Origin: Teichococcus aestuarii
GTDB lineage: Bacteria; Pseudomonadota; Alphaproteobacteria; Acetobacterales; Acetobacteraceae
Length of the DNA stretch: 64,000 nt
Direction: 5' to 3'
NCBI RefSeq assembly: GCF_003116135.1
Contig: NZ_PDOA01000008.1
Location: 62,001 to 126,000 of the forward strand
Part shown: one piece after another, positions 1 to 64,000 of the stretch
Numbering within the stretch: position 1 is the stretch's first letter
Layout of the letters: the number at the start of each line of letters is the position of its first letter
Made by a program: the position numbers and the translations under genes
The notes under the pieces: generated by a model
The model's input: only the letters and a program-made list of their open reading frames with translations
What the model was told of the DNA's origin: nothing
Database searches by the model: none

Positions 1-1021
1 AGGGGCGGATCAGCGCCTCGTAATGCGCCGCCGGCCGGCCCTCGCGGCCGAGTGCGACGATGGGCTGGTAGGCCAGGGAGAAGCGGCGGCCGGCGACGGC
101 GCGGCCGAGCGCCGCGCTGCGCCGGCCGGCGGCGGCGACGAAGCCGTGCAGCCCCTCCTCGAACCCCGCTCTTGCCAGGGCCGCGGCCCCCCCCTGCGCG
201 AAGGTGCCGAGCGCCAGACGCAGCGCGCGCACCGCCTGCGGCCCGCTCAGCCCGGCCGACTCGGGGTCCGCCAGCGGCAGGGTCTGGGCCGAGACGGCCG
301 CCCCCGACAGACCGGCGGCGCCGAGGATGGCCTGCAGCCGCTCCACCACCGCGCCGAGGCTGGCATCGCCGGCGGGGCCGAGCACGCCGAAGCGCCCCGG
401 CGCCAGCTGCGCCGCCACGCCATCCGGGCCGGCATGGTCGGCCAGGGCGGCGGCCACGTCGCGCGCCAGGGCGGGGCGGGGGGAGATCCGCCCGTCGGCG
501 CCGGAGAGTTCCATCAGCGACAGCACGGTGCCGGCCTCGCCCTCCCGCAATGTCGCCTCGGCGCGGCGGGCCAGCAGGCCGGGCTCGCCAGGGGCGGGAG
601 AAGGCGCCGGCGCAGGGCAGGGCTCCGCCGCCTGCGGCATGGCCATCGGCTCGGGCAGGGCGGTGAAGCACAGCGCCAGCCGCGCCCCGGGCAGGCGCAG
701 CCCGTTGAGCAGCTGGGGCGGATGTCCGGGGCAGGCCAGCCGCAGCACCAGCGGCGGCAGCCGGCCCTCGGCGGCCAGCCGCGCCAGGGCACCCTCCAGC
801 CCCGGGCGGTCTTCCGGCGCCACCAGGGCGCGCAGCGGCCCGCCCAGCGCCGCCGTGCCCAGCCGCGGCAGCAGCGTGCCCGCCAGGAAGGCGATCTGGC
901 CGCCGGGGTCGGTCTCCACCATCAGCCCGACGGCGGCGAAGGCGAAGGCGGCGAGGCGGTCGGGGCCGGCCTCGTCCGTGGCGGCGGAAGGCGGCGGCCG
1001 CAGCGCCGTCTCAGCCACCAC
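1..1021 (-). CDS. EAL-domain cyclic-di-GMP signalling protein (partial)
   Basis: The frame is open from GTG 1019-1021 to the window edge: 340 codons, C-terminus outside. Residues 1-100 look PAS-like (GLMVETDPGGQIAFLAG). A Pro/Ala-rich linker and a degenerate GGDEF-like middle follow. From residue 314 the start of an EAL phosphodiesterase domain is visible (FSLAYQPIVALG), with the signature YEAL at 334-337, where Glu335 is the metal-ligand Glu of this family. The family hydrolyses c-di-GMP to pGpG or acts as a c-di-GMP sensor; the remaining catalytic residues lie outside the window, so activity cannot be judged. The GTG overlaps the fliP stop by 11 bp, so it is probably translated as the last gene of the fliO-fliP unit. 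This suggests local control of motility by c-di-GMP (inference). The start is uncertain because GTG 1016-1018 is also possible. Confidence 0.85.
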   Translation of the reverse strand, partial: MVAETALRPPPSAATDEAGPDRLAAFAFAAVGLMVETDPGGQIAFLAGTLLPRLGTAALGGPLRALVAPEDRPGLEGALARLAAEGRLPPLVLRLACPGHPPQLLNGLRLPGARLALCFTALPEPMAMPQAAEPCPAPAPSPAPGEPGLLARRAEATLREGEAGTVLSLMELSGADGRISPRPALARDVAAALADHAGPDGVAAQLAPGRFGVLGPAGDASLGAVVERLQAILGAAGLSGAAVSAQTLPLADPESAGLSGPQAVRALRLALGTFAQGGAAALARAGFEEGLHGFVAAAGRRSAALGRAVAGRRFSLAYQPIVALGREGRPAAHYEALIRP

Positions 1022-1748
1022 CGGCGAAGCCCTGCACCAGGCTGCCCGAGACCAGCCGCCAGCCATCGACCATGACGAAGAACACCAGCTTGAAGGGCAG
1101 CGAGATGGTGGGGGGCGGCAGCATCATCATGCCGAGGCCCATCAGCACGCTGGCCACCACCAGGTCGATGATGAGGAAGGGCAGGAACAGCAGGAAGCCG
1201 ATCTCGAAGGCGCGGCGCAGCTCGCCCACCATGAAGGCGGGCACCAGGGCGCGCCAGGGCGTCTGCTCCGGCGCGGCCACCTCGGGCATGCGGCCAAGCT
1301 CCAGGAAGAGCGCGATGTCCTCATCCCGCGCATTGGCCAGCATGAAGCCGCGGAACGGCTCGGCGGCGGCGCGCAGCCCGGCCATCTCCTCGATCTGCCC
1401 GGCCGCCATGGGCTGCAGCCCCTGGCTCCAGGACTGCTCCAACACCGGCTGCATGACGAAGAAGGTGAGGAACAGCGACAGCCCGATCAGCACCGGGTTG
1501 GGCGGGATGCCGGGCGCGCCGAGGGCGCTGCGCAGCAGCGACAGCACGATGGCGATCCGCGCAAAGGCCGTGGCCATCACCAGCAGCGAGGGCGCCAGCG
1601 AGAGCAGGCCGATCAGCGCCGTGAGCTGCACGAGTCGCGCGGTGGCCCCGGCGCCGCCCGCCCCCAGGTCGAGATTGAGGCTCTGCGCCAGGGCCGGGAC
1701 CGGCAGCAGGGCGAGGGCAAGCGCCAGGAAGACGGCAAGGCGGCGCAT
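1011..1748 (-). CDS. fliP: Flagellar export gate protein FliP
   Basis: 245 residues, the normal FliP length. It forms the core pore of the flagellar type III export gate with FliQ and FliR in the inner membrane. A cleavable signal peptide is visible (residues 1-21, ending ALA-Q). Strong hydrophobic segments lie near 42-70, 85-105 and 185-215, and the conserved C-terminal block FMVGELRRAFEIGFLLFLPF begins near residue 170. The ATG overlaps the fliO stop (ATGA), and its own stop overlaps the downstream EAL gene. FliQ, FliR and FlhB, its partners, are encoded 15 kb away in the opposite-strand flagellar train, so the export gate is split between two operons. Confidence 0.97.
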   Translation of the reverse strand: MRRLAVFLALALALLPVPALAQSLNLDLGAGGAGATARLVQLTALIGLLSLAPSLLVMATAFARIAIVLSLLRSALGAPGIPPNPVLIGLSLFLTFFVMQPVLEQSWSQGLQPMAAGQIEEMAGLRAAAEPFRGFMLANARDEDIALFLELGRMPEVAAPEQTPWRALVPAFMVGELRRAFEIGFLLFLPFLIIDLVVASVLMGLGMMMLPPPTISLPFKLVFFVMVDGWRLVSGSLVQGFAGGG

Positions 1749-2056
1749 CAGCGTGGCTCCGCTGCGGCGCCGGCGCCGGCGCCGGGCGTGGCGCTGAGCA
1801 GCAGGTCCTGCGGGCCGCCGGTCAGCACCAGCAGCTCGCGCCCGTCGCAGCGCAGCAGCAGCAGGCGGCGGCGCGGGTCGATCGGCAGGCTCTCCAGCAG
1901 GGCCAGGCGGCGCGGCGCGGCGCCGCTCCCCCGGCGGCCGGCAGCCGCCAGGCCAGGCGCCAGGCCCAGGCGGCGCACCACCTGGCCGGCCAGCACGACC
2001 AGACCCAGCACCACCACCAGCGCCACCAGGGCACTCAGCGCCAACTCGGAGTTCAT
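1748..2056 (-). CDS. fliO: Flagellar protein FliO
   Basis: 102 residues from ATG 2054-2056, which has GGAGG upstream. The frame stays open further upstream, but the extension is Ala/Arg-rich and unlike FliO. There is one N-terminal transmembrane helix (about residues 5-25, LALSALVALVVVLGLVVLAG). The cytoplasmic domain contains the FliO-type pattern LLESLPIDPRRRLLLLRCDGRELLVL, given here only as a description of its position near residues 53-78. FliO assists assembly of the FliP ring. It is directly upstream of fliP with a 4-bp overlap. Low sequence conservation is usual for this family, so the call leans on position and topology. Confidence 0.85.
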   Translation of the reverse strand: MNSELALSALVALVVVLGLVVLAGQVVRRLGLAPGLAAAGRRGSGAAPRRLALLESLPIDPRRRLLLLRCDGRELLVLTGGPQDLLLSATPGAGAGAAAEPR

Positions 2057-2180
2057 CGCGGCACCGGCCTCCTGCCTCGCCCAGACCGCCCCGCGGAAGG
2101 GAGCCGGCGGGGCGGCCTTCTGCCGCGCCGCGGCTGCGGGACGGCGGGAAGGGAGCAAGAAGCCGTTGACGTGTTGTTAA

Positions 2181-2206
2181 CGGTTCTCGCGATCCGGAGA
2201 GAACCG
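2181..2206. terminator. Inverted repeat between FlgN-like gene and fliO
   Basis: A perfect 8-bp stem CGGTTCTC (2181-2188) and GAGAACCG (2199-2206) encloses a 10-nt loop. It lies just after the FlgN-like stop and about 125 bp before fliO. There is no clear T-run, so this is either a weak terminator between the two sub-operons or a protein site next to GTTAAC (2176-2181). Confidence 0.45.
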
Positions 2207-2216
2207 TCTCCCGCGC

Positions 2217-2606
2217 TCAGGCCCGCAGGGAGAGCGCCAGGGGTGCCGCGCCGGCAGTTCCCGCAGGGCCGTAGCCCTGCGTGGCGGACGCCGCCTGCCC
2301 GGCGGCGCGCGCCATGGTCTCGATCACCCGCGCCTGCACGGCCAGGGCCTGCTGCAGCATGGCGCGGTTGGCCTCGACACCCGCCCGCAGCCGGTCCACC
2401 AGCAGGGCGAGGTCGGCGGCCACCGGCCGCAGCGCCTCGGGCGGGATGGCGGCGCGGGCCGCCAGGAAGGCCTCCAGCGCCGCCTGCTTCGCCCCCCCCA
2501 GGGTGGCGGCGGCGGCGAGGTCGCGCGCCGCCAGGGCGCGGGTCTCGGCCTCCAGCGCCGCGGCCAGGTCCAGCGCGGCGCGCTCCAGCGTGGCGATGGC
2601 GCTCAT
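2217..2606 (-). CDS. FlgN-like flagellar export chaperone
   Basis: 129 residues from ATG 2604-2606, which overlaps the stop of the preceding rod-binding gene (ATGA). The frame extends upstream, but the extension is low-complexity Arg/Gly-rich. The protein is almost wholly alpha-helical and Ala/Leu/Glu-rich, with heptad-like spacing. This is as expected for FlgN, the cytoplasmic chaperone that delivers hook-associated proteins FlgK and FlgL to the export gate. No signal peptide or membrane segment is seen. The assignment rests on size, helical character and position at the end of the flgF-flgI train; another flagellar chaperone is possible. Confidence 0.6.
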   Translation of the reverse strand: MSAIATLERAALDLAAALEAETRALAARDLAAAATLGGAKQAALEAFLAARAAIPPEALRPVAADLALLVDRLRAGVEANRAMLQQALAVQARVIETMARAAGQAASATQGYGPAGTAGAAPLALSLRA

Positions 2607-2962
2607 CGGCCGCTGCCTCCCGCCGGGGCCTGCGGCCCGAGCTGGGAACCGACCTGCGGGCCGGCCTGTGCCTCCGCCTGCAGGCGCTGCATCTCGGCCA
2701 GCACCGCGGCGCCGAGTCCCACGCCGCCGGCCTTGGCCATGGCGCGGCCGAACTGCTCCACCAGCATCGGGCGCCACTGCGCCTCGGCATTGCCGCCGCC
2801 GAAAGGGCCGTCGGTTGCCAGGGTCTCGAACATCGGCTGCAGCAGGGCGCCGAGCACCTGGGCCTCGAAGGCCTCGGCGGCGCGGCGCTGCGCCGCCTCG
2901 GTGCCGCCGCGCGGCGCGGCGGGCGCGGCGAGCGGCGACAGGGCGGGGAGGGGCTGGGTCAT
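2603..2962 (-). CDS. FlgJ-type rod-binding protein
   Basis: 119 residues from ATG 2960-2962, chosen for the GGGAGA 5 bp upstream. A GTG at 2987-2989, overlapping flgI, would give 128 residues. It matches the short FlgJ N-terminal (Rod-binding) domain of alphaproteobacteria: a helical core with AEAFEAQVLGALLQPMFETL near 28-47, then FGGGNAEAQWRPMLVEQFGR, where the W-x-x-M-L-x-E-Q/Y block is typical. It has no muramidase domain. It caps or chaperones rod assembly in the periplasm. It sits downstream of flgI, its usual neighbour. Confidence 0.8.
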   Translation of the reverse strand: MTQPLPALSPLAAPAAPRGGTEAAQRRAAEAFEAQVLGALLQPMFETLATDGPFGGGNAEAQWRPMLVEQFGRAMAKAGGVGLGAAVLAEMQRLQAEAQAGPQVGSQLGPQAPAGGSGR

Positions 2963-2985
2963 GCGGTCTCCCATGGCGGTGTGGC

Positions 2986-4113
2986 TCACCGGACCTCCAG
3001 ATCGGCCTGGAGGGCGCCGGCGGCCTTGATGGTCTGCAGGATGGAAATCATGTCGCGCGGGCCGATGCCGAGGTTGTTCAGCCCGCGCACCAGCTCGTCG
3101 AGCGAGACGCCGCCGCGCAGCACGCTGAGCCGGCGCTCGGACTGGTCGTCGATCTCGATGCCGGTGCGCGGCACCACCACCGTCTCGCCGTTGGAGAGCG
3201 GCCCGGGCTGGCTCACCTGCGGCGCCTCGGTGACGCGGATGGCGAGGTTGCCCTGGGCGATGGCGACCGTGCTGATGCGCACATCCGCCCCCATGACGAT
3301 GGTGCCGGAGGCTTCCTCGATCACCACCCGCGCGCGCTGGTCGGGCTCGACGCGGAGCTGCTCGATCTCGGTCGCGAACCCCACCGGGTCCCGCCCCGCG
3401 AGGGAGACGACGACGGTGCGCGGATCCGTCGCGCTGGCCGCGCCGGCGCCGGCCAGGCGGTTGATGGCGTTGGCGATGCGGCGGGCCGTGGTCAGGTCCG
3501 GGTTGCGGAGCGAGAGGCGGAGCTGGGACTTGCCGGCGAAGGCATAGGGCACCTCGCGCTCGACGATGGCGCCGTTGGCGATGCGCCCCGAGGTCGGCAC
3601 CCCGCGCGTGACGGAGCTGGCGGCGCCCCGCGCGGCGATGGCGCCGGTGGCCAGCGCGCCCTGCGCCACGGCATAGACCTCGCCATCGGCGCCGAGCAGC
3701 GGCGTCACCACCAGCATGCCGCCGGTGAGGTTGGTGGCGTCGCCCAGCGCCGAGACGGTGATGTCGATGCGCGTGCCGGTGCGCATGAAGGGCGGCAGGT
3801 TCGCCGTCACCATCACCGCCGCCACGTTGCGCGTGTCGAGCTGCCGCTCCTGGTCGCGCGTGTTGACGCCGAGCCGCTCCAGCATGCCGATCAGCGATTG
3901 CCGGGTGAAGACGGCGGTGCGCAGCCGGTCCCCCGTGCCGTTCAGCCCGACCACGAGCCCGTAGCCGACGAGCTGGTTGTCGCGCACGCCCTCGATGTCG
4001 GCGATGTCCTTGACGCGCATGCCGAAGCCGGCGCCGCGCTGGGCCAGGGCGGGCGCGGCGGCGAGGAAGGCCAGCAGCAGGAGCAGGAGAAGCGTGGGGG
4101 CGAGGCGGCGCAT
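2986..4113 (-). CDS. flgI: Flagellar P-ring protein FlgI
   Basis: 375 residues from ATG 4111-4113; an in-frame GTG one codon earlier is less likely. A signal peptide occupies residues 1-24 (LLLLLLLAFLAAAPALAQ). The mature protein starts with the FlgI signature RVKDIADIEGVRDNQLVGYGLVVGLNGTGD (described, about residues 33-62), followed by LDTRNVAAVMVTANLPPF and the C-terminal GISLDEL-like block. It forms the periplasmic P ring that bushes the rod. It lies between flgH and the rod-binding gene, the usual alphaproteobacterial order. Confidence 0.97.
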   Translation of the reverse strand: MRRLAPTLLLLLLLAFLAAAPALAQRGAGFGMRVKDIADIEGVRDNQLVGYGLVVGLNGTGDRLRTAVFTRQSLIGMLERLGVNTRDQERQLDTRNVAAVMVTANLPPFMRTGTRIDITVSALGDATNLTGGMLVVTPLLGADGEVYAVAQGALATGAIAARGAASSVTRGVPTSGRIANGAIVEREVPYAFAGKSQLRLSLRNPDLTTARRIANAINRLAGAGAASATDPRTVVVSLAGRDPVGFATEIEQLRVEPDQRARVVIEEASGTIVMGADVRISTVAIAQGNLAIRVTEAPQVSQPGPLSNGETVVVPRTGIEIDDQSERRLSVLRGGVSLDELVRGLNNLGIGPRDMISILQTIKAAGALQADLEVR

Positions 4114-4124
4114 CACGGGGCGCC

Positions 4125-4850
4125 TCAGAACGGCAGCACGATGTCGAGGAACTGCTGGCCGTAGCGCGGCGTCTGCACGTCGCTCACCGTGCCGCGGCCG
4201 CCATAGGCGATGCGCGCCTCGGCCAGCCGGTCGTGCCGCACCGTGTTGTCGCTGCCGATGTCCTGCGGGCGGGCAATGCCGCTCACCTGCAATTCGCGCA
4301 GCTCGTGGTTCACCCGCACCTGCTGGCGGCCGGCCACCACCAGGTTGCCGTTGGGCAGCATCTGCACCACCGTCGCGGCGACGCGCAGCGTGACGCTCTC
4401 CGTCCGGTCGATGGACCCCTCGCCGCGGCTGACCGAGCCGCTCTCGGCGGTCAGCAGGTTGCCGCCGGCGGCGGCGCCGGGCAGCCGGGTCTGGTAGCCG
4501 AACAGGCGCGGCAGGCCGAGATCCTCGCTGTTGGTGCGGCTGCGCTCGGTGCTGTTCTCCAGCCGCGCGCGGTCCTGGATCTGCACCAGCAGCGTGACGA
4601 GGTCGCCCACCTGGGCGGCGCGCTGGTCGCGCAGGAAGGTGCGGCTGCCGGGGCGCCAGAGGCTGTTGCCCTCGGCCACCGGCGCGGCGGGGGGCGGCAT
4701 CGGCATCGAGATCTGCCGCCAGGCCGGCGCGGCGGTCGGGCTTTCCATCGGCGCCATCTCGGGCGCGCGGCCGATCTCGGAGAGGCGCGAGAAATTGTCG
4801 CAGGCGGCGAGGCCGAGCAGCAGCGGCAGCAGGCGGAGGGAGCGGGACAT
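4125..4850 (-). CDS. flgH: Flagellar L-ring lipoprotein FlgH
   Basis: 241 residues. A lipoprotein signal is visible: MSRSLRLLPL then lipobox LGLAAC with Cys17 as the lipidated residue. The middle carries the FlgH blocks SLWRPGSRTFLRDQRA and VGDLVTLLVQIQDRA, followed by the long conserved C-terminal half with MLPNGNLVVAGRQQVRVN and the terminal GQQFLDIVLPF. It forms the outer-membrane L ring. Only 11 bp separate it from flgI, so the two are co-transcribed. Confidence 0.97.
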   Translation of the reverse strand: MSRSLRLLPLLLGLAACDNFSRLSEIGRAPEMAPMESPTAAPAWRQISMPMPPPAAPVAEGNSLWRPGSRTFLRDQRAAQVGDLVTLLVQIQDRARLENSTERSRTNSEDLGLPRLFGYQTRLPGAAAGGNLLTAESGSVSRGEGSIDRTESVTLRVAATVVQMLPNGNLVVAGRQQVRVNHELRELQVSGIARPQDIGSDNTVRHDRLAEARIAYGGRGTVSDVQTPRYGQQFLDIVLPF

Positions 4851-4902
4851 GACCAGGATTTTTCCGGTGCAGATTCAGGGGGCGGCGTCGGGTTCGGGCG
4901 CG

Positions 4903-5892
4903 TCAGGGCCAGGCGGCGCGGCGGGGCGGCACGGCGGCGGTCGGGGCGGGCAGGGGGCCGAGGGCACGGGCGCGGTCCGGGCCCAGCACCTCGGCCAGCA
5001 CCGTGGCGCCGGTCGCCAGGTTCAGCACGGTGATCGTGGCGCCCGGCGCGCCATCCTCCAGCGCGCGGCCCTGCACGGTGATGGACAGGCCCGGGGCGTC
5101 GTGCAGCAGCAGCACGGGCGCGTCCTTTCGCAGCGCCGGCGGCGGCGCGAGATCGGCCAGCGGCACGGGCTGGCCGGCGCGCAGCGCCCGCTCCAGCCGC
5201 AGCCCCGCCACGGCCTCGACGCGCTCGGCCATGCCGGGGCGCACCTTTTCGGCCGGCAGGCGCTGGGGGCGCAGGTCGCGCGCCGAGAGCACCTCGCCGG
5301 CCCGCAGCGGCCGGGTGGCCACCACCACACCGCGCATGGCCAGCACGCGGCCGGCGAGCCGCTGGCGCAGCGTCGCCATGCCATCCGCCAGCACCACCAG
5401 CGTGGCGGCGAAGCGCTGGCCGGCGGCATCGTACTCCACCGCCTCCAGCGCCAGGCGCGGCGCCTCGCCGCCGGCGGGCACCATGGGCGGCTGGTAGCCC
5501 GGCAGGTCGATGTCGAGGGAAGGGTCGGCGCCGCGCGTGGCCAGCTCGGCGCGCAGCACCGCCTCCACCTCCTCCAGCGCCAGCGGGCGGCCGGGGCGCT
5601 CCACCACCACGCGCTCGTCGCCGGCGAGCGGGGTCCAGCCCAGCCCGTAGTCGCGTGCGATGACGGCGAGCTGCGATGCCTCCACCACGAAGCGCCGTCC
5701 CGGTGCGGGGGCGGGGCCGAGCGGCTGGCCGGCGCGCGGGCCCGCCTCCTCGAACAGGTCGCCCAGCGTCACCGTGCCGCCCTCCACCAGCGCCAGCGGG
5801 CGCGGCTGCGGCACGCCCTGTCCCCGCGCGGGCAGCGGCGCGGCGAGCAGCAGCAGGGCCAGGGCAGGGGCCAGGGCGGCGGCGCGGCGCAT
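4903..5892 (-). CDS. flgA: P-ring assembly chaperone FlgA
   Basis: 329 residues, longer than the roughly 220 of enteric FlgA but typical of the extended alphaproteobacterial form. A signal peptide is seen at residues 1-24. The C-terminal third is a SAF domain: ATRPLRAGEVLSARDL near 209-224, then the DAPVLLLHDAPGLSITVQGRAL region (described, about 276-297). FlgA is the periplasmic chaperone for P-ring assembly around FlgI. Its ATG overlaps the flgG stop (ATGA), and 52 bp separate it from flgH. Confidence 0.93.
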   Translation of the reverse strand: MRRAAALAPALALLLLAAPLPARGQGVPQPRPLALVEGGTVTLGDLFEEAGPRAGQPLGPAPAPGRRFVVEASQLAVIARDYGLGWTPLAGDERVVVERPGRPLALEEVEAVLRAELATRGADPSLDIDLPGYQPPMVPAGGEAPRLALEAVEYDAAGQRFAATLVVLADGMATLRQRLAGRVLAMRGVVVATRPLRAGEVLSARDLRPQRLPAEKVRPGMAERVEAVAGLRLERALRAGQPVPLADLAPPPALRKDAPVLLLHDAPGLSITVQGRALEDGAPGATITVLNLATGATVLAEVLGPDRARALGPLPAPTAAVPPRRAAWP

Positions 5893-6677
5893 CAGCGCAG
5901 CCGGGTCAGCGTCGAGAGCATCTCGTCGCTGGTGGTGATGACCTTGCTGTTCATCTCGTAGGCGCGCTGCGCGGTGATCAGGTTGGTGATCTCCTGCACC
6001 ACGTTGACGTTCGAGGTCTCGATGAAGCCCTGCAGCACCTGGCCGTAGCCCACCGCGCCGGCGGCGCCGAGCTGCGCCTCGCCGGAGGCGGGGGTGGCGA
6101 GGAACAGGTTGTCGCCCGTCGCCTCCAGCCCGCCCTCGTTGGGGAAGATGGCGAGCTGGACCTGGCCGACATTCTGCGGCTCCACCTGCCCGTCCAGCTT
6201 GGCCAGCACCTCGCCGGCGGCGTTGATCGTCACGTCGCGCGCGGCGGCGGGCACCGCGATGCCCTGGCCCACCGGGAAGCCGTCCGGCGTGACGATGATG
6301 CCCTCCGGCGAGAGGGCGAAGGTGCCGGCGCGGGTATAGGCCGTCTCGCCCGAGGGGAGCTGCACGGGAAAGTAGCCATTGCCGCGGATGGCGAGGTCGA
6401 AGCGGTTCTCGGTCTGCGACAGGTTGCCCTGCTCGCTGATGCGGTAGATGGCGCCGGTGCGCACGCCGAGGCCGAGCTGCGCGCCGGCGGGCAGCACCGT
6501 GCCCTGCTCGCTGCTCTGCGTGCCGGTGCGGCGCAGGTTCTGGTAGATCAGGTCCTGGAACTCGGCGCGGCGGCGCTTGTAGCCCGTCGTGCTCATGTTC
6601 GCGATGTTGTTCGAGATCACCTCGACATTGGTCTGCTGCGCGAGCATGCCCGTGCCGGCGACGTGGAGGCTACGCAT
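5892..6677 (-). CDS. flgG: Flagellar distal rod protein FlgG
   Basis: 261 residues, the standard FlgG length. The N-terminus MRSLHVAGTGMLAQQTNVEV continues into the rod/hook-family motif NNIANMSTTGYKR. Residues 115-150 include the GSVLPAG-like rod insertion and NGYFPVQLPSGE. The C-terminus carries SNVNVVQEITNLITAQRAYE followed by NSKVI, the conserved helix of the rod family. It builds the distal rod through the P and L rings. There are 82 bp to flgF, filled by a 26-bp repeat. A GGAGAAGG ribosome-binding site lies just upstream. Confidence 0.98.
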   Translation of the reverse strand: MRSLHVAGTGMLAQQTNVEVISNNIANMSTTGYKRRRAEFQDLIYQNLRRTGTQSSEQGTVLPAGAQLGLGVRTGAIYRISEQGNLSQTENRFDLAIRGNGYFPVQLPSGETAYTRAGTFALSPEGIIVTPDGFPVGQGIAVPAAARDVTINAAGEVLAKLDGQVEPQNVGQVQLAIFPNEGGLEATGDNLFLATPASGEAQLGAAGAVGYGQVLQGFIETSNVNVVQEITNLITAQRAYEMNSKVITTSDEMLSTLTRLR

Positions 6678-6712
6678 GGTCGTTTTCCTTCTCCGGTGGG
6701 CTGCTGTTCAGC

Positions 6713-6780
6713 GGCGGCGCGGGATGCGCGTGGTCATTGGCGGCGCAGGACGCGCGTGATCATCGGCGGCGCAGGATGCG
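6713..6780. repeat. 26-bp tandem repeat at the flgF 3' end
   Basis: Three adjacent units start at 6713, 6739 and 6765, each beginning GGCGGCGC(A/G)GGA. Units 1 and 2 match over nearly all 26 bp. Unit 3 is the last codons of flgF and diverges after 16 bp. Units 1 and 2 therefore look like duplications of the flgF tail that now fill the flgF-flgG gap. Confidence 0.8.
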
Positions 6781-7500
6781 CTCGACGGCGCTCTGCACCC
6801 GCTCGCCTTCCTTCTCGGCGAACTGGGCGGCGAACTGGAACTCGCGCAGCTCGGCGGTCAGCCGCGTCAGCTCCAGCACGGGCCTGACATTGCTGCCCTC
6901 CACCGCGCCCTGCACCACGGCCGCGCGCTCCACCGGCTGCGGCGCCGCCTCGGGCGGCGCGACGTAGAGCCGGTCGCCCTCCGCCTGGAGGAGCTGCGGG
7001 TTGGCGAAGTTGACGACGCGCAGCCGCCCCACCGGCCCGGCCTCGGTGGCCAGCGTGCCGTCACCGGCGATCTCGATGCGCGCCGCGCCCTGCGGGATCA
7101 CCAGCGGCGCGCCCTCGGCATCCAGCACGGCGTGGCCGGCGGCATCCACCACGCCGCCCTCGGGCGAGAGGGCGAAGCGGCCGGCGCGGGTGTAGCGCTC
7201 GCCATCCGGCGTCTGCACGGCGAAGAAGCCTTCGCCGGTCAGCGCCAGGTCCAGCGGGTTGCCGGTCGTCTGCAGCGGCCCGGGCGAGAAGTCCCGCCAG
7301 GTGGCGCGGTCCTGCGCGAAGGCGACGGGGCGGCCGCCCAGCGCGCCGGCGCCGTCCCGCCCGGCCAGCTGGGTCGCGAACACCGTCTGGCTCGCCTTGA
7401 AGGCGGGCGTGTCGGCATTCGCCACGTTGGCGGCGAGCCCATCCGTCGCCCGCCGCTGCGCGGCGAGGCGGGAGAGGACGATGTAGCCCGGCATGTCCAT
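6760..7500 (-). CDS. flgF: Flagellar proximal rod protein FlgF
   Basis: 246 residues from ATG 7498-7500, with AGGAG 10 bp upstream. The frame runs further upstream, but this start gives the family N-terminus MDMPGYIVLSRLAAQRRATD and falls just downstream of the sigma-54 promoter. The rod/hook motif ANVANADTPAFK is at about 27-38, the middle GEGFFAVQTPDGERYTRAG is clear, and the C-terminal helix GSNVRPVLELTRLTAELREF is present. It is a proximal rod component and the first gene of the minus-strand flagellar train. Confidence 0.93.
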   Translation of the reverse strand: MDMPGYIVLSRLAAQRRATDGLAANVANADTPAFKASQTVFATQLAGRDGAGALGGRPVAFAQDRATWRDFSPGPLQTTGNPLDLALTGEGFFAVQTPDGERYTRAGRFALSPEGGVVDAAGHAVLDAEGAPLVIPQGAARIEIAGDGTLATEAGPVGRLRVVNFANPQLLQAEGDRLYVAPPEAAPQPVERAAVVQGAVEGSNVRPVLELTRLTAELREFQFAAQFAEKEGERVQSAVERILRRR

Positions 7501-7538
7501 CGTGGCGCGGCTCCTGCGGTTCGGCCGGTCCGGGCTCC

Positions 7539-7553
7539 GCAAGCGGCGTGCCA
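7539..7553 (-). promoter_or_regulatory. Sigma-54 (-24/-12) promoter for flgF
   Basis: Read on the minus strand, the element is TGGCAC-GCCGC-TTGC, an exact match to the sigma-54 consensus with GG and GC ten bases apart. The predicted start site is near 7527, about 27 bp before the flgF ATG. Sigma-54 promoters need an AAA+ enhancer-binding activator, which in alphaproteobacterial flagellar systems is typically FlbD. Confidence 0.85.
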
Positions 7554-7616
7554 GGGGCGGCATCGGCGCGGGGCGGCCTGGAAAGAGGCCTGCCGCGCCG
7601 ATGCAGAGGGCTACCG

Positions 7617-7652
7617 GGCAATTGTTGCCAGGAAGTTGAGGCAATTTTTGCC
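7617..7652. promoter_or_regulatory. Twin GGCAA-N3-TTGCC operators
   Basis: Two perfect palindromes, GGCAATTGTTGCC (7617-7629) and GGCAATTTTTGCC (7640-7652), lie 23 bp apart centre to centre, about two helical turns. They are 77-112 bp upstream of the flgF sigma-54 element and 64-99 bp upstream of the fliL ATG. From memory they resemble the ftr enhancer sites of Caulobacter FlbD. That identity is inferred. Confidence 0.75.
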
Positions 7653-7715
7653 GGGCAAGGAGCCGTTAACAGGTGCCCGCTAATCCCCGCTGCATTCCAG
7701 GATGGAGTGGGCGCC

Positions 7716-8213
7716 ATGAGTGGCGGCGCGCGGGGCGAGAAGGCCCCAAAGGAAAAGACAGGTGGCGGGCGGCGCAAGGCCGTGCTGCTGGCGGCCGCGG
7801 CGGTGCTGCTGCTGGGCGGCGGCGGCGCGGGCGCGTGGCTCGGCGGGCTGCTGCCATGGCCGGCTCCCTGGCCGGGCGCGGCCGCGCCGGCCGAGGCCAA
7901 GGCGGCGCCTCCGGTCTTCGTGGAGGTGCCGGACATCATCGCCAACCTCAACACCGCGGCACGGCGGCAGACCTTCATCAAGCTGCGCGCCAAGCTGGAG
8001 GTGGAGGGCCCCGCCCAGGCGGCGGCGCTGCAGGCCTCGATGCCGCGGCTGCTCGATATCTTCACCACCTATCTGCGCGAGACCCGGCCGGAGGAGCTGC
8101 GCGGCAGCGCCGGCACCCACCGGCTGCGCGAGGAGATGATGGCGCGCGCCAACGTCGCCGCCGCCCCCGTGCGGGTGACGGACGTGCTGTTCGTCGAACT
8201 GGTGATGCAATGA
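7716..8213 (+). CDS. fliL: Flagellar basal body-associated protein FliL
   Basis: 165 residues from ATG 7716; a GGAG lies just upstream and the in-frame extension has no family features. There is a short Lys/Arg-rich cytoplasmic tail and one transmembrane helix (about 22-44). The periplasmic domain contains VEVPDIIANLNT and the block RQTFIKLRAKLEVEG near 92-106. The C-terminus RVTDVLFVELVMQ is typical of FliL. It forms rings around the stator units and supports torque. It is the first gene of the plus-strand train, divergent from flgF, and its stop overlaps the fliM ATG. Confidence 0.93.
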   Translation: MSGGARGEKAPKEKTGGGRRKAVLLAAAAVLLLGGGGAGAWLGGLLPWPAPWPGAAAPAEAKAAPPVFVEVPDIIANLNTAARRQTFIKLRAKLEVEGPAQAAALQASMPRLLDIFTTYLRETRPEELRGSAGTHRLREEMMARANVAAAPVRVTDVLFVELVMQ

Positions 8214-9412
8214 GCGGCGCGCCGGAGCAGCCCGCCGAGGATGACTGGGCCGCCGCGCTGGCCGAGGCAGGCGGCGACGCGGCGCCGGAGCGGGGGCTGG
8301 AACGGGGGCCGGAACAGGCGCCAGAGCAGGCACCGGGCCAGGCGCCGGAGGCCGGCGATGGCTGGGGCGAGGCGCTGGCCGAGGCCGTGGCCCCCGCCAT
8401 GTCCCCGCCCGAGCCGACCCGGGTGCTGAGCCAGGCCGAGATCGACAGCCTGCTCGGCTTCGGCGACGGCGAGGAGACGGCGGAGGACACCACCTCGGGC
8501 ATCGAGAAGGTGATCGCGCGCGGGCTGGTCTCCTACGAGCGCCTGCCGATGCTGGAGATCGTCTTCGACCGGCTGGTGCGCATCATGTCCACCAGCCTGC
8601 GCAACTTCACCTCGGACAATGTCGAGGTGTCGATCGAGGGCATCAACAGCCTGCGCTTCGGCGACTACCTGAACTCCATCCCGCTGCCGGCCATGCTGGT
8701 CGTCTTCAAGGCGGAGGAGTGGGACAATTACGGCCTCGTCGTCGTCGATTCGGCGCTGATCTACTCGGTGGTGGACGTGCTGCTGGGCGGGCGGCGCGGC
8801 ACCTCGCCGATGCGCATCGAGGGCCGGCCCTACACCACCATCGAGCGCGGGCTGATCGAGCGGATGGTGGAGGTGGTGCTGCAGGACCTCTCCGAGGCCT
8901 TCGGGCCGCTCGCCGAGGTGCGCTTCCGCTTCGAGCGGCTGGAGGTGAACCCGCGCTTCGCCGCCATCAGCCGCGCCAGCAACGCCGCGGTGCTGACCCG
9001 CATGCGCGTCGACATGGAAAGCCGCGGCGGCCAGATCCAGCTGCTGATGCCCTACGCCACGCTGGAGCCGGTGCGCGAGCTGCTGCTGCAGCAGTTCATG
9101 GGCGAGAAGTTCGGCCGCGACTCGATCTGGGAGACGCACCTGGCCGAGGAGCTGCGGCAGACCGAGGTGGCGCTCGACGTGGTGCTGGACGAGCAGGCGA
9201 TGAACCTCGCCGACGTGGTCGGCCTGCGCGTGGGCGACCGGATCACCCTCGGCGTCGGCCCCGGCGCGCCGGTGCGGCTGCGCTGCGGCGACGTGCCGCT
9301 CTTCGAGGGCAAGGTGGGCGGGCACAACGGCAAGCTGGCGGTGCGCATCGCCCGCACCATCCCGCGCGGCCCGGCGGCACGCGGCGCCATGGAGGGGGAG
9401 GGAGCGCGATGA
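8210..9412 (+). CDS. fliM: Flagellar motor switch protein FliM, extended N-terminus
   Basis: 400 residues against about 330 usually. FliM builds the C ring and binds CheY-P. The EIDSLL CheY-binding motif, normally at the extreme N-terminus, is at residues 77-82 (LSQAEIDSLL, 73-82). It is preceded by a 72-residue extension with a Glu/Pro/Gln-rich repeat. The extension carries two copies of a D-x-W-x-x-A-L-A-E motif (11-19 and 50-58). The CheC-like middle domain and the C-terminal SpoA domain (VALDVVLDEQAMNLADVVGL; LFEGKVGGHNGKLAVRI) are intact. The start is fixed by the ATGA overlap with fliL. The SpoA partner FliN is not in the window. Confidence 0.95.
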   Translation: MSGAPEQPAEDDWAAALAEAGGDAAPERGLERGPEQAPEQAPGQAPEAGDGWGEALAEAVAPAMSPPEPTRVLSQAEIDSLLGFGDGEETAEDTTSGIEKVIARGLVSYERLPMLEIVFDRLVRIMSTSLRNFTSDNVEVSIEGINSLRFGDYLNSIPLPAMLVVFKAEEWDNYGLVVVDSALIYSVVDVLLGGRRGTSPMRIEGRPYTTIERGLIERMVEVVLQDLSEAFGPLAEVRFRFERLEVNPRFAAISRASNAAVLTRMRVDMESRGGQIQLLMPYATLEPVRELLLQQFMGEKFGRDSIWETHLAEELRQTEVALDVVLDEQAMNLADVVGLRVGDRITLGVGPGAPVRLRCGDVPLFEGKVGGHNGKLAVRIARTIPRGPAARGAMEGEGAR

Positions 9413-9927
9413 CGACGCTGGAATGGGTGCTGCAGGGCGCGCTGGCGCTCGGCCTGCTGGTGGCGCTGCCCGTGGCGGTGCGGCTGGAGCGCGCCCTCAC
9501 CGGGCTGCGCCGCGACCGCGAGGCGATGGCCGCCAGCATGAAGGGCTTCGCCGAGGCGACGCGCGAGGCGGAGGGCGCCACGCTGCGGCTGCGCGCCGCC
9601 GCCGACAGCGCCGGCCGCGGCATGGCGGAGCAGACCGCGAGCGCCCAGGCGCTGCGCGAGGATCTCCGCTTCCTTGTCGAGCGCGCGGAGGGGCTGGCGG
9701 ACCGGCTGGATGCCGCCATCCGCCAGGCGCGCGGCACCGCGCCGGCGGCCGCCCGCCCGGCCCCGTCCCCGGTCCCGTCGCCGGTCCGGTCCCCGGTCCT
9801 GTCCCCGGCGCACGCCATCCCGCACCCAGCGGCCCCGCCATCCCTGGCCGAGGAGGAGCCGGCCATGCCGCGCACCCGTGTGGAGCACGAGCTGTTGCAG
9901 GCCCTGATCCGGAAGCGCGTCTCGTGA
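9409..9927 (+). CDS. DUF6468-like membrane-anchored protein
   Basis: 172 residues; the ATG overlaps the fliM stop (ATGA). One N-terminal transmembrane helix (about 5-25) is followed by a coiled-coil-like region with many Ala, Arg and Glu (about 30-105), a Pro/Ser-Pro-Val repeat linker (about 113-140), and a short charged C-terminus containing RVEHELLQALIRKR. The function is unknown. From memory, proteins of this design (DUF6468) sit next to fliM in Rhodospirillales, suggesting a motor or stator accessory role. The tight coupling to fliM and to the following MotE-like gene supports that. The family assignment is tentative. Confidence 0.6.
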   Translation: MTTLEWVLQGALALGLLVALPVAVRLERALTGLRRDREAMAASMKGFAEATREAEGATLRLRAAADSAGRGMAEQTASAQALREDLRFLVERAEGLADRLDAAIRQARGTAPAAARPAPSPVPSPVRSPVLSPAHAIPHPAAPPSLAEEEPAMPRTRVEHELLQALIRKRVS

Positions 9928-10700
9928 GCGCCGTGCTCGCGCTGCGCGCGCTGATGCTGGGCGGCGGGCTGCTGCTGGGCGTGAAGGGCCTCGGCATGGC
10001 CGGTGCCTGGGGCGGGGCGGCCGGCTCGCTGGGAGGCAGCCCCGCCCAGGCGGCGGCGCCGGCCAATGCCATGCCCGGCAGGGTCATGCCCGCCGGGGAC
10101 GCGCCGGCCGGGCCGCCGCCCCGGCTGCTGCCGGTGCGCGCCGCCCAGGCGGCCGCGCCCATGGCCGCCGGCACCATGGACCCGCCGCCCGCCCTTTCGC
10201 CGCGCCGGGCCGCGCCGGAGCCGCCGGCGCCCCACCAGCCCGCCGGCCGCGCGCCCGCCGCCGCCCCGGCGGAGCCGCCTCCCGCAGCCGCGCCCTCGGA
10301 CGAGGCGCTGGCCCGCGCGCTCCGCGCCCGCCGCCTGCAGCTCGACGAGCGCGAGCAGGCGATGGCAACGCGCGAGGCGGTGCTGGCGGCGGCCGAGAAG
10401 CGGCTGCAGGCGCGCATCGATTCGCTCTCCACCCTGCAGGCGCGCATCGAGGCCAGCGAGCGCGCCACGCAGGAGCGCGAGGCGGCGCACTGGGGCAGCC
10501 TGGCCCGGCTCTACGAGACCATGCGCCCGCGCGAGGCGGCGATGATCTTCAACGAGCTGGAGCTGCCGATCCTCGCGCAGATCGTCAACCGCATGCGCGA
10601 GCAGAAGGCCGCCCCCGTGTTCGGCGCCATGGACCCCGAGCGCGTGCGCGCCCTGACCTCGGAGCTGGCGCGCATGCGCGCCGCCCGCCCCGCGCTCTGA
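9924..10700 (+). CDS. MotE-like periplasmic motor protein
   Basis: 258 residues from GTG 9924, which overlaps the preceding stop (GTGA). The N-terminus is a signal or anchor segment, followed by about 100 residues of Ala/Pro-rich linker. A coiled coil (about 125-185) then leads to the MgtE-N/MotE-type domain LARLYETMRPREAAMIFNEL, followed by VNRMREQKAAPVFGAMDPER. This pattern is that of MotE, the periplasmic chaperone and stator-associated protein of alphaproteobacterial flagella. The function is inferred from the family. No MotA, MotB or MotC gene is in the window. Confidence 0.75.
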   Translation: MSAVLALRALMLGGGLLLGVKGLGMAGAWGGAAGSLGGSPAQAAAPANAMPGRVMPAGDAPAGPPPRLLPVRAAQAAAPMAAGTMDPPPALSPRRAAPEPPAPHQPAGRAPAAAPAEPPPAAAPSDEALARALRARRLQLDEREQAMATREAVLAAAEKRLQARIDSLSTLQARIEASERATQEREAAHWGSLARLYETMRPREAAMIFNELELPILAQIVNRMREQKAAPVFGAMDPERVRALTSELARMRAARPAL

Positions 10701-10740
10701 GCCCCCATCACCCCCAGCCGGCAGGACCCACCTTTCCGCC

Positions 10741-11127
10741 ATGACCATCGACCGCAACATCAAGGTGCTCGTCGTCGACGACTACAAGACGATGACGCGC
10801 ATCATCCGCAACCTGCTGAAGCAGATCGACTTCCACGACGCCGACGAGGCGGCCGACGGGCACGAGGCGCTGGCCAAGCTGCGCTCCGGCAATTTCGGCC
10901 TGGTCATCAGCGACTGGAACATGGCGCCGATGACCGGCCTCGAGCTGCTGAAGGAGGTGCGCGCCGACGCCCGGCTGAAGCACCTGCCCTTCATCATGGT
11001 CACGGCCGAGAGCAAGACGGAGAACGTCGTCGCCGCCAAGCAGGCGGGCGTCTCCAACTACATCGTCAAGCCGTTCAACGCCGAGACGCTGCGCGAGAAG
11101 ATCGAGAAGGTGATGGCGCATGTCTGA
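10741..11127 (+). CDS. cheY: Chemotaxis response regulator CheY
   Basis: 128 residues, a stand-alone receiver domain. The acidic pair is Asp13/Asp14 (VVDD), the phosphoacceptor Asp58 (VISDWNM), the switch Thr88 (MVTAES) and the conserved Lys110 (YIVKPF). CheY-P binds FliM and FliN and changes rotation. It is followed by cheZ with an 8-bp overlap, giving an activator/phosphatase pair inside the motor operon, away from any cheA or receptor gene in the window. Confidence 0.95.
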   Translation: MTIDRNIKVLVVDDYKTMTRIIRNLLKQIDFHDADEAADGHEALAKLRSGNFGLVISDWNMAPMTGLELLKEVRADARLKHLPFIMVTAESKTENVVAAKQAGVSNYIVKPFNAETLREKIEKVMAHV

Positions 11128-11659
11128 CACGAAGGACGCCATCGCCAAGGACGCCATCGCAGGCCTGCGCGGCGACCTGACGGCCACCGCCGCCTCGCTG
11201 CTGCAGGAGCTGGAGGGGCTCGGCCGCATCATCGCCACGGCGCGCGCCGAGGTGGCGGCGCTGCGGGCCGACGGCATCGACGAGAGCGTCATCCCGAGCG
11301 CGACCGACGAGCTGGCCGCCATCGTCAGCCACACCGCGCAGGCGACGCACGAGATCCTCGATGCCTGCGAGCAGCTCGAGACCATGGCCGGTGCCGCCCC
11401 GGCGCAGGCCGAGGCGCTGGTGGCCGCCACCACGCGCATCTACGAGGCCTGCGCCTTCCAGGACATCACCGGGCAGCGCATCGCCAAGGTGGTGACGGCG
11501 CTGCAGGCGATCGAGCAGCGCATCGGCCGCACCCGCGCCAGCTTCGCGGAGGAGGCCCAGCTGCTGCGGCAGGCGCCGCCCTCCACCGGGCTGCTGAACG
11601 GTCCGCAGCTGCCGGGCAACGCCATCAGCCAGTCCGCCATCGACGCGCTGTTCGACTGA
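11120..11659 (+). CDS. cheZ: CheY-P phosphatase CheZ
   Basis: 179 residues, somewhat shorter than enteric CheZ (214). The catalytic block is clear: CAFQDITGQRIAKVV with Gln119, equivalent to the phosphatase Gln of E. coli CheZ. Long helices flank it (four-helix-bundle dimer). The C-terminal tail SQSAIDALFD (170-179) matches the amphipathic CheY-binding helix. It dephosphorylates CheY-P. The start overlaps cheY by 8 bp, indicating coupled translation. Confidence 0.93.
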   Translation: MSDTKDAIAKDAIAGLRGDLTATAASLLQELEGLGRIIATARAEVAALRADGIDESVIPSATDELAAIVSHTAQATHEILDACEQLETMAGAAPAQAEALVAATTRIYEACAFQDITGQRIAKVVTALQAIEQRIGRTRASFAEEAQLLRQAPPSTGLLNGPQLPGNAISQSAIDALFD

Positions 11660-11673
11660 GGATCCGCCGCGCC

Positions 11674-14600
11674 ATGCCCCGGTCCGCCTCCACCCTGGCC
11701 CTGGCCCTGCTGCTCGGCGGCGGCGCGCTGCTGCCGGCGGCGCCGCCGCTGCGCGCCGCGGCCGGGCCCGGCGCCCCCGCGGTGGTTCCCCTGGCCGTGC
11801 CGGTGCGGGCCGGCGTGCATCCGGGCATGGGGCGCGTGGTGTTCGACTGGCCGGAGGCGCCCGGCTACTCGCTGGTGCAGGAAGGCGAGATGGTCGACCT
11901 GCGCTTCGGCACGGTGGTCCGCCTGGGGCTGGGCGGCGTGGTGGCGAAGCCGCCGCCGAATGTCCTGCGGGTGGAGCCGGTGCCGGGCGGGCTGCGGCTG
12001 CATCTGCGTCCCGGCGCCCGGCTGCGCCACTACCTGCTTGGCCCGCGCCTGGTGCTGGATGTGCTGGACCCGCCTGGCGCCAGCCCCACCCTGCCGCCGC
12101 GCCGCGTGGCTGAGCCCGCCCCGTCCCAGCCCGCCCCGTCCCAGCCCGCCCCGTCCCAGCCCGCCGTATCCCAGCCCGCCGCGTCCCAGCCTGCCGTGTC
12201 CCAGGCCGCTCCTTCGGCCGGGCCTGCCCGGGCTGAACCCGGTGCCGGCGCGCCTCCGGCCCTGGCCAGGCGGGAGGAGGCGGCACTGGCCGCCATTGCG
12301 GCCCTGGCCAGGCAGGCCGAAGCACCTGCCGCGCCCGCGCCGGTCCCGCACCCCGCCATGGCGGCAGGAGACGCCGCCAGCCTGCCGGCGGAGGCGCCAG
12401 GCCCGTCCGTGCCAGGCCCGTCCGCCATGCCCAGCCCATCGCCCCCGCTGGCCGCTGCTTCGGCCACGGGTGCAGCGCCAGCCATTTCCCTCGCCGCGCC
12501 GCAGCCGGTGCCGCAGCCGGCGCCCCAGGCGGAGCCGCCCCGGCCGCAGCCCGTTCCGCCGCGGCCGCTGGCGCCCGCCTCCCTGGGCGGGTCGCCCACC
12601 GCCGATGCCCTGGCCCGGGCGGCCGCTCCGCTCCCGCGCGCAGCCGCGCCGCGGCCGGCGCCCCTGGCGCTGCCCTTTCCGGCCGGCACCGCCGCCGCCG
12701 CCCTGCTGCGCGGCGATTCCCTGCTGCTCGCCTTCGACAGCCCGCAGCCGCCCGATGCCGCCACGCTGCGGCGCCTGGCCGCCGCGCTTGGCCCCGTGGA
12801 AGTGATGGAGGTGCCCGGCAGCACCGTGCTGCGCCAGCGCAAGGTGCGCCACCCCGCGCAGCTCCGTGCCACGCCGGAAGGCGGCTGGGCGCTGTGGCCC
12901 GAGGACGCCGGAGCACCCGCCGCCCCCGCCGTGCAGGCCCGGCACGAGGCGGGCCCGGCGGAGGGCCAGCCCCGCCTGCTGCTGCGCGCTGAGGGTGCCG
13001 GCCGCGTCATCGCCGTGCCCGACCCGGCCGGCGACGGCCTGCTGCTGCTGGGCCTGGTGGCCCCGCCCGGTGCCGCCCTGCACGGCGCGCAGCAGCACGC
13101 GCCGTTCGACCTGCTGCCCACCCAGGCCGGCGTGGCGCTGGCGGTGCGCTCCGACCTGGTGACGCTGCGTTCGGTCCCGGAGGGCTTTGCCGTGCCCCTG
13201 GCGCGCGGCGGTGCCCTGGCGCTGCAGCCGGCACCCGCGGGCGAGACCCTGCTGGCGCTGCCGGACGAGCCTGTTTCCGCCCTGCTGGCCCGCCGCCACG
13301 CCGCCTTCAACGCGGTGGCCGCCGCGCCCTCCCTGGCGCGCGGGCCGCTGCGCTTGGCGCTGGCCGAGTCGCTGCTGGCGCTCGGGCTGGGGGTGGAGGC
13401 GCAGGCCCTGACCACCCTCGCCGTGACCGAGGACCCCCGCCTGGCCAGCGAGCCCCGTGCCATCCTGCTGTCCGGCGCCGGCGCCCTGCTGGCCGGCCGG
13501 GCGGAGGAGGCGGCGGCCGCGCTGGAGGATGCCCGCCTGCCGGCGGCGCAACAGGATGTGCGGCTGTGGCGCGCCCTGGCCGGGCTGCGCGATGATGAGC
13601 TGGCCCCGGAATCCGAGGCGGCGCTGCGGGAGGTGGAGGCCACGGCCCCGCTGCTGCGCGCCTGGCCGGAGGCCCTGCGCCGCCGCCTTCTGCCGCTGGC
13701 GGCGCGCAGCCTGGCCGGGCAGGGCCGGGCCGATACGGCCGCGGCGCTGCTGAGGGACCTGCCGGACGGCGAGGCCGCCACGCCCGGCATCGCCTATGCC
13801 CGCGCCCGCATCGCCGAGGCGCAGGGCGACCATACGGCCGCGCTGGCCGCCTATGGCTCCCTGGCCGAGGGGCGGGACCGCGACCTGCGCGCCCGGGCCA
13901 TCGGCCGCATGGCGGAGCTGCGCCTCGCCGCCGGCGAGACCGATCCGGCCGGGGCGGCCGCCGCGCTGGCCGCCGGCATCGCCGCCTGGCGCGGCGATGA
14001 GCGGGAGCTGTCGCGCCGCCTGCGCGCCGCCGCCCTGTACCGCGAGGCGGGGCAGGCCGAGGCGGCGCTGGAGCTGCTGGAGGAGACCCTCGCCCTGTTC
14101 CCCGACGCCGCGCCGCAGATCGCCGCGCTGCGCGACGCGGCGGCGATGCAGCGCCTCGTCCAGCCCGGCCTGCCGGCGCTGGAGGCGGCACAGCGGCTGG
14201 AGGCGGAGATGCAGACCCTGCCCGCAGGCCCCGCCCTGGACGCGGCGGCGCTGCGCGTGGCCGACGGCCTCGCGGGGCTGGACCTGCATGCCCAGGGCGC
14301 CGCGCTGCTGCGCCAGGCCGCGCTGCGCAGCGCGCAGCCGGCGCCGCTGCGGCTGCGCGAGGCCGAGCTGCTGGTGAGCGCGGGGGAGGGTGCCGGCGCC
14401 CTGGCCGCGCTGCGCGCCGCCCCGGGGGAGGAGGAGGAGGACGATGTCCGCAGGGAGATGACGGAGGCGCGTGCCCTGGCCCTGTCCGGCGATGCCGCGG
14501 GCGCCGAGGCCGCGCTACGCGGGCTGGGCGCGGCCGGCGCCGCGCGCCTGGCCACCCTGCTGGCCGAGCGGAAGGACTGGACGGGCGCCGCCGCGGCGCT

Positions 14601-14889
14601 GGCGCGGCATGCCGCCGCCAGCCTGCCGGCCGCGCCCGCGCCGCTCGACGAGGCGCAGCGGCGCCTGCTGCTGCGCCTGGCCGCCTACCAGGCCCTGGCG
14701 GGCGACGAGGCGGGCCTCGCCGCCCTGCGCGCCAGCTACGGGCCGCGCCTGGCCGGCGGGCCGCTGGCCGAGGCCTTCTCGGCCCTCGCCGCCGAGGCGC
14801 CGCGCCCGGGCCTGCCCGATCTCGACCGGCTCCGCCGCGAGGTGGCGATGGGGCAGGCGCTCTCCGAGCAGCTGCGCAGCCTGCGCTGA
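11674..14889 (+). CDS. Large exported AMIN-like/helical-repeat protein, unknown
   Basis: 1071 residues, not recognised as a named family. A signal peptide is visible (1-29). Residues 45-130 form a beta-rich AMIN-like domain (RVVFDWPEAPGYSLVQEGE; LLGPRLVLDVLDPP). Residues 148-330 are a Pro/Ala/Ser-rich linker containing six PxxSQ repeats. A second beta-rich segment (about 335-420) follows. From about 540 to the end the protein is Ala/Leu/Glu-rich tandem helices, like degenerate tetratricopeptide repeats. AMIN-like domains bind envelope components in other proteins, so a periplasmic scaffold around the motor is plausible (inference). It lies 14 bp after cheZ and 70 bp before flgB, inside the flagellar train. 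It has few Cys and no catalytic motif. Confidence 0.8.
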   Translation: MPRSASTLALALLLGGGALLPAAPPLRAAAGPGAPAVVPLAVPVRAGVHPGMGRVVFDWPEAPGYSLVQEGEMVDLRFGTVVRLGLGGVVAKPPPNVLRVEPVPGGLRLHLRPGARLRHYLLGPRLVLDVLDPPGASPTLPPRRVAEPAPSQPAPSQPAPSQPAVSQPAASQPAVSQAAPSAGPARAEPGAGAPPALARREEAALAAIAALARQAEAPAAPAPVPHPAMAAGDAASLPAEAPGPSVPGPSAMPSPSPPLAAASATGAAPAISLAAPQPVPQPAPQAEPPRPQPVPPRPLAPASLGGSPTADALARAAAPLPRAAAPRPAPLALPFPAGTAAAALLRGDSLLLAFDSPQPPDAATLRRLAAALGPVEVMEVPGSTVLRQRKVRHPAQLRATPEGGWALWPEDAGAPAAPAVQARHEAGPAEGQPRLLLRAEGAGRVIAVPDPAGDGLLLLGLVAPPGAALHGAQQHAPFDLLPTQAGVALAVRSDLVTLRSVPEGFAVPLARGGALALQPAPAGETLLALPDEPVSALLARRHAAFNAVAAAPSLARGPLRLALAESLLALGLGVEAQALTTLAVTEDPRLASEPRAILLSGAGALLAGRAEEAAAALEDARLPAAQQDVRLWRALAGLRDDELAPESEAALREVEATAPLLRAWPEALRRRLLPLAARSLAGQGRADTAAALLRDLPDGEAATPGIAYARARIAEAQGDHTAALAAYGSLAEGRDRDLRARAIGRMAELRLAAGETDPAGAAAALAAGIAAWRGDERELSRRLRAAALYREAGQAEAALELLEETLALFPDAAPQIAALRDAAAMQRLVQPGLPALEAAQRLEAEMQTLPAGPALDAAALRVADGLAGLDLHAQGAALLRQAALRSAQPAPLRLREAELLVSAGEGAGALAALRAAPGEEEEDDVRREMTEARALALSGDAAGAEAALRGLGAAGAARLATLLAERKDWTGAAAALARHAAASLPAAPAPLDEAQRRLLLRLAAYQALAGDEAGLAALRASYGPRLAGGPLAEAFSALAAEAPRPGLPDLDRLRREVAMGQALSEQLRSLR
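12115..12204 (+). repeat. Six 15-bp tandem repeats inside the AMIN-like gene
   Basis: Units of CCCGCCCCGTCCCAG-type sequence encode Pro-Ala-(Pro/Val/Ala)-Ser-Gln. The first three copies are identical and the later ones differ at one or two bases. Being in multiples of 3, copy-number change by slippage would keep the frame and alter linker length. Confidence 0.9.
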
Positions 14890-14959
14890 GGCGGCGCGCC
14901 GAGCCGGCAATCACCATCCCGTTAACATGGCGGTCGCAAAGCCGGGGCAGCGTGCCGCC

Positions 14960-15355
14960 ATGAGCGTCTCCCGACCCATCCCCGCCGATCCGCTGGCCCT
15001 GGCCGGGCAGCGCCTGCACTGGCTGGAGCAGCGGCAGCGCGTGCTGGCGCAGAACATCGCCAATGCCGACACGCCCGGCTACCAGCCGCGCGACCTCACG
15101 CCCTTCGCGCAGGCGCTGGGGCGGGCCACCGCGTCGGGCGGCCTGGCGCGCACCGATCCGCGCCACATGGTCTCCTCCACCGGCGGCACCGCGCGCACCG
15201 ACCGCGCCGCGGCCGAGCGCAGCCCGAACGGCAATGCCGTGGCGCTGGACCAGCAGGCGCTGAAGGTGGCCGAGACCGACCAGGCGCACGCCCTGGCGCT
15301 CGGCCTGCGCCGCAGCTGGGCCGGGCTGTACCGCACCGCCCTCGGGCGCAGCTGA
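14960..15355 (+). CDS. flgB: Flagellar proximal rod protein FlgB
   Basis: 131 residues from ATG 14960, chosen for the GGGGCAG upstream. An ATG at 14927 would add 11 residues but has no ribosome site and overlaps GTTAAC. The rod motif QNIANADTPGYQPRDL is at about 33-48 and the C-terminal block ALKVAETDQAHALALGL is present. FlgB is the most proximal rod protein. flgC follows 15 bp later. Confidence 0.95.
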   Translation: MSVSRPIPADPLALAGQRLHWLEQRQRVLAQNIANADTPGYQPRDLTPFAQALGRATASGGLARTDPRHMVSSTGGTARTDRAAAERSPNGNAVALDQQALKVAETDQAHALALGLRRSWAGLYRTALGRS

Positions 15356-15370
15356 TAAGGACCGGGCAGC

Positions 15371-15781
15371 ATGGATCTCGACCGCGCGCTCAACGTCTCC
15401 GCCGCCGGCATGGCGGCACAGTCGGCCCGGCTGCGGGTGGTGGCGGAGAACCTCGCCAACCGCGACAGCACCGGCACCACGCCCGGCGCCGATCCCTACC
15501 GGCGCAAGACCCTCACCTTCGAACGCACGCTCGACCGCGCGACGGGGGTGGAGACGGTGCGGGCCGGGCGCACCGGCACCGCGCCGGGCGAGTTCCCCGA
15601 GCATTACGACCCGCACCACCCGGCCGCCGATGCGCGCGGCTATGTCCGCACGCCGAACGTGGACAGCCTGATCGAGGTGATGGACATGCGCGAGGCCCAG
15701 CGCAGCTACAGCGCCAACCTCTCCGTGCTGGAGACGACGCGCGGGATGCTGATGCGCACCATCGAGGCGCTGCGCTCGTGA
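15371..15781 (+). CDS. flgC: Flagellar proximal rod protein FlgC
   Basis: 136 residues, the family length. N-terminal SAAGMAAQSARLRVVAENLAN, then the proline-rich VRTPNVDSLIEVMDMREAQRSY block that marks FlgC, and a C-terminal helix. It is a proximal rod subunit. The stop overlaps the fliE GTG (GTGA). Confidence 0.97.
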   Translation: MDLDRALNVSAAGMAAQSARLRVVAENLANRDSTGTTPGADPYRRKTLTFERTLDRATGVETVRAGRTGTAPGEFPEHYDPHHPAADARGYVRTPNVDSLIEVMDMREAQRSYSANLSVLETTRGMLMRTIEALRS

Positions 15782-16092
15782 GCGCGCCGCTCTCCGGCCT
15801 CGCCGCCTACCGCGCGATGGGCGCGCAGGGCGCGGCGGCGGTGCTGCCGCAGGCTTCCGCCTCCTCCGCCGCGCAGGGCGGCTTCGGCGCCATGCTGGAG
15901 CGGGCGATGGAGGGCGCCGTGCAGGCCACCCGCACCGCCGACGCCACCAGCGTGCAGGCGCTGACCGGACAGGCCGGCGTGACCGATGTGGTGCTCGCCG
16001 TCTCCCGCGCCGAGCTGGCGCTGCAGACCACCGTGGCGCTGCGCGACCGCGTGGTCTCCGCCTACCAGGAGATCATGCGCATGCCGATCTGA
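15778..16092 (+). CDS. fliE: Flagellar MS-ring/rod junction protein FliE
   Basis: 104 residues from GTG 15778, overlapping the flgC stop. The C-terminal half carries the FliE signature TDVVLAVSRAELALQTTVAL and ends DRVVSAYQEIMRMPI, typical of the family. It joins the MS ring to the rod and is the first exported substrate. Two hairpins follow before fliQ. Confidence 0.95.
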   Translation: MSAPLSGLAAYRAMGAQGAAAVLPQASASSAAQGGFGAMLERAMEGAVQATRTADATSVQALTGQAGVTDVVLAVSRAELALQTTVALRDRVVSAYQEIMRMPI

Positions 16093-16136
16093 CGGGCCAC
16101 GGGCCCGTCCCGCGGCGCCGGTCTCCTGCCGGCGCC
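16092..16136 (+). terminator. Two tandem hairpins between fliE and fliQ
   Basis: Stem 1 is ACGGGCC/GGCCCGT (16092-16098 and 16102-16108) with a 3-nt loop. Stem 2 is GGCGCCGG/CCGGCGCC (16114-16121 and 16129-16136) with a 7-nt loop. There is no T-run. They may attenuate transcription or stabilise the upstream mRNA end. Confidence 0.45.
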
Positions 16137-16195
16137 CCTACCCCTTCGCACGGGCCGCAGGACGCGGCCGGCAGCCGCAGGAGGCGGCACAGGCG

Positions 16196-16471
16196 ATGGA
16201 CAGCGATATCGTGACCCTGGCCGGGCAGCAGGCGCTCTGGACGGCGTTGCTGGTGGGCGGGCCGATGCTGGTGGTGCTGCTGGTGGTCGGCCTGGCCGTG
16301 GCCGTGCTGCAGGCCCTGACGCAGATTCAGGAGGCGGCGCTGGCCTTCGTGCCGAAGCTGGTGGCGCTGGCGGTGGTGCTGCTGGTGGGCGGGCCGATGG
16401 CGGCCGGCGCGCTGCGCGGCTTCACCGAGGAGATCTTCGCGCAGGTCGTGGCCGTCGGCGGGCTGCGGTGA
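16196..16471 (+). CDS. fliQ: Flagellar export gate protein FliQ
   Basis: 91 residues, the standard FliQ length, from ATG 16196. Two transmembrane helices (about 17-42 and 53-73) flank the conserved loop LTQIQEAALAFVPKL. It is part of the FliP5Q4R1 export gate in the inner membrane. The stop overlaps the fliR GTG. Confidence 0.96.
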   Translation: MDSDIVTLAGQQALWTALLVGGPMLVVLLVVGLAVAVLQALTQIQEAALAFVPKLVALAVVLLVGGPMAAGALRGFTEEIFAQVVAVGGLR

Positions 16472-17244
16472 GCGAGGCCGAGTGGCTCGGCCAGCTGCCG
16501 CTGCTGGCCTTCCAGGCGGCGCTGCTGATGGCGCGCATCGGCGCCTGCGGCATGGTGCTGCCAGGGCTGGGCGAGGCCGATGTGCCGGCCACGCTGCGGC
16601 TCGGGCTGGCGCTCGCCGTGGTGGCGCTGCTGCTGCCGGTGCTGGCACCCGGCCTGCCGCCGGAGCCGGCGGGCATCGGCGGCCTGGCCGCGCTGGTGGC
16701 CACCGAGGTGGCCGTGGGGCTGTGGCTGGGCTGGCTGGCACGGCTGGCCAGCTTCGCGCTGGTCACGGCGGGGCAGGCCATCGGCTTCCTCATCGGCCTG
16801 TCCAGCCTGCTGGGGCAGGACCCTGTGCAGGGCGCGCAGGGCCTCGCCACGGGGCGGCTGATGGGGATGGCCGCCGCCATCCTGGCGCTGAGCACCGGCC
16901 TCTACGCCCTGCCGCTGCGGGCGCTGGCCGAGAGCTACGCGCTGCTGCCGGCCGGCGCGCCCTTGCCCGCCGGCCCGGCGGCCGAGGCGGTGGTGGCGGC
17001 CACCGCCGGCAGCTTCGCGCTGGCCATGCGGCTGGCGGCGCCGCTGCTGCTGCTGGCCGTGCTGCTGCAGGCCGGCAGCGGGCTGCTCGCCCGCGCCGCG
17101 CCGCAGGCGCAGATCTTCGTCATCGCCGCGCCGGCGCAGACGCTCGCCGGCATCGCGCTGCTGGCGGCGCTGCTGCCGCTGATCCTGGAGCACTGGCTGG
17201 CCGCCGCCCAGGCCGCCTTCTCCGTGCTGCCCGGGCTGGGCTGA
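16468..17244 (+). CDS. fliR: Flagellar export gate protein FliR
   Basis: 258 residues from GTG 16468, overlapping the fliQ stop (GTGA). It is very hydrophobic with about six membrane segments. The motif ARIGACGMVLPGLGEADVPA near residues 22-41 and the conserved AGQAIGFLIGLSSLLGQDP region (about 101-119) fit FliR. It completes the export gate with FliP and FliQ. Confidence 0.95.
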   Translation: MSEAEWLGQLPLLAFQAALLMARIGACGMVLPGLGEADVPATLRLGLALAVVALLLPVLAPGLPPEPAGIGGLAALVATEVAVGLWLGWLARLASFALVTAGQAIGFLIGLSSLLGQDPVQGAQGLATGRLMGMAAAILALSTGLYALPLRALAESYALLPAGAPLPAGPAAEAVVAATAGSFALAMRLAAPLLLLAVLLQAGSGLLARAAPQAQIFVIAAPAQTLAGIALLAALLPLILEHWLAAAQAAFSVLPGLG

Positions 17245-17254
17245 GGCGGGCGCC

Positions 17255-18313
17255 ATGGCCGAGGAGCAGGGCGATGCCGACGACAAGCAACTCGAGGCCT
17301 CGCAACGCCGGCTGGACCGCGCGCGCGAGCAGGGCGACGTGCCGCTGGCGCGCGAGGCGGTGCAGCTCGCCAGCCTGGCGGGCGGCGCGCTGGCGCTCGG
17401 CCTGCTCGGCCCGGCGCTGGGCCGCAGCCTGATCGAGGAGACGCGGGCGATCTTCGCCGGCGCGCACATGCTGCGCGCGGATGCGGCGGCGGCCTCGCTG
17501 CTGCGCGCCGCCCTGCCGCTGATGCTGGCCGTGGCCGCCATGGCGGCGCTCGGCGCCGTGGCGGCGACGCTGCTGCAGACCCGCCTCCTGGTCTCCGCCC
17601 AGGCGATGGCGCCGAAGCTCTCCAAGATCAGCCCGCTGGCCGGCGCCAAGCGGCTGTTCGGCCCGCATGGGCTGCAGGAGCTGGCGCGCGCGCTGCTGAA
17701 GCTCGGCGCCACGGGGCTGGCGCTGTGGTGGGTGGCGGCCGATGCGCTGCCGGCGCTGCGCGGCGTGCTGGCCGAGCCGCCCGAGGCGATGACGGCACTG
17801 CTGGCCGAGCTGCTGGGGCGGCTGGTGATGGCGGCGCTGGCGGCGCTGGCCGTGCTGGCGGCGGCGGATTTCCTGTGGGTGCGGCTGCGCTTCGCGCGGC
17901 GGATGCGGATGAGCCTGCAGGAGATGAAGGAGGAGATGAAGGAGAGCGACGGCGACCCGCATCTGCGCGCCAAGCGCCGCGCCAGGATGCTGGGCCGCCG
18001 CCGCCGCCGCATGCAGGAGGCGGTGCCGAAGGCCACGGTGGTGGTGACCAACCCGACACACTATGCCGTCGCCCTGGCCTATGACCGCGCGGCGGATGCG
18101 GCGCCGCGCGTGGTGGCGCGTGGCGTGGACGCCGCCGCCGCGCGCATCCGCCGCATCGCCGAGGCGCATGGCGTGCCGCTGGTGGCCAACCCGCCCCTGG
18201 CCCGCGCCCTCTACCGGCTGGAGGAGGAGGCGCCGATCCCGCCCGAGCATTTCCAGGCCGTGGCGGAGCTGATCGCGCTGGTGTGGCGGATGCGCGGCCC
18301 GGCGGCGCGCTGA
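17255..18313 (+). CDS. flhB: Flagellar export switch protein FlhB
   Basis: 352 residues, the usual FlhB length. The N-terminus is charged (EASQRRLDRAREQGDVP), four membrane helices lie between about 40 and 205, and the linker EMKEEMKESDGDP is present. The cytoplasmic autocleavage motif is Asn266-Pro267-Thr268-His269 (VVTNPTHYAVAL). Cleavage switches export from rod/hook to filament substrates. It is the last gene of the plus train. FlhA is not in the window. Confidence 0.97.
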   Translation: MAEEQGDADDKQLEASQRRLDRAREQGDVPLAREAVQLASLAGGALALGLLGPALGRSLIEETRAIFAGAHMLRADAAAASLLRAALPLMLAVAAMAALGAVAATLLQTRLLVSAQAMAPKLSKISPLAGAKRLFGPHGLQELARALLKLGATGLALWWVAADALPALRGVLAEPPEAMTALLAELLGRLVMAALAALAVLAAADFLWVRLRFARRMRMSLQEMKEEMKESDGDPHLRAKRRARMLGRRRRRMQEAVPKATVVVTNPTHYAVALAYDRAADAAPRVVARGVDAAAARIRRIAEAHGVPLVANPPLARALYRLEEEAPIPPEHFQAVAELIALVWRMRGPAAR

Positions 18314-18329
18314 GGCACGCCGCGCCGGG

Positions 18330-19220
18330 TCACGCCCCGCTCGCCTCGATCCGCGCCTTTTCGGCCGAGATCGCCTCGCCCAGATGGTCCATCACGGCGC
18401 GGATGCGCGGCGTCTGCCGCAGGTCCGGATGCGTGAGCAGCCAGAGCGTGCCGGCCATCTCCGGCACCGGCGCCGAGAGCCGCGCGAGGCCCGGCCAGGC
18501 ATCCCCCGCGAAGCAGGGCAGGTGGCCGATGCCGAGCCCCGCCCGCACCGCATCCGCCATGGCCAGCACGCTGTCGAAGCGGCCGGCGATACGCTCCGGC
18601 GGCACACGCGCGGCGGCGCGGCGCTGGCGCCGCAGGCCGGCCAGGGCCTCGCCCGGCAGCACCCAGGGGGCGGTCTCCGGCGCCAGCCCGCCGCCGGCCG
18701 GGCCGTAGAGCGCCCAGGCGATGCGCGCCACGCGGCGGCCCACCAGAGTCTCCGGCGGCGCGTCGCTGGCGCGCAGCGCCACGTCGGCGTCGCGGCGGGA
18801 GAGGTTGGCGGCGGCGTTGCCGGTGACGATATCGAGCCGGATCGCCGGCTGCGCGGCGCGCAGCGTGGCCAGCATGGGCAGCAGCAGCCCGGCCAGCAGC
18901 AGGTCGCTGGTGGCCAGCCGCACCTCGCCCGAGGGCAGCGGCACCTGCCCCGCCAGGCGGCGCGTGACGGCGGTGATGTCCGCCTCCACCCGCGCGGCCA
19001 GGGCCGCCATCTCCTCGCCCGCCGGCGTCGCCACATAGCCGGCGCGGCGGCGCTCGAAGAGCGGGCAGCCGATCAGCGCCTCGATCTGCCCCAGCCGGCG
19101 GAAGGCGGTGGAGTGGTGCACCCCGAGCCGCGCCGCCGCCGCCGGCAGGTTGCCGGTGCGGGCGATGGCGTCGATCAGGCGGACATCATCCCAGGCGACG
19201 CCGCGCGGCGGTTCGGTCAT
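18330..19220 (-). CDS. LysR-family transcriptional regulator
   Basis: 296 residues. The N-terminal winged helix-turn-helix (about 10-65) contains RTGNLPAAAARLGVHHSTAF and the wing PLFERRRAGYVATPAGE. The substrate-binding domain follows. It is divergent from the dioxygenase/esterase pair and probably controls it. The shared spacer holds ATGCAAT/ATTGCAT arms and repeated TGCAA. It faces flhB tail to tail with a 16-bp gap. The effector is unknown. Confidence 0.92.
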   Translation of the reverse strand: MTEPPRGVAWDDVRLIDAIARTGNLPAAAARLGVHHSTAFRRLGQIEALIGCPLFERRRAGYVATPAGEEMAALAARVEADITAVTRRLAGQVPLPSGEVRLATSDLLLAGLLLPMLATLRAAQPAIRLDIVTGNAAANLSRRDADVALRASDAPPETLVGRRVARIAWALYGPAGGGLAPETAPWVLPGEALAGLRRQRRAAARVPPERIAGRFDSVLAMADAVRAGLGIGHLPCFAGDAWPGLARLSAPVPEMAGTLWLLTHPDLRQTPRIRAVMDHLGEAISAEKARIEASGA

Positions 19221-19280
19221 GGCGCATCCTTCGCGGGCCGGGATTCATGGGCCGGGGCCGGCAGGCTAGCCCGCGCTGCG

Positions 19281-19320
19281 ATGCAATTCCAGGCCACAAA
19301 CTGCAAGGTTCCGATTGCAT
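19281..19320. promoter_or_regulatory. Putative LysR binding region
   Basis: Arms ATGCAAT (19281-19287) and ATTGCAT (19314-19320) are 26 bp apart, with an extra TGCAA at 19302-19306. The region lies between the divergent LysR and dioxygenase genes. The AT-rich arms stand out from the GC-rich surroundings. Confidence 0.5.
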
Positions 19321-19412
19321 GGGCGCAATCAGGTTCCACTACCGCCCGCGCCTTCCGCCACCCATTCTGGGGTCAACCCGGTGCATCCCGCACCGCCAAG
19401 GAGACCCGGACC

Positions 19413-20336
19413 ATGACCCGCAACGGCATCCACCACGTCACCGCCATCGCCGGAAAGGCGCGGCAGAACCTGGAATTCTACACCCGCACCCTGGGGCTGC
19501 GGCTGGTGAAGAAGACGGTGAACTTCGACGACCCCGGCGCCTACCACCTCTACTACGGCGACGCGGCGGGCAGTCCCGGCACCATCCTCACCTTCTTCCC
19601 CTGGGAGAACGCCGCCCCCGGCCGCGCCGGCACGGGCGAGCTGCAGGAGACGGTGTTCCGCGTGCCGCAGGCCTCGCTCGGCTACTGGACGCAGCGCCTG
19701 GTCAACCACGGCGTGCAGCGGACAGGGCGCCTCGGCGAGACGCTGCTCGCCTTCCGCGACCCGGATGGCATGCATCTGGCGCTCGTCGGCCTGCCCGGCA
19801 TCGAGGCCGAGCCGGCCTGGGAGAATGGCGAGATCCCCGCCGAGCACGCCATCCGCGGCTTCCACGGCGTCTCGCTGCTGGTGGGCGACGCGGCGCCGAC
19901 GGGCGCCATCCTCTCCGACGTCTTCGGCTTCGCGGCGGCGGGGCGGGAAGGGGAGACGCACCGCTTCCAGGTGCCGGGCATGGCGCTGGGCGGCATCGTC
20001 GACCTGCGCGTGGCGGCGGGGGCGGCGCCGGCGCGGCTGGGCCGCGGCTCGGTGCACCACCTGGCCTTCCGCGCCGCCGATGACGCGGCGGAGATGGACA
20101 TGGTGCGGCGCCTGGCCGAGAACCACGGCATCCACACCACCGAGCAGAAGGACCGCAACTACTTCCGCTCGGTCTATTTCCGCGAGCCGGGCCATGTGCT
20201 GTTCGAGATCGCGACCGACGTGCCCGGCTTCGCGGTGGACGAGGCCCCGGCCGCGCTGGGCCAGGCGCTGAAGCTGCCGGGCTTCCTCGAAGGCCATCGC
20301 GTGGCCATCGAATCCGCCCTGCCGGCGCTCGGCTGA
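19413..20336 (+). CDS. Glyoxalase-fold ring-cleaving dioxygenase (MhqO-like)
   Basis: 307 residues from ATG 19413, with AAGGAGA upstream. It has two vicinal-oxygen-chelate halves. Half 1 starts IHHVTAIAGKARQNLEFYTRTL and half 2 carries GFHGVSLLVGD. Candidate metal ligands are His8 in the first half, the later GSVHHLAFRA His pair, and Glu in HVLFEIATD. The family (MhqO/MhqA-like) opens hydroquinone-type rings and is often paired with an esterase, as here. The partner starts 11 bp downstream. The substrate is inferred. Confidence 0.85.
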   Translation: MTRNGIHHVTAIAGKARQNLEFYTRTLGLRLVKKTVNFDDPGAYHLYYGDAAGSPGTILTFFPWENAAPGRAGTGELQETVFRVPQASLGYWTQRLVNHGVQRTGRLGETLLAFRDPDGMHLALVGLPGIEAEPAWENGEIPAEHAIRGFHGVSLLVGDAAPTGAILSDVFGFAAAGREGETHRFQVPGMALGGIVDLRVAAGAAPARLGRGSVHHLAFRAADDAAEMDMVRRLAENHGIHTTEQKDRNYFRSVYFREPGHVLFEIATDVPGFAVDEAPAALGQALKLPGFLEGHRVAIESALPALG

Positions 20337-20347
20337 AGGAGGAGAGG

Positions 20348-20959
20348 ATGGAAGGCTTCCAGTACCGCTTCGAGCCGGGCACCGACCCGGCTCTCCCCCC
20401 GCTGCTGCTGCTGCACGGCACCGGCGGCGACGAGCATGACCTGATCCCGCTGGGGCGGGAGGTGGCGCCGGGCGCGGCGCTGCTCTCCCCGCGCGGGCGG
20501 GTGCTGGAGCACGGCATGCCGCGCTTCTTCCGCCGGCTGGCGGAGGGCGTGTTCGACGAGGACGACCTGCGCGCGCAGGCGGCTGCGCTGGCCGGCTTCG
20601 TGGCGGCGGCGCGGGAGCAACACGGGCTGGCGGCGCCCGTCGCGCTCGGCTTCTCGAACGGGGCGAACATCGCGGCGGCGCTGCTGCTGCTGCACCCCGG
20701 CACGCTGGCGGGCGCCGCGCTGCTGCGCGCCATGCCGCCGCTGCGCCAGCCGCCCGAGGTGGCGCTGCCCGGCACGCCGGTGTTGATGCTTTCGGGTCAG
20801 GCGGATCCGATCATTCCGCCCCAGGGCAGCGCGGCGCTGGCCGCCACGCTGGAGGGCGCGGGGGCGGCTGTGATGCACCGCAGCCTGCCCACCGGGCACG
20901 GGCTGACACGCACCGATCTCGTGCTGACACGGGAGTGGCTGGAGAACGGCTTGAAGTGA
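20348..20959 (+). CDS. Alpha/beta-hydrolase (carboxylesterase, MhqD-like)
   Basis: 203 residues. HGTGGDEHDL forms the oxyanion-hole region. The nucleophile Ser is in GFSNGANIA (about residue 103), Asp in SGQADPIIPP and His in PTGHGLTRTD. These are the three catalytic positions of the phospholipase/carboxylesterase family. It probably hydrolyses ester or lactone products of the upstream dioxygenase (inference from pairing). Confidence 0.88.
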   Translation: MEGFQYRFEPGTDPALPPLLLLHGTGGDEHDLIPLGREVAPGAALLSPRGRVLEHGMPRFFRRLAEGVFDEDDLRAQAAALAGFVAAAREQHGLAAPVALGFSNGANIAAALLLLHPGTLAGAALLRAMPPLRQPPEVALPGTPVLMLSGQADPIIPPQGSAALAATLEGAGAAVMHRSLPTGHGLTRTDLVLTREWLENGLK

Positions 20960-20966
20960 AAGCTTC

Positions 20967-21079
20967 CTTCTTTTTCTGAAGAAAAAGAAGCAAAAAGACT
21001 TTTCGAGTTTGGCGCGGGGCATTTCAACATGCCGGCCAAACCCGAAAAAGTTTTTTGGTTCTTTTTTCCAAAAAAGAAC
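20967..21079. terminator. Triple-hairpin AT-rich bidirectional terminator
   Basis: Hairpin 1: CTTCTTTTTC (20967-20976) and GAAAAAGAAG (20981-20990) with loop TGAA. Hairpin 2: nested, GTTTGGC (21007-21013) pairs GCCAAAC (21035-21041) with inner GGCAT/ATGCC, and the pairing continues weakly outward through CTTTT/AAAAG. Hairpin 3: GTTCTTTTTT (21058-21067) and AAAAAAGAAC (21070-21079). It lies between the convergent esterase and amidase genes, with T-runs on both strands. Confidence 0.85.
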
Positions 21080-21087
21080 GCTTCTCT

Positions 21088-22482
21088 TTACACGATTACG
21101 GGCCGCACCGCCGCCGTCATCCAGGCGGCGAGCCCGGTCAGCGCCGCATCGCCATGGCGCTGGCCGATCACCTGCACGCCCACCGGCAGCCCCTCCATGG
21201 CGATCAGCGGCAGGGTGATGGCGGGCGAGCCCAGCACCGAGGTGGCGGCGTTGTAGGCCGGCAGCCCGGTGGTGTGGGTGACGCCGGAATCCTTCGCCCT
21301 GTTCTCCATCGGCGGCGCGGGGCCGACGGAGCTGAGGCTGACCAGCCCATCCGCCAGCGGCGCCAGCGCGGCGAAGGCCTGCTGCGCGAAGTCCCGCTTC
21401 TGCAGGGCGAGGCGGTAGTCGTCGATCGTCATGCTCCGCGCGAGGGCGAGGCGGGACATCATGCTGTCGCTGAGGCCGGTCGGGAAGCGCTCGACGAGGT
21501 TCTCCAGCGTCCAGCGCAGCTCGTAGCCGCAAAGGTCGCGGCAGAGGGCGAGGCTCTCGCCGATCGCCTGCTCGAAGGCCTCGATCAGCGGGCTGTCGCC
21601 CCGGCGCAGCAGCGTCACCCCGGCATCGCGGAGCTGGCACAGCACGCGGTCGAAGGCCTCGGCGGTGCGCGGGTCGGTCTGCGCCCAGCCCTCGCTCTCC
21701 ATGACGATCAGCCGCCCGGGCTTTGCCGGCGGGCGCGGCGCCGCCTCGCCGAACAGGCCGGGATGCCCGGGGTCGCCGCCCGAGCGCTGCGCCATCTCGT
21801 AGGTGACGCGCCACATATCCTCCAGGCACCCGGCATGCACGCCGATATGGCTCTGGCTGAAGGCCAGCCGCTCGCCGCGGTGGATGGCGCCGAAGGTGGG
21901 CTTGATGGCGGTGTTGGCGCAGAAGCCGGCGGGGCGGATGATGGAGCCCACCACCTGCGTGCCGAGCGCCGCCGGCACCATCGCCGCGCCGATCGCCGCC
22001 GCCGAGCCGGAGGAGGAGCCGCCCGGCGTGTGCGCCGCGTTGAACGGGTTGGTGGTGGGGCCGGGGTGGGACATGCCCAGCTCGGTCGTCACCGTCTTGC
22101 CCAGGATCACCGCGCCGGCCTGCCGGAGCGCCACGACGCTGGCGCTGTCCATCTTCGTCTGCGCGCCCTTGAACAGGGGGGTGCCCTGCTCGGTCGGCAT
22201 GTCCTTGGTCTGCAGCATGTCCTTGATGCCGACCGGCATGCCGTCGATCGGCGAGAGGGCGCGGCCCGCCTTGTAGCGCGCGGTCGCGGCGTCGGCGGCG
22301 GCGCGGGCGCCTTCCTCGTTCAGCGTCACCCAGGCGCGCACCACCGGCTCGCGCGCGGCGATGACTTCCAGGCAGCGCTCCAGATAGGCGCGCGGCGTGT
22401 CCCGCCCTTCCACGAAGCCGGGCACGGCGTCGTGGAAGGTCATCGGGCGGAAGGTGGCGGGGTCGTAGGTGGAGGCGGGCAT
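21088..22482 (-). CDS. Amidase-signature family hydrolase
   Basis: 464 residues from ATG 22480-22482, with GAGAGA upstream. Catalytic triad positions are visible: Lys in GMPVGIKDML, cis-Ser in the glycine/serine-rich TPGGSSSGSAAAIG, and the nucleophile Ser in TQVVGSIIRPA. The family hydrolyses C-N amide bonds. It is the last gene of a minus-strand unit after a deacetylase-fold hydrolase (19-bp gap). The pair could open a cyclic imide and then split the half-amide (inference). Confidence 0.92.
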   Translation of the reverse strand: MPASTYDPATFRPMTFHDAVPGFVEGRDTPRAYLERCLEVIAAREPVVRAWVTLNEEGARAAADAATARYKAGRALSPIDGMPVGIKDMLQTKDMPTEQGTPLFKGAQTKMDSASVVALRQAGAVILGKTVTTELGMSHPGPTTNPFNAAHTPGGSSSGSAAAIGAAMVPAALGTQVVGSIIRPAGFCANTAIKPTFGAIHRGERLAFSQSHIGVHAGCLEDMWRVTYEMAQRSGGDPGHPGLFGEAAPRPPAKPGRLIVMESEGWAQTDPRTAEAFDRVLCQLRDAGVTLLRRGDSPLIEAFEQAIGESLALCRDLCGYELRWTLENLVERFPTGLSDSMMSRLALARSMTIDDYRLALQKRDFAQQAFAALAPLADGLVSLSSVGPAPPMENRAKDSGVTHTTGLPAYNAATSVLGSPAITLPLIAMEGLPVGVQVIGQRHGDAALTGLAAWMTAAVRPVIV

Positions 22483-22501
22483 GGCGTGGTCTCTCTTCGC
22501 G

Positions 22502-23332
22502 TCAGGCGGCGTCATGCGCGGCAATCCAGGCCTCGGCGACCTCGGTGCCGGTCGCGAACCAGACATTGGGGAAGCTCCTGATCCAGCCGATCATCTCGCG
22601 CAGCAGCGCGATGCGGCTGGGGCGGCCGATGATCTGCGGATGCATCACCAGGTTGAACAGCCCGCCCCAGCGGTAGAGCTCCCGGAACTCGTCCTGGAAG
22701 ATCTCCAGCAGGTGGCTGTTGGGGAAGATCGGCCGCGGCGACTTGATGGAGAACAGCGCGTGCGGCGCATCGTCCGTGCTCCAGTGCCAGGGCAGCTCCA
22801 CCGGGCCGCGCCCGCCATCCGGCAGGGTGAGGCGATAGGGCACCACGTCGTCCAGCAGCGAGCTGTCGTAGAGGAAATTGTGCTTCTGGAGGAGCTTCAG
22901 CATGTTGTCGCTGGATTCGCCGGCGGGCGAGCGGTAGCCGCGCGGCACCACGCCCAGCACGCGCTTCAGCGCCCCCAGCCCCTTCTCCATCTCCTCCACC
23001 TCCTTCTCGGGGAAGTCGGGGTCGATCCAGGCGTGGGAATAGGAGTGGTGCGCCACCTCGTGCCCGCCGGCGACGATCATCTCGGCGCGGCCGGCATGGT
23101 GCTCGGCGGTCCAGCCGGGAACGAAGAAGGTGCCGCGCACCTCCTCCTCCCGCAGCAGCTCCAGGATCTTCGGCACGCCGACCTTGGCGCCGTAGGTGCC
23201 CTGGCTCAGCGTGCCGGGGCGGCGGGCATTGGCCGGGTCGCGAGAGAGCCACAGCGTCTCCGCGTCGAAGTCGAAGGTGAGCATGACGGCGATGCGCGCG
23301 CCGCCGGGCCAACGGACGGATTTGTCGATCAT
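22502..23332 (-). CDS. Polysaccharide-deacetylase-fold hydrolase
   Basis: 276 residues. The NodB fold is indicated by TFDFDAETLW (catalytic Asp pair), the metal motif HSYSH in GGHEVAHHSYSHAW, and RGYRSPAGE (Arg motif). The C-terminal NLVMHPQIIGRPSR supplies a His. The subclass looks like PuuE/cyclic-imide hydrolases rather than chitin deacetylases, because there is no signal peptide and the neighbour is an amidase. It would act in the cytoplasm on an amide or imide (inference). Confidence 0.88.
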   Translation of the reverse strand: MIDKSVRWPGGARIAVMLTFDFDAETLWLSRDPANARRPGTLSQGTYGAKVGVPKILELLREEEVRGTFFVPGWTAEHHAGRAEMIVAGGHEVAHHSYSHAWIDPDFPEKEVEEMEKGLGALKRVLGVVPRGYRSPAGESSDNMLKLLQKHNFLYDSSLLDDVVPYRLTLPDGGRGPVELPWHWSTDDAPHALFSIKSPRPIFPNSHLLEIFQDEFRELYRWGGLFNLVMHPQIIGRPSRIALLREMIGWIRSFPNVWFATGTEVAEAWIAAHDAA

Positions 23333-23344
23333 GCCGGTCTCCTC

Positions 23345-23641
23345 TCAATCATTGCCAGGCGGCGGGTTGCGGGCCAGGAGCCAGCCGCCTTCCACCGCGA
23401 TCATCGCCGCCACCTCCTCCGGCTGCCCGGCGCGCCGCAGCGGCATGGGCGCCAGCATCGCGCGCCGGCAGTCGGGGTTGCGCGAGATGCCCCTCGGCCA
23501 TCGCCGGGTCGCGGCCGGCCAGCAGGAGGCGCCCTCGGCGGCGAAGCGGCGGGCCGTGGCGGCGCCGGTGCCGCGCGCCGCGCCGGTGACGAGAGCGGCG
23601 CGCCCGGCGAGGCGCTCCGCCTCAGGCAAGCCGCCCGCCAT
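23345..23641 (-). pseudogene. Remnant of a short-chain dehydrogenase/reductase
   Basis: From ATG 23641 the frame reads AGRAALVTGAARGTGAATAR, a clear SDR cofactor-binding start. It then runs out of register: a shifted frame reads RLLLAGRDPAMAEG. The original frame returns with RRAMLAPMPLRRAGQPEEVA, the family C-terminal block, then jumps to EGGWLLAR, equivalent to the DGGWL end. The central 120 or so residues, including the Ser-Tyr-Lys active site, are missing. It overlaps the intact SDR gene by 20 bp. Probably non-functional. Confidence 0.8.
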
Positions 23642-24386
23642 CGACGGGCAGGCAGACGCCCGTGGTGAAGCTGGCGGCATCGCTGAGCAGGAACAGCACG
23701 CTCTCCGCCACCTCCGCCGCCTGGCCGAAGCGGCCGAGCGGATGGCGGGCGCGGAACTCCGCCTCGCGCCGGGCACGCGCCTCGGGGCTGCCGGCGCCGG
23801 CGAAGGTCGCCTCCAGCATCGGCGTCTCGATCGAGCCCGGGCAGATGCAGTTGACGCGGATGCCCTCGGCGGCGTGCGCGACGGCGAGGCTGCGGCTCAG
23901 CATCACCACCGCGCCCTTGCTGGCGGAGTAGGCGGGCATGGTGGCGGAGCCGGTGAGGCCGGCCGTGGAGGCGAAGGTGACCACCGCGCCGCCCCCCGCT
24001 TCACGCAGCAGCGGCAGCAGGGCGCGCAGGGTGAGCCAGGTGCCCTTCACGTTCACGTCGAAAAGCAGGTCCCACTCCGCCTCTTCCAGCGCTGTCACCG
24101 GCCGGGTGGGGCCCAGCAACCCGGCGGCGGTGGCCACCAGCGTCACCGGGCCCAGCGCCGCGGCGCGCTCCGCCAGCGCCTGCTGGTCGGCGGCGCGGGT
24201 CACGTCGCCGGCCAGCCATTCGGCGCCGGGGCAGGCCTCGGCGGTGCGGCGCAGCCCGGCTTCGTCGCGGTCGAACAGGAGAAGGCGGGCGCCCTCGCGC
24301 GCCAGGGCCTCCGCCGTGGCCCGCCCGAGCCCCGAGGCGGCACCGGTGACGACGCCCATCCGCCCCGCGAAGCGCCCGGCGCTCAT
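23622..24386 (-). CDS. SDR-family oxidoreductase
   Basis: 254 residues from ATG 24384-24386; the longer in-frame start would run into the promoter region. The Rossmann motif is TGAASGLG. The active site has Ser in VTFASTAG, Tyr in PAYSASKGA and its Lys, and the end is DGGRLA. NAD(P)-dependent, with unknown substrate. First gene of a minus-strand unit (SDR, SDR remnant, deacetylase fold, amidase), divergent from an IclR regulator. In place of the usual NNAG motif it has ATAAGL, a mild oddity. Confidence 0.92.
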   Translation of the reverse strand: MSAGRFAGRMGVVTGAASGLGRATAEALAREGARLLLFDRDEAGLRRTAEACPGAEWLAGDVTRAADQQALAERAAALGPVTLVATAAGLLGPTRPVTALEEAEWDLLFDVNVKGTWLTLRALLPLLREAGGGAVVTFASTAGLTGSATMPAYSASKGAVVMLSRSLAVAHAAEGIRVNCICPGSIETPMLEATFAGAGSPEARARREAEFRARHPLGRFGQAAEVAESVLFLLSDAASFTTGVCLPVDGGRLA

Positions 24387-24483
24387 GCCGGAACAGCCTG
24401 ACAGATTGCCATGATCCGAAGCTTCCGTATTTTTGTTCAATACGACCGAATTATATCGAAAAGCTAAGAGGAGTTTTCCGCCG

Positions 24484-25275
24484 ATGTCAAAGGCGAAGGG
24501 CCCGCCGGCCCAGGCGGCCACACCCGACCCCCGGCTCTACATCCAGGCGGTGGAGCGGGCGATGCGCGTGCTGGAGGTGTTCGGCCATGACCCGCAGCCA
24601 TTGTCCCTGGCCGAGATCGCCGCCGCCGTCGGCATCGACAAGAGCGGCGCGCAACGGCTCTGCCATACCCTGCGCCACCTGGGATACCTGGAGGCCGATC
24701 CGGGCGGGCAGGGGCTGCGGCCCGGCCTGCGGCTGATGGACCGCTCCTTCGATTTCCTGCGCATGCACCCCTTGGTGGAACGCGCCACGCCGGCCCTGAT
24801 GGAACTGCGCCGCGCCACCCAGGAGCGGGTGGATCTGAGCCTGCCGGATGACCTCAGCATCGTCTATGCGGTGCGGCTGCAGAGCAAGCGGGAGACCTTC
24901 TTCGCCACGCTGGTCGGCCGCCGCCTGCCGGCCTTCTGCTCCTCGGGTGGGCGCGCGATGATGGCGGCGCTGCCGGATGCGGTGGTGGAGGACATCCTGG
25001 CCCGTTCGGACCGGCGGCCGCTGACGCCCCGCACCATCACCGCCCTGCCTGCCCTGCGCGCCAAGATCGCCGAGGCCCGCACCGATGGCTACGCGCTGGC
25101 CTGCGAGGAAGGGTTGCTGGGCGAGATCGTGCTGGCGGCGGCGGTGCGGGACCGGCAGGGCAGGCCCGTTGCGGCCATCCATATCGCCGCCTCCCTCTCG
25201 GAATGGGAGGAGGCCGATTTCCGCCGCCGGATGGCGCCGCTGGCCATGGAGGCTGCACGCGCCCTCAGTGGCTGA
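24484..25275 (+). CDS. IclR-family transcriptional regulator
   Basis: 263 residues from ATG 24484; an upstream ATG at 24433 lies in the AT-rich promoter. The N-terminal helix-turn-helix is PLSLAEIAAAVGIDKSGAQR (about 39-58). The effector domain has FCSSGGRAMMAALP and GYALACEEGLLGEIVLAAAV. It is divergent from the SDR/amidase unit and likely controls it. The 97-bp spacer is AT-rich and contains GTATT-N7-AATAC (24427-24443). Confidence 0.92.
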   Translation: MSKAKGPPAQAATPDPRLYIQAVERAMRVLEVFGHDPQPLSLAEIAAAVGIDKSGAQRLCHTLRHLGYLEADPGGQGLRPGLRLMDRSFDFLRMHPLVERATPALMELRRATQERVDLSLPDDLSIVYAVRLQSKRETFFATLVGRRLPAFCSSGGRAMMAALPDAVVEDILARSDRRPLTPRTITALPALRAKIAEARTDGYALACEEGLLGEIVLAAAVRDRQGRPVAAIHIAASLSEWEEADFRRRMAPLAMEAARALSG

Positions 25276-25501
25276 GCGCCTCCGCCTGCCACAGCGAATC
25301 GGGACAGTAGCTTACAATTCATGGTTGTTTTGAGGCAGGGAAGCCTACCAGGAAGTGGATTTAATCCCTTTCCACCCTGCCGAAAGCATTATAACCTCTC
25401 CGTGAGGAGAGAGATTCGGCCCAGCGAGCTTTTCGCGAGCTTAATATTTCCTCCACTAAACTCCGAAATCCACCTCCCTCAGACAAAGCCTGGTCAGAGA
25501 A
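25276..25501. other. AT-rich intergenic island
   Basis: Markedly lower GC than its flanks. It contains the hairpin CTCTCC-GTGA-GGAGAG (25396-25411), which has a GNRA-type tetraloop, and a repeated GCGAGC at about 25424 and 25434. No gene is seen. It may be the promoter or leader of the small membrane protein that follows. Confidence 0.5.
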
Positions 25502-25690
25502 ATGGAATCTCGTACGGATATCCACGCGAATGAACTTCGTGACCTGCGCCGGAGCTCTTTGAAGGGTTGGGTTCGGAAACTTCGGTTGCCCGTGCCGCGG
25601 CGGCTTTCTCCTTCCAAGGGCCTGATGATCGGCCTGCTTTTCTCTTCCTTGCTCTGGGCCGCGATCATCGGCTTCTTCGTCACCTTCTGA
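25502..25690 (+). CDS. Small single-pass membrane protein, unknown
   Basis: 62 residues. The N-terminal half is basic (ten Arg/Lys in residues 4-40) and the C-terminal 23 residues are one hydrophobic helix (GLMIGLLFSSLLWAAIIGFF). The charge bias predicts an N-in, C-terminal tail anchor. AGAGA lies just upstream. The family is not recognised. Lower GC than its neighbours hints at recent arrival. Whether it is translated is uncertain. Confidence 0.5.
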   Translation: MESRTDIHANELRDLRRSSLKGWVRKLRLPVPRRLSPSKGLMIGLLFSSLLWAAIIGFFVTF

Positions 25691-25706
25691 TCCGGTTCCC
25701 GCGCCA

Positions 25707-26162
25707 TCACGCCCGCGGGGCGCGGCGGTGCACCATCATGTCGTTCTCGCCTTCCTGCACCGTGTCGCCGCGCTGCGTCCGCAGGGCGAAGGCAAGGGTG
25801 ACGATGCCGCGGTCGGCATGGCGGGTCTCCCGCAGCCCGACAACGCGGATGGTCGCCTGGAGGCGGTCGCCCACCAGGATCGGGCCGGTAAAGCGCCAGC
25901 GCCAGCCCAGCGAGACGATGGCGGCAAGCTGGGTCTGCGCCCGGTTCTTCAGCCCGTCCGCCAGGGCCAGGCCCAGCAGCCCGTGCGCCACCCGGCCCGG
26001 ATAGCCCAGCGCCTGCGCATAGGCATCGTCCATGTGGATGTCGTAGAAATCGCCGGAGAGGCCGGCGAAGGCCAGCAGGTGCGCCTCCGTCACCTGGATG
26101 CCGCCGGTGATCCATTCGAGGCCGGGCTCGATCTCCTCGAAATGCAGGCGGCGGTCGGTCAT
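25707..26162 (-). CDS. MaoC-like (R)-specific enoyl-CoA hydratase
   Basis: 151 residues from ATG 26160-26162. Hotdog fold with the hydratase motif FAGLSGDFYDIHMDDAYA, where the Asp and His are the usual catalytic pair, followed by YPGRVAHGLLGLALA. It hydrates an enoyl-CoA. The SDR and acyl-CoA dehydrogenase upstream on the same strand would supply the flanking steps of a beta-oxidation-like route. Confidence 0.9.
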   Translation of the reverse strand: MTDRRLHFEEIEPGLEWITGGIQVTEAHLLAFAGLSGDFYDIHMDDAYAQALGYPGRVAHGLLGLALADGLKNRAQTQLAAIVSLGWRWRFTGPILVGDRLQATIRVVGLRETRHADRGIVTLAFALRTQRGDTVQEGENDMMVHRRAPRA

Positions 26163-26187
26163 GCGCGTGGCTCCCGGCGTGGCAGGC

Positions 26188-26967
26188 TCAGAGGCGGCCG
26201 ACATGCAGGCCCCCGTCGATGTGCAGCGCATCGCCGGTGCTGAAGGGCAGGTCGCCCGCCGCCAGCATGGCGACGGCGCGGCCCACATCCTCCGGCTCCC
26301 CCCAGCGGCGGATGGGCGAGAGCCCCTCGGCGATGCGGCGGGAATAGGCCTCGGCCACCGGCGCCGTCAGGTCGGTGCGGATGACGCCGGGGCGGATCTC
26401 GTGCACGGCGATGCCCGCCTCCGCCAGGCGCAGCGCGAAGAGCCGCGCCAGCATGGAGACCGCCGTCTTGGCGGCGCAGTACTCGCCACGGTCGGGCGAG
26501 GCGAGCTGCGCATTGGCCGAGGAGATGAAGATGATGCTGCGCGGCTGCGCCGCCGGCGGCACCTCCAGCATCCGCCGCGCCACGGCCTGGGTGAGGAAGA
26601 AGGTGCCGCGCGCATTGACGCCGAAGGCGCGGTCCCAGGATTCCGGCGAGACATCCAGCAGGTCGCCGCGCCGCATCGCGCCGACGCCGGCATTGTTCAC
26701 CAAGCAGTCGATGCCGCCCTGGTCCTGCCACGCCGCCTGGACGAAGGCGTCGTGCTCCTCCAGCCGCGCCACGTCCAGCCGGCGGAAGGCGAAGCGGCCA
26801 CCGGCGGCCCGCACCAGCGCCGCCGTCTCCTCGGCGCCCTCCTCGGCGATGTCGGCGGCCAGGATGTCGAAGCCCCGGCCCGCCAGCGCCAAGCAGCAGG
26901 CCCGGCCGATGCCGCGCCGCCCGCCCGTGACCAGGGCAACGGGGCGCCTTTGCGGAAGCGCGCTCAT
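26188..26967 (-). CDS. SDR-family 3-oxoacyl reductase-like enzyme
   Basis: 259 residues. TGGRRGIGRA binds the cofactor; NNAGVGA and the Ser-Tyr-Lys triad (IFISSANAQ, EYCAAKTA) are intact. The terminal HIDGGLHVGRL fits the family. The ATG overlaps the acyl-CoA dehydrogenase stop, so expression is coupled. It probably interconverts a 3-hydroxy/3-oxo acyl-CoA or an alcohol/ketone. Substrate unknown. Confidence 0.9.
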   Translation of the reverse strand: MSALPQRRPVALVTGGRRGIGRACCLALAGRGFDILAADIAEEGAEETAALVRAAGGRFAFRRLDVARLEEHDAFVQAAWQDQGGIDCLVNNAGVGAMRRGDLLDVSPESWDRAFGVNARGTFFLTQAVARRMLEVPPAAQPRSIIFISSANAQLASPDRGEYCAAKTAVSMLARLFALRLAEAGIAVHEIRPGVIRTDLTAPVAEAYSRRIAEGLSPIRRWGEPEDVGRAVAMLAAGDLPFSTGDALHIDGGLHVGRL

Positions 26968-28115
26968 GCCAGCAGCGTCCGCGCCATGATCATGCGCTGA
27001 ATCTGGTTCGTTCCTTCGTAGATCTGGGTGATCTTTGCGTCGCGGTACAGCCGCTCCACCCGCACGCCGCGGATGTAGCCGCTGCCGCCATGGATCTGCA
27101 CCGCATCGGCGGTGCGGGCGACGGCGGCATCGGAGGCGAAGCACTTGGCCATGCTCGCCTCCAGCGTGGCGCGGCGGCCTTCGTCGAGCACGCGGGCGGC
27201 GTGGTGCACCATCAGCCGCGCGGCGTGCGCATCCTTCGCCATGTCGGCGATCATCCACTGCACCGCCTGGAAATCGGCGATGGGCTGGCCGAACTGCCGG
27301 CGCTGCCTGGCATAATCGATGCTCTCCTCCAGCGCCGCGCGCAGGATGCCGAGCGCCAGCGCGGCGATGCCGACGCGGCCCTTGTCCAGCACCGACATCA
27401 TCATGTGGAAGCCGCGCCCCTCCTGGCCCAGCATGGCGCCGGCCGGCAGCCGCACGCCCTCGAAGCGCAGCCCGCCGACGGGGGAGGCGCGCTGGCCCAT
27501 CTTGCGCTCCTTGCGGTCGCGCGTGACGCCGGCGCTGTCCAGGTCGACCAGGAAGATCGACATGCCGCGATGCCCCGCCGCCGGGTCGGTGCGCGCCAGC
27601 ACGGCGGCGAAATCGGCCACGGGGGCGTTGTGGATCCACAGCTTGGCGCCCTCCAGCAGCCAGCCATCGCCGTCGCGCCGGGCCTGGGTGCGCAGGCCGG
27701 CGAGGTCGGAGCCGGCCTCGGCCTCGGTCAGCGCATAGGCGCAGCGGCGCTCGGCGCGCAGCAGGGGGCGGAGGTAGCGCTCCTGCTGGGCGGGCGTGCC
27801 ATGCTCGGTGAGCAGCGTGCCGAGCAGCTCCACCAGCCCCACCTGGTCGGCCACCGAGGCATAGCCGCGCGAAAGCTCCTCCATCACCAGCGCATAGGCC
27901 AGCACATCGGCCCCCGCGCCGCCCAGCGCCTCCGGCACGCTGACGCCGAACAGCCCGGCCCCGGCGAGGCGGCGGTACAGCGCCTCGGGGTAGCGCTCCT
28001 CCTCATCCAGCGCGGCGGCGAGCGGCGCCACCTCCTCCTCCGCGAAGCGGCGCGCGGCATTGCGCAGGGCGGCGTGCCACTCCGTGGCACCGGCAGGCAG
28101 GGCGTCTTCCAGCAC
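26964..28115 (-). CDS. Acyl-CoA dehydrogenase
   Basis: 383 residues from GTG 28113-28115, the normal family length. Signatures are YALTEAEAGSDLAGL (FAD site), RRQFGQPIADFQAVQWMIAD, and the C-terminal QIYEGTNQIQRMIMA, with Glu as the likely catalytic base. It catalyses FAD-dependent alpha,beta-desaturation of an acyl-CoA. It starts the MaoC/SDR unit and lies 65 bp downstream of the LacI-type regulator on the same strand. Confidence 0.94.
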   Translation of the reverse strand: MLEDALPAGATEWHAALRNAARRFAEEEVAPLAAALDEEERYPEALYRRLAGAGLFGVSVPEALGGAGADVLAYALVMEELSRGYASVADQVGLVELLGTLLTEHGTPAQQERYLRPLLRAERRCAYALTEAEAGSDLAGLRTQARRDGDGWLLEGAKLWIHNAPVADFAAVLARTDPAAGHRGMSIFLVDLDSAGVTRDRKERKMGQRASPVGGLRFEGVRLPAGAMLGQEGRGFHMMMSVLDKGRVGIAALALGILRAALEESIDYARQRRQFGQPIADFQAVQWMIADMAKDAHAARLMVHHAARVLDEGRRATLEASMAKCFASDAAVARTADAVQIHGGSGYIRGVRVERLYRDAKITQIYEGTNQIQRMIMARTLLA

Positions 28116-28180
28116 CGGGCGTTCTTCCCTCTTGCTTGGTCCGCGCGGCCTTCTTCGAGGCGTGGCCGCGTCGGTCCGGT

Positions 28181-29182
28181 TCAGTCGGCGCGGCGCAGGC
28201 CCGCCCCGCAGGATTCGCGCACCACCAGCGCCGGCGGCAGGATCTCGCGCAGCGGCGGCGCCTCCGGCTGTTCCATGCGGTGCAGCAGCACCCGCGCCGC
28301 CGCCTGGCCGATGACGCGCGGCGCGACGCGGATGGTGGTGAGCGGCGGGTACCAGTGCGCCGCCTCCCGCACATCGTCGAAGCCCGTCACGGCCACGTCG
28401 CGGCCGGGCATGCGGCCGGCGCGCAGCAGGCCGAGCGTGGCGCCGAAGGCCACGGAATCATTGAAGCAGACCAGCGCGGTCGGACTCTCCGGCGGCAGCG
28501 CCTGGGCGATCGCGGCGGCGGCGCCGATATCGGTGGAGCAGGGGAGGTGTTCCGCCGCCAGCCCGGCCCGCGCCATGCTGCGCGCATAGCCGTCCCACCG
28601 CCCGGTGCTGACCGAGTTGCGCGCGGCGCCGCCCAGGAAGGCGATGCGGCGGTGGCCGAGGCCCAGCAGATGCTCGGTGGCCAGCCGCGTGCCGGCGCGG
28701 TTGTCCGGCCCCGCATGGGCGCCGGCGCGGAAGCCGCGCACCACCGTGGCATGCGGCACGCGCCAGGCCTGGAGTTCGCCGATCAGCGCCGGGGGTGTGC
28801 CCGTGGCGGGCATCAGCAGCACGCCGTCCACCGGCTGCTCCCGGAAGCGCTCCAGCATCCGCCGCTGGCGCAGCACGGATTCGGAGGTGTTGGCCAGCAT
28901 GGTGGCATAGCCGGCCTCGTCCAGCGCCTCCTCCACGCCGGCGGTCAGCTCCGCGTAGAAGGGGTTGGTCAGCTCGCAGACCAGCAGGCCGACCGTGTGC
29001 GACTTGCCGGAGCGCATCAGCGCGGCGGAGCGGTCATACACATAGCCGAGGCGCTCGGCGGCCTCGCGCACGGCGCGGCGGGTCTCCGGGCGCAGCCGGG
29101 AATCGTCGCGCAGCGCCAGGGCGGCGGTGGACAGCGCCACCCCCGCCTCACGTGCCACGTCCTTGATCCTCACCCGCTGCAT
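28181..29182 (-). CDS. LacI-family transcriptional regulator
   Basis: 333 residues. N-terminal helix-turn-helix RIKDVAREAGVALSTAALAL with hinge helix LRPETRRAVREAAERLGY, then a periplasmic-binding-protein-like sensor domain (HTVGLLVCELTNPFYAEL; CFNDSVAFGATLG; VAVTGFDDVREA). A perfect 16-bp palindrome lies 32 bp upstream of the ATG, suggesting autoregulation. It may control the downstream acyl-CoA dehydrogenase/SDR/MaoC genes. Confidence 0.94.
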   Translation of the reverse strand: MQRVRIKDVAREAGVALSTAALALRDDSRLRPETRRAVREAAERLGYVYDRSAALMRSGKSHTVGLLVCELTNPFYAELTAGVEEALDEAGYATMLANTSESVLRQRRMLERFREQPVDGVLLMPATGTPPALIGELQAWRVPHATVVRGFRAGAHAGPDNRAGTRLATEHLLGLGHRRIAFLGGAARNSVSTGRWDGYARSMARAGLAAEHLPCSTDIGAAAAIAQALPPESPTALVCFNDSVAFGATLGLLRAGRMPGRDVAVTGFDDVREAAHWYPPLTTIRVAPRVIGQAAARVLLHRMEQPEAPPLREILPPALVVRESCGAGLRRAD

Positions 29183-29213
29183 CCGCGCCCGCGTCTCGCT
29201 GTGCCATGGCAGG

Positions 29214-29229
29214 ATTGGAACGTTCCAAT
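29214..29229. promoter_or_regulatory. Perfect palindromic LacI-type operator
   Basis: ATTGGAACGTTCCAAT is a perfect 16-bp palindrome with the central CG typical of LacI/GalR operators. It is located directly upstream of the LacI-family gene. The TTGGAACGTTCCAA core is AT-rich relative to its surroundings. Confidence 0.8.
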
Positions 29230-29266
29230 TACCCTGTCAAGGCGAGGCGAGGCGAGGCGCGGGGGA

Positions 29267-29291
29267 GGGCCAGGGGCGGCGCCCCTGGCCC
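29267..29291 (-). terminator. GC-rich 12-bp hairpin after Bug gene
   Basis: GGGCCAGGGGCG (29267-29278) and CGCCCCTGGCCC (29280-29291) are perfectly complementary around one central base. It lies 6 bp after the Bug-protein stop. It lacks a T-run. Three or more GGCGA units (29241-29259) follow on the far side. Confidence 0.6.
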
Positions 29292-29296
29292 GGCCT

Positions 29297-30262
29297 TCAG
29301 TCGGGGCGCACGCCGTTGTCCCGCGCCACCCGGCCCCAACTGTCGATCTGCGTGCCGACGAAGCGGGCGAGATCCGCGGGCTCGGAAAGCACGAGTTCCG
29401 CCTGGTTCAGCTCGGCGAACTGGCTGGCGATGCGCGGCTCCCGGTAGGTCTCGACCAGCGCCGCGCGGAAGCGCTGGATGACCGGCTCCGGCGTTCCCGC
29501 CGGGGCGAAGACGCCCCACCAGGCCACGGCGGTCAGGCCCGGGAAGCCGGCCTCGGCGGTGGTGGGCACCTCCGGCAGGCCGGCCAGCCGCTGCTCGCCC
29601 AGCTGCAGCAGCGGCCGCAGCGAGCCGGCGGAGATGTGCGGCGCGAGCAGGGCGCTGCTGCCGATCATCATGTCGATATGGCCGGCCACCGCGTCGTTCA
29701 CTGCCAACCCGCCGCCGCGATAGGGCAGGTGGGTCATGCTCACCCCGGCGCGGCGGGCCAGCATCAGCATGGCGAGGTGCCCGATGGTGCCGTTGCCGGT
29801 GGAGCCGAAGGTGACGCCGCCGCGCTTGGCCGCGGCCAGCACGTCGGCCATGGTCTTGTAGGGCTTGCCCGGCTGGCAGGCCACCACATAGGGCGCATGG
29901 CCGATCTGGGTGACGGGCGCCAGGTCGCGCTGGATGTCGAAAGGAAGGCTGGGCACCAGCACCGGCATCACGGCATGGGAGTCGAAGGTCAGCAGCCAGG
30001 TCTGCCCGTCGGGCCGGGCCTTGGCGGCGACATCGGTGCCGATGCTGCCGGCCGCGCCGCTGCGGTTCTCCACCACGATCGGCACGCCGAGGCGCTGCTG
30101 CAGGCCGGGCGCCGCCAGCCGCGCCACGGCGTCGGTGGAACCGCCGGGCGCGAAGGGCACGACGATGCGGATGGTGCCGGACGGCCAGGTGTCGGCGGAT
30201 GCGCGGATGGCGGGCAGTGCCGCCAGCCCGCCCAGGATGGCGCGCCTCGACCAGTTCTGCAT
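29297..30262 (-). CDS. Bug/TctC-family solute-binding protein
   Basis: 321 residues from ATG 30260-30262. A Tat-like signal (RRAILGGLAALPAIRASA) precedes a mature start near residue 23. Family marks are IRIVVPFAPGGSTDAVARL, VVENRSGAAGSIG and AKARPDGQTWLL. Such proteins bind organic acids or amides in the periplasm for TTT transporters. No tctA/tctB membrane genes are near, so its partner is elsewhere or it acts as a sensor. 118 bp separate it from msrB. Confidence 0.93.
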   Translation of the reverse strand: MQNWSRRAILGGLAALPAIRASADTWPSGTIRIVVPFAPGGSTDAVARLAAPGLQQRLGVPIVVENRSGAAGSIGTDVAAKARPDGQTWLLTFDSHAVMPVLVPSLPFDIQRDLAPVTQIGHAPYVVACQPGKPYKTMADVLAAAKRGGVTFGSTGNGTIGHLAMLMLARRAGVSMTHLPYRGGGLAVNDAVAGHIDMMIGSSALLAPHISAGSLRPLLQLGEQRLAGLPEVPTTAEAGFPGLTAVAWWGVFAPAGTPEPVIQRFRAALVETYREPRIASQFAELNQAELVLSEPADLARFVGTQIDSWGRVARDNGVRPD

Positions 30263-30380
30263 GATGAACCTCCCTTGCGGCGCCCGTACCGGCGCCTTCA
30301 GGTTCATCATTCCGCCAGCGGGGCGGGGAGGCAACCCCGGGGCGCCCGCCGCCATCCGCGCCGCCCCCTCAGGCGGGGTG

Positions 30381-30788
30381 TCAGGCGGGGTGGAAGTCCA
30401 TCGCCACGCCGTTGATGCAGTAGCGCAGATGCGTGGGCGGCGGGCCGTCGGGGAAGACATGGCCCAGATGGCTGCCGCAGCTGGCGCAATGGACCTCGGT
30501 GCGCACCATGCCGTGGCTCATGTCCCGGCTGACGCCGACGGCACCTTCCAGCGGCGCGCCGAAGCTCGGCCAGCCGGTGCCGCTCTCGAACTTCCCCTCG
30601 GTGCTGAACAGCGGCTGGTCGCAGCCGGCGCAGGTGAAGGTGCCGGCGCGCTTCTCGTGCAGCAGGGCGCAGCTGCCCGGGCGCTCCGTGCCGTGGGCGC
30701 GCATCACCCGGTACTGCTCGGGTGTCAGGCGGGCGCGCCATTCCGCCTCGGTCCGCGTCACCGGGTAGGTGATGGTGTTGGTATCCAT
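30381..30788 (-). CDS. msrB: Peptide methionine-(R)-sulfoxide reductase MsrB
   Basis: 135 residues from ATG 30786-30788. It reduces Met-R-sulfoxide in proteins. Zinc-binding Cys pairs are CAGC and CASC. Family blocks are [10 protein letters not shown] and [11 protein letters not shown], and the catalytic Cys is in [11 protein letters not shown]. No signal peptide, so cytoplasmic. It stands alone. Confidence 0.97.
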
Positions 30789-30937
30789 GCGGCGTCTCCC
30801 TCGGATGCGGGTGGCCCGGCAGGTCCGGGCCGCGGCCCCGCATATCGGGTGGCGGGGGGGTGCTGTCGAGGCCCCGGGCGCATGGCTTGACGGGCCGTGG
30901 CGGGCGCGCATACTCGGTCAGCAAAAATGGAACGTTA

Positions 30938-30952
30938 TTCCGCTTAGCGGAA
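30938..30952. promoter_or_regulatory. Palindromic operator TTCCGC-TTA-GCGGAA
   Basis: Perfect 6-bp arms around TTA lie 26 bp upstream of the thioesterase ATG, within an AT-rich promoter region. The shape resembles IclR-family sites controlling protocatechuate/3-oxoadipate genes (from memory), which would suit the CoA-transferase genes downstream. Confidence 0.65.
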
Positions 30953-30978
30953 ATGATGGCGCCAAGAGGAACGATCCC

Positions 30979-31443
30979 ATGCCCCCTCCGGGCGCAGACA
31001 TCTCCACCGCCAGCCTGCCCTCCGCCGGCACGGGCGCCTTCGACCCCGCCGGCGCCGGCTGGCAGCCCCGGGGCAACTCCAACTTCTCCACCCTGGTCGG
31101 CCCGCTCTGGGCCCGGCGCGAGGGCGAGAGCTGGGCCTATGGCTTCCTCGCCGGGCCGCAGCACAGCAATGCGCGCGGCATCGTGCATGGCGGCATGCTG
31201 GTGACGCTGGCCGACAACGCGCTCGGCCTCGTCGTGCACGAGGCGTCCGGGCGCCAGCCGGCCGTGACGATGCAGCTCAACACCCATTTCCTCTCCGCGG
31301 CGCATCCGGGTGAGTTCGTCGAGGCGCGCGGCGAGGTGATGCGGCGTGGCCGCTCGGTGATGTTCGTGCGCGGCACGCTGACCGTGGGAGACCGCATGGT
31401 GCTGGCGGCGGACGGGATCTGGAAGCTGCTCGGCGCGCGCTGA
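30979..31443 (+). CDS. PaaI-family hotdog thioesterase
   Basis: 154 residues from ATG 30979, with AAGAGGA upstream. The hotdog signature ARGIVHGGMLVTLADNALGL is near 58-77 and TMQLNTHFLSAA follows. It hydrolyses acyl-CoA, often aromatic or short-chain. It is 70 bp upstream of a CoA-transferase pair, likely co-transcribed, perhaps protecting free CoA. Confidence 0.9.
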   Translation: MPPPGADISTASLPSAGTGAFDPAGAGWQPRGNSNFSTLVGPLWARREGESWAYGFLAGPQHSNARGIVHGGMLVTLADNALGLVVHEASGRQPAVTMQLNTHFLSAAHPGEFVEARGEVMRRGRSVMFVRGTLTVGDRMVLAADGIWKLLGAR

Positions 31444-31513
31444 CCGCCCGCCGCGCGCCACCAGGGGAGAAGACGGCCGCAGGGCCGCAAACACAGGGAG
31501 GACCGGCAGCGCA

Positions 31514-32191
31514 ATGCTGGACAGGCGCGTCGCATCGTTCACGGAGGCCATCGCCGGCATCGGCCATGGCGCCACCATCATGCTGGGCGGCTTCGGCGGC
31601 GCCGGCACGCCGCTCGGGCTGGTCGCCGCGGTGCATCGCGCCGGGTTGCGCGACCTGACGGTGATCGCCAACAATGGCGGCAGCGCGGAGCCGGACCTGC
31701 GCATCTGGCTGGAAGCGGGGCAGGTGCGCAAGCTCGTCTGCTCCTACCCCAAGTCCAAGCTGCACACGACGGCGAGCTTCACCACCCTCTACCTGGCCGG
31801 CAAGATCGAGCTGGAACTGGTGCCGCAGGGCACGCTGGTGGAGCGGATGCGCTGCGCCGGCGCCGGGCTCGGCGGCTTCTACACCCCCGTCGGCGCCGGC
31901 ACCGCCCTGGCCGAGGGCAAGGAGACGCGCATGATCGACGGGCGCGAGCATGTGCTGGAGATGCCGCTCTCCGCCGACGTGGCGCTGCTGCGCGGCCGGC
32001 AGGCGGACCGCCTGGGCAACCTCACCTACAACAAGACCGCCCGCAACTTCGCCCCCGTGATGGCCACCGCCGCGAAGCTGGTGGTGGTCGAGGTCGAGGA
32101 GTTCGTCGAGCTCGGCGCGCTGGACCCGGAGGCGGTGGTGACGCCCGGCATCTTCGTGGACCGCGTGGTGCAGAGGGAGGCGCCGCAATGA
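31514..32191 (+). CDS. CoA-transferase alpha subunit (3-oxoacid/3-oxoadipate type)
   Basis: 225 residues with AGGGAGG upstream. Family I alpha motifs: TIMLGGFGGAGTPLGLV near the N-terminus, NNGGSAEPDL, and GGFYTPVGAGT. With the beta subunit it moves CoA from succinyl-CoA or acetyl-CoA to a 3-oxoacid. The overall pattern (IRKLVCSYPKSK-like segment, GAGLGGFYTP) seems closer to PcaI/ScoA than to AtoD. The stop overlaps the beta ATG. Confidence 0.92.
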   Translation: MLDRRVASFTEAIAGIGHGATIMLGGFGGAGTPLGLVAAVHRAGLRDLTVIANNGGSAEPDLRIWLEAGQVRKLVCSYPKSKLHTTASFTTLYLAGKIELELVPQGTLVERMRCAGAGLGGFYTPVGAGTALAEGKETRMIDGREHVLEMPLSADVALLRGRQADRLGNLTYNKTARNFAPVMATAAKLVVVEVEEFVELGALDPEAVVTPGIFVDRVVQREAPQ

Positions 32192-32850
32192 GCACGCCGC
32201 TGAACCGCGAGCAGATGGCCCGCCGCGTGGCCCGCGCCATTCCGGATGGCGCCTTCGTCAACCTCGGCATCGGCCTGCCGGACATGGTGCCGGACCATAT
32301 CCCGCCCGAGAACGAGATCTTCCTGCACAGCGAGAACGGCATCCTGCATGTCGGGGCGCGCCCGCCGGCCGGGCAGGAGGACTGGGACCTGATCAACGCC
32401 GGCAAGCAGCCGGTGAGCCTGCGGAGCGGCGGCAGCTTCTTCGACAGCGCGCTGAGCTTCGCGATGATGCGGGGCGGCCATCTCGACGTCTCGGTGCTGG
32501 GCGCCTTCCAGGTCTCCGAGGCGGGCGACCTGGCCAACTGGTCCACCGGCCTCGGCGAAGGCGTGCCGGCGGTGGGCGGTGCGATGGACCTCGCCGTGGG
32601 CGCCAGGCAGATCTGGGTGATGATGGAGCACACGGCGCGGGATGGCAGCCCGCGCATCCTGCGCCAGTGCCGCTACCCCCTGACGGCCACCGGCGTGGTG
32701 AAGCGCATCTTCACCAACCTCGCGGTGATCGCCGTGCGGCCGGAGGGGCTGGAGGTGGAGGAGATCCTGCCCGGCCTCGGCCTGGACGAATTGCAGGCGC
32801 GCACGGAGGCCACGCTGCGCGCGGGCGCCATGCGGCCGCTGGAAGCCTGA
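32188..32850 (+). CDS. CoA-transferase beta subunit
   Basis: 220 residues. The catalytic Glu lies in the S-E-N-G motif (FLHSENGILHVGARP, about 47-61). VNLGIGLPDMVPDHIP and FAMMRGGHLDVSVLGAFQV are typical of ScoB/PcaJ. It forms a heteromer with the upstream alpha subunit (ATGA overlap). Substrate inferred as a 3-oxoacid or 3-oxoadipate. Confidence 0.93.
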   Translation: MSTPLNREQMARRVARAIPDGAFVNLGIGLPDMVPDHIPPENEIFLHSENGILHVGARPPAGQEDWDLINAGKQPVSLRSGGSFFDSALSFAMMRGGHLDVSVLGAFQVSEAGDLANWSTGLGEGVPAVGGAMDLAVGARQIWVMMEHTARDGSPRILRQCRYPLTATGVVKRIFTNLAVIAVRPEGLEVEEILPGLGLDELQARTEATLRAGAMRPLEA

Positions 32851-32930
32851 GCGGTGCCCGGCGAGCCGTCCGGCCGGGGCGGCGGCGGGCGCCACGCCCC
32901 GGGTGAACCGCCATTCCGGCCAATATTTGT

Positions 32931-33000
32931 CATAATTTCCATTATGCGTCATAGACGGACGGCATGATGAAGCACCCCGGAGCGTCCTGCTCCGGGGTGC
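32931..33000. terminator. Convergent terminator plus AT-rich palindrome
   Basis: GCACCCCGGA (32972-32981) pairs TCCGGGGTGC (32991-33000) around a 9-nt loop, between the convergent CoA-transferase and hydrolase genes. Just before it, CATAAT-TTCC-ATTATG (32931-32946) is a second perfect inverted repeat in an AT-rich pocket of unknown role. Confidence 0.7.
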
Positions 33001-33007
33001 GGACGCA

Positions 33008-34012
33008 TCAGCCGGCGCTTGTCAGGTCCATCGGCTCCGGCACCCAGACATAGCCCTCGCCGGCCTTCGCCACATGGCCGAGCCCCGGCCAGGGGAAGTG
33101 GTAGGACAGCACCGCCTGCCGGTCCGTCGCCAGCCGGTCGAGCATGCGGCTGCGCGACTGGGCGGAGAGCTTCGGGTCGGTGTCGAAGGAGAATTCCCAC
33201 AGCGGCCGCTGCAGCAGCAGGATGTGGTGGTGCGCCAGGTCGCCCGTGTAGACCATGCTCTGGCCATCGCTCTCGATGGTGTAGCAGGTGTGGCCGACCG
33301 TATGGCCCGGCGTGGAGATGGCGGTGATGCCGGGCACCACCTCCGCCCCGTCCTTCACCATCACCATGCGGTCGCGATAGGCGGAGAGGTTCTTCTTCGC
33401 GCCATCGATGAAGCTGGTCATGAAGGCCGGGCCGCGCTTGTTGCTGTCATCCGTCCAGTAGCGCAGGTCGGCCTCGCTCAGCGCCACCTGCGCGTTGGGG
33501 AAGACGCGGTTGCCGGCGGCGTCCACCAGGCCCCAGCAATGGTCGCAGTGCGCGTGGCTGAGCACCACGAGGTCGATCTGCTCCGGCTGGATGCCGGCGG
33601 CGCGCATGTTGGCCAGCATCCGCCCCGTGGTGGGGCCGAACATCTTGCTGTCCGCCCCCATGCTCTCGCCCATGCCGGTGTCGAACAGGATGAGCTGGCG
33701 GCCGGTGTTCAGCACCAGCACGTTCTGCTCCAGCGTCGCGGCGTCGGGGGGCAGGAAGTTGCCGCGCAGCAGGCCCACGATCTCCTCCGGCGGCGAGGCC
33801 GGGAAGGCCGGCTCCGGCTTGCCGAGCGGCAGGCGCCCGTCGGAGATCACCGTGGCCTCGTAGCCGCCGAGGCGGAAGCGGTACCAGGCGGGCGGCACGT
33901 CGTTGCGGAACGGGGCGGCGGCCTCGGCGTGCCAGCTGGCGGCGGGCAGCAGCCCGGCACCGACGGCAAGGCCCGTGGCGGCGCGCAACAGGGTGCGGCG
34001 ATCCATCGTCAT
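33008..34012 (-). CDS. Exported metallo-beta-lactamase-fold hydrolase
   Basis: 334 residues from ATG 34010-34012. A Tat-like signal (MDRRTLLRAATGLAVGAG) predicts periplasmic location. The metal motif is HAHCDHCWG (HxHxDH with Cys before Asp), then TPGHTVGHT and TGDLAHHH. The N-terminal ATVISDGRLPL and the layout resemble the methyl-parathion hydrolase/lactonase branch. Substrate unknown. It stands alone on the minus strand. Confidence 0.9.
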   Translation of the reverse strand: MTMDRRTLLRAATGLAVGAGLLPAASWHAEAAAPFRNDVPPAWYRFRLGGYEATVISDGRLPLGKPEPAFPASPPEEIVGLLRGNFLPPDAATLEQNVLVLNTGRQLILFDTGMGESMGADSKMFGPTTGRMLANMRAAGIQPEQIDLVVLSHAHCDHCWGLVDAAGNRVFPNAQVALSEADLRYWTDDSNKRGPAFMTSFIDGAKKNLSAYRDRMVMVKDGAEVVPGITAISTPGHTVGHTCYTIESDGQSMVYTGDLAHHHILLLQRPLWEFSFDTDPKLSAQSRSRMLDRLATDRQAVLSYHFPWPGLGHVAKAGEGYVWVPEPMDLTSAG

Positions 34013-34184
34013 GGTCGTACTCCTCCGGTGTTGTTTTTGCTGAGGCATGTTTCTGAGGCAGCGGGGCCGCGCACGCCGCGGGCCCTTCGCCTGGCCCGGA
34101 GGAGCGAGGCGCGGGAGATCCCGGCGCCACATCAAGACCGTATCGAATCCGGCGCGGGCTGAACAGGGGGCGCCCTGCCCCTCT

Positions 34185-34205
34185 GGCAGGCCGGGCCGGC
34201 CTGCC
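34185..34205. repeat. 21-bp palindrome upstream of RidA gene
   Basis: GGCAGGCCGG-G-CCGGCCTGCC is perfectly symmetric around one base, 62 bp before the RidA ATG. It could be a hairpin of the divergent spacer or an operator. No regulator gene adjoins it. Confidence 0.5.
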
Positions 34206-34266
34206 GCACTATGCCACCCGCGCCGCGGGCACGCGCCGCGCGCCGAACCTCCAGGAGACCTGACGG

Positions 34267-34611
34267 ATGACCATCCAGCGCCACGGCCGCACTCCCATCA
34301 TGCACCGCTTCGTCGAGCACAACGGCGTGCTCTATGTCGGCGGGCTGGTGGCGGAGGACCGCAGCCAGGGCATGAAGAGCCAGACCGAGCAGGTGCTGGC
34401 GCGCTTCGGCAAGCTGCTGGACGAGGTGGGCAGCAATCGCGGCAAGGTGCTCGCCGCCACCATCTACATCACCGACATGGCGCTGAAGGACGAGATGAAC
34501 GCGGCCTGGACCGCCTTCTTCGGCGACGACCTGCCGACCCGCGCCACCATCGGTGTCGCCGATCTCGGGCCGAACACGCTGATCGAGGTGGTGTTCACCG
34601 CGGCCCGCTGA
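34267..34611 (+). CDS. RidA-family protein (enamine/imine deaminase)
   Basis: 114 residues. RidA fold marks: NGVLYVGGLVAED, GSNRGKVLAATIYITDM, and PTRATIGVADL, with the conserved Arg after PT. Family members hydrolyse reactive enamines from PLP enzymes or act in catabolic deamination. Cytoplasmic. The ribosome site is CAGGAGA. No obvious partner adjoins it. Confidence 0.92.
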   Translation: MTIQRHGRTPIMHRFVEHNGVLYVGGLVAEDRSQGMKSQTEQVLARFGKLLDEVGSNRGKVLAATIYITDMALKDEMNAAWTAFFGDDLPTRATIGVADLGPNTLIEVVFTAAR

Positions 34612-34673
34612 GCGGCAGCGCGAGGGGAGGAAGACGGAACTCCTCCCCCCGGCACTCCCGTCATCTGGGCCTG

Positions 34674-34994
34674 TCAGGAAGCCGGGCTGGTCCGGGATTC
34701 CAGCGCCAGCACCGTGTCCAGCAGGCCGGGGAAGCGCTCCGCCATCTCGTCGCGCAGCGCCACGACGCAGCGCGTGCCTTCCCGGCGGTGCCGCACCAGC
34801 CCCGCCTGCCGCAGCACCTTCATGTGATGCGAGAGGGTGGAGGGCGAGACGCCCGCCTCGAACGCGCCCCAGCCGCGCTCCCCTTCCGCCGCCAGGGCGG
34901 CCAGGATGCGCAGCCGCAGCGGGTCGCTCAGCGCGTGCAGCACCTCGGTCAGCGGCACCGCGCCGATCTCGGGATGCGGATAGGGGTCTTGCAT
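34674..34994 (-). CDS. ArsR-family transcriptional repressor
   Basis: 106 residues. Winged helix-turn-helix: LSDPLRLRILAALAAEGE, then VSPSTLSHHMKVLRQAGLV and the wing RREGTRCVVALR. No CxC or other metal motif of the ArsR/SmtB sensors is visible, so it may sense an organic or redox signal. It is divergent from the flavin reductase gene. A 31-bp inverted repeat lies between them. Confidence 0.92.
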   Translation of the reverse strand: MQDPYPHPEIGAVPLTEVLHALSDPLRLRILAALAAEGERGWGAFEAGVSPSTLSHHMKVLRQAGLVRHRREGTRCVVALRDEMAERFPGLLDTVLALESRTSPAS

Positions 34995-35012
34995 CCGGCT
35001 CGTCTCCTCCTA

Positions 35013-35043
35013 GTTGTTCGATATTCGACGATCATCGAACAAC
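35013..35043. promoter_or_regulatory. ArsR-type operator GTTGTTCGA-N13-TCGAACAAC
   Basis: Perfect 9-bp arms (35013-35021 and 35035-35043) surround a 13-bp AT-rich centre that holds further TTCGA/TCGAA half-sites. It lies 18 bp before the ArsR ATG and 45 bp before the reductase ATG, so one dimer could repress both. Confidence 0.85.
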
Positions 35044-35088
35044 GGGCACCCTCCCGGTTCCCGTCACGCCTGGACGAGATATAGCGCA

Positions 35089-36156
35089 ATGCCCACACTG
35101 TTCGACCCCATCCGCCTCGGCGCGATCGAGGCGCCCAACCGCATCATCATGGCCCCCCTCACCCGCTCCCGCGCCACGCCGGACCGGGTGCCGACGCCGA
35201 TGATGCGCGACTACTACGTGCAGCGCGCCTCCGCCGGGCTGATCCTGTCCGAGGCCACCTCGGTCACGCCGATGGGCGTGGGCTATGCCAACACCCCCGG
35301 CATCTGGTCCGAGGCGCAGGTCGAGGCCTGGAAGATGATCACCGACGCCGTGCACGCGGCCGGCGGGCGGATCATGCTGCAGCTCTGGCATGTCGGCCGC
35401 ATCTCCGACCCCATCTTCCTCGACGGCGCCCTGCCCGTGGCGCCGAGCGCCATCCAGCCGGCCGGCCATGTCAGCCTGGTGCGGCCGCAGCGCCCCTATG
35501 TGACGCCGCGCGCGCTGGAGACCGACGAGATCCCCGGCATCGTCGCCGCCTACCGCCGCGGCGCCGAGAACGCGCAGCGCGCCGGCTTCGACGGCGTCGA
35601 GATCCATGGCGCCAATGGCTACCTGCTCGACCAGTTCCTGCAGGATTCCACCAACCGCCGCACCGACGCGTATGGCGGCCCGGTCGAGAACCGCGCCCGG
35701 CTGATGCTGGAAGTGACGGACGCCGCCATCGGCGTCTGGGGCGCCGACCGGGTGGGCATGCACCTCGCCCCCCGCGCCGACAGCCACGACATGGGCGACA
35801 GCGACTGCCTCGCCACCTTCGGCTACGTGGCCCGCGAGCTGGGCCGCCGGAAGATCGCCTTCCTCTTTGCCCGCGAGCACGAGGCGCCGGACCGCATCGG
35901 CCCGCAGCTGCGCACGGCCTTCGGCGGTCCCTTCATCGCCAATGAGCGCTTCTCGCCCGAGCAGGCGGCGGCGGATTTGGCGGAGGGCCGCGCGGATGCC
36001 ATCAGCTTTGGCCTGAAGTTCATCGCCAACCCGGACCTGCCGGAGCGCCTGCGCCAGGGCGCGCCACTGAACGAGGTGAACCGCGACACCCTCTACGCTG
36101 GCGGCGCCGAGGGCTATGTGGACTACCCGGCGCTGGAGGCCGCCAAGGCGGCCTGA
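35089..36156 (+). CDS. Old yellow enzyme family alkene reductase
   Basis: 355 residues from ATG 35089. FMN-dependent reductase (NemA/OYE). Marks: IIMAPLTRSRATPDRVPTPM, QLWHVGRIS, and the substrate-binding HGANGYLLDQFLQDSTNRR with the His-x-x-Asn pair, followed by AYGGPVENRAR. The C-terminal ISFGLKFIANPDLPERL matches the family. It reduces activated alkenes, nitro compounds or quinones. Regulated by the divergent ArsR protein (inferred). Confidence 0.95.
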   Translation: MPTLFDPIRLGAIEAPNRIIMAPLTRSRATPDRVPTPMMRDYYVQRASAGLILSEATSVTPMGVGYANTPGIWSEAQVEAWKMITDAVHAAGGRIMLQLWHVGRISDPIFLDGALPVAPSAIQPAGHVSLVRPQRPYVTPRALETDEIPGIVAAYRRGAENAQRAGFDGVEIHGANGYLLDQFLQDSTNRRTDAYGGPVENRARLMLEVTDAAIGVWGADRVGMHLAPRADSHDMGDSDCLATFGYVARELGRRKIAFLFAREHEAPDRIGPQLRTAFGGPFIANERFSPEQAAADLAEGRADAISFGLKFIANPDLPERLRQGAPLNEVNRDTLYAGGAEGYVDYPALEAAKAA

Positions 36157-36242
36157 ACGGGGGGCGGGGCTGGCGGGACCGCGCCCGCCGCCCCATCTCC
36201 GGGCTGGAAGTCCCGGTGCCCCTTCATGCTAGGCTGGCCGCC

Positions 36243-36809
36243 ATGAACCTTGCCTACCGCAAGCCGATGAGCCTGTCGGAGTTCCTCGCCTGGGAGGAAG
36301 GGCAGGAGCTGCGCTTCGAGTTCGATGGCGCCCGGCCCATGGCCATGGTGGGCGGCACGCGGGCGCATGCCTTCATCCAGCGCAACCTCGCCATCTCGGT
36401 GGGCGGGCGGCTGCGCGGGAAGCCCTGCCAGTTCGCGGGGTCGGACCTGAAGGTGCTGGTGGCGGGCAGCATCCGCTACCCGGACGGGCTGGTGACCTGC
36501 ACCCCCGCTGCCAATGACAGCACCCTGGTGCGGGACCCGGTGGTGGTGTTCGAGGTACTGAGCAACAGCACCGCCGGCACGGATCGCATCACCAAGAACC
36601 ACGAATACGCCGCCACCCCCTCCATCCGCCGCTACGTGATGCTGGAGCAGGACCGCATCGCCGCGACCGTCTTCGCCCGCATGGGCGAGGACTGGGTGGG
36701 CCATGTGCTGCGCGCCGATGCGGTGCTGGAGATGCCCGAGATCGGCCTCTCCATCCCGCTCGCCGAGCTCTACGAGGGGCTCAGCTTCGGCGAGGCGGAG
36801 GAGGGGTAG
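36243..36809 (+). CDS. Uma2-family (DUF820) nuclease-fold protein
   Basis: 188 residues from ATG 36243. PD-(D/E)xK-like: MSLSEFLAWEE, RYPDGLVTC (Asp), VVVFEVLSNST (Glu), then DRITKNHEYAATPSIRRYVMLEQ, all typical of Uma2. The biological role of the family is unknown. The family is abundant in cyanobacteria and multicellular or high-GC bacteria. A single copy here stands between unrelated genes, 19 bp from the convergent aldolase gene, with no mobile-element trace. Confidence 0.9.
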   Translation: MNLAYRKPMSLSEFLAWEEGQELRFEFDGARPMAMVGGTRAHAFIQRNLAISVGGRLRGKPCQFAGSDLKVLVAGSIRYPDGLVTCTPAANDSTLVRDPVVVFEVLSNSTAGTDRITKNHEYAATPSIRRYVMLEQDRIAATVFARMGEDWVGHVLRADAVLEMPEIGLSIPLAELYEGLSFGEAEEG

Positions 36810-36828
36810 GCCCCCTCCCCGGCCCTGG

Positions 36829-37752
36829 TCAGCGGCCCCAGCGCAGCACCATCGGGTCCAGCGCCCGCGCCGTCTCCAGCAGCCCCTCGCGCACCTTGGG
36901 GTGCAGCGGCGCCACGGGGTGGCGCGGCGCGTCGCAGCCGATGATGCCGCCCGCCTGCATCAGCGCCTTGGCCGCCAGCAGCCCGGCCTGGCGGTTCTCA
37001 TAGTTGATCAGCGGCAGCCAGCGGGCATAGCCGGCCATCGCCGCCTCGCGCCGGCCGGCGCGGTAATCCTCCAGGATGGGCTTGATGCCGTCCGGGTAGC
37101 CGCCGCCGGTCATGCTGCCGGTGGCTCCCGCCTCCAGGTCGGGGAAGAGGGTGATCGCCTCCTCGCCATCCCACGGCCCCTCGATCGCGTCGCCGCCCAG
37201 CGCGATCAGCTCGCGCAGCTTGGTCGCGGCACCGGCGGTCTCGATCTTGAAGTAGGAAACCTGCTCGATCTCCCGCGCCATCTTCACCAGGAAGGGGGCG
37301 GAAAGCGGCGTGCCGGCCACCGGCGCGTCCTGGATCATGATGGGGATGCCGATGGCATCCGAGACAGCCTGGAAGAACGATTGCACCCCCGCCTCGCCGA
37401 CGCGGATGGTGGCGCCGTGATAGGGCGGCATGACCATCACCATCGCCGCGCCCTGCGCCTCGGCACGGCGGCTGCGCTCGGCACAGACGCGCGAGCTGAA
37501 ATGCGTGGTGGTGACGATTACCGGCACGCGGCCCGCCACATGCTTCAGGATCGCCGCCGTCAGCACCTCGCGCTCCTCGTCGGAGAGCACGAACTGCTCG
37601 GAGAAATTGGCCAGGATGCACAGGCCATCCGAGCCGGCATCGATCATGAAGTCCACGGCGCGGAGCTGGCCAGGCAGGTCGAGCGCGCCGCTCTCGTCGA
37701 AGATGGTCGGCACGACGGGGAACACGCCGCGGTAGCGGGGGGGGTTGGGCAT
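36829..37752 (-). CDS. DapA-family aldolase/dehydratase (2-keto-3-deoxy-pentonate type)
   Basis: 307 residues from ATG 37750-37752. TIM-barrel class I aldolase family with the Schiff-base Lys169 in VSYFKIET and the conserved VMPPYHGATI. Downstream of an aldonate dehydratase it most likely acts on 2-keto-3-deoxy-L-arabonate (dehydratase) or cleaves a KDG-type sugar acid. The N-terminal RYRGVFPVVPTIFDE also fits. A perfect 9-bp hairpin separates it from the dehydratase gene. Confidence 0.88.
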   Translation of the reverse strand: MPNPPRYRGVFPVVPTIFDESGALDLPGQLRAVDFMIDAGSDGLCILANFSEQFVLSDEEREVLTAAILKHVAGRVPVIVTTTHFSSRVCAERSRRAEAQGAAMVMVMPPYHGATIRVGEAGVQSFFQAVSDAIGIPIMIQDAPVAGTPLSAPFLVKMAREIEQVSYFKIETAGAATKLRELIALGGDAIEGPWDGEEAITLFPDLEAGATGSMTGGGYPDGIKPILEDYRAGRREAAMAGYARWLPLINYENRQAGLLAAKALMQAGGIIGCDAPRHPVAPLHPKVREGLLETARALDPMVLRWGR

Positions 37753-37780
37753 TTCTTTTACTCCCTCAAACAAAAGAAGG

Positions 37781-37802
37781 CCGGGGGAAGGAATTCCCCC
37801 GG
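37781..37802 (-). terminator. Hairpin between dehydratase and aldolase genes
   Basis: CCGGGGGAA (37781-37789) and TTCCCCCGG (37794-37802) enclose GGAA. On the minus strand it is followed by CTTCTTTTGTTT, so it could be a partial terminator tuning the downstream aldolase gene. Confidence 0.65.
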
Positions 37803-37820
37803 ACCCCCATCTTTTTTCTG

Positions 37821-39560
37821 TCAGTGATTGTCGCGGGGGACGGGGGAGCCGCTCTTGCCGACCAGGAAGTCGAAATCGGCGCCCTGATCGGCCTGCAACA
37901 CATGCTCCACATAAAGCCGGGTGTAGCCACGGTCCATCGGCGGCGCGGGCGGCGTCCAGGCGGCGCGGCGGGCGGCCAGCTCCGCCTCCTCCACATGCAG
38001 GTGCAGCGTGCCGGCCTTCACGTCCAGCGTGATGAGGTCGCCGTTGCGCACCAGAGCCAGCGGGCCGCCGGCGGCCGCCTCCGGCGCCACATGCAGCACC
38101 ACCGTGCCATAGGCGGTGCCGGACATGCGGGCATCGGAGATCCGCACCATGTCCCGCACGCCCTGCTTCAGCAGCTTCTGCGGCAGCGGCATGTTGCCCA
38201 CCTCGGCCATGCCGGGGTAGCCGCGCGGGCCGCAATTCTGCAGCACCATGATGCAGTCCGCGTCGATGTCGAGGCTGTCGTCGTCCACCGCGTGGTGCAG
38301 GTGCTCGATGCTCTCGAACACCACGGCGCGGCCGGTGTGCTGCATCAGGTGCGGCGAGGCGGCGGAAGGCTTGATCACCGCGCCATCGGGCGCGAGGTTG
38401 CCGCGCAGGATGGCGATGCCGGCATCGGGCTTGAACGGCGCCTCCGGCGTGGTGATGACGGCGCGGTTCCAGCACTGCGCGTCCTGCACGTTCTCCCAGA
38501 TGGTGCGGCCGTTCACCGTCAGCGCATCCTTGTGCAGCAGCCCCTGCTCGGCCAGGTCCCGCAGCACAACCGGCAGGCCGCCGGCATAGTAGAAATCCTC
38601 CATCAGGTACTCGCCGGAGGGCATCAAATTCACCTGGCAGTGGACGCCGCGGCCGAGCCGGTCGAAATCGTCCAGCGTCAGGTCGACGCCGATGCGGCGG
38701 GCGATGGCGATGAGATGCACCACCGCATTGGTCGAGCCGCCGATGGCGGCGAGCGTGCGGATGGCGTTCTCGAAGGCCGCGCGCGTCAGGATTTTCGTGG
38801 GGGTCAGGTCCTCGGCCACCATCTGCACGATGCGGCGCCCGGCCATGCGCGCCAGCTCGTTGCGGCGGGCATCGACGGCGGGGATGGCGGCGTTGGTCGG
38901 CAGGCCGATGCCCAGCGCCTCCACCATCGAGGCCATGGAGGAGGCGGTGCCCATGGTCATGCAGGAGCCGTGGCTGCGGTTCATCCCTGCCTCGGCCTCG
39001 TGGAACTCCTTCAGCGTGATCTCGCCGGCGCGGAGCTGCTCGCTCATCGAGATGATGTTGGTGCCGGAGCCGATCATCTTGCCCTGGTACACGCCGCGCA
39101 GCTGCGGCCCGCCGGAGACGCCGATGGCGGGCAGGTCGGCGCTGGCCGCGCCCATGAGCAGCGCGGGCGTCGTCTTGTCGCAGCCCATCAGCAGCACCAC
39201 GCCGTCCAGCGGATGGGCGCGGATGCCTTCCTCCACATCCATGGCGGCGAGGTTGCGGTAGAGCATGGCGGTGGGCCGCATCGTCACCTCGCCGAGCGAG
39301 GAGACGGGGAATTCCAGCGGGAAGCCGCCCGCCTCCAGCACCCCGTAGCGCACATGCTCGGCGATGGTGCGGAAATGGCTGTTGCAGGGGTTCAGCTCGG
39401 ACCAGGTGTTGCAGATGCCGATGACCGGGCGGCCCTCGAACTGGTCCTGCGGGATGCCGCGGTTCTTCAGGAAGGAGCGGTAGTAGAAGCCCATCTTGTC
39501 CTGCCGGCCGAACCAGGCCTGGCTGCGCAGCGTGCTTTTCTTGGTGTCGTCCCCGGCCAT
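37821..39560 (-). CDS. Aldonate dehydratase, IlvD/Edd family (arabinonate/xylonate type)
   Basis: 579 residues from ATG 39558-39560. [2Fe-2S] cluster ligands are visible: Cys in GICNTWSELNPC, Cys in MGCDKTTPA, and Cys in HGSCMTMGTA. The family catalyses dehydration of sugar acids (or dihydroxy acids). SGGPQLRGVYQGKMIGSG and the partner DapA-type gene point to L-arabinonate or a related aldonate instead of dihydroxyacid dehydratase. It starts 124 bp from the LysR-family gene on the same strand. Confidence 0.9.
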   Translation of the reverse strand: MAGDDTKKSTLRSQAWFGRQDKMGFYYRSFLKNRGIPQDQFEGRPVIGICNTWSELNPCNSHFRTIAEHVRYGVLEAGGFPLEFPVSSLGEVTMRPTAMLYRNLAAMDVEEGIRAHPLDGVVLLMGCDKTTPALLMGAASADLPAIGVSGGPQLRGVYQGKMIGSGTNIISMSEQLRAGEITLKEFHEAEAGMNRSHGSCMTMGTASSMASMVEALGIGLPTNAAIPAVDARRNELARMAGRRIVQMVAEDLTPTKILTRAAFENAIRTLAAIGGSTNAVVHLIAIARRIGVDLTLDDFDRLGRGVHCQVNLMPSGEYLMEDFYYAGGLPVVLRDLAEQGLLHKDALTVNGRTIWENVQDAQCWNRAVITTPEAPFKPDAGIAILRGNLAPDGAVIKPSAASPHLMQHTGRAVVFESIEHLHHAVDDDSLDIDADCIMVLQNCGPRGYPGMAEVGNMPLPQKLLKQGVRDMVRISDARMSGTAYGTVVLHVAPEAAAGGPLALVRNGDLITLDVKAGTLHLHVEEAELAARRAAWTPPAPPMDRGYTRLYVEHVLQADQGADFDFLVGKSGSPVPRDNH

Positions 39561-39684
39561 CGGCCCCGTCCCCTTCCCTGTGCGCCGGCGGCAGTGTCGG
39601 CGCCCCGGCCATCGCGCAGTGTAGGGCGGAGAGACATGCCGGGCCAATGACAAGAGCGGCCTCCGACATGCCATTTTCAATATC

Positions 39685-40662
39685 TCAGGCGGGAAACAGC
39701 ACCGTCTCCAGTAGCCCGAAAAACCCCTGCGCCGCAGGGGAGAGAGGCCGGTCCTTCAGCCGGATCAGCCCGAAGGGCGGCACGGCCAGATGCGGCTCCT
39801 CTGGCGGCGGCGGCAGGCGGCACACCCGGCCGGCGCCGTCGAACAGCGCGGCCACCGGCTCGCTCACCACGCACACCGCCTCGCCACGCCCGAGCACGGA
39901 GAGCGCCAGCAGGGCGGAGGCGGTGTTGAGCACCCGCCCCGGCAGGCTCAGCCCGTGGCGGGCCACCATGGTCTCCACCGCCTGCCGCAGCAGGCTGCCG
40001 GGCGGCTCCAGCACCCAGGGGTAGCCCAGCAGCGCCGCCAGGCCGGGCGGCGGGCCGGCCAGCAGCGGGTGCCCCTCCCCCACCAGGAAGCAGAGCGGCT
40101 CCTCCCCCACCTCGCGGTATTCCAGCCCGGCGGCGCTGGCGCCCTGCGGAATGCGCGCCAGCACGAAATCCAGCCGCCCGGCGCGCAGCCGCTCCACCAG
40201 CGGCGCGCTGGTCTCCACCTCCACCGAGATGCGCAGCGCCGGGCTGCGCTGCTGCGCCAGTTCCACGGCACGCGCGAGGCCGTCCACCGCCGGGCCGGTG
40301 ACGGCGCCGATGGCCACCGTGCCCCCCGCGCCGCTCCGCAGAGAATTGAGCTCCTCCCCCGCCTGTTCCAGCGCCACCAGCACGGTGCGGGCGCGGCGCA
40401 GCAGCACCTCGCCCTGGAGGTTGGGCTCCACCCCGCGCGGCCGGCGCTCGAACAGCGGCACGCCGGCGATCTGCTCGATCTCGGCCAGCAGCTTGGAGGC
40501 GGCGGGCTGCGTCAGCCCCAGGCTCTGCGCCGCGCGGTTCAGGTTGCGCAGGTCGTCCATCGCCGTCAGCAGCTGGAGATGCCGCAGCTTCAGCCGGCTG
40601 CGGGCGTACCAGTCGGGCGGCAGGCGGCGCGGGGCGGCGGGCGGGGGCGGGGTGCGGGGCAT
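39685..40662 (-). CDS. LysR-family regulator (GbpR-like)
   Basis: 325 residues from ATG 40660-40662; a GTG at 40690-40692 would add ten residues. HTH: NRAAQSLGLTQPAASKLLAE; wing: PLFERRPRGVEPNLQGEVLL. The short Pro-rich N-terminal tail and the domain pattern resemble GbpR-type regulators of sugar use. It lies upstream of the aldonate genes and divergent from a Bug protein, so it could regulate either. Effector unknown. Confidence 0.9.
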   Translation of the reverse strand: MPRTPPPPAAPRRLPPDWYARSRLKLRHLQLLTAMDDLRNLNRAAQSLGLTQPAASKLLAEIEQIAGVPLFERRPRGVEPNLQGEVLLRRARTVLVALEQAGEELNSLRSGAGGTVAIGAVTGPAVDGLARAVELAQQRSPALRISVEVETSAPLVERLRAGRLDFVLARIPQGASAAGLEYREVGEEPLCFLVGEGHPLLAGPPPGLAALLGYPWVLEPPGSLLRQAVETMVARHGLSLPGRVLNTASALLALSVLGRGEAVCVVSEPVAALFDGAGRVCRLPPPPEEPHLAVPPFGLIRLKDRPLSPAAQGFFGLLETVLFPA

Positions 40663-40790
40663 GGGCGCGATATACCAGAATGGATATGTCACCCGCCATT
40701 TATTGCGCTGGACCTTGATGCCCCCGCCCTTCTAGTCATGCCGCTCATGAATCGGCCCCGCACGGGCCGGCCTGCCGCCGGAATGGCGCG

Positions 40791-40819
40791 CGCGGGAGGA
40801 CCGGCATGGTCCTCCCGCG
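40791..40819 (+). promoter_or_regulatory. 12-bp hairpin in the leader of a Bug gene
   Basis: CGCGGGAGGACC (40791-40802) pairs GGTCCTCCCGCG (40808-40819) with a GGCAT loop, 68 bp before the Bug-protein ATG. It is very stable. No T-run follows. It may be an mRNA stabiliser, attenuator or remnant terminator. Confidence 0.6.
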
Positions 40820-40886
40820 GCGGATCCAGCGGCACCGGCCGGCCTGCCCGCCGCGCCGCCTCATGCCTCCAAGAAAGAACACCGGG

Positions 40887-41900
40887 ATGACCGAGAAGAA
40901 CGACGCCCCTCCTGCCCTTTCCCGCCGCGCCGTGCTGGGTGCCGGCCTCGGCGCCGCGGCCACCGGGCTGGCGGCGCCGCGCCTGGCGCTGGCGCAGACC
41001 TGGCCCACCCGGCCGCTGACGCTGGTGGTGGGCTTCCCCCCCGGCGGCCAGACCGATTTCGCCGCCCGCGTCATCCAGGCCGGCATGTCCGCGGCGCTGG
41101 GCCAGTCGGTGGTGATCGAGAACCGCGGCGGCGCCGGCGGCAATATCGGCACCGAGGCGGTGCTGCGCGCGCGCCCCGACGGCTACACCATGCTCGCCGC
41201 CAATTCGAGCTCCATGGCCATCAACCCGCACACCTTCCCGGGCATGACCATCAACCCGCTGGAGCTGGTCTCGGTCGGCCTCGCGCTGCAAAGCTCGCTG
41301 GTGCTCTGCGTGCATCCCTCCGTGCCGGCCAGGACCGTGAGCGAGTTCGCCGCCTGGGTGAAGGCGCAGCCCAAGGGCATCGACTACGGCACCGCCGCCG
41401 CCGGCAGCATGTCGCACTGCGCGATGGAGCTGTTCCGCACCCGCATCGGCAACCCGGCCATGGAGAGCATCCCCTATCGCGGCTCCGGCCCGGCGATGCA
41501 GGATTTCATCGCCGGCCGCTTCTCCTGCCTGTTCGACGCCGCCTCGGTGGTGGCGCCCTTCCTCAAGGCCGGGCAGGTGCGCGGGCTGATGGTGACGGGC
41601 GAGCAGCGCGCCCCCGCCTTCCCCGACATCCCGACCGCCGCCGAGCAGGGGGTGCAGGACTTCACCATCACCAGCTGGATCGGCATCTCGGCCCCGCGCG
41701 GCACGCCGCCCGAGATCGTCCAGCGCGTCAACGAGGCGCTGAACAAGGCGCTGCAGGACCCGGCGGTGCGCGAGCGCATCACCGGCCAGGGCGACGAGCC
41801 GGGCGGCGGCACGGCGGCCGAGTTCGACGCGCGCGTGAAGCGCGACCATGCCCGTTGGGGCGAGGTGGCGCGCGCCGCCAACATCCGCGCGGACATCTGA
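40887..41900 (+). CDS. Bug/TctC-family solute-binding protein
   Basis: 337 residues from ATG 40887; an ATG at 40863 adds eight residues. The Tat-like signal is SRRAVLGAGLGAAATG with cleavage after ALA-Q near 38. Family blocks: LTLVVGFPPGGQTDFAARV, VVIENRGGAGGNIGTEAVL, RARPDGYTMLAA, and IPYRGSGPAMQDFIAG. It binds an unknown carboxylate in the periplasm. Orphan: no membrane partner nearby. Divergent from the LysR gene. Confidence 0.94.
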   Translation: MTEKNDAPPALSRRAVLGAGLGAAATGLAAPRLALAQTWPTRPLTLVVGFPPGGQTDFAARVIQAGMSAALGQSVVIENRGGAGGNIGTEAVLRARPDGYTMLAANSSSMAINPHTFPGMTINPLELVSVGLALQSSLVLCVHPSVPARTVSEFAAWVKAQPKGIDYGTAAAGSMSHCAMELFRTRIGNPAMESIPYRGSGPAMQDFIAGRFSCLFDAASVVAPFLKAGQVRGLMVTGEQRAPAFPDIPTAAEQGVQDFTITSWIGISAPRGTPPEIVQRVNEALNKALQDPAVRERITGQGDEPGGGTAAEFDARVKRDHARWGEVARAANIRADI

Positions 41901-41998
41901 GCCGCGCGGCCGCCGTCCCGGTGCCGTTGCGGCCCCGGGACGGCGTGCCTTTTCCGCATCAATGGCGGCGCCATGCAGGGCTTCGCGCGGCAATCGTT

Positions 41999-42013
41999 TG
42001 CGATTAATTATCA
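41999..42013 (+). promoter_or_regulatory. Fur-box-like site upstream of the siderophore receptor
   Basis: TGCGATTAATTATCA matches the 7-1-7 Fur box with a perfect right half (ATTATCA) and a weaker left half. It lies 50 bp before the receptor ATG in an AT-rich patch. Iron repression is expected for such receptors. Confidence 0.55.
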
Positions 42014-42062
42014 CTTGAATTAAAGCGCCGGCATCTCCGACCCTTTCCCAGGTGCCGAGCCG

Positions 42063-44219
42063 ATGGCCATGTCCTTGCGTCGCTACCGTTTTCTCTCCCT
42101 GGCCCCGGTGCTGCTGGCGCTCTCGGCCGGCGCCCTGGCGCAGGAGGCCGGCCCCTCCCCGCTCACCCAGGGCGGCGCCATCCTGCTGCCCATGGTGGAC
42201 GTGCAGGGCCAGCGGGAGACGGCCACCGGCCCGGTGCAGGGCTTCGTCGCCGGCCGCGCCGCCGGCGCCACCAAGACCGACACGCCGCTGATCGAGACAC
42301 CGCAGGCCATCACCGTCATCACACGGGACCGCATCGACGCCCAGGCGGTGCGCAGCGTGGAGGAGGCGCTGCGCTACGCCCCCGGCGTCACCGCCGGCCT
42401 CTCCGGCTTCGACCCGCGCTTCGATTCCGCGCGCATCCGCGGCTTCGACGCGCGGCCAAGCCAGTATCTCAACGGGCTGCGCCTGCTGCGCCAGTTCGGC
42501 CCCACCAGCATCGAGCAGTACGGGCTGGAGCGCATCGAGATCGTGCGCGGCCCCTCTTCCGTGCTCTACGGGCAGACCGTGCCGGGCGGGCTGATCAACC
42601 TGGTGAGCAAGCGGCCGACCGAGACGCCCTTCGGCGAGGTCAACCTCTCCGCCGGCAACAATGACCGCTTCCAGGGCGCCTTCGACCTGGGCGGGCCGCT
42701 GGACGAGGCCGGGCAGTTCTCCTACCGCGCAACCGGGCTGGTTCGGAACAGCGACACCGATGTGGATCACGTCGGCGACGACCGCTACTTCTTCGCCCCC
42801 GCCCTCACCTGGCGGCCGGATGGCGAGACGCGCGTCACCCTGCTCGGCTCCTACCAGTACGACCAGGGCGGCTCGCCCATCGGCCTGCCGGCGCAAGGCA
42901 CGCTGCTCTACAACCCGAACGGCAAGATCCCGCGCAGCCGCTATGCCGGCGAGGAGGATTTCAGCCGCTCCGACGTCACCACCACCACGCTGGGCTGGGA
43001 CATCGAGAAGCGCCTGAACAGCGTCTTCACGCTGCGGCAGAACACCCGCTACACGCACAACACCGTCAAGTACGACACCATGTACGCGACCGGCTTCCAG
43101 CCGGACCTGCGGACGCTGAACCGCGGCACCCTGGTGCAGCGCGAGCGCTCCGACACGATCAACCTCGACACCGGCCTGCAGGCCGATTTCAGCACCGGCC
43201 CGGTGGTGCACAAGGTGCTGGCGGGTGTCGATGTGCGGCAGTACTGGGGCCGCTACGAGACCTATTTCGGCACCGGCCCGTCGGTCGACATCTTCAACCC
43301 GGCCCGGGGCCTTGCGGTGCCGGACTCGCGCCGCGCCCCCTTCTACGCCCTCAACCGCAACGACGACCTGCACCAGTTCGGCCTCTACCTCCAGGACCAG
43401 ATGCGCTGGAACAACTGGATCCTGCTGCTGGGCGGGCGGCAGGACTGGGCCGGCAGCGAGCAGACCTCCCGCCTGAACGACAACCGCGTCACGCAGAACG
43501 ACAACGCCTTCACCGGCCGCGCCGCGCTGATGTACGCGGCGCCGAACGGCCTCTCGCCCTATGTCAGCTATTCCACCTCCTTCGACCCGATCGCCGGCTC
43601 GACCGCCGGCGGCGAGGCCTTCCGCCCCACCGAGGGCCGGCAGTACGAGATCGGCCTGAAGTACCAGCCGCCGGGGATGAACAGCTTCTTCACCGCCTCG
43701 GCCTTCGACCTGACGCAGACCAACGTCACCACCCGCGACCCGGTGGTGCCCGCCGCGCAGGTGCAGACCGGCGAGATCAACGTGCGGGGGCTGGAGCTGG
43801 AGGCGGTGGCCAGCCTGGCCGAGGGGCTCAGCCTGATCGCCAGCTACACCTACATGGACGCCGAGATCACCAGCGACAACGGCGGCAGCCAGGGCAACCG
43901 CCCGGCGCTGGTGCCGGAGCACATGGCCAATCTCTGGGGCCAGTACCGCTTCCAGGAAGGCAGCCGCCTCGCCGGCTTCGGCCTCGGCGGCGGCGTGCGC
44001 TACATGGGCAATTTCTACGGCGACAATGCCAACGCGTACCGCACCCCGTCCGTCACGCTGCTCGACGCCTCGGTGAGCTATGAGTGGGACCGCTACAAGC
44101 TCTCGGTGAATGCCAGCAACCTGGCGGACAAGGAGTACGTCTCCTCCTGCACCGGCGCCAACTACTGCTACTACGGTCCTGGGCGGACGGTGATCGCCAA
44201 CCTCGCCTATCGCTGGTGA
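42063..44219 (+). CDS. TonB-dependent siderophore receptor
   Basis: 718 residues. Signal peptide 1-27 (ALSAGALAQ). TonB-box/plug start: ETPQAITVITRDRIDAQAVR, then EEALRYAPGV and the plug end YGLERIEIVRGPSSVLYGQ plus PGGLINLVSKRP. The long beta-barrel ends NLAYRW, the aromatic C-terminus needed for outer-membrane insertion. It imports ferric hydroxamate-type siderophores (FhuA/FoxA-like, inferred). The convergent downstream gene encodes a siderophore-binding protein, supporting an iron role. Confidence 0.96.
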   Translation: MAMSLRRYRFLSLAPVLLALSAGALAQEAGPSPLTQGGAILLPMVDVQGQRETATGPVQGFVAGRAAGATKTDTPLIETPQAITVITRDRIDAQAVRSVEEALRYAPGVTAGLSGFDPRFDSARIRGFDARPSQYLNGLRLLRQFGPTSIEQYGLERIEIVRGPSSVLYGQTVPGGLINLVSKRPTETPFGEVNLSAGNNDRFQGAFDLGGPLDEAGQFSYRATGLVRNSDTDVDHVGDDRYFFAPALTWRPDGETRVTLLGSYQYDQGGSPIGLPAQGTLLYNPNGKIPRSRYAGEEDFSRSDVTTTTLGWDIEKRLNSVFTLRQNTRYTHNTVKYDTMYATGFQPDLRTLNRGTLVQRERSDTINLDTGLQADFSTGPVVHKVLAGVDVRQYWGRYETYFGTGPSVDIFNPARGLAVPDSRRAPFYALNRNDDLHQFGLYLQDQMRWNNWILLLGGRQDWAGSEQTSRLNDNRVTQNDNAFTGRAALMYAAPNGLSPYVSYSTSFDPIAGSTAGGEAFRPTEGRQYEIGLKYQPPGMNSFFTASAFDLTQTNVTTRDPVVPAAQVQTGEINVRGLELEAVASLAEGLSLIASYTYMDAEITSDNGGSQGNRPALVPEHMANLWGQYRFQEGSRLAGFGLGGGVRYMGNFYGDNANAYRTPSVTLLDASVSYEWDRYKLSVNASNLADKEYVSSCTGANYCYYGPGRTVIANLAYRW

Positions 44220-44223
44220 GGCG

Positions 44224-45336
44224 TCACGCCGCCGTCCAGAAGGTGCCCTGCCAGGGGACGGCGGCGAAGCGGGCGTTGATCTCGGCCAGCGTCGCCGCCG
44301 GATCGAGCGTGGCGGCGAGGCCGGGGTAGAGCCAGCCCGCCATCGCCTCCAGCGCCACCACGTTCAGCGCCGTGCCGCCGAGATAGTTCCACAGGCCGAA
44401 GGCGCGGCCATGGCGCACCGCCGGCAGGTGCGCCAGCTCCGGCGCGCGCAGCGCTTCCGCGAGGCTGCGCCGCGCCACCTCCGGCGCCACCCCCCAGCCC
44501 AGGCGCAGCGCGGCGCTGCCCTCCGGCGGCTGCGCCATGCCGGTGCCGATATAGACCTCCGGCTCCGTCACCAGCACCTGCTCGACCGAGAGGTTGCCGC
44601 CCGAGGGCCCGGGAAGCTGGCCTTCCGCCGCGTTGCGCCCGCCCAGCGCCGCCACCAGCTCCCCCCCGCCCTGGTCCCCCGCCACCCAGCAGCAGGGCCA
44701 GCGGCCGGGGAAGGCCTGCAGCAGCACGGCGGGGCCGGGCCGGCCGGCCACGGCGCGGCGCACCGCCTCCAGCCGCGCCGTGTAGAAGGCGGCATATGCG
44801 GCGGCGGCCTCGCGCCGGTCCAGCACCTCGGCCAGCAATCGCAGCGAGGGCAGCGCGCGGCTGAGGGGGTTGATGAAGAAGTCGATGAACACCACCGGGA
44901 TGCCGGCCCGCTCCAGCGTGCGCAGCGCCTCCGCGGTGCCGGGGCGGCGGTGCTGCCAGGCGGCCATCAGCACCAGATGCGGCGCCAGGGCGATCAGCCG
45001 CTCCAGCGGCAGGTCCTCACCCACCTGCCGGGTCAGTTCCGGCACGGCGTCCAGCCCGGGGAAGCGGGCGGCGAGCGCCGCCATCGCGCCGGGGTCGATG
45101 CGCCGCAGGTCGCCGCCCATGCCCACCAGCAGCGGCACCGGGTCGGGGTGGATCAGCGACAGGTTCAGCAGCACGGCGCTCTCGGCGGCCACCACACGGC
45201 GCGGCGGGCGCGTCAGGGTCACGCCGCGCCCCACCATGTCGGTGACGCTGCGCGGCCAGCCGGCCTGCGCGAGCGCCGGGCGGGCCAGGGGGGCGGTTGC
45301 CAGCGGCAGGGCCAGGATGCTGCGGCGGTGGAGCAT
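44224..45336 (-). CDS. Iron-siderophore ABC transporter binding protein (FecB/BtuF-like)
   Basis: 370 residues. Exported (LHRRSILALPLATAPLARPALA). The mature N-terminus TDMVGRGVTLTRPPRRVVA is typical of class III (BtuF/FhuD) binding proteins, followed by LIALAPHLVLM and a C-terminal helical lobe. It delivers siderophores from the periplasm. No permease or ATPase gene is in the window. It converges on the TonB receptor with a 4-bp gap. Confidence 0.88.
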   Translation of the reverse strand: MLHRRSILALPLATAPLARPALAQAGWPRSVTDMVGRGVTLTRPPRRVVAAESAVLLNLSLIHPDPVPLLVGMGGDLRRIDPGAMAALAARFPGLDAVPELTRQVGEDLPLERLIALAPHLVLMAAWQHRRPGTAEALRTLERAGIPVVFIDFFINPLSRALPSLRLLAEVLDRREAAAAYAAFYTARLEAVRRAVAGRPGPAVLLQAFPGRWPCCWVAGDQGGGELVAALGGRNAAEGQLPGPSGGNLSVEQVLVTEPEVYIGTGMAQPPEGSAALRLGWGVAPEVARRSLAEALRAPELAHLPAVRHGRAFGLWNYLGGTALNVVALEAMAGWLYPGLAATLDPAATLAEINARFAAVPWQGTFWTAA

Positions 45337-45423
45337 GGTCGGGCGGCCTCCTCGCGGTCTGGCCGCCCCTAGCAGCGCGGGCGCCCGCCCTCAAGGGGCC
45401 GGCCCCTCGCCGCCACGGACGCC

Positions 45424-47067
45424 TCAGCCCAGCGTCGTCAGGTCCTGGAACCAGTGCTGCGCCTGGGTGTAGCCGGCCACCTTGCCGCTCATGGCGTGCG
45501 GGTTGGTGTCGTGCACCACGAAGACCAGCAGCGCCTCGTCCACCACGCGCTGGTGCACCTGGGACATCAGCCGGTCCTGCGCCTCGGTGTCGAAGCTGGT
45601 GACGGCCTCGTCGATCAGCCGGTCCACCTCGGGGTTGCCGTAGTGGCTCCAGTTCACGCCGGTGGGCGCCACCTGCTTCGAGTGGAAGAAGCGGATCAGC
45701 GCGTAGAGCGGGTCGGAGGTGACATAGGCGACATTGTTGGCGGTGACGCCATTCTGCTTCGCCAGCTCCCCCGCCGCGCCCTGGCGCCAGGCGGTGTAGA
45801 GCACCTCCAGCTCCACCGGCACCAGCTCGATCTCCAGCCCCACCTCGCGCATCGCCTGCTGGCAATACTCGTTGATCGGCATGGAGAGCATCTGGCCGGA
45901 GCCGCCGGTGGCCACCAGGAATTTGGTCTTCAGCGGGTTGCGCGGGCCGAAGCCGGCCTCGGACACCAGCTTGCGCGCGGCGTCGGGGTCGTACGTCACC
46001 TGGAAGGAGGGCTTGCCGAACCAGGGGGAGGAAGGATCGACCACGCCCACCGCCGGCTTGGCCAGCCCGTTCATCAGCGCCACCACCTCCTCGCGGTTGA
46101 TGGCGAGGTTGGCCGCCTTGCGCAGCCGCAGATCCCGCCAGGGCGAGCCCTCGAGCTGCGAGAGATGGTAGTTCCACACATGCGGCGTGACGTTCTCGAC
46201 GATCCGCATGCCGCCCGCCCGGAGCTGCGGCACGAGGTCCGGCGCCGGGGTCTCGATCATGTCCACCGCGCCGCTGATCAGCGCGTTGGTGCGCATCACC
46301 GCGTCCGGCGCGCAGACGAGGATGACGCGCTCCGCCTTCGGGATGCGCGCCGGGTTCCAGTAGCGCGTGTTGCGCACCAGCTCGGCGCTGGCGCGCGGCA
46401 CCAGGCGGGCGAGGCGGAAGGGGCCGGTGCCGGAAGGCTCGAAGGCGAATTTCTGCCAGTCCCGCCCGAGCTTCTCGTACTGCGCCGGCGAGGAGATCAG
46501 GAACCAGAGCATCTGGTAGGGGAAGAGGCTGTCCACCGCCTTGGTGGTCACCTCCACCGTCATGTCACCGAGCTTGCGCCAGGCGGCGACGGAGGGCAGG
46601 CGCGGCCGCACCTGCGCCGCCTGTCGGTTGTCGAAATGCGGCGCCTGCGGGTTCATCACCTTCTCGAAGTTCCAGATGACGGCATCCGCGTCGAAGGCGC
46701 TGCCATCGTGGAAGGTGACGCCCTGGCGCAGGGTGAAGACCCAGCGGCGGCGGTCGGCCGGGTCGGTCTCCCAGGCCGTGGCGAGGCCGGGCACCAGCCG
46801 GCCGGGGCGGTCGGCCACGTCCATCTCCCACGCCACCAGCGGGTCGTAGAGGGTGTGGCCGGTGAACTGGTAGGCGCCGGCGCCGCGGTCCGGCTGGCCG
46901 GTGGTCTGCGGGATGTCGGCCATCGAGATGCCGTAGCGCAGCGTCCGGCCGCTGCCCGGGCTTTGCGCAAGGGCCGCCCGCACTGCACCAGGGAGAGGCA
47001 GGCCGCCCAGGCCGCCAATCATGCCGCTGGCGCCAGCCGCCATCAGGCCACGACGGGAGAAGCTCAT
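45424..47067 (-). CDS. Peptide/opine-type ABC transporter binding protein (SBP family 5)
   Basis: 547 residues, full length for the family. Tat-like signal (SFSRRGLMAAGASGMIGGLG). Family-5 marks: LVPGLATAWETDP, FTLRQGVTFHDGSAFDADAV, and WNYHLSQLEGSPWRDLRLRK. Binds peptides, glycosides or opine-like solutes in the periplasm. No permease genes are adjacent. The downstream neighbours on its strand encode the unrelated iron-binding protein. Confidence 0.93.
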   Translation of the reverse strand: MSFSRRGLMAAGASGMIGGLGGLPLPGAVRAALAQSPGSGRTLRYGISMADIPQTTGQPDRGAGAYQFTGHTLYDPLVAWEMDVADRPGRLVPGLATAWETDPADRRRWVFTLRQGVTFHDGSAFDADAVIWNFEKVMNPQAPHFDNRQAAQVRPRLPSVAAWRKLGDMTVEVTTKAVDSLFPYQMLWFLISSPAQYEKLGRDWQKFAFEPSGTGPFRLARLVPRASAELVRNTRYWNPARIPKAERVILVCAPDAVMRTNALISGAVDMIETPAPDLVPQLRAGGMRIVENVTPHVWNYHLSQLEGSPWRDLRLRKAANLAINREEVVALMNGLAKPAVGVVDPSSPWFGKPSFQVTYDPDAARKLVSEAGFGPRNPLKTKFLVATGGSGQMLSMPINEYCQQAMREVGLEIELVPVELEVLYTAWRQGAAGELAKQNGVTANNVAYVTSDPLYALIRFFHSKQVAPTGVNWSHYGNPEVDRLIDEAVTSFDTEAQDRLMSQVHQRVVDEALLVFVVHDTNPHAMSGKVAGYTQAQHWFQDLTTLG

Positions 47068-47137
47068 CTCGGTGCTCCGGCAGAATGAGAAAGGTCTCTG
47101 CCGGAGGCTTGAGCAATTCGCGTGCCGGGCGGCCCTC

Positions 47138-48310
47138 TCAGGCCGGCTGCGTCACCGCGAACTCGGCCCGGATCGCCGCGGTGTGCTCGCCGATGGCGGG
47201 CACCGGGCCGAAGGCGGGGCTGGCCACGCCGTCATGGATGGCGGGCGGCGCGACGATGGACGCCATGCCGCCCGGCGTGGCCACGTTCACCCGGCGCAAT
47301 GCCGGGTGGTTCACCAGGTCCGCCACCTCGTTGACGAAGCCATAGGCGGTGCCGGCCGCATCCAGCCGCGCCGCCACCTCGGCACGGGTCAGCCCCGCGA
47401 ATACGGCGGCGACGCGCCCGTCCACCACAGCGCGGTTGGCGACGCGGGCATTGTTGCTCTCATAGCCCGGCTGCTTCGGCAGCTCCGGCTCCTGCATCAC
47501 CGTCGTGCAGAATTTCTGCCACTCGCGCTCGTTCTGGATGGAGAAGAGCACCAGCGAGCCGTCGGATGTCTCGAAGGCGCCATAGGGGCAGATGGAGGGG
47601 TGGGCGAGGCCGACGCGCTTCGGCGCCTGGCCGGTGCCCTCGAAATACAGCAGCGGCACGTTCATCCAGTCCGCCATGCCGTCGAACAGGCTGATCTCGA
47701 GGCGCCGCCCCTCGCCGGTGAGGGAGCGGGCGATCAGCGCCTCCAGCACCGCCGCGTAGGAGGCCATGCCGCAGGCGATGTCGCAGACCGAGACGCCGAC
47801 GCGCCCCGGCCCCGCCGGGTGGCCGGTGATGGCGGCCAGCCCGCTCTCCGCCTGCACCAGCAGGTCGTAGGCCTTCATGCCGGCGTAGGCATGGCCGGCG
47901 CCGTAGCCGGAGATGTCCACGGTCACGAGGCGCGGGTAGCGCCGCCGCAGCTCCTCCGAGCCGAAGCCGGCGCGGGCGGCGGCGCCAGGGGCGAGGTTCT
48001 GGATGAACACATCCGCGCGCTCCAGCACCCGGTGCAGCAGCGCCGCGTCGTCCGGTGCCTTGATGTCGGCCACCAGGCTCTGCTTGCCGCGGTTGAGCCA
48101 GACGAAGTAGCTCGACAGCCCGTGCACGGCGGCGTCGTAGCCGCGCGCGAAATCCCCCTCCGGCCGCTCGATCTTGATCACCCGCGCCCCGGCATCGGCA
48201 AGGCGGGAGCTGCAATAGGGGGCGGCCACCGCCTGTTCCAGCGTCACCACCAGCAGCCCCTCGAGCGGCTTGCGGGGGGTGGCGCGGTCGGGTGCGGTCT
48301 GAGCGGTCAT
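47138..48310 (-). CDS. CaiB/BaiF-type (class III) CoA-transferase
   Basis: 390 residues from ATG 48308-48310. Marks: LEGLLVVTLEQAVAAPYCSS, GARVIKIERPEGDFAR, LNRGKQSLVADIK and GVSVCDIACGMASYAAVLEA, where the Asp is likely the thioester-forming catalytic residue. It transfers CoA between carboxylic acids. It is 71 bp downstream of a LivK-type binding protein on the same strand, so uptake and activation of one acid may be linked (inference). Confidence 0.93.
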   Translation of the reverse strand: MTAQTAPDRATPRKPLEGLLVVTLEQAVAAPYCSSRLADAGARVIKIERPEGDFARGYDAAVHGLSSYFVWLNRGKQSLVADIKAPDDAALLHRVLERADVFIQNLAPGAAARAGFGSEELRRRYPRLVTVDISGYGAGHAYAGMKAYDLLVQAESGLAAITGHPAGPGRVGVSVCDIACGMASYAAVLEALIARSLTGEGRRLEISLFDGMADWMNVPLLYFEGTGQAPKRVGLAHPSICPYGAFETSDGSLVLFSIQNEREWQKFCTTVMQEPELPKQPGYESNNARVANRAVVDGRVAAVFAGLTRAEVAARLDAAGTAYGFVNEVADLVNHPALRRVNVATPGGMASIVAPPAIHDGVASPAFGPVPAIGEHTAAIRAEFAVTQPA

Positions 48311-48381
48311 GAGCGGGACGGTTCCTGTTGCTGTCGCGGTCGGGATGCGCGGGGGCGCGGCGGCGCCCCCGCGCCTTGGCC

Positions 48382-49770
48382 TCAGCGGAAGGCCACGGGC
48401 TGGGGCAGCTTCTCCAGCATGTCGGGCTTCAGGGTCTTCAGCCACTCGGTGCTCTTCTGCCCCACCGGCGTCGTCACCGAGGCGGCGGGGAAGACGACCA
48501 TGTCGGTCATCACCGGGAAGGGGTAGCGGTCGCTGTGCAGGGTGGTGCCGATCAGCTGGTCCTCCAGCCCCTGCCCGTCCTCGCGGATCGTCACCTGCCC
48601 GGTGAGCGAGGGGAAGGTGAGGCCGCGGAAGGCGGCGGTCAGCTCCGCGTCGGTCGGCCACTGGCCGCCCTTGGCGGCGATCGCCTTCTCATAGCCGGCC
48701 TTCATGGCGTTGATCGCCTGCGCCATGTGGTGGGTCGAGTAGATCGGGTAGCTGTCGAAGCGCTTGCGGTAGTTCTCGGTGAAGCTCTTCAGCTTGTCGG
48801 CGTCCTTGGGCGAGGGGTGCAGGAACCAGTGGTCGCCGCGCGCGCCGATGATGTGCCCGGCGGGCAGCGCCTTGCCGACGCGCTCGAGCGAGGATTCCGC
48901 CAGCGGCAGCACGAAGGTGCTGCGCTCGAACAGCCTGCGGTCGGCCGCCTGGCGGATGAAGGTGTCGAGGTCGCCGCCCCAGGTGGTAGAGAAGATGACA
49001 TCCGGCCGCAGCGCCAGCAGGCGGGTGATCTCGCTCGAGAAGTCGGTCGCGCCGAAGCGCGGGAACAGCTCGGCCGAGACGCGCACGCCGGGCTTCAGTG
49101 CGTTCATCGCGGTGCGCCAGATCTCCCAGGAATCGCGGCCCCAGGCATAGTCCTGGTTCACCACGGCGAGGCTGCGGAAATCCGGCTTCACCTTCAGCAG
49201 GTAGAGCAGCGCCGCCAGCACCTCCGGCGTGGCATTGGCCTGCGGGCGGTGCGCATAGCCGTAGGTGCCATCCTCGAAGACGCGCTGGGTGCCGCAATCC
49301 CACAGCAGGGTGGGGCGCTTCAGCTCGTCGGCGAGCGGCGCGCAGGCCAGGCAGTCCGCCGAGGAGATGCCGGCGAAGATCATCTGCACGCCTTCGCTCT
49401 GCACCAGCCGGCGGTACTCGCCGACGAAGTGGTCGACGCCCGGCCCCTCATCGACATAGATCGGCCGCACCTTCACCCCGGCGATGCCGCCGGCGGCGTT
49501 CAGCTCCTCGATCAGCATGTCGGCCGCCTGCCGCGCCGGCACGCCGAAGACGCTGGCGGGGCCGGACAGGTAGGTGGCGATGCCGAGCTTGATCTCCGCC
49601 GGCTTCTGCGCGGCGCCCTGGGCATGGGCGGGGCGGCCGGCCAGCGCCAGGCCACCGATGCCGAGCCCGCCCAGCAGCACGCCGCGGCGGGAGAACGGGG
49701 TGGTGGCCGGGGCGGTCGCGAGGGCGGCGGACACCTCGGCGGGCTCCGTCCGGGCAGGCGGCTTGGTCAT
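48382..49770 (-). CDS. LivK-type (Peripla_BP_6) solute-binding protein
   Basis: 462 residues. Long Tat-like leader (FSRRGVLLGGLGIGGLALAG, about 26-45). Mature part: IKLGIATYLSGPASVFGVPA, LNAAGGIAGVKVRPIYVDEG, VVNQDYAWGRDSW. It binds branched-chain amino acids or aromatic/aliphatic acids. No liv permease or ATPase genes in the window. It is followed by the CoA-transferase gene. Confidence 0.92.
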   Translation of the reverse strand: MTKPPARTEPAEVSAALATAPATTPFSRRGVLLGGLGIGGLALAGRPAHAQGAAQKPAEIKLGIATYLSGPASVFGVPARQAADMLIEELNAAGGIAGVKVRPIYVDEGPGVDHFVGEYRRLVQSEGVQMIFAGISSADCLACAPLADELKRPTLLWDCGTQRVFEDGTYGYAHRPQANATPEVLAALLYLLKVKPDFRSLAVVNQDYAWGRDSWEIWRTAMNALKPGVRVSAELFPRFGATDFSSEITRLLALRPDVIFSTTWGGDLDTFIRQAADRRLFERSTFVLPLAESSLERVGKALPAGHIIGARGDHWFLHPSPKDADKLKSFTENYRKRFDSYPIYSTHHMAQAINAMKAGYEKAIAAKGGQWPTDAELTAAFRGLTFPSLTGQVTIREDGQGLEDQLIGTTLHSDRYPFPVMTDMVVFPAASVTTPVGQKSTEWLKTLKPDMLEKLPQPVAFR

Positions 49771-50154
49771 GAACTGATCTCCTCCGGATGCGGCCGTTTC
49801 ACGGCTCTACCGGCCCAGACTGGCATCAAACCGCCCGCCGGTCCATCGGCGCGGCTTCGCTCCGGCGGCCCTCGCCAGGCACCCGCGCCAGGCTGCGGCG
49901 CCAAGCTGCGGCGCCAGGCTGCGGCGAGGGAGCCTCCTGGCCCCCGAGGCCAGCATGCCGCACCGGCAGCCCGGCACCGCAGGGCCGGCGGGCCGCTTCC
50001 TGCCACAGACGCCACTGGCAAGGCCGCGGGCGGTAGCTCGGCCGGGCCTGCAGGTTCGGCCCGGGGAAGGGCCGGAATCCGCCCGAAAAATCTGTCGACA
50101 ATCTGCGTCGATGTGCTGGGCCGCTTCGGGAATACGTGCCATTCTCGGTCGATC
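49771..50154. other. Divergent promoter region with 13-bp repeats and GntR sites
   Basis: 384 bp without a convincing gene. It holds three 13-bp tandem units GCGCCAGGCTGCG (49885-49923, middle copy one mismatch) and the first of two TGTCGACAATC sites (50093-50103). An antisense frame here is low-complexity and was not accepted. Confidence 0.7.
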
Positions 50155-50173
50155 ATGGAAGAGATTGTCGACA
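50093..50173. promoter_or_regulatory. Paired TGTCGACAATC inverted sites (GntR operator)
   Basis: TGTCGACAATC (50093-50103) and its reverse complement GATTGTCGACA (50163-50173) flank the GntR start codon (50155). The palindromic core TGTCGACA occurs in both. Suggests autoregulation by looping or two dimers. Confidence 0.6.
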
Positions 50174-50874
50174 CCAGGGCGCCAGAGGTGTCCCTTCCCG
50201 CGGATGGGGCGCTGGAGCGGGCGCTGTTCCAGCGGCTGAGTGAGGCGATCATCCGGGGCGAGATCCCGCTCGGTGCCAAGCTCAGCGAGCCGGCGCTCTC
50301 GCGCCAGTACGGCGTCAGCCGCGGGCCGCTGCGCGAGGCGCTGAACCGGCTGGAGGAGCGCCGGCTGGTGGAGCGCACGCCCCGGCTCGGCGCCCGCGTC
50401 GTCAGCCTCTCGGCCACGACCTTCCGCGAGATCTACGGCGTGCGCGAGGCGCTGGAGGGCCTGGCCGCTCGCGCCGCCGCCCATGCCATGGGCGAGGCGG
50501 ACCTCGCCCGGCTGCGCGCCATCCTGGCCCGGCAGGAAGCCAGCCTGGAGGGGGATGGCGAGCACGCCCCCAACGCCCTCGGCGGCATGGACGAGGATTT
50601 CCACGTCGCCATCGCCCGCGCCGCCGGCAACGGGCTGCTGATCGGCCTGCTCTGCGGCGACCTCTACCAGCAGCTCCGCCTCTACCGCTCGCAGCTGCGC
50701 AAGGTGGCGGGGCGCGGGCGGCGCGCCGTCACCGAGCACCGCCGCATCCTCGACGCCATCGAGGACCGCGACCCCGAGATGGCCGAGTGGCAGATGCGCC
50801 GCCACATCGCCGCCTCCTACACGGCCCTGGCGCCGCTCCTGGGCCCCGCCGCCTCCGAGGACCTTGCCGAATGA
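50155..50874 (+). CDS. GntR-family (FCD) transcriptional regulator
   Basis: 239 residues. N-terminal winged helix: GEIPLGAKLSEPALSRQYGV then SRGPLREALNRLEERRLVER. The FCD ligand domain has YGVREALEGLAARAAAHAMG and DEDFHVAIARAAGN, with Asp/His residues of the metal/carboxylate pocket. It controls carboxylate catabolism in this family. The stop overlaps the aconitase ATG (ATGA), so it is in the operon it probably regulates. Confidence 0.94.
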   Translation: MEEIVDTRAPEVSLPADGALERALFQRLSEAIIRGEIPLGAKLSEPALSRQYGVSRGPLREALNRLEERRLVERTPRLGARVVSLSATTFREIYGVREALEGLAARAAAHAMGEADLARLRAILARQEASLEGDGEHAPNALGGMDEDFHVAIARAAGNGLLIGLLCGDLYQQLRLYRSQLRKVAGRGRRAVTEHRRILDAIEDRDPEMAEWQMRRHIAASYTALAPLLGPAASEDLAE

Positions 50875-53510
50875 CCCCCTACCGCACCCTCCACGCGGGC
50901 GGCCGCGACCACGCCATCATCGACCTGCCGGCCATCGTCGGCGAGGACCGGCTGTGCGCTCTCCCCTTCAGCCTGCGCGTGCTGCTGGAGAACCTGCTGC
51001 GCCACCAGGACGGCGACACCGTCACCGAGGCCGAGATCGGCGCCGTGCTGGCCGCCGCCGGGGGCGAGGCCCGCCCGGCCGACATCGCCTTCCGCCCCGC
51101 CCGGGTGCTGATGCAGGACTTCACCGGCATCCCCGGCCTCGTCGACCTCGCCGCGCTGCGCGATGCCTTCGCCGCGCGCGGCGGGGATCCGCGGCAGGTG
51201 AACCCCGGCATCCCCGTCGACCTGATCGTCGACCACTCGCTGATCGTCGACCATGCCGGCGCGCCGGATGCCATGGCGCGCAACGTCGCCAACGAGTATC
51301 GCCGCAACGCCGAGCGCTACGCCTTCCTGCGCTGGGCGCAGGGCGCCTTCGGGAATCTGCGCGTGGCGCCGCCGGGCGGCGGCATCCTGCACCAGGTGAA
51401 CCTGGAGCACCTCGCCCGCGTGGTCTGGACGCGGGAGGAGGGCGGCCGCAGCCTGGCCTACCCCGACACGCTGGTGGGCACGGACAGCCACACCACCATG
51501 GTCAACGCCCTCGGCGTGCTGGGCTGGGGGGTGGGCGGCATCGAGGCGGAGGCGGCGATGCTCGGCCAGCCCCTGGTGTTCCGCCTGCCGGAGGTGGTGG
51601 GGGTGCGGCTCACCGGGCGGCTGCCCGCTGGCACCACGGCCACCGACCTGGTGCTGGCGCTGACCCAGCGGCTGCGGGCGGTCGGCGTGGTGGAGAAGTT
51701 CGTCGAGTTCACCGGCCCGGCGCTGGATGGCGCGCTCACCCTGGCCGACCGCGCGACGCTGGCCAACATGGCGCCCGAATACGGCTCCACCTGCGGCTTC
51801 TTCCCCGTGGACCGGGTGACGCTGGACTACCTCGCCGCCACGGGGCGGGATGCGGCGCAGCTCGATCTGGTGGAGGCCTGCTGCAAGGCCCAGGGCCTGT
51901 GGCGTGAGCCGGGCGCGCCGGAGCCGCGCTTCGCCACGCTGGTGGAGTTCGACCTCGGCACGGTGGAGCCCTGCGCCGCCGGCCCGCGCCGGCCGCAGGA
52001 CCGCGTGGCGCTGCCCGCCCTCCCCGCCAGCCTGACCGATTTCTCGGGGCGCGCGGCGGCGCATGGCTGGGAGGATGGCTTCGGCGATGGCGCGGTGGTG
52101 CTGGCCGCCATCACCTCCTGCACCAACACCTCCAACCCGGCGCTGATGGTGGGCGCCGGGCTGCTGGCCCGCAACGCCGTGGCGCGCGGCCTGACGGTGC
52201 CCGCCTGGGTGAAGACCTCGCTCACCCCCGGCTCCCGCGTGGTGGCGCGCTACCTGGAGAGCAGCGGGCTGCAACAGGATCTCGACGCGCTGGGCTTCCA
52301 CCTCACCGGCTTCGGCTGCGGCAGTTGCGGCGGCAATTCCGGCGCGCTGGCGGAGGAGGTGGCGGCACGCATTCGCGAGAAGGAGCTGGTGGCCTGCGCC
52401 GTGCTCTCCGGCAACCGCAACTTCGAGGGTCGCATCCACCCGCAGGCGCGGGCGGGCTACCTGATGTCGCCGCCGCTGGTGGTGGCCTATGCCCTGGCCG
52501 GCCGGGTGACGCTGGACCTGACCGCGGAGCCGCTGGGCCATGACCGGGAGGGCCGCCCCGTCATGCTGCGCGAGCTGTGGCCGGAGGCGGCGGAGATCGA
52601 GGCCGTGCTGCGCGGCGCCGTCTCGCCGGCGACCTACCGCGCCGAATACGCCAGCCTCTTCGCCGCCGATGCCGAATGGCGCGCCCTGCCCGTGGCCGGC
52701 GAGACGCGCTTCGCCTGGGCGCCCGGCAGCACCTATATCCGCCGCCCGCCCTACTTCGACGGGCTGCCCGCCGCCGAGGCCGCGCCGCAACTCTCCGGCG
52801 CCCGCCCGCTGCTGATCCTGGGCGACGGCATCACCACCGACCACATCTCGCCGGTCAGCGCCATCCCGGCCAGCTCTCCGGCGGGCGGCTTCCTGGCGGC
52901 GCATCAGGTGCCGCCGGGCGAGTTCAACGCCTATGGCGCGCGGCGCGCCAACCACGAGGTGATGATGCGCGGCGCCTTCGCCAACATCCGCATCCGCAAC
53001 GAGATGCTGCCCGGCCAGGAGGGCGGCCTGACCCGCCACGCGCCGAGCGGCACGGTGATGAGCGTCTATGACGCCGCGCTGCGCTACCGTGAGGAGGGCG
53101 TGCCGCTGGTGGTGGTGGCGGGGCGCGACTACGGCGCCGGCTCCTCGCGCGACTGGGCGGCGAAGGGGCCGGCGCTGCTCGGCGTGCGCGCCGTCATCGC
53201 CGAGAGCTTCGAGCGCATCCACCGCTCCAACCTCGTCAGCATGGGCATCCTGCCGCTGGAATTCACCGGCGGCGCCACGCGGCACAGCCTGGGGCTGGAC
53301 GGCACGGAACGCTTCGGCATCGAGGCGCTGGACGAGCAGGCGCAGCCCGGCGCCCTGTTGCGCGCCACGCTGCACCGGGCCGACGGACAGACGGAAATCC
53401 TGCCGCTGCGCTGCCGGCTGGACAGCGCCTATGACCGCCGCGTCTGGCGGGCGGGCGGCATATTGCCCTTCATGCTGCGGGCCCTGGTGGCGCGGGGGGT
53501 GGCGGCGTGA
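50871..53510 (+). CDS. Aconitate hydratase (AcnA/AcnD type)
   Basis: 879 residues from ATG 50871. [4Fe-4S] enzyme; cluster Cys are in AITSCTNTSNPA and FGCGSCGGNSG. N-terminal LPFSLRVLLENLLRHQDG and DLIVDHSLIVD, TLVGTDSHTTMVNALGVLGW, and the swivel-domain AGRDYGAGSSRDWAAKG with GDGITTDHISP are canonical. Sequence looks AcnA-like, but the overlapping prpF downstream suggests an AcnD-like role on 2-methylcitrate or on aconitate-type tricarboxylates. prpB and prpC are absent from the window. Confidence 0.94.
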   Translation: MTPYRTLHAGGRDHAIIDLPAIVGEDRLCALPFSLRVLLENLLRHQDGDTVTEAEIGAVLAAAGGEARPADIAFRPARVLMQDFTGIPGLVDLAALRDAFAARGGDPRQVNPGIPVDLIVDHSLIVDHAGAPDAMARNVANEYRRNAERYAFLRWAQGAFGNLRVAPPGGGILHQVNLEHLARVVWTREEGGRSLAYPDTLVGTDSHTTMVNALGVLGWGVGGIEAEAAMLGQPLVFRLPEVVGVRLTGRLPAGTTATDLVLALTQRLRAVGVVEKFVEFTGPALDGALTLADRATLANMAPEYGSTCGFFPVDRVTLDYLAATGRDAAQLDLVEACCKAQGLWREPGAPEPRFATLVEFDLGTVEPCAAGPRRPQDRVALPALPASLTDFSGRAAAHGWEDGFGDGAVVLAAITSCTNTSNPALMVGAGLLARNAVARGLTVPAWVKTSLTPGSRVVARYLESSGLQQDLDALGFHLTGFGCGSCGGNSGALAEEVAARIREKELVACAVLSGNRNFEGRIHPQARAGYLMSPPLVVAYALAGRVTLDLTAEPLGHDREGRPVMLRELWPEAAEIEAVLRGAVSPATYRAEYASLFAADAEWRALPVAGETRFAWAPGSTYIRRPPYFDGLPAAEAAPQLSGARPLLILGDGITTDHISPVSAIPASSPAGGFLAAHQVPPGEFNAYGARRANHEVMMRGAFANIRIRNEMLPGQEGGLTRHAPSGTVMSVYDAALRYREEGVPLVVVAGRDYGAGSSRDWAAKGPALLGVRAVIAESFERIHRSNLVSMGILPLEFTGGATRHSLGLDGTERFGIEALDEQAQPGALLRATLHRADGQTEILPLRCRLDSAYDRRVWRAGGILPFMLRALVARGVAA

Positions 53511-54658
53511 GGCGCCTGGCCCGGCTGCCGGCCGTCTACATGCGCGGCGGCACCAGCCGCGCCCTGTTCTTCCACAGCCGCGACCTGCCGGCCGAACGCG
53601 CCGAGTGGGATGCCATCTTCCTCGCCGCCCTCGGCAGCCCGGACCCGAACGGGCGGCAGCTCGACGGCATGGGCGGCGGCATCTCCTCCCTCTCCAAGAT
53701 CGCGGTGATCGGCCCGCCCAGCCGCGCCGATGCGGATGTGGACTACACCTTCGCCCAGGTGCAGGTGGACGCGCCGGTGGTCGGCTACCGCGGCAATTGC
53801 GGCAACATCTCCTCCGCCGTCGGCCCCTTCGCGGTGGAGGAAGGGCTGGTGCCGGCCACGGGCGACGAGGCGGTGGTGCGCATCCACAACACCAACACCG
53901 GCAAGATCATCGTCGCCCGCTTTCCGCTGGAGGGCGGGCTGCCGAGGCTGGAGGGGGATTTCGCCTTGCAGGGCGTGGCCGGCACGGCGGCGCCCATCCG
54001 CCTTGCCTTCACCGATCCGGGCGGCGCCGCCACGGGGCGCCTGCTGCCCAGCGGGCGGGTGACGGACACGCTGGAGATCCCCGGCCTCGGACCGCTGGAG
54101 GCCTCGCTGGTGGATGCGGCCAATCCGGTGGTGTTCGTCGCCGCCGCCGCGCTGGGGCTGGAGGGCACCGAAAGCCCCGCCGCCCTCTCCACGCCGGAGC
54201 ATATCGGCCGCTTCGAGGCGGTCCGCGCCGCCGCCGCGCTGGCGATGGGGCTGGTGGAGACGCTGGAGGAAGCGCGCACCCGGCTGCGCAACCTGCCGCA
54301 GGTGGCGCTGCTCGCCGCGCCGCGGGATGCCCCCGCCGCCGATGGCTCCACCCTGCCGGCCGGGGCCATGGACATCCTGGTGCGCATGATCTCCGCCGGG
54401 CAGCCGCACAAGGCCACGCCGCTCACCGGCGCCATGTGCCTGGCCGTGGCGGCGCGCATTCCCGGCAGCCTGGCGCAGCGTCTGGCCCGGACGCGCGGCG
54501 CGGCGGAGGATCTGCGCGTGGCGCACCCTTCCGGCATCCTGCCGGTGACGGCGCGCACGCGGCTGCAGGACGGCGCACTGCTGGCCGAGGAGACGGTGGT
54601 CTACCGCACCGCGCGCCGGCTGATGGAGGGGATGGTGGTCTACCCCGCCCCCGGCTGA
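53507..54658 (+). CDS. PrpF-family aconitate/oxalomesaconate isomerase
   Basis: 383 residues from GTG 53507, overlapping the aconitase stop. Family marks: VYMRGGTSRALFFHSRDLP at the start, LDGMGGGISSLSKIAVI, YRGNCGNISSAVGPFAVEEG (the Cys of the first proline-racemase-like half) and KATPLTGAMCLAVAARIPG (second half). Cofactor-independent isomerisation of 2-methylaconitate, trans-aconitate or 4-oxalomesaconate. Paired with the aconitase. Confidence 0.93.
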   Translation: MRRLARLPAVYMRGGTSRALFFHSRDLPAERAEWDAIFLAALGSPDPNGRQLDGMGGGISSLSKIAVIGPPSRADADVDYTFAQVQVDAPVVGYRGNCGNISSAVGPFAVEEGLVPATGDEAVVRIHNTNTGKIIVARFPLEGGLPRLEGDFALQGVAGTAAPIRLAFTDPGGAATGRLLPSGRVTDTLEIPGLGPLEASLVDAANPVVFVAAAALGLEGTESPAALSTPEHIGRFEAVRAAAALAMGLVETLEEARTRLRNLPQVALLAAPRDAPAADGSTLPAGAMDILVRMISAGQPHKATPLTGAMCLAVAARIPGSLAQRLARTRGAAEDLRVAHPSGILPVTARTRLQDGALLAEETVVYRTARRLMEGMVVYPAPG

Positions 54659-54743
54659 ACCGGATTTCCGCGCGCCCCGCCAGGCCGGCGGCAGACCGGC
54701 GACGGGGCGCGCGCCTGCCAGAAGCAACGAGGAAACATCCATC

Positions 54744-55706
54744 ATGCAACGCCGCCCCCTGCTGGCCGCCGCGGCCGCCCTGCCCTTCCTGGGGCTGGGC
54801 GCCCGTGCCCGCGCCGCCGAGATCATCCAGAGCCTCGCCATGTTCATCCCCGCCGCGCCCGGCGGCGGGTGGGACGGGCTGGGCCGCGCCATCGAGCATG
54901 TCGGCGTCGGGGCCGGGCTCGTCGGGCGCTGCCAGTTCGAGAACCTGCCGGGCGGCGCGGGCACGGTGGGGCTGGCCCGCTTCGTCACCAGCCGGCGCGG
55001 CCGGGCGGACAGCCTGCTGGTCTGCGGCGCCAGCGTGGTGGGCTCGGCCATCGCCAGCAAATCGCCGGTCAGCCTGAAGGACGTGGTGCCCGTGGCGCGG
55101 CTGACCGAGGAGGCCGCCGTCATCGTCGTGCCCGCCGGCAGCGAGTTCCGCGACATCCGCCACTTCGCCGAGGCGCTGCGGCAGGAGCCGCGCGGCATCC
55201 CGATCGCCGGTGCCGGCGGCGGCACGGTGGACCATGTGGCGCTCGGCCTGCTGTTCCAGGCGCTGGGCCGCAAGCCGCTGGAGGCGCAGTTCGTCTCCTT
55301 CCCCGGCGGCGGCGCCACGCAATCGGCGGTGATCGGCGCGCAGGTGAAGGCCGCCGTCGCCGGCTGGGGCGAGTTCTCCGAGCAGGTGGCGGCGGGGCGG
55401 GTGCGGGCGCTGGCCACCACCGGCACGCGCCGCCTGCACCCCGAGGTGCCAACCCTGCGCGAGAGCGGCTACGACGTGACGGCCACCAACTGGCGCGGCC
55501 TGTTCGCCGCCCCCGGCGTGGCGGAGGAGGTGCGGCGCCGCCTCGTGGCCTTTGCCGAGGCGCTGCACGCCACCCCCGCCTGGGGCGAGATGCTGCGCAA
55601 GCGCGGCTGGGACGACGCCTTCCTCACCGGCGAGGCCTTCGCCTCCTTCATCGCCAAGGACCAGGCGGACACCGAGGGCGTGCTGAAGGCGATGGGCCTC
55701 GCCTGA
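54744..55706 (+). CDS. TctC-type tricarboxylate-binding protein
   Basis: 320 residues. Signal peptide 1-25 (ALPFLGLGARARA). Mature: MFIPAAPGGGWDGLGRAIEH, FENLPGGAGTVGLARFV, SFPGGGATQSAVIGAQVKAA. This GGGWD variant is closer to true TctC than the generic Bug proteins nearby. It would capture a tricarboxylate for the aconitase/PrpF pair. It follows prpF by 85 bp on the same strand. Confidence 0.92.
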   Translation: MQRRPLLAAAAALPFLGLGARARAAEIIQSLAMFIPAAPGGGWDGLGRAIEHVGVGAGLVGRCQFENLPGGAGTVGLARFVTSRRGRADSLLVCGASVVGSAIASKSPVSLKDVVPVARLTEEAAVIVVPAGSEFRDIRHFAEALRQEPRGIPIAGAGGGTVDHVALGLLFQALGRKPLEAQFVSFPGGGATQSAVIGAQVKAAVAGWGEFSEQVAAGRVRALATTGTRRLHPEVPTLRESGYDVTATNWRGLFAAPGVAEEVRRRLVAFAEALHATPAWGEMLRKRGWDDAFLTGEAFASFIAKDQADTEGVLKAMGLA

Positions 55707-55745
55707 GGCCCGCCCCGAGCGATCTCACAGGGACAGGAACAGCCC

Positions 55746-56717
55746 ATGCAACCCCTCCTCCGCCGCCGCGCTGCCCTGGCGGCCGGCCTCGCCCTCGCCG
55801 CGCCCGCCGTGGCGCGGGCGCAGCGCCCCTGGCCGGATGGCCCCATTCGCATCGTCGCGCCCTTCCCGCCCGGCGGCAGCGCCGACCTGATCTGCCGCCT
55901 GCTGCAGACCCCGCTGCAGCAATCGCTCGGCGTGCCGGTGGTGGTGGAGAACAGGCCGGGCGCCAGCGGCGCGCTGGGCACCGCCAGCGTGGCCCGCGCC
56001 GCACCGGACGGGCAGAGCTTCGTGCTGGTGTTCGACACGCATGTGGTGAACCCCGCCCTCAACCCCACCCTCGGCTTCACGGCGAAGGACCTGCGCGCGG
56101 TGATGCTGGTGGCCACGGCGCCGATGCTGGTGGCCACCGCCACGGCCAAGCCCTGGGCGACGCTGGAGGCCGTCATCGCCCAGGCGAAGCGGGCGCCGGA
56201 GAGCGTCAGCTACGGCACCGTCGGCATCGGCAGCCTGGCGCACCTGACCATGGAGCGGCTGCAGGACGCCACGGGCTGCCGCATGGTGCACGTGCCCTAT
56301 CGCGGCGGCGGCCCGATGAGCGCCGCCGCCTCCTCGGGCGAGGTGGACCTGGCGGTGGCCAGCGTGGTGGGGCTGGGCGGGCAGGTGGGCACGACGCTGC
56401 GCGCCCTGGCGCAGACGGGCGAGGCGCGCTCCCCCCTGCGGCCGGGCATCCCCACCCTGATCGAGAGCGGCGTGGCCGGCGTTTCCGCCCGCGCCTTCTG
56501 GGGGCTGCTGGCGCCGGCGGGCGTGCCGGACGCGGTCATCGGCCGCTTCCACGCCGCCCTGCAGGAGGCGCTGCGCCAGCCCGCCCTGCGCCAGCCGCTG
56601 GAGAGCCAGGGGGTGGACGTGGTGGCCTCCACCCCGGAGGCGTTCGAGACCTTCCTGGCGGAACAGGCGAAGATCTGGACCGCCGTGGTGCGCGAGAAGA
56701 AGATCTCGGCCAACTGA
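55746..56717 (+). CDS. Bug/TctC-family solute-binding protein
   Basis: 323 residues with AGGGACAGG upstream. Signal peptide 1-25 (ALAAPAVARA). IRIVAPFPPGGSADLICRLL, VVVENRPGASGALGTASVA, VHVPYRGGGPMSAAASSGEV are generic Bug blocks. A second binding protein in tandem with the TctC-type gene (39-bp gap). The pair may recognise different substrates. No tctA/tctB seen. Converges on the ABC permease gene. Confidence 0.93.
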   Translation: MQPLLRRRAALAAGLALAAPAVARAQRPWPDGPIRIVAPFPPGGSADLICRLLQTPLQQSLGVPVVVENRPGASGALGTASVARAAPDGQSFVLVFDTHVVNPALNPTLGFTAKDLRAVMLVATAPMLVATATAKPWATLEAVIAQAKRAPESVSYGTVGIGSLAHLTMERLQDATGCRMVHVPYRGGGPMSAAASSGEVDLAVASVVGLGGQVGTTLRALAQTGEARSPLRPGIPTLIESGVAGVSARAFWGLLAPAGVPDAVIGRFHAALQEALRQPALRQPLESQGVDVVASTPEAFETFLAEQAKIWTAVVREKKISAN

Positions 56718-56770
56718 GGGCGGCCGGGGGAGGCCGCGCGCTTCCCTCCTGGCCTCCAGATGCTGGCCCT

Positions 56771-57727
56771 TCAGGCACCGGCCAGCGCCGCCTTGCGCCG
56801 GCCGAATTGCTGGTCGGCCAGCACGCCGAGCAGGATGACGCTGCCCATCACCGCGAAGTTCAGCGAGGAGGGGATGCCGAGGATGTTCACCAGGTTCTGC
56901 AGGATCTGCAGCAGCACCGTGCCGAGCACGATGCCGAGCACGCTGCCCTCCCCCCCGCGCAGCGAGCAGCCGCCCAGCACCGCCGCGGCGATGGCGTAGA
57001 GCTCGTAGAAATTGCCGAAGGAGGAGGGCGAGACGGAGCTGGTGTAGAACACCAGCAGCACGGTGGAGAGCCCCGCCAGCAGCCCGCCCAGCAGGTAGGC
57101 GCCGACCACCACCGCGCGCGTGTCGATGCCCGAGTGCCGCGCCGCCTCCTCGTTGCGCCCCACCGCGTAGAGGTAGCGGCCGAACACCGAGCGGTGCAGC
57201 AGCACCCCCACCACCAGCGCCACCACGAGCAGCGCCAGGAAGGGGTGCGGGATGCCGAAGCTGCGGCCGGAGGCGAGCCAGGTGAGCGTGTCGAGGTCGC
57301 CGGCATAGCCGAAGCCCATCGTGCCGTCCTGCGTGTAGTAGCGGGCGGCGCCGCGGTAGATCAGCAGGCCGCAGAGGGTGACGACGAAGGGCTGCAGCCC
57401 CAGCCGCGTCACCAGCACCCCGTGCAGCGCGCCGAGCAGCAGCCCCGCCACCAGCACCACCAGCACGGCGAAGGGCCAGAACAGTTCGTAATTCACCAGC
57501 AGGTCGACGAAGACGACGCCGAGCAGCGCCAGCATCGCCCCCACCGAGAGGTCGATGCCCGCCGTGATGATGATCAGCCCCTGGCCGATGCTGAAGATGC
57601 CGAACAGGCCGATGAGGTTGGCCATGTTCAGCAGGTTGACGGTGGAGAGGAAGAGCGGGTTGAGGAAGGCGGTGATGGCGCCGATCACCACCAGCAGCGC
57701 GCCGAGGCCGAGGTCCTTGCGGTTCAC
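56771..57727 (-). CDS. Sugar ABC transporter permease (RbsC-like)
   Basis: 318 residues, about eight to ten hydrophobic segments. Family marks: GLIIITAGIDLSVGAMLALL, LVTRLGLQPFVVTLCGLLIY, and GRYLYAVGRNEEAARHSGID (the EAA-like loop). Forms the inner-membrane channel for a pentose or other sugar. Overlaps the ATPase gene by 4 bp. Confidence 0.95.
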   Translation of the reverse strand: MNRKDLGLGALLVVIGAITAFLNPLFLSTVNLLNMANLIGLFGIFSIGQGLIIITAGIDLSVGAMLALLGVVFVDLLVNYELFWPFAVLVVLVAGLLLGALHGVLVTRLGLQPFVVTLCGLLIYRGAARYYTQDGTMGFGYAGDLDTLTWLASGRSFGIPHPFLALLVVALVVGVLLHRSVFGRYLYAVGRNEEAARHSGIDTRAVVVGAYLLGGLLAGLSTVLLVFYTSSVSPSSFGNFYELYAIAAAVLGGCSLRGGEGSVLGIVLGTVLLQILQNLVNILGIPSSLNFAVMGSVILLGVLADQQFGRRKAALAGA

Positions 57728-59244
57728 GCGGCGGCCTCCTCGCCCTGGCCGATGGCCAGGCGCAGCACCGCCTGCTCGCTGAACAGGTCGCGGTCCAGCA
57801 TGCCGCTGATGCGGCCCTCATGCATCACGGCGATCCGGTCGGAGACGCCGATCACCTCTTCCATGTCGCTGGAGATCATCAGGATGGCCACCCCCTCGTC
57901 GGCCAGCGCGCGCATCAGCGCGTAGATCTCGCCCTTGGCGCCGGCATCGATGCCGCGCGTCGGCTCGTCGAACAGGATCACCCGCGGCGCCATGCTGAGC
58001 CACTTGGCCAGCACCACCTTCTGCTGGTTGCCGCCCGAGAGCGTGGCGGCGACGACGCCGACATGCGGCGCCTTGATCCGCAGGGAAGCCACCTGCCGCT
58101 CCGCCGTGGCGGCCTCCTTCCGCCGGTCCAGCAGGAACAGCCGCGCGAAGCTGTGCAGCGAGGCGAGGCTGACATTCTCGGCGATGGGCATGGAGAGCAC
58201 GAGGCCCGCCGCCTTGCGGTCCTCCGGCACCAGGTAGAGGCCGGCGCGCACCGCGTCGCGCGGCGAGGCCAGGCGCAGCGGCCGCCCGTCCAGCAGCACC
58301 CGCCCGCCGCGCGGCGGGTCGAGCCCGAACAGGGCGCGGGCCAGCGAGGTGCGCCCGGCCCCCACCAGCCCGGCCAGCCCCAGGATCTCGCCCGCGCGGA
58401 TCTCCAGATCCGCCCGCGCCTGGGGGAAGGCTTCCGTCACCAGCCCCTCCGCCGTCAGCCCGCCCGGCCCGGGGGCGCGGCGCGGCGGCGTGTAGAGGGC
58501 GCGCAGCTCCCGCCCGATCATCAGCCGGATCATCGCCGCGTGGCCGATCTCGCCGCGCTCCAGCGTGCCGGCGAGCTTCCCGTCGCGCAGGCAGACGACG
58601 CGGTCGGCGCAGTCGACGATCTCGGCCAGGCGGTGGGTGATGTAGATGATGGCGGTGCCCGCGGCGCGCAGCTCCTGCACCACGGCGAGCAGCCGCGCCG
58701 TCTCCGACAGCGTCAGCGAGGAGGTCGGCTCGTCGAAGATGATGATGCGCGCCTCGGCCGCCAGCGCCTTGGCGATCTCGACGAGCTGGCGCTGCGCGAT
58801 GGAGAGCGCGGCCAGCGGTGTCTCGGGCGCGAAATCGGCGCCGAGCCGCGCCAGCAGCGGCCGCACCCGCGCAGCCGCCGCGCGCCGGTCGAGCAGGCGC
58901 AGCGGGCCGCCGCGCAGCGGCTCGCGCCCGAACAGCACGTTGGCCGCCACGTCGAGGTTGTCGAAGAGGTTCAGCTCCTGGTGCACGAAGGCGATGCCGG
59001 CGGCCTGCGCGTCGGGCACGGTCAGGCGGGGCCATTCCCGCCCCCCCACCACGATGCGCCCGGCGCTGGGGGCGACGACGCCGCCCAGCACCTTCATCAG
59101 CGTGGACTTGCCGGCGCCGTTCTCGCCGATCAGCCCGAGCACCTCCCCCGGCCTCAGCCGCAGGCTCACATCGTCCAGCGCCCGCACGCCGGGATAGCTC
59201 TTGCTGATGCCCTCGAGCGACAGGATCGGGGCCACCCCGTCCAT
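57724..59244 (-). CDS. Sugar ABC transporter ATPase (RbsA-like, two domains)
   Basis: 506 residues, two nucleotide-binding domains. Domain 1: Walker A GENGAGKST (40-48), signature LSIAQRQLVEIAKAL, Walker B IIIFDEPTSSLT. Domain 2: degenerate Walker A GLVGAGRTS, signature LSGGNQQKVVLAKWL, Walker B VILFDEPTRGID. The degenerate second site is normal for RbsA/MglA. Energises the permease encoded next. Confidence 0.97.
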   Translation of the reverse strand: MDGVAPILSLEGISKSYPGVRALDDVSLRLRPGEVLGLIGENGAGKSTLMKVLGGVVAPSAGRIVVGGREWPRLTVPDAQAAGIAFVHQELNLFDNLDVAANVLFGREPLRGGPLRLLDRRAAAARVRPLLARLGADFAPETPLAALSIAQRQLVEIAKALAAEARIIIFDEPTSSLTLSETARLLAVVQELRAAGTAIIYITHRLAEIVDCADRVVCLRDGKLAGTLERGEIGHAAMIRLMIGRELRALYTPPRRAPGPGGLTAEGLVTEAFPQARADLEIRAGEILGLAGLVGAGRTSLARALFGLDPPRGGRVLLDGRPLRLASPRDAVRAGLYLVPEDRKAAGLVLSMPIAENVSLASLHSFARLFLLDRRKEAATAERQVASLRIKAPHVGVVAATLSGGNQQKVVLAKWLSMAPRVILFDEPTRGIDAGAKGEIYALMRALADEGVAILMISSDMEEVIGVSDRIAVMHEGRISGMLDRDLFSEQAVLRLAIGQGEEAAA

Positions 59245-59250
59245 GGCGGC

Positions 59251-60216
59251 CTACCGGCTCCGCAGCAATTCGCGCATCTGCGCCTGGAACTCCTGCACGT
59301 TGCTCTTGTCGATGATGCGGGTGGGCACGATGATCTGCTTGTTCTCGGGGATGAAGGAGCGGTCCCCCTCCAGGTACTTCACCATGCCGACCATGCTGCG
59401 GTAGCCGAACTCGTAGGGCTGCTGCACCACGGTGGAATGGATGGTGCCGTCCGCCACGCCGCGCAGCGTCAGCCCGTCCTCGTCGAAGCCGACGATGCGG
59501 ACCTTGCCCTCGCGCCCCGCGCCCTTCACCGCCTGGTAGATCTGCGGCGTGTTGTAGGCCCACAGCCCGACCATCAGGTCGATGTCGTCGCGGCGCGCCA
59601 GCGTGTCCTCGACATTGCGCTTGGCGCGCGCCATGTCGCTCTCATCGGTGCGGATGTCGGCCACCTCGATGTTGCCGCCCTGCAGCGCCTCGCGGATGCC
59701 CTGCACGCGCTCGCGCGCATTGTCGGCGTCCATGGTACCGACGAAGAGCATGGCCTTGCCGCCCTGCGGCAGCGCCGCCTTCATCTGCCGCCCGGCCTCG
59801 CGCCCGGCGGCGACATTGTCCGTGCCGATATAGACGGCGCGGTTGCTGTTGGGCGCGTCGCTGTCGGTGGTGAACAGCACCGCCTGGGCGGCGGCGCGGT
59901 TCAGCATGTCCGTGCTGTTGCCGGGGTTGATGGCGGAGATGGCAATGCCGGCGACACGCCGCGCCAGCAACTCGTCCACGATGCGGCGCTGCTCGGCGGC
60001 GCTCGCCTGGGCGGGGACGATCATCTCCATGTTGTATTGCGGGTATTCGCGGTTCGCCTTCTCGATGCCGCGGCGCGCGATGGTCCAGAAATCGGCCGAG
60101 ACGTTGACGACGAAGGCGAGGGTCTTCTTGTCCTGCGCCGCCGCGCCGCGCGGCAGGGCGGCGGCGGAAAGCGCGAAGGCGGCCGGGGCGGCCAGCAGGC
60201 TGCGGCGTTGCATCAT
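59251..60216 (-). CDS. Sugar-binding protein (RbsB-like)
   Basis: 321 residues. Signal peptide 1-27 (LPRGAAAQ). Peripla_BP_4 fold: TLAFVVNVSADFWTIARRGI, GIAISAINPGNSTDMLNRAA, YIGTDNVAAGREAGRQM, VRIVGFDEDGLTLRGVADG. Likely binds a pentose or similar sugar. 6 bp upstream of the ATPase gene. First gene of the transporter operon. A xylose-dehydrogenase-like SDR gene lies immediately upstream on the same strand. Confidence 0.95.
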   Translation of the reverse strand: MMQRRSLLAAPAAFALSAAALPRGAAAQDKKTLAFVVNVSADFWTIARRGIEKANREYPQYNMEMIVPAQASAAEQRRIVDELLARRVAGIAISAINPGNSTDMLNRAAAQAVLFTTDSDAPNSNRAVYIGTDNVAAGREAGRQMKAALPQGGKAMLFVGTMDADNARERVQGIREALQGGNIEVADIRTDESDMARAKRNVEDTLARRDDIDLMVGLWAYNTPQIYQAVKGAGREGKVRIVGFDEDGLTLRGVADGTIHSTVVQQPYEFGYRSMVGMVKYLEGDRSFIPENKQIIVPTRIIDKSNVQEFQAQMRELLRSR

Positions 60217-60314
60217 GTCCCTCCCAGGACGTTGAGGCCCGGCTCCCTCTCGTTCGGCGGGGGAGTCTCGGGCCGGTCAGGCCAGCGGAGGAATTTGGCC
60301 CCGAGGGCCAGCCG

Positions 60315-60338
60315 CGCCGCCAGCCGAAGCTGGCGGCG
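60315..60338 (-). terminator. Hairpin between SDR and RbsB-like genes
   Basis: CGCCGCCAGC (60315-60324) and GCTGGCGGCG (60329-60338) with a CGAA tetraloop, located after the SDR stop and 99 bp before the binding-protein gene. No T-run. Could separate or modulate the two transcripts. Confidence 0.6.
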
Positions 60339-60364
60339 GCATCATCACCTTTCCGCGAATGGCC

Positions 60365-61135
60365 TCAGGTCCAGCCGCCATCGACGACGAATTCCTGCGC
60401 CGAGCACATGGCGGAGGCGGCGGAGGCGAGGAACAGCGCCATGTCGGCGATGTGCGCCGGCATCACCCGCCCGGCCAGCACCTGCCCGGCCTCGATCTCT
60501 CGCTCCGCCTCCGGCGTCACCCAGAGCGAAAGCTGGCGCTCGGTCATCACCCAGCCCGGCACCAGCGTGTTCACGCGGATGCCCTGCTTGCCGTAGTCCC
60601 GCGCCAGGCCGCGGGTCAGCCCGTGCACCGAGGCCTTGGCCATGGTGTAGGCGGGCATGCCGCCCTGCCGCAGCTTCCAGCTCACCGAACCGAAATTGAC
60701 GATGGAGCCGCCGCCCGCCCGCTGCATCTGCGGCAGGATGGCCTGCGCGGCGAAGAACAGCGGCCGCTGGTTGATGGCCATGCGGTCGTCCCAGTATTCC
60801 GGCGTCACCGCCTCCGGCTCGTGGCGCTGGTCGTTGGCGGCGTTGTTCAGCAGCACGGTGATGTCGCCATGCGCCGCGGCGGCCCTGGCGATGGCGGCGC
60901 GCAGCGCGGCGATGTCGCGGATGTCGCAGGGCAGGAACAGCGGCGCCACGGCCCCGTCCAGGGCGGCAACCCGCTCCGCCAGGGCGCGGCTCGCCTCATC
61001 GGCGATGTCGACGAAGGCAACGCGGGCGCCCTGCCGCGCGAAGGCCTCGGTCAGCGCGGCGCCGATGCCGCTGCCGCCGCCGGTGATGAACACGCTGCGG
61101 TCGCGCAGGTCGGGATAGATGGCATTGGGGGTCAT
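60365..61135 (-). CDS. SDR sugar dehydrogenase (D-xylose/L-arabinose 1-dehydrogenase-like)
   Basis: 256 residues from ATG 61133-61135. YPDLRDRSVFITGGGSGIGA, VAFVDIADEASRALAE, LNNAANDQRHEPEAVTPEYW, FGSVSWKL and AYTMAKAS closely track the Caulobacter XylB pattern from memory. Oxidises a pentose to its lactone with NAD. Beside an RbsABC-type importer, and complementing the aldonate dehydratase/aldolase genes 23 kb away. Confidence 0.88.
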   Translation of the reverse strand: MTPNAIYPDLRDRSVFITGGGSGIGAALTEAFARQGARVAFVDIADEASRALAERVAALDGAVAPLFLPCDIRDIAALRAAIARAAAAHGDITVLLNNAANDQRHEPEAVTPEYWDDRMAINQRPLFFAAQAILPQMQRAGGGSIVNFGSVSWKLRQGGMPAYTMAKASVHGLTRGLARDYGKQGIRVNTLVPGWVMTERQLSLWVTPEAEREIEAGQVLAGRVMPAHIADMALFLASAASAMCSAQEFVVDGGWT

Positions 61136-61302
61136 GGCGTCTCCTGCCGGCGCTGCTGCCCCGGCGCCCGGAGGCGGCGCCCCTTCGGGCGGGGCCGCTT
61201 CCTGGCGGGGGTCGCCGGCAGCATGCGTCCGCGCGCCGCTCCAGGCCAGGGCGATCTCGCCCACGGCCATGACAGGGTGGAGAGGGCGGCGCGGCGCCCG
61301 CC

Positions 61303-62160
61303 TCAGCCCTCCACGCTCTGCAGGATGCGCCGGGCCAGCCGCAGGTGCAGCCCCTCGATCATCCGCCCCTCCAGCGAGAGCACGCCCTGGTCCGGGCTCG
61401 CCGCGAAGGCCGCCACCACCGCGCGCGCCCAGCGCTGCCGCTCCGCATCCGGGGTGAAGGCGGCGTTCACCGGCGCGATCTGCGCGGGGTGGATGCAGAG
61501 CTTGCCGGCGAAGCCGTCGCGCGCCGCCTCCGCCGCCTCGCGCGCCAGCCCCTCGGCGTCGCGCGGGTCGGGGTGGGGGGTGTCGAGCGCGGGCAGGCCG
61601 GCGGCGGCGGCGGCCAGCAGCATCGCCGCCCGCGCCTGCCGCACCGGCGCGGCATAGGCCCCCGCCGCGTCGCGCGGGGTGACGCCGATGTCGGAGGAGA
61701 GGTCCTCCGCGCCGAAGCACAGCGCCCGCAGGCGGGGCGGCGCGCCGCGGTAATCCAGCCCGTGCAGCGAGGCCGCCGTCTCCGTCACCAGCGCCAGCAC
61801 GGCGGTGCGGCCCGGTGCCTGTCCCGCCGCCACCTCCAGCGCCTCCAGGTGGTGGTCGAGCGCCAGGATGTCGGCCATGCCGGCGCATTTGGGCAGCATC
61901 ACCGCCGCCGGCGCCCCCGGCAGCACCGCCGCCAGATCCTCCAGGTACCAGGGCGTGCCGCGCGCATTCACCCGCACCACCACCGGGCGGCCCGCCAGCC
62001 CCGGCAGCATCGCCGCCAGCGCGGCGCGGGCGGCCTCCTTGGCCGCGGGCGCGACGGAATCCTCCAGGTCCAGCACCACGCCATCGGCCAGGCCGTCCAG
62101 CGCCTTTTCGATCTTGCGCGGCGAATCCCCGGGCGCGAAGAGCAGGCTGCGCAGCCTCAT
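61303..62160 (-). CDS. CitE-like (HpcH/HpaI) CoA-ester lyase
   Basis: 285 residues from ATG 62158-62160. [75 protein letters not shown] and [14 protein letters not shown] are classic CitE-like marks, with the metal-binding Glu/Asp in the ED blocks. Cleaves citramalyl-CoA, malyl-CoA or similar. The start overlaps the MaoC-type gene. Confidence 0.92.
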
Positions 62161-62621
62161 GCCGCGCCCTTCGCCGGGCGGCGGCGCATCAGCGCGGCGC
62201 GCTCGCAGCTTGCCACCACCTCGCCGCGCTGATTGTAGGCCTCGTGCCGCAGCGTGACGATGCCGGCATCGGCGCGCGAGCGGCTGGGCCGCGCCGAGAC
62301 CACCGTGCTGCGCACGCCGAGCGTGTCGCCGGCGAAGACCGGCACGGGGAAGCGCACATCCGTCATTCCGAGATTGGCGATGGCGGTGCCGTTGGTGGTG
62401 TTGTGCACGCTCATGCCGATCATCAGCCCGAGCGTCAGCAGCGAGTTCATCAGCGGCTGGCCGAACTCGCTGTCCTTCATGAACTCGGCGTCCAGGTGCA
62501 GCCGCGCCACGTTCATCGTCATGCCACAGAACAGCACGTTGTCGGCTTCCGTCAGGGTACGGCGCCAGCCGGCGTCGATCTCCAGCCCCTCGGTCAGCTC
62601 CTCGAACCACAATCCGCCCAT
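62157..62621 (-). CDS. MaoC-like hydratase (itaconyl/mesaconyl-CoA hydratase-like)
   Basis: 154 residues. The hotdog domain has [40 protein letters not shown] and [17 protein letters not shown]. It lacks the canonical N/D-x-x-H order of R-hydratases and matches the mesaconyl-CoA hydratase-like branch. Overlaps the CitE gene by 4 bp and follows an acyl-CoA dehydrogenase by 19 bp. Confidence 0.88.
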
Positions 62622-62640
62622 CGGTCTTCCTTCCCGCGCT

Positions 62641-63807
62641 TCAGTAGGATTTCGGCAGCCCCAGCACCTTCTCCGCGATGAAGCAGAGGATGAGCTGGGG
62701 GCTGACGGGCGCGATGCGCGGGATCATCACCTCGCGCAGGAAGCGCTCCACATGGTATTCCTTGGCGTAGCCGAAGCCGCCATGCGTCATCACCGCCTGC
62801 TGGCAGGCGCGGAAGCCGGCCTCGGCGGCGAGGTACTTGGCGGCATTGGCCTCGGCCCCGCAGGAGAGGCCGCGGTCGTAGCGCCAGGCCGCCTGCAGGA
62901 TCATCAGCCGCGCCGCCTGCAATTCCATCCAGTTGGCGGCCAGCGGATGCTGGATCGCCTGGTTCTGCCCGATCGGCCGGCCGAACACGCGCCGCTCCCG
63001 CGCATAGGCGGTGGCCCGCTCGAGCGCCACGAAGCCGAGCCCCACCGCCTCGGCCGCGATCAGGATGCGCTCCGGGTTCAGCCCGTGCAGGATGTACTCG
63101 AAGCCGCGCCCTTCCTCGCCGATGCGGTCCTCCTCCGGCACTTCCAGCCCGTCGAAGAACACCTCGTTGGAATCCACCGCCTTGCGGCCCATCTTCTCGA
63201 TCTCGCGCACCGAGACGCGGCTGCGGTCGAGCGTGGTGTAGAACAGGCTCAGGCCCTCGGTGCGGCGCTTGACCTGCTCGATCGGCGTGGTGCGCGCCAG
63301 GATCAGCGCCTTCTCCGCCACCTGCGCGGTGGAGATCCAGATCTTCTGGCCATGGATCACGTAGCGGTCGCCGCGCCGCTCGGCGCGGGTGCGAAGGCGG
63401 GTGGTGTCGAGCCCCGCATCCGGCTCGGTGACGGCGAAGCAGGCCCGCTCCTTCCCCTGGATCAGCGGCGGCAGCATCCGCCGCTTCTGCGCCTCGCTGC
63501 CGAACACCACCACCGGGTTCAGCCCGAAGATGTTCATGTGCACGGCGGAGGCACCGCTCATGCCGGCGCCGGATTGCGAGATGGCCTGCATCATGATGGC
63601 CGCCTCGGTGATGCCGAGGCCGGCGCCGCCATATTCCTCCGGCATGCAGATGCCGAGCCAGCCATCCCGCGCCATGGCCTCGTAGAATTCCTGCGGGAAG
63701 CCGCCCTCGCGGTCGTGCCTGAGCCAGTACTCGTCGCCGAAGCCGGCGCAGATGCGCGCGGCGGCGTCGCGCACCGCCTCCTGCGCCTCGGTCAGGGTGA
63801 AGTCCAT
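62641..63807 (-). CDS. Acyl-CoA dehydrogenase
   Basis: 388 residues. [20 protein letters not shown] (FAD site), [40 protein letters not shown] and the C-terminal [20 protein letters not shown]. Family base Glu is placed in the conserved segment but not certain. Member of the CaiB-ACAD-MaoC-CitE operon, 3 bp downstream of the CoA-transferase stop. Confidence 0.94.
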
Positions 63808-63810
63808 GGC

Positions 63811-64000
63811 TCAGGGTCTCCCGGCGGGTTGCGACCAGAGGGCGGGGGCGGCGGGGTCCAGCGGCGGCGGCGGGCCGGGCTCGGCCGGCGGCGTGCCGGA
63901 CCAGCGGCCGAGCGGCGCCGGGCTGCGCAGCACCCGCCCATCCGGCATCTCCACGCGCCGCCAGAAGCCGGTGGCCGCCAGGTGCGGGTCGTCCAGCAGG
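63811..64000 (-). CDS. CaiB/BaiF-type CoA-transferase (C-terminal part)
   Basis: The minus-strand frame enters at the window edge and ends at TGA 63811-63813: 62 visible codons. It reads DDPHLAATGFWRRVEMPDG and RSPAPLGRWSGTPP, the typical C-terminal block of class III CoA-transferases. The rest is outside. It starts the operon that continues with the acyl-CoA dehydrogenase, MaoC and CitE genes. Confidence 0.85.
   Translation of the reverse strand, partial: LLDDPHLAATGFWRRVEMPDGRVLRSPAPLGRWSGTPPAEPGPPPPLDPAAPALWSQPAGRP

Follow-up and report, generated by a model that had tools for sequence, protein, structure and literature searches.

The gap between the divergent flgF and fliL genes of Teichococcus aestuarii, a probable FlbD docking site conserved among the Alphaproteobacteria

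Our analysis of the DNA between the divergent flagellar genes flgF and fliL indicates that this gap is probably a class-conserved docking site through which one regulator turns on later-stage flagellar genes. Judged from sequence, an FlbD/sigma-54 promoter is the most fitting interpretation of the flgF side, and the best reading of the fliL side is that fliL is driven from a CtrA-type box, not by sigma-54. Together they would make the gap a two-stage flagellar switch, with CtrA and fliL first and FlbD, sigma-54 and flgF second, a model to which we assign a probability of about 0.82. The window analysed is a stretch of 64,000 nucleotides (C96:62001-126000) of a 5.2-Mb genome in 106 contigs, whose closest named relatives by FlgF are Roseomonas-type Acetobacteraceae.

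Signals in the flgF/fliL gap

The signals of the gap and the flanking gene trains, with their positions in the window, are as follows:

6760..7500, minus strand: flgF (Pfam), heading the rod/ring train flgF, flgG-like, flgA, flgH, flgI, flgJ-like and flgN-like
7539..7553, minus strand: sigma-54 -24/-12 element TGGCACGCCGCTTGC, an exact TGGCAC-N5-TTGC core (0 mismatches) that faces flgF
7617..7629, centre 7623: FlbD-type palindrome 1, GGCAATTGTTGCC, exact GGCAA-N3-TTGCC, PWM 17.1, a conserved motif
7640..7652, centre 7646: FlbD-type palindrome 2, GGCAATTTTTGCC, exact GGCAA-N3-TTGCC, PWM 21.0
7657..7669, plus strand: CtrA-type box of fliL, AA-N7-TTAA (GCAAG-N6-TTAAC, 7655-7670), motif conserved and CtrA gene present
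7681..7686, plus strand: possible fliL -10 region TAATCC, placed by the box-to-start spacing of Rhodobacter sphaeroides, with a start predicted at about 7693-7694
7716..8213, plus strand: fliL (Pfam FliL, E 1.2e-17), heading a train that continues with fliM, a CheZ-like gene, flgB-like, fliE and fliR

The first-pass annotation of this DNA had described an exact TGGCAC-N5-TTGC element facing flgF and two exact GGCAA-N3-TTGCC palindromes 23 bp apart. All three are present, the former with GG at -24 and GC at -12, and the flgF transcription start predicted near 7527 follows when the C of GC is placed at -12. This element is the only sigma-54 core with zero or one mismatch in the gap. The flgF start at 7563 chosen by the gene caller is overruled by homologues, many of which align from residue 1 and set it at 7500 (minus strand); intergenic gaps from flgF through to the flgN-like gene are at most 82 bp. 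The centres of palindromes 1 and 2 lie 71 and 94 bp, respectively, from the GG of -24, and the pair occupies positions 77-112 bp from the -12 GC (about 90-125 bp from the predicted flgF start) and 64-99 bp before the fliL ATG at 7716. The CtrA-type box begins, at its AA, 4 bp past the end of palindrome 2, whose centre is 20 bp from TTAA. In their letters the palindromes may resemble the FlbD ftr elements of Caulobacter, as the first-pass annotation suggested. A scan of 7400-7800 found no consensus sigma-70 promoter or terminator; the possible fliL -10 region was placed from the CtrA box-to-start distance of 23-24 nt given for R. sphaeroides in the accessible part of one report (PMC6180460).

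The first-pass annotation had noticed no sigma-54 element on the fliL side, and this holds across genomes: in the 78 non-redundant divergent loci described below, exact cores toward fliL number 0/78 and one-mismatch cores 1/78. The absence of exact cores and the scan of the gap rule out a sigma-54 promoter toward fliL. AA-N7-TTAA, on the other hand, is present upstream of fliL in 86 of 116 regions, against a shuffle mean of 2.2 and at most 17 for other spacers of 0-13, as well as in 49 of 88 class-wide regions, and it occurs three times (7657-7669 included) in 100 kb of its own contig, both strands counted. Two CtrA half-sites at fixed spacing thus precede fliL, their fit to the canonical box being partial because the left half is often CAAG, not TTAA. 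A CtrA gene is present (NF045991, 369.4 bits, cut-off 350). An OmpR-type regulator whose DNA-binding domain is CtrA-like, and whose receiver domain matches only weakly, is encoded beside motB within the flagellar cluster, about 5 kb to the left of the window (C96:56311-57003, minus strand; L024:10314-11003), and it is a possible second early-class regulator.

Several other genes lie in or beside these trains. Within the fliL train a DUF6468 protein (PF20072) is encoded right after fliM (window 9409-9927, plus strand), and an ORF of 1071 residues (11674-14889, plus strand) has no Pfam match at E 0.001. An EAL-domain gene of the cyclic-di-GMP type occupies window positions 1-1021 (minus strand) and extends to the left; its start overlaps the end of fliP.

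Conservation of the palindrome and distribution of FlbD

The whole genome contains three exact palindromes, two of them in the flgF/fliL gap. With one mismatch allowed there are 115, compared with 56 for a reversed-pattern control, and two in the window, which is not above shuffles (mean 2.46); sigma-54 cores with at most one mismatch number six across the window (shuffle mean 5.12). The unusual feature is the combination, in one gap, of two exact palindromes at a spacing of 23 bp with an exact sigma-54 core, and the doubt left by window-only counts is removed because the palindrome is conserved across loci (below). Exact sigma-54 cores number ten genome-wide; two of them, both in the flagellar cluster, have a palindrome (PWM at least 10) no more than 500 bp away, and the other eight have none in that range. 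A PWM scan of 100 kb gave nine matches of at least 10, compared with two in the reversed sequence; the flagellar cluster (39 kb) holds seven of the nine. The space that separates a leftward gene from a flgE-like gene contains another palindrome pair, with centres at 52954 and 52975. Two sigma-54 elements, each with one mismatch, flank this pair: the rightward element is 71 and 50 bp from the respective centres, and the leftward one 62 and 83 bp. All four distances are near the comb described in the next section. This inverted-repeat site is therefore found near flagellar sigma-54 promoters and is enriched at them, and the earlier expectation of palindrome enrichment near flagellar genes is borne out by the clustering in this genome and by conservation across loci. 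A further strong palindrome, at C96:58133 (L024:12133) in a lytic transglycosylase-like gene, follows the exact sigma-54 core at C96:57836 at a distance of 296 bp and looks like a putative downstream enhancer.

Of 130 flgF loci collected, 90 have a divergent FliL match and 40 do not; a k-mer similarity filter reduced these to 78 and 34, respectively (L028 and L076, both with palindromes, had no FliL match and were counted as non-divergent). Within 320 bp upstream of flgF, a palindrome with at most one mismatch is present in 49 of the 78 divergent loci (mean 2.1 and maximum 6 in 40 shuffles) and one with at most two in 77 of them (mean 19.5, maximum 26). The parallel figures for non-divergent loci are 3 of 34 (mean 0.6, maximum 3) and 12 of 34 (mean 5.4, maximum 13). 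When all 4-mer inverted dyads with spacers of 0-12 were ranked without a template, GGCA-N5-TGCC came first with 67 of 78 loci, the best dyad in ten shuffled sets reaching 14-19. The controls were flgF genes of another type from the same genus and those of Acetobacter; the six Acetobacter loci all lack both the palindrome and a divergent FliL match. Among held-out family genomes a palindrome of PWM at least 10 is present in 33 of 40 loci and absent at that level from seven, of which L156, L162, L163, L166 and L194 have none above 5; FlbD is present in the genomes of these five, four of which hold a second FlgF-like match. Class-wide, 62 of 88 loci have a palindrome of PWM at least 12. In Devosia and its kin (L115, L118, L124-L128 and L133) two palindromes are just 14 bp apart, and their distances to the CtrA-type box, 33 and 47 bp, do not vary.

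The exact sigma-54 core toward flgF is found in 48 of the 78 divergent loci and a core with at most one mismatch in 63, and the class-wide count for the latter is 72 of 88. The best candidate has two mismatches in eight further loci of the 78 and three in seven (L057, L075, L087, L092, L100, L136 and L139). Of the Roseomonas-type loci in this last group, L087 has a palindrome of PWM 10.5 (43 bp from TTAA), L092 one of 10.7 (42 bp) and L075 one of 11.4 (105 bp), and L100 has none above PWM 5. Two near-duplicates had been removed from the set, L095, with a one-mismatch palindrome, and L097, with none at up to two mismatches. All six of L075, L087, L092, L095, L097 and L100 keep GTTAACAG or ATTAACAG. 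These exceptions could reflect a leftover role at fliL, or plain decay. Falsiroseomonas selenitidurans has two flgF/fliL loci, L102 with an exact sigma-54 element and L092 without one.

Some 23 kb from the gap, its flagellar cluster encodes a homologue of FlbD (C96:45643-47043). NF050807 is its top family (E 7.6e-190, residues 2-458), and it has GAFTGA and a Fis-type HTH (HTH_8); we consider it the FlbD orthologue, though its 631.6 bits are under the curated cut-off of 750 for this Caulobacter-type model. The genome has one rpoN match (PF04552, E 2.7e-67) and seven sigma-54 activator domains with E <1e-44, including that of FlbD, which alone is on the flagellar contig. Among 17 genomes of the genus, its own included, FlbD is present in five of the six with a window-type flgF and in none of the 11 others (Fisher p about 0.001); the sixth, G002, is a 500-contig draft with a palindrome locus and no FlbD match. 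Of the 29 family genomes that supplied L046-L074, 27 likewise have FlbD, and the two without it are 77% and 84% complete. Speaking against the association, FlbD is also present in family genomes G028, G084, G089 and G113, where no flgF match was found. The first-pass proposal that sigma-54 and an enhancer-binding protein act on the flgF side is well supported: element and palindrome are co-conserved, both genes are present, and FlbD tracks the locus type within the genus. In Caulobacter, FliX is the partner of FlbD and forms no part of the DNA site; a search of this genome for FliX (PF10768) gave no match, with a positive Caulobacter control, though a diverged FliX may have been missed. The loci L031-L045, from genomes of the same genus, have another flgF (about 35-40% identity by tblastn) with no divergent FliL match. 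Genomes that carry solely this flgF have no FlbD match, and it probably marks a second type of flagellar system.

Spacing between the palindrome and the two promoters

Distances were measured from the palindrome centre, located by PWM, to the GG of -24. The PWM was trained on set A (63 of the 78 divergent loci) and then applied to set B (29 of 40 later-fetched family genomes, the duplicates L168 and L190 having been removed beforehand) and set C (44 of 88 class loci). Inclusion depended on a sigma-54 element with at most one mismatch, a PWM score of at least 10 (A), 10 (B) or 12 (C) and a distance range; at a PWM of at least 10 set C has n=48. The 88 class loci are 28 of the 29 beside the window's own (one was too short) and 60 more, mostly the best-scoring of further matches, with some from families already sampled passed over; 25 of 28 checked loci are divergent from fliL.

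The distances are spaced like a comb with teeth about 10.5-11 bp apart (29, 49, 61, 71, 83, 95...), and in 140 loci they fall into groups at 28-29, 48-53, 59-64, 69-75, 79-87, 93-98, 102-109 and 113-118 bp. In set A (n=63) the best period in the range 6-20 bp is 10.55, with R 0.62. The held-out sets give R 0.55 at 10.5 (best 11.55, R 0.67) for B (n=29) and R 0.44 at 10.5 (best 11.4, R 0.62) for C (n=44), where 0 of 5000 jittered sets reach the R at 10.5; the best period thus varies by set (10.55, 11.55 and 11.4). With distinct distances only, A and B together give R 0.37 (p 0.0075 at 10.5, p 0.02 for the best of 8-14). The jitter null ignores kinship; set A is covered by a pair test on its FlgF tree (at most two mismatches, 71 loci, changes of at least 4 bp only), in which the sigma-54 distance shifts by near-whole turns in 19 path-disjoint pairs (mean cosine 0.60, p 5e-5). 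As controls, the distances from the flgF ATG to the sigma-54 element and to the palindrome are unphased (p 0.11 and 0.70), and a PWM-free definition of the palindrome yields the same comb (n=85, 0/1000). Outside the palindromes, half-site-like k-mers retain some phasing (best R 0.30 for GGCA, 0.35 for TGCC and 0.25 for CCGG) and GCGC and GGCG have none (R 0.14 and 0.13); we read the residue as degenerate second sites, and it stands as a caveat to the comb. In 13 loci the palindrome is 28-29 bp from GG, about 54 bp from the predicted start. The shortest workable site-to-start distance for NtrC at glnA is 70 bp, as quoted in the accessible part of a review (PMC7408454). Short distance and helical quantisation together imply that FlbD would have to occupy a fixed DNA face relative to the sigma-54 holoenzyme, and FlbD probably acts on flgF from one face.

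The second arm, from palindrome to CtrA-type box, is also phased, so the expectation of an unphased fliL arm, which would have counted against dual control, was dropped. Distances to TTAA are mostly 20-24, 32-35, 40-47, 52-57, 62-68 and 72-77 bp, with strays at 29, 49, 59, 60 and 81-108. The pooled arm (n=122) has R 0.47 at 10.45, compared with 0.60 for the pooled sigma-54 arm, and in 19 path-disjoint pairs its mean cosine is 0.41 (p 0.006), weaker and less even than the sigma-54 arm. Its best period is 10.3 in set A, 15.5 in B (n=14, p 0.31) and 12.1 in C (p 0.008), and with distinct distances only it is weak (R 0.30, n=35). The total gap has a pooled R of 0.21 at 10.9 bp, which matches the product of the arm values and is what independent locking of each arm predicts; in set A it is 0.39, above the arm product of 0.30. 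Were the fliL arm a by-product, R would be 0.07-0.15 pooled (about 0.12 at 10.9 bp) and 0.19-0.27 in set A, against 0.38-0.40 and 0.46-0.55 observed; for the small set B the ranges are 0.28-0.31 expected and 0.34-0.47 observed. These values suggest that FlbD may act at both promoters.

A two-stage model, its alternatives and known systems

The model builds on the observed elements, their conservation, the co-occurrence of FlbD and the phasing. Counting against it are the sub-threshold score of the FlbD homologue, the lack of a FliX match, the loci with poor sigma-54 candidates, the FlbD-bearing genomes with no palindrome or no flgF match, the missing FlbD match in G002, the shifting best periods and residual k-mer phasing, the uneven fliL arm, and the 13 loci whose palindrome is nearer to the start than the limit given for NtrC. 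CtrA (or the CtrA-like regulator of the cluster) would bind 7657-7669 first, as the conservation of the box suggests, and sigma-70 polymerase would then transcribe fliL-fliM and the genes behind. In the second stage FlbD dimers would occupy the two palindromes side by side, separated by about two turns of the helix, and the AAA+ ring of FlbD would assemble and remodel a sigma-54 polymerase waiting at 7539-7553, so that the distal rod and L/P ring genes would be switched on from about 7527. The palindrome tends to keep a face toward the CtrA box too, and fliL expression may accordingly be influenced by FlbD as well. The first-pass annotation had suggested that the same sites activate one side and repress or differently control the other; control of fliL gains indirect support from the helical phasing to the CtrA box, and no result here shows repression. 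A more ambitious version, which we think rather unlikely, has a single FlbD assembly as a two-faced, rotationally fixed operator that touches both machines, closing the early operon and opening the late one, the site having slid by whole helical turns across the Alphaproteobacteria with both faces kept.

The strongest competitor, which we rate at somewhat short of even odds, is that the palindromes serve flgF alone, fliL being unaffected by FlbD and the phasing to its box arising secondarily, from shared descent and from gaps that lengthen in whole turns. The tighter sigma-54 arm (pooled R 0.60 against 0.47) fits this, as do the lack of significance of the fliL arm in set B, the spread of its best period over 10.3-15.5 and the palindrome-to-box distances of 20-105 bp, which make occlusion impossible at most loci. 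Against it, the observed R exceeds the by-product expectation in the pooled loci and in set A (set B does not decide), the pair test on the fliL arm gives p=0.006, and L087 and L092 keep palindromes of PWM >10 without a good sigma-54 element (L100 has none above 5). That FlbD instead represses fliL here by blocking CtrA, as with fliF in Caulobacter, seems doubtful. In its favour are the 4 bp between palindrome 2 and the AA of the box, the 20-bp spacing that recurs in L026, L027 and L030, and the repression of early genes, e.g. fliF, by Caulobacter FlbD (PMC3930126, in the part accessible). The abutment would suit fliL repression in this genus, but this is a guess, and such adjacency is not general: the primary palindrome is at least 33 bp from TTAA in 74 of the 84 loci measured.

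Two further alternatives dispense with FlbD or with function. An enhancer-binding protein other than FlbD might use the palindromes, the genome having seven activator domains to choose from; we consider this very improbable, as FlbD alone of the seven is on the flagellar contig, co-occurs with the locus type in the genus and is missing in the family genomes behind L046-L074 only from the two incomplete ones. Chance palindromes in a GC-rich gap would accord with a one-mismatch count in the window equal to that of shuffles, but class-wide conservation and the dyad ranking (67/78, shuffled best 19) contradict such an origin, and we reject it with near certainty. The two-stage switch thus remains our preferred reading.

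To our knowledge, FlbD control has been studied mainly in Caulobacter. The present result suggests that a divergent FlbD/CtrA module exists across the class and follows a geometry that can be read from the sequence. Its natural comb of 28-118 bp offers a testable rule for the proximity and the helical face allowed to an AAA+ activator, and it opens to test, at a single site, the long-standing problem of a protein that activates one flagellar class and restrains another. Some positions in the comb are nearer than the 70-bp limit given for NtrC at glnA (PMC7408454, accessible part). What is already known is the FlbD-type sigma-54 enhancer as a kind, and the helical tolerance of a sigma-54 enhancer in Vibrio qrr. 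A literature search that covered few subscription papers, and so does not prove absence, found no account of such helical tolerance for FlbD and no class-wide FlbD/CtrA module phased to promoters of two sigma classes.

The fla2 genes of R. sphaeroides are alike in having divergent flagellar promoters with CtrA boxes (fliL2/fliF2 and flgB2/fliI2), and differ in that the accessible part of the report mentions no sigma-54 element or FlbD site there (PMC6180460). In Caulobacter crescentus, as far as the available portion of PMC3930126 goes, early flagellar genes need CtrA, and FlbD acts through ftr sites as the activator of middle genes and is also a repressor of early genes, fliF among them; downstream ftr sites are reported for the divergent flaN/flbG (Mullin and Newton 1993, from the title in PMC3096577). 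The Caulobacter FlbD-ftr systems (flaN/flbG, fliF ftr4), so far as these partial sources describe them, share with the present gap an FlbD-family activator and a sigma-54 promoter for middle or late genes, and they have sites that serve divergent units and one protein that both activates and represses. The gap described here differs in that the opposite unit has a CtrA-type fliL promoter, the sites are upstream within about 30-120 bp, and FliX was not found. By the partly accessible review on NtrC, one two-site NtrC system depends on the face of the helix and glnALG does not (PMC7408454). A parallel to the helical-turn quantisation is that of the natural LuxO/sigma-54 enhancers of Vibrio qrr, which tolerate indels of 10-11 bp (61 qrr genes tested; PMC4740811, accessible part); these are treated there as single enhancer-promoter loops, whereas here one site stands between promoters of two sigma classes.
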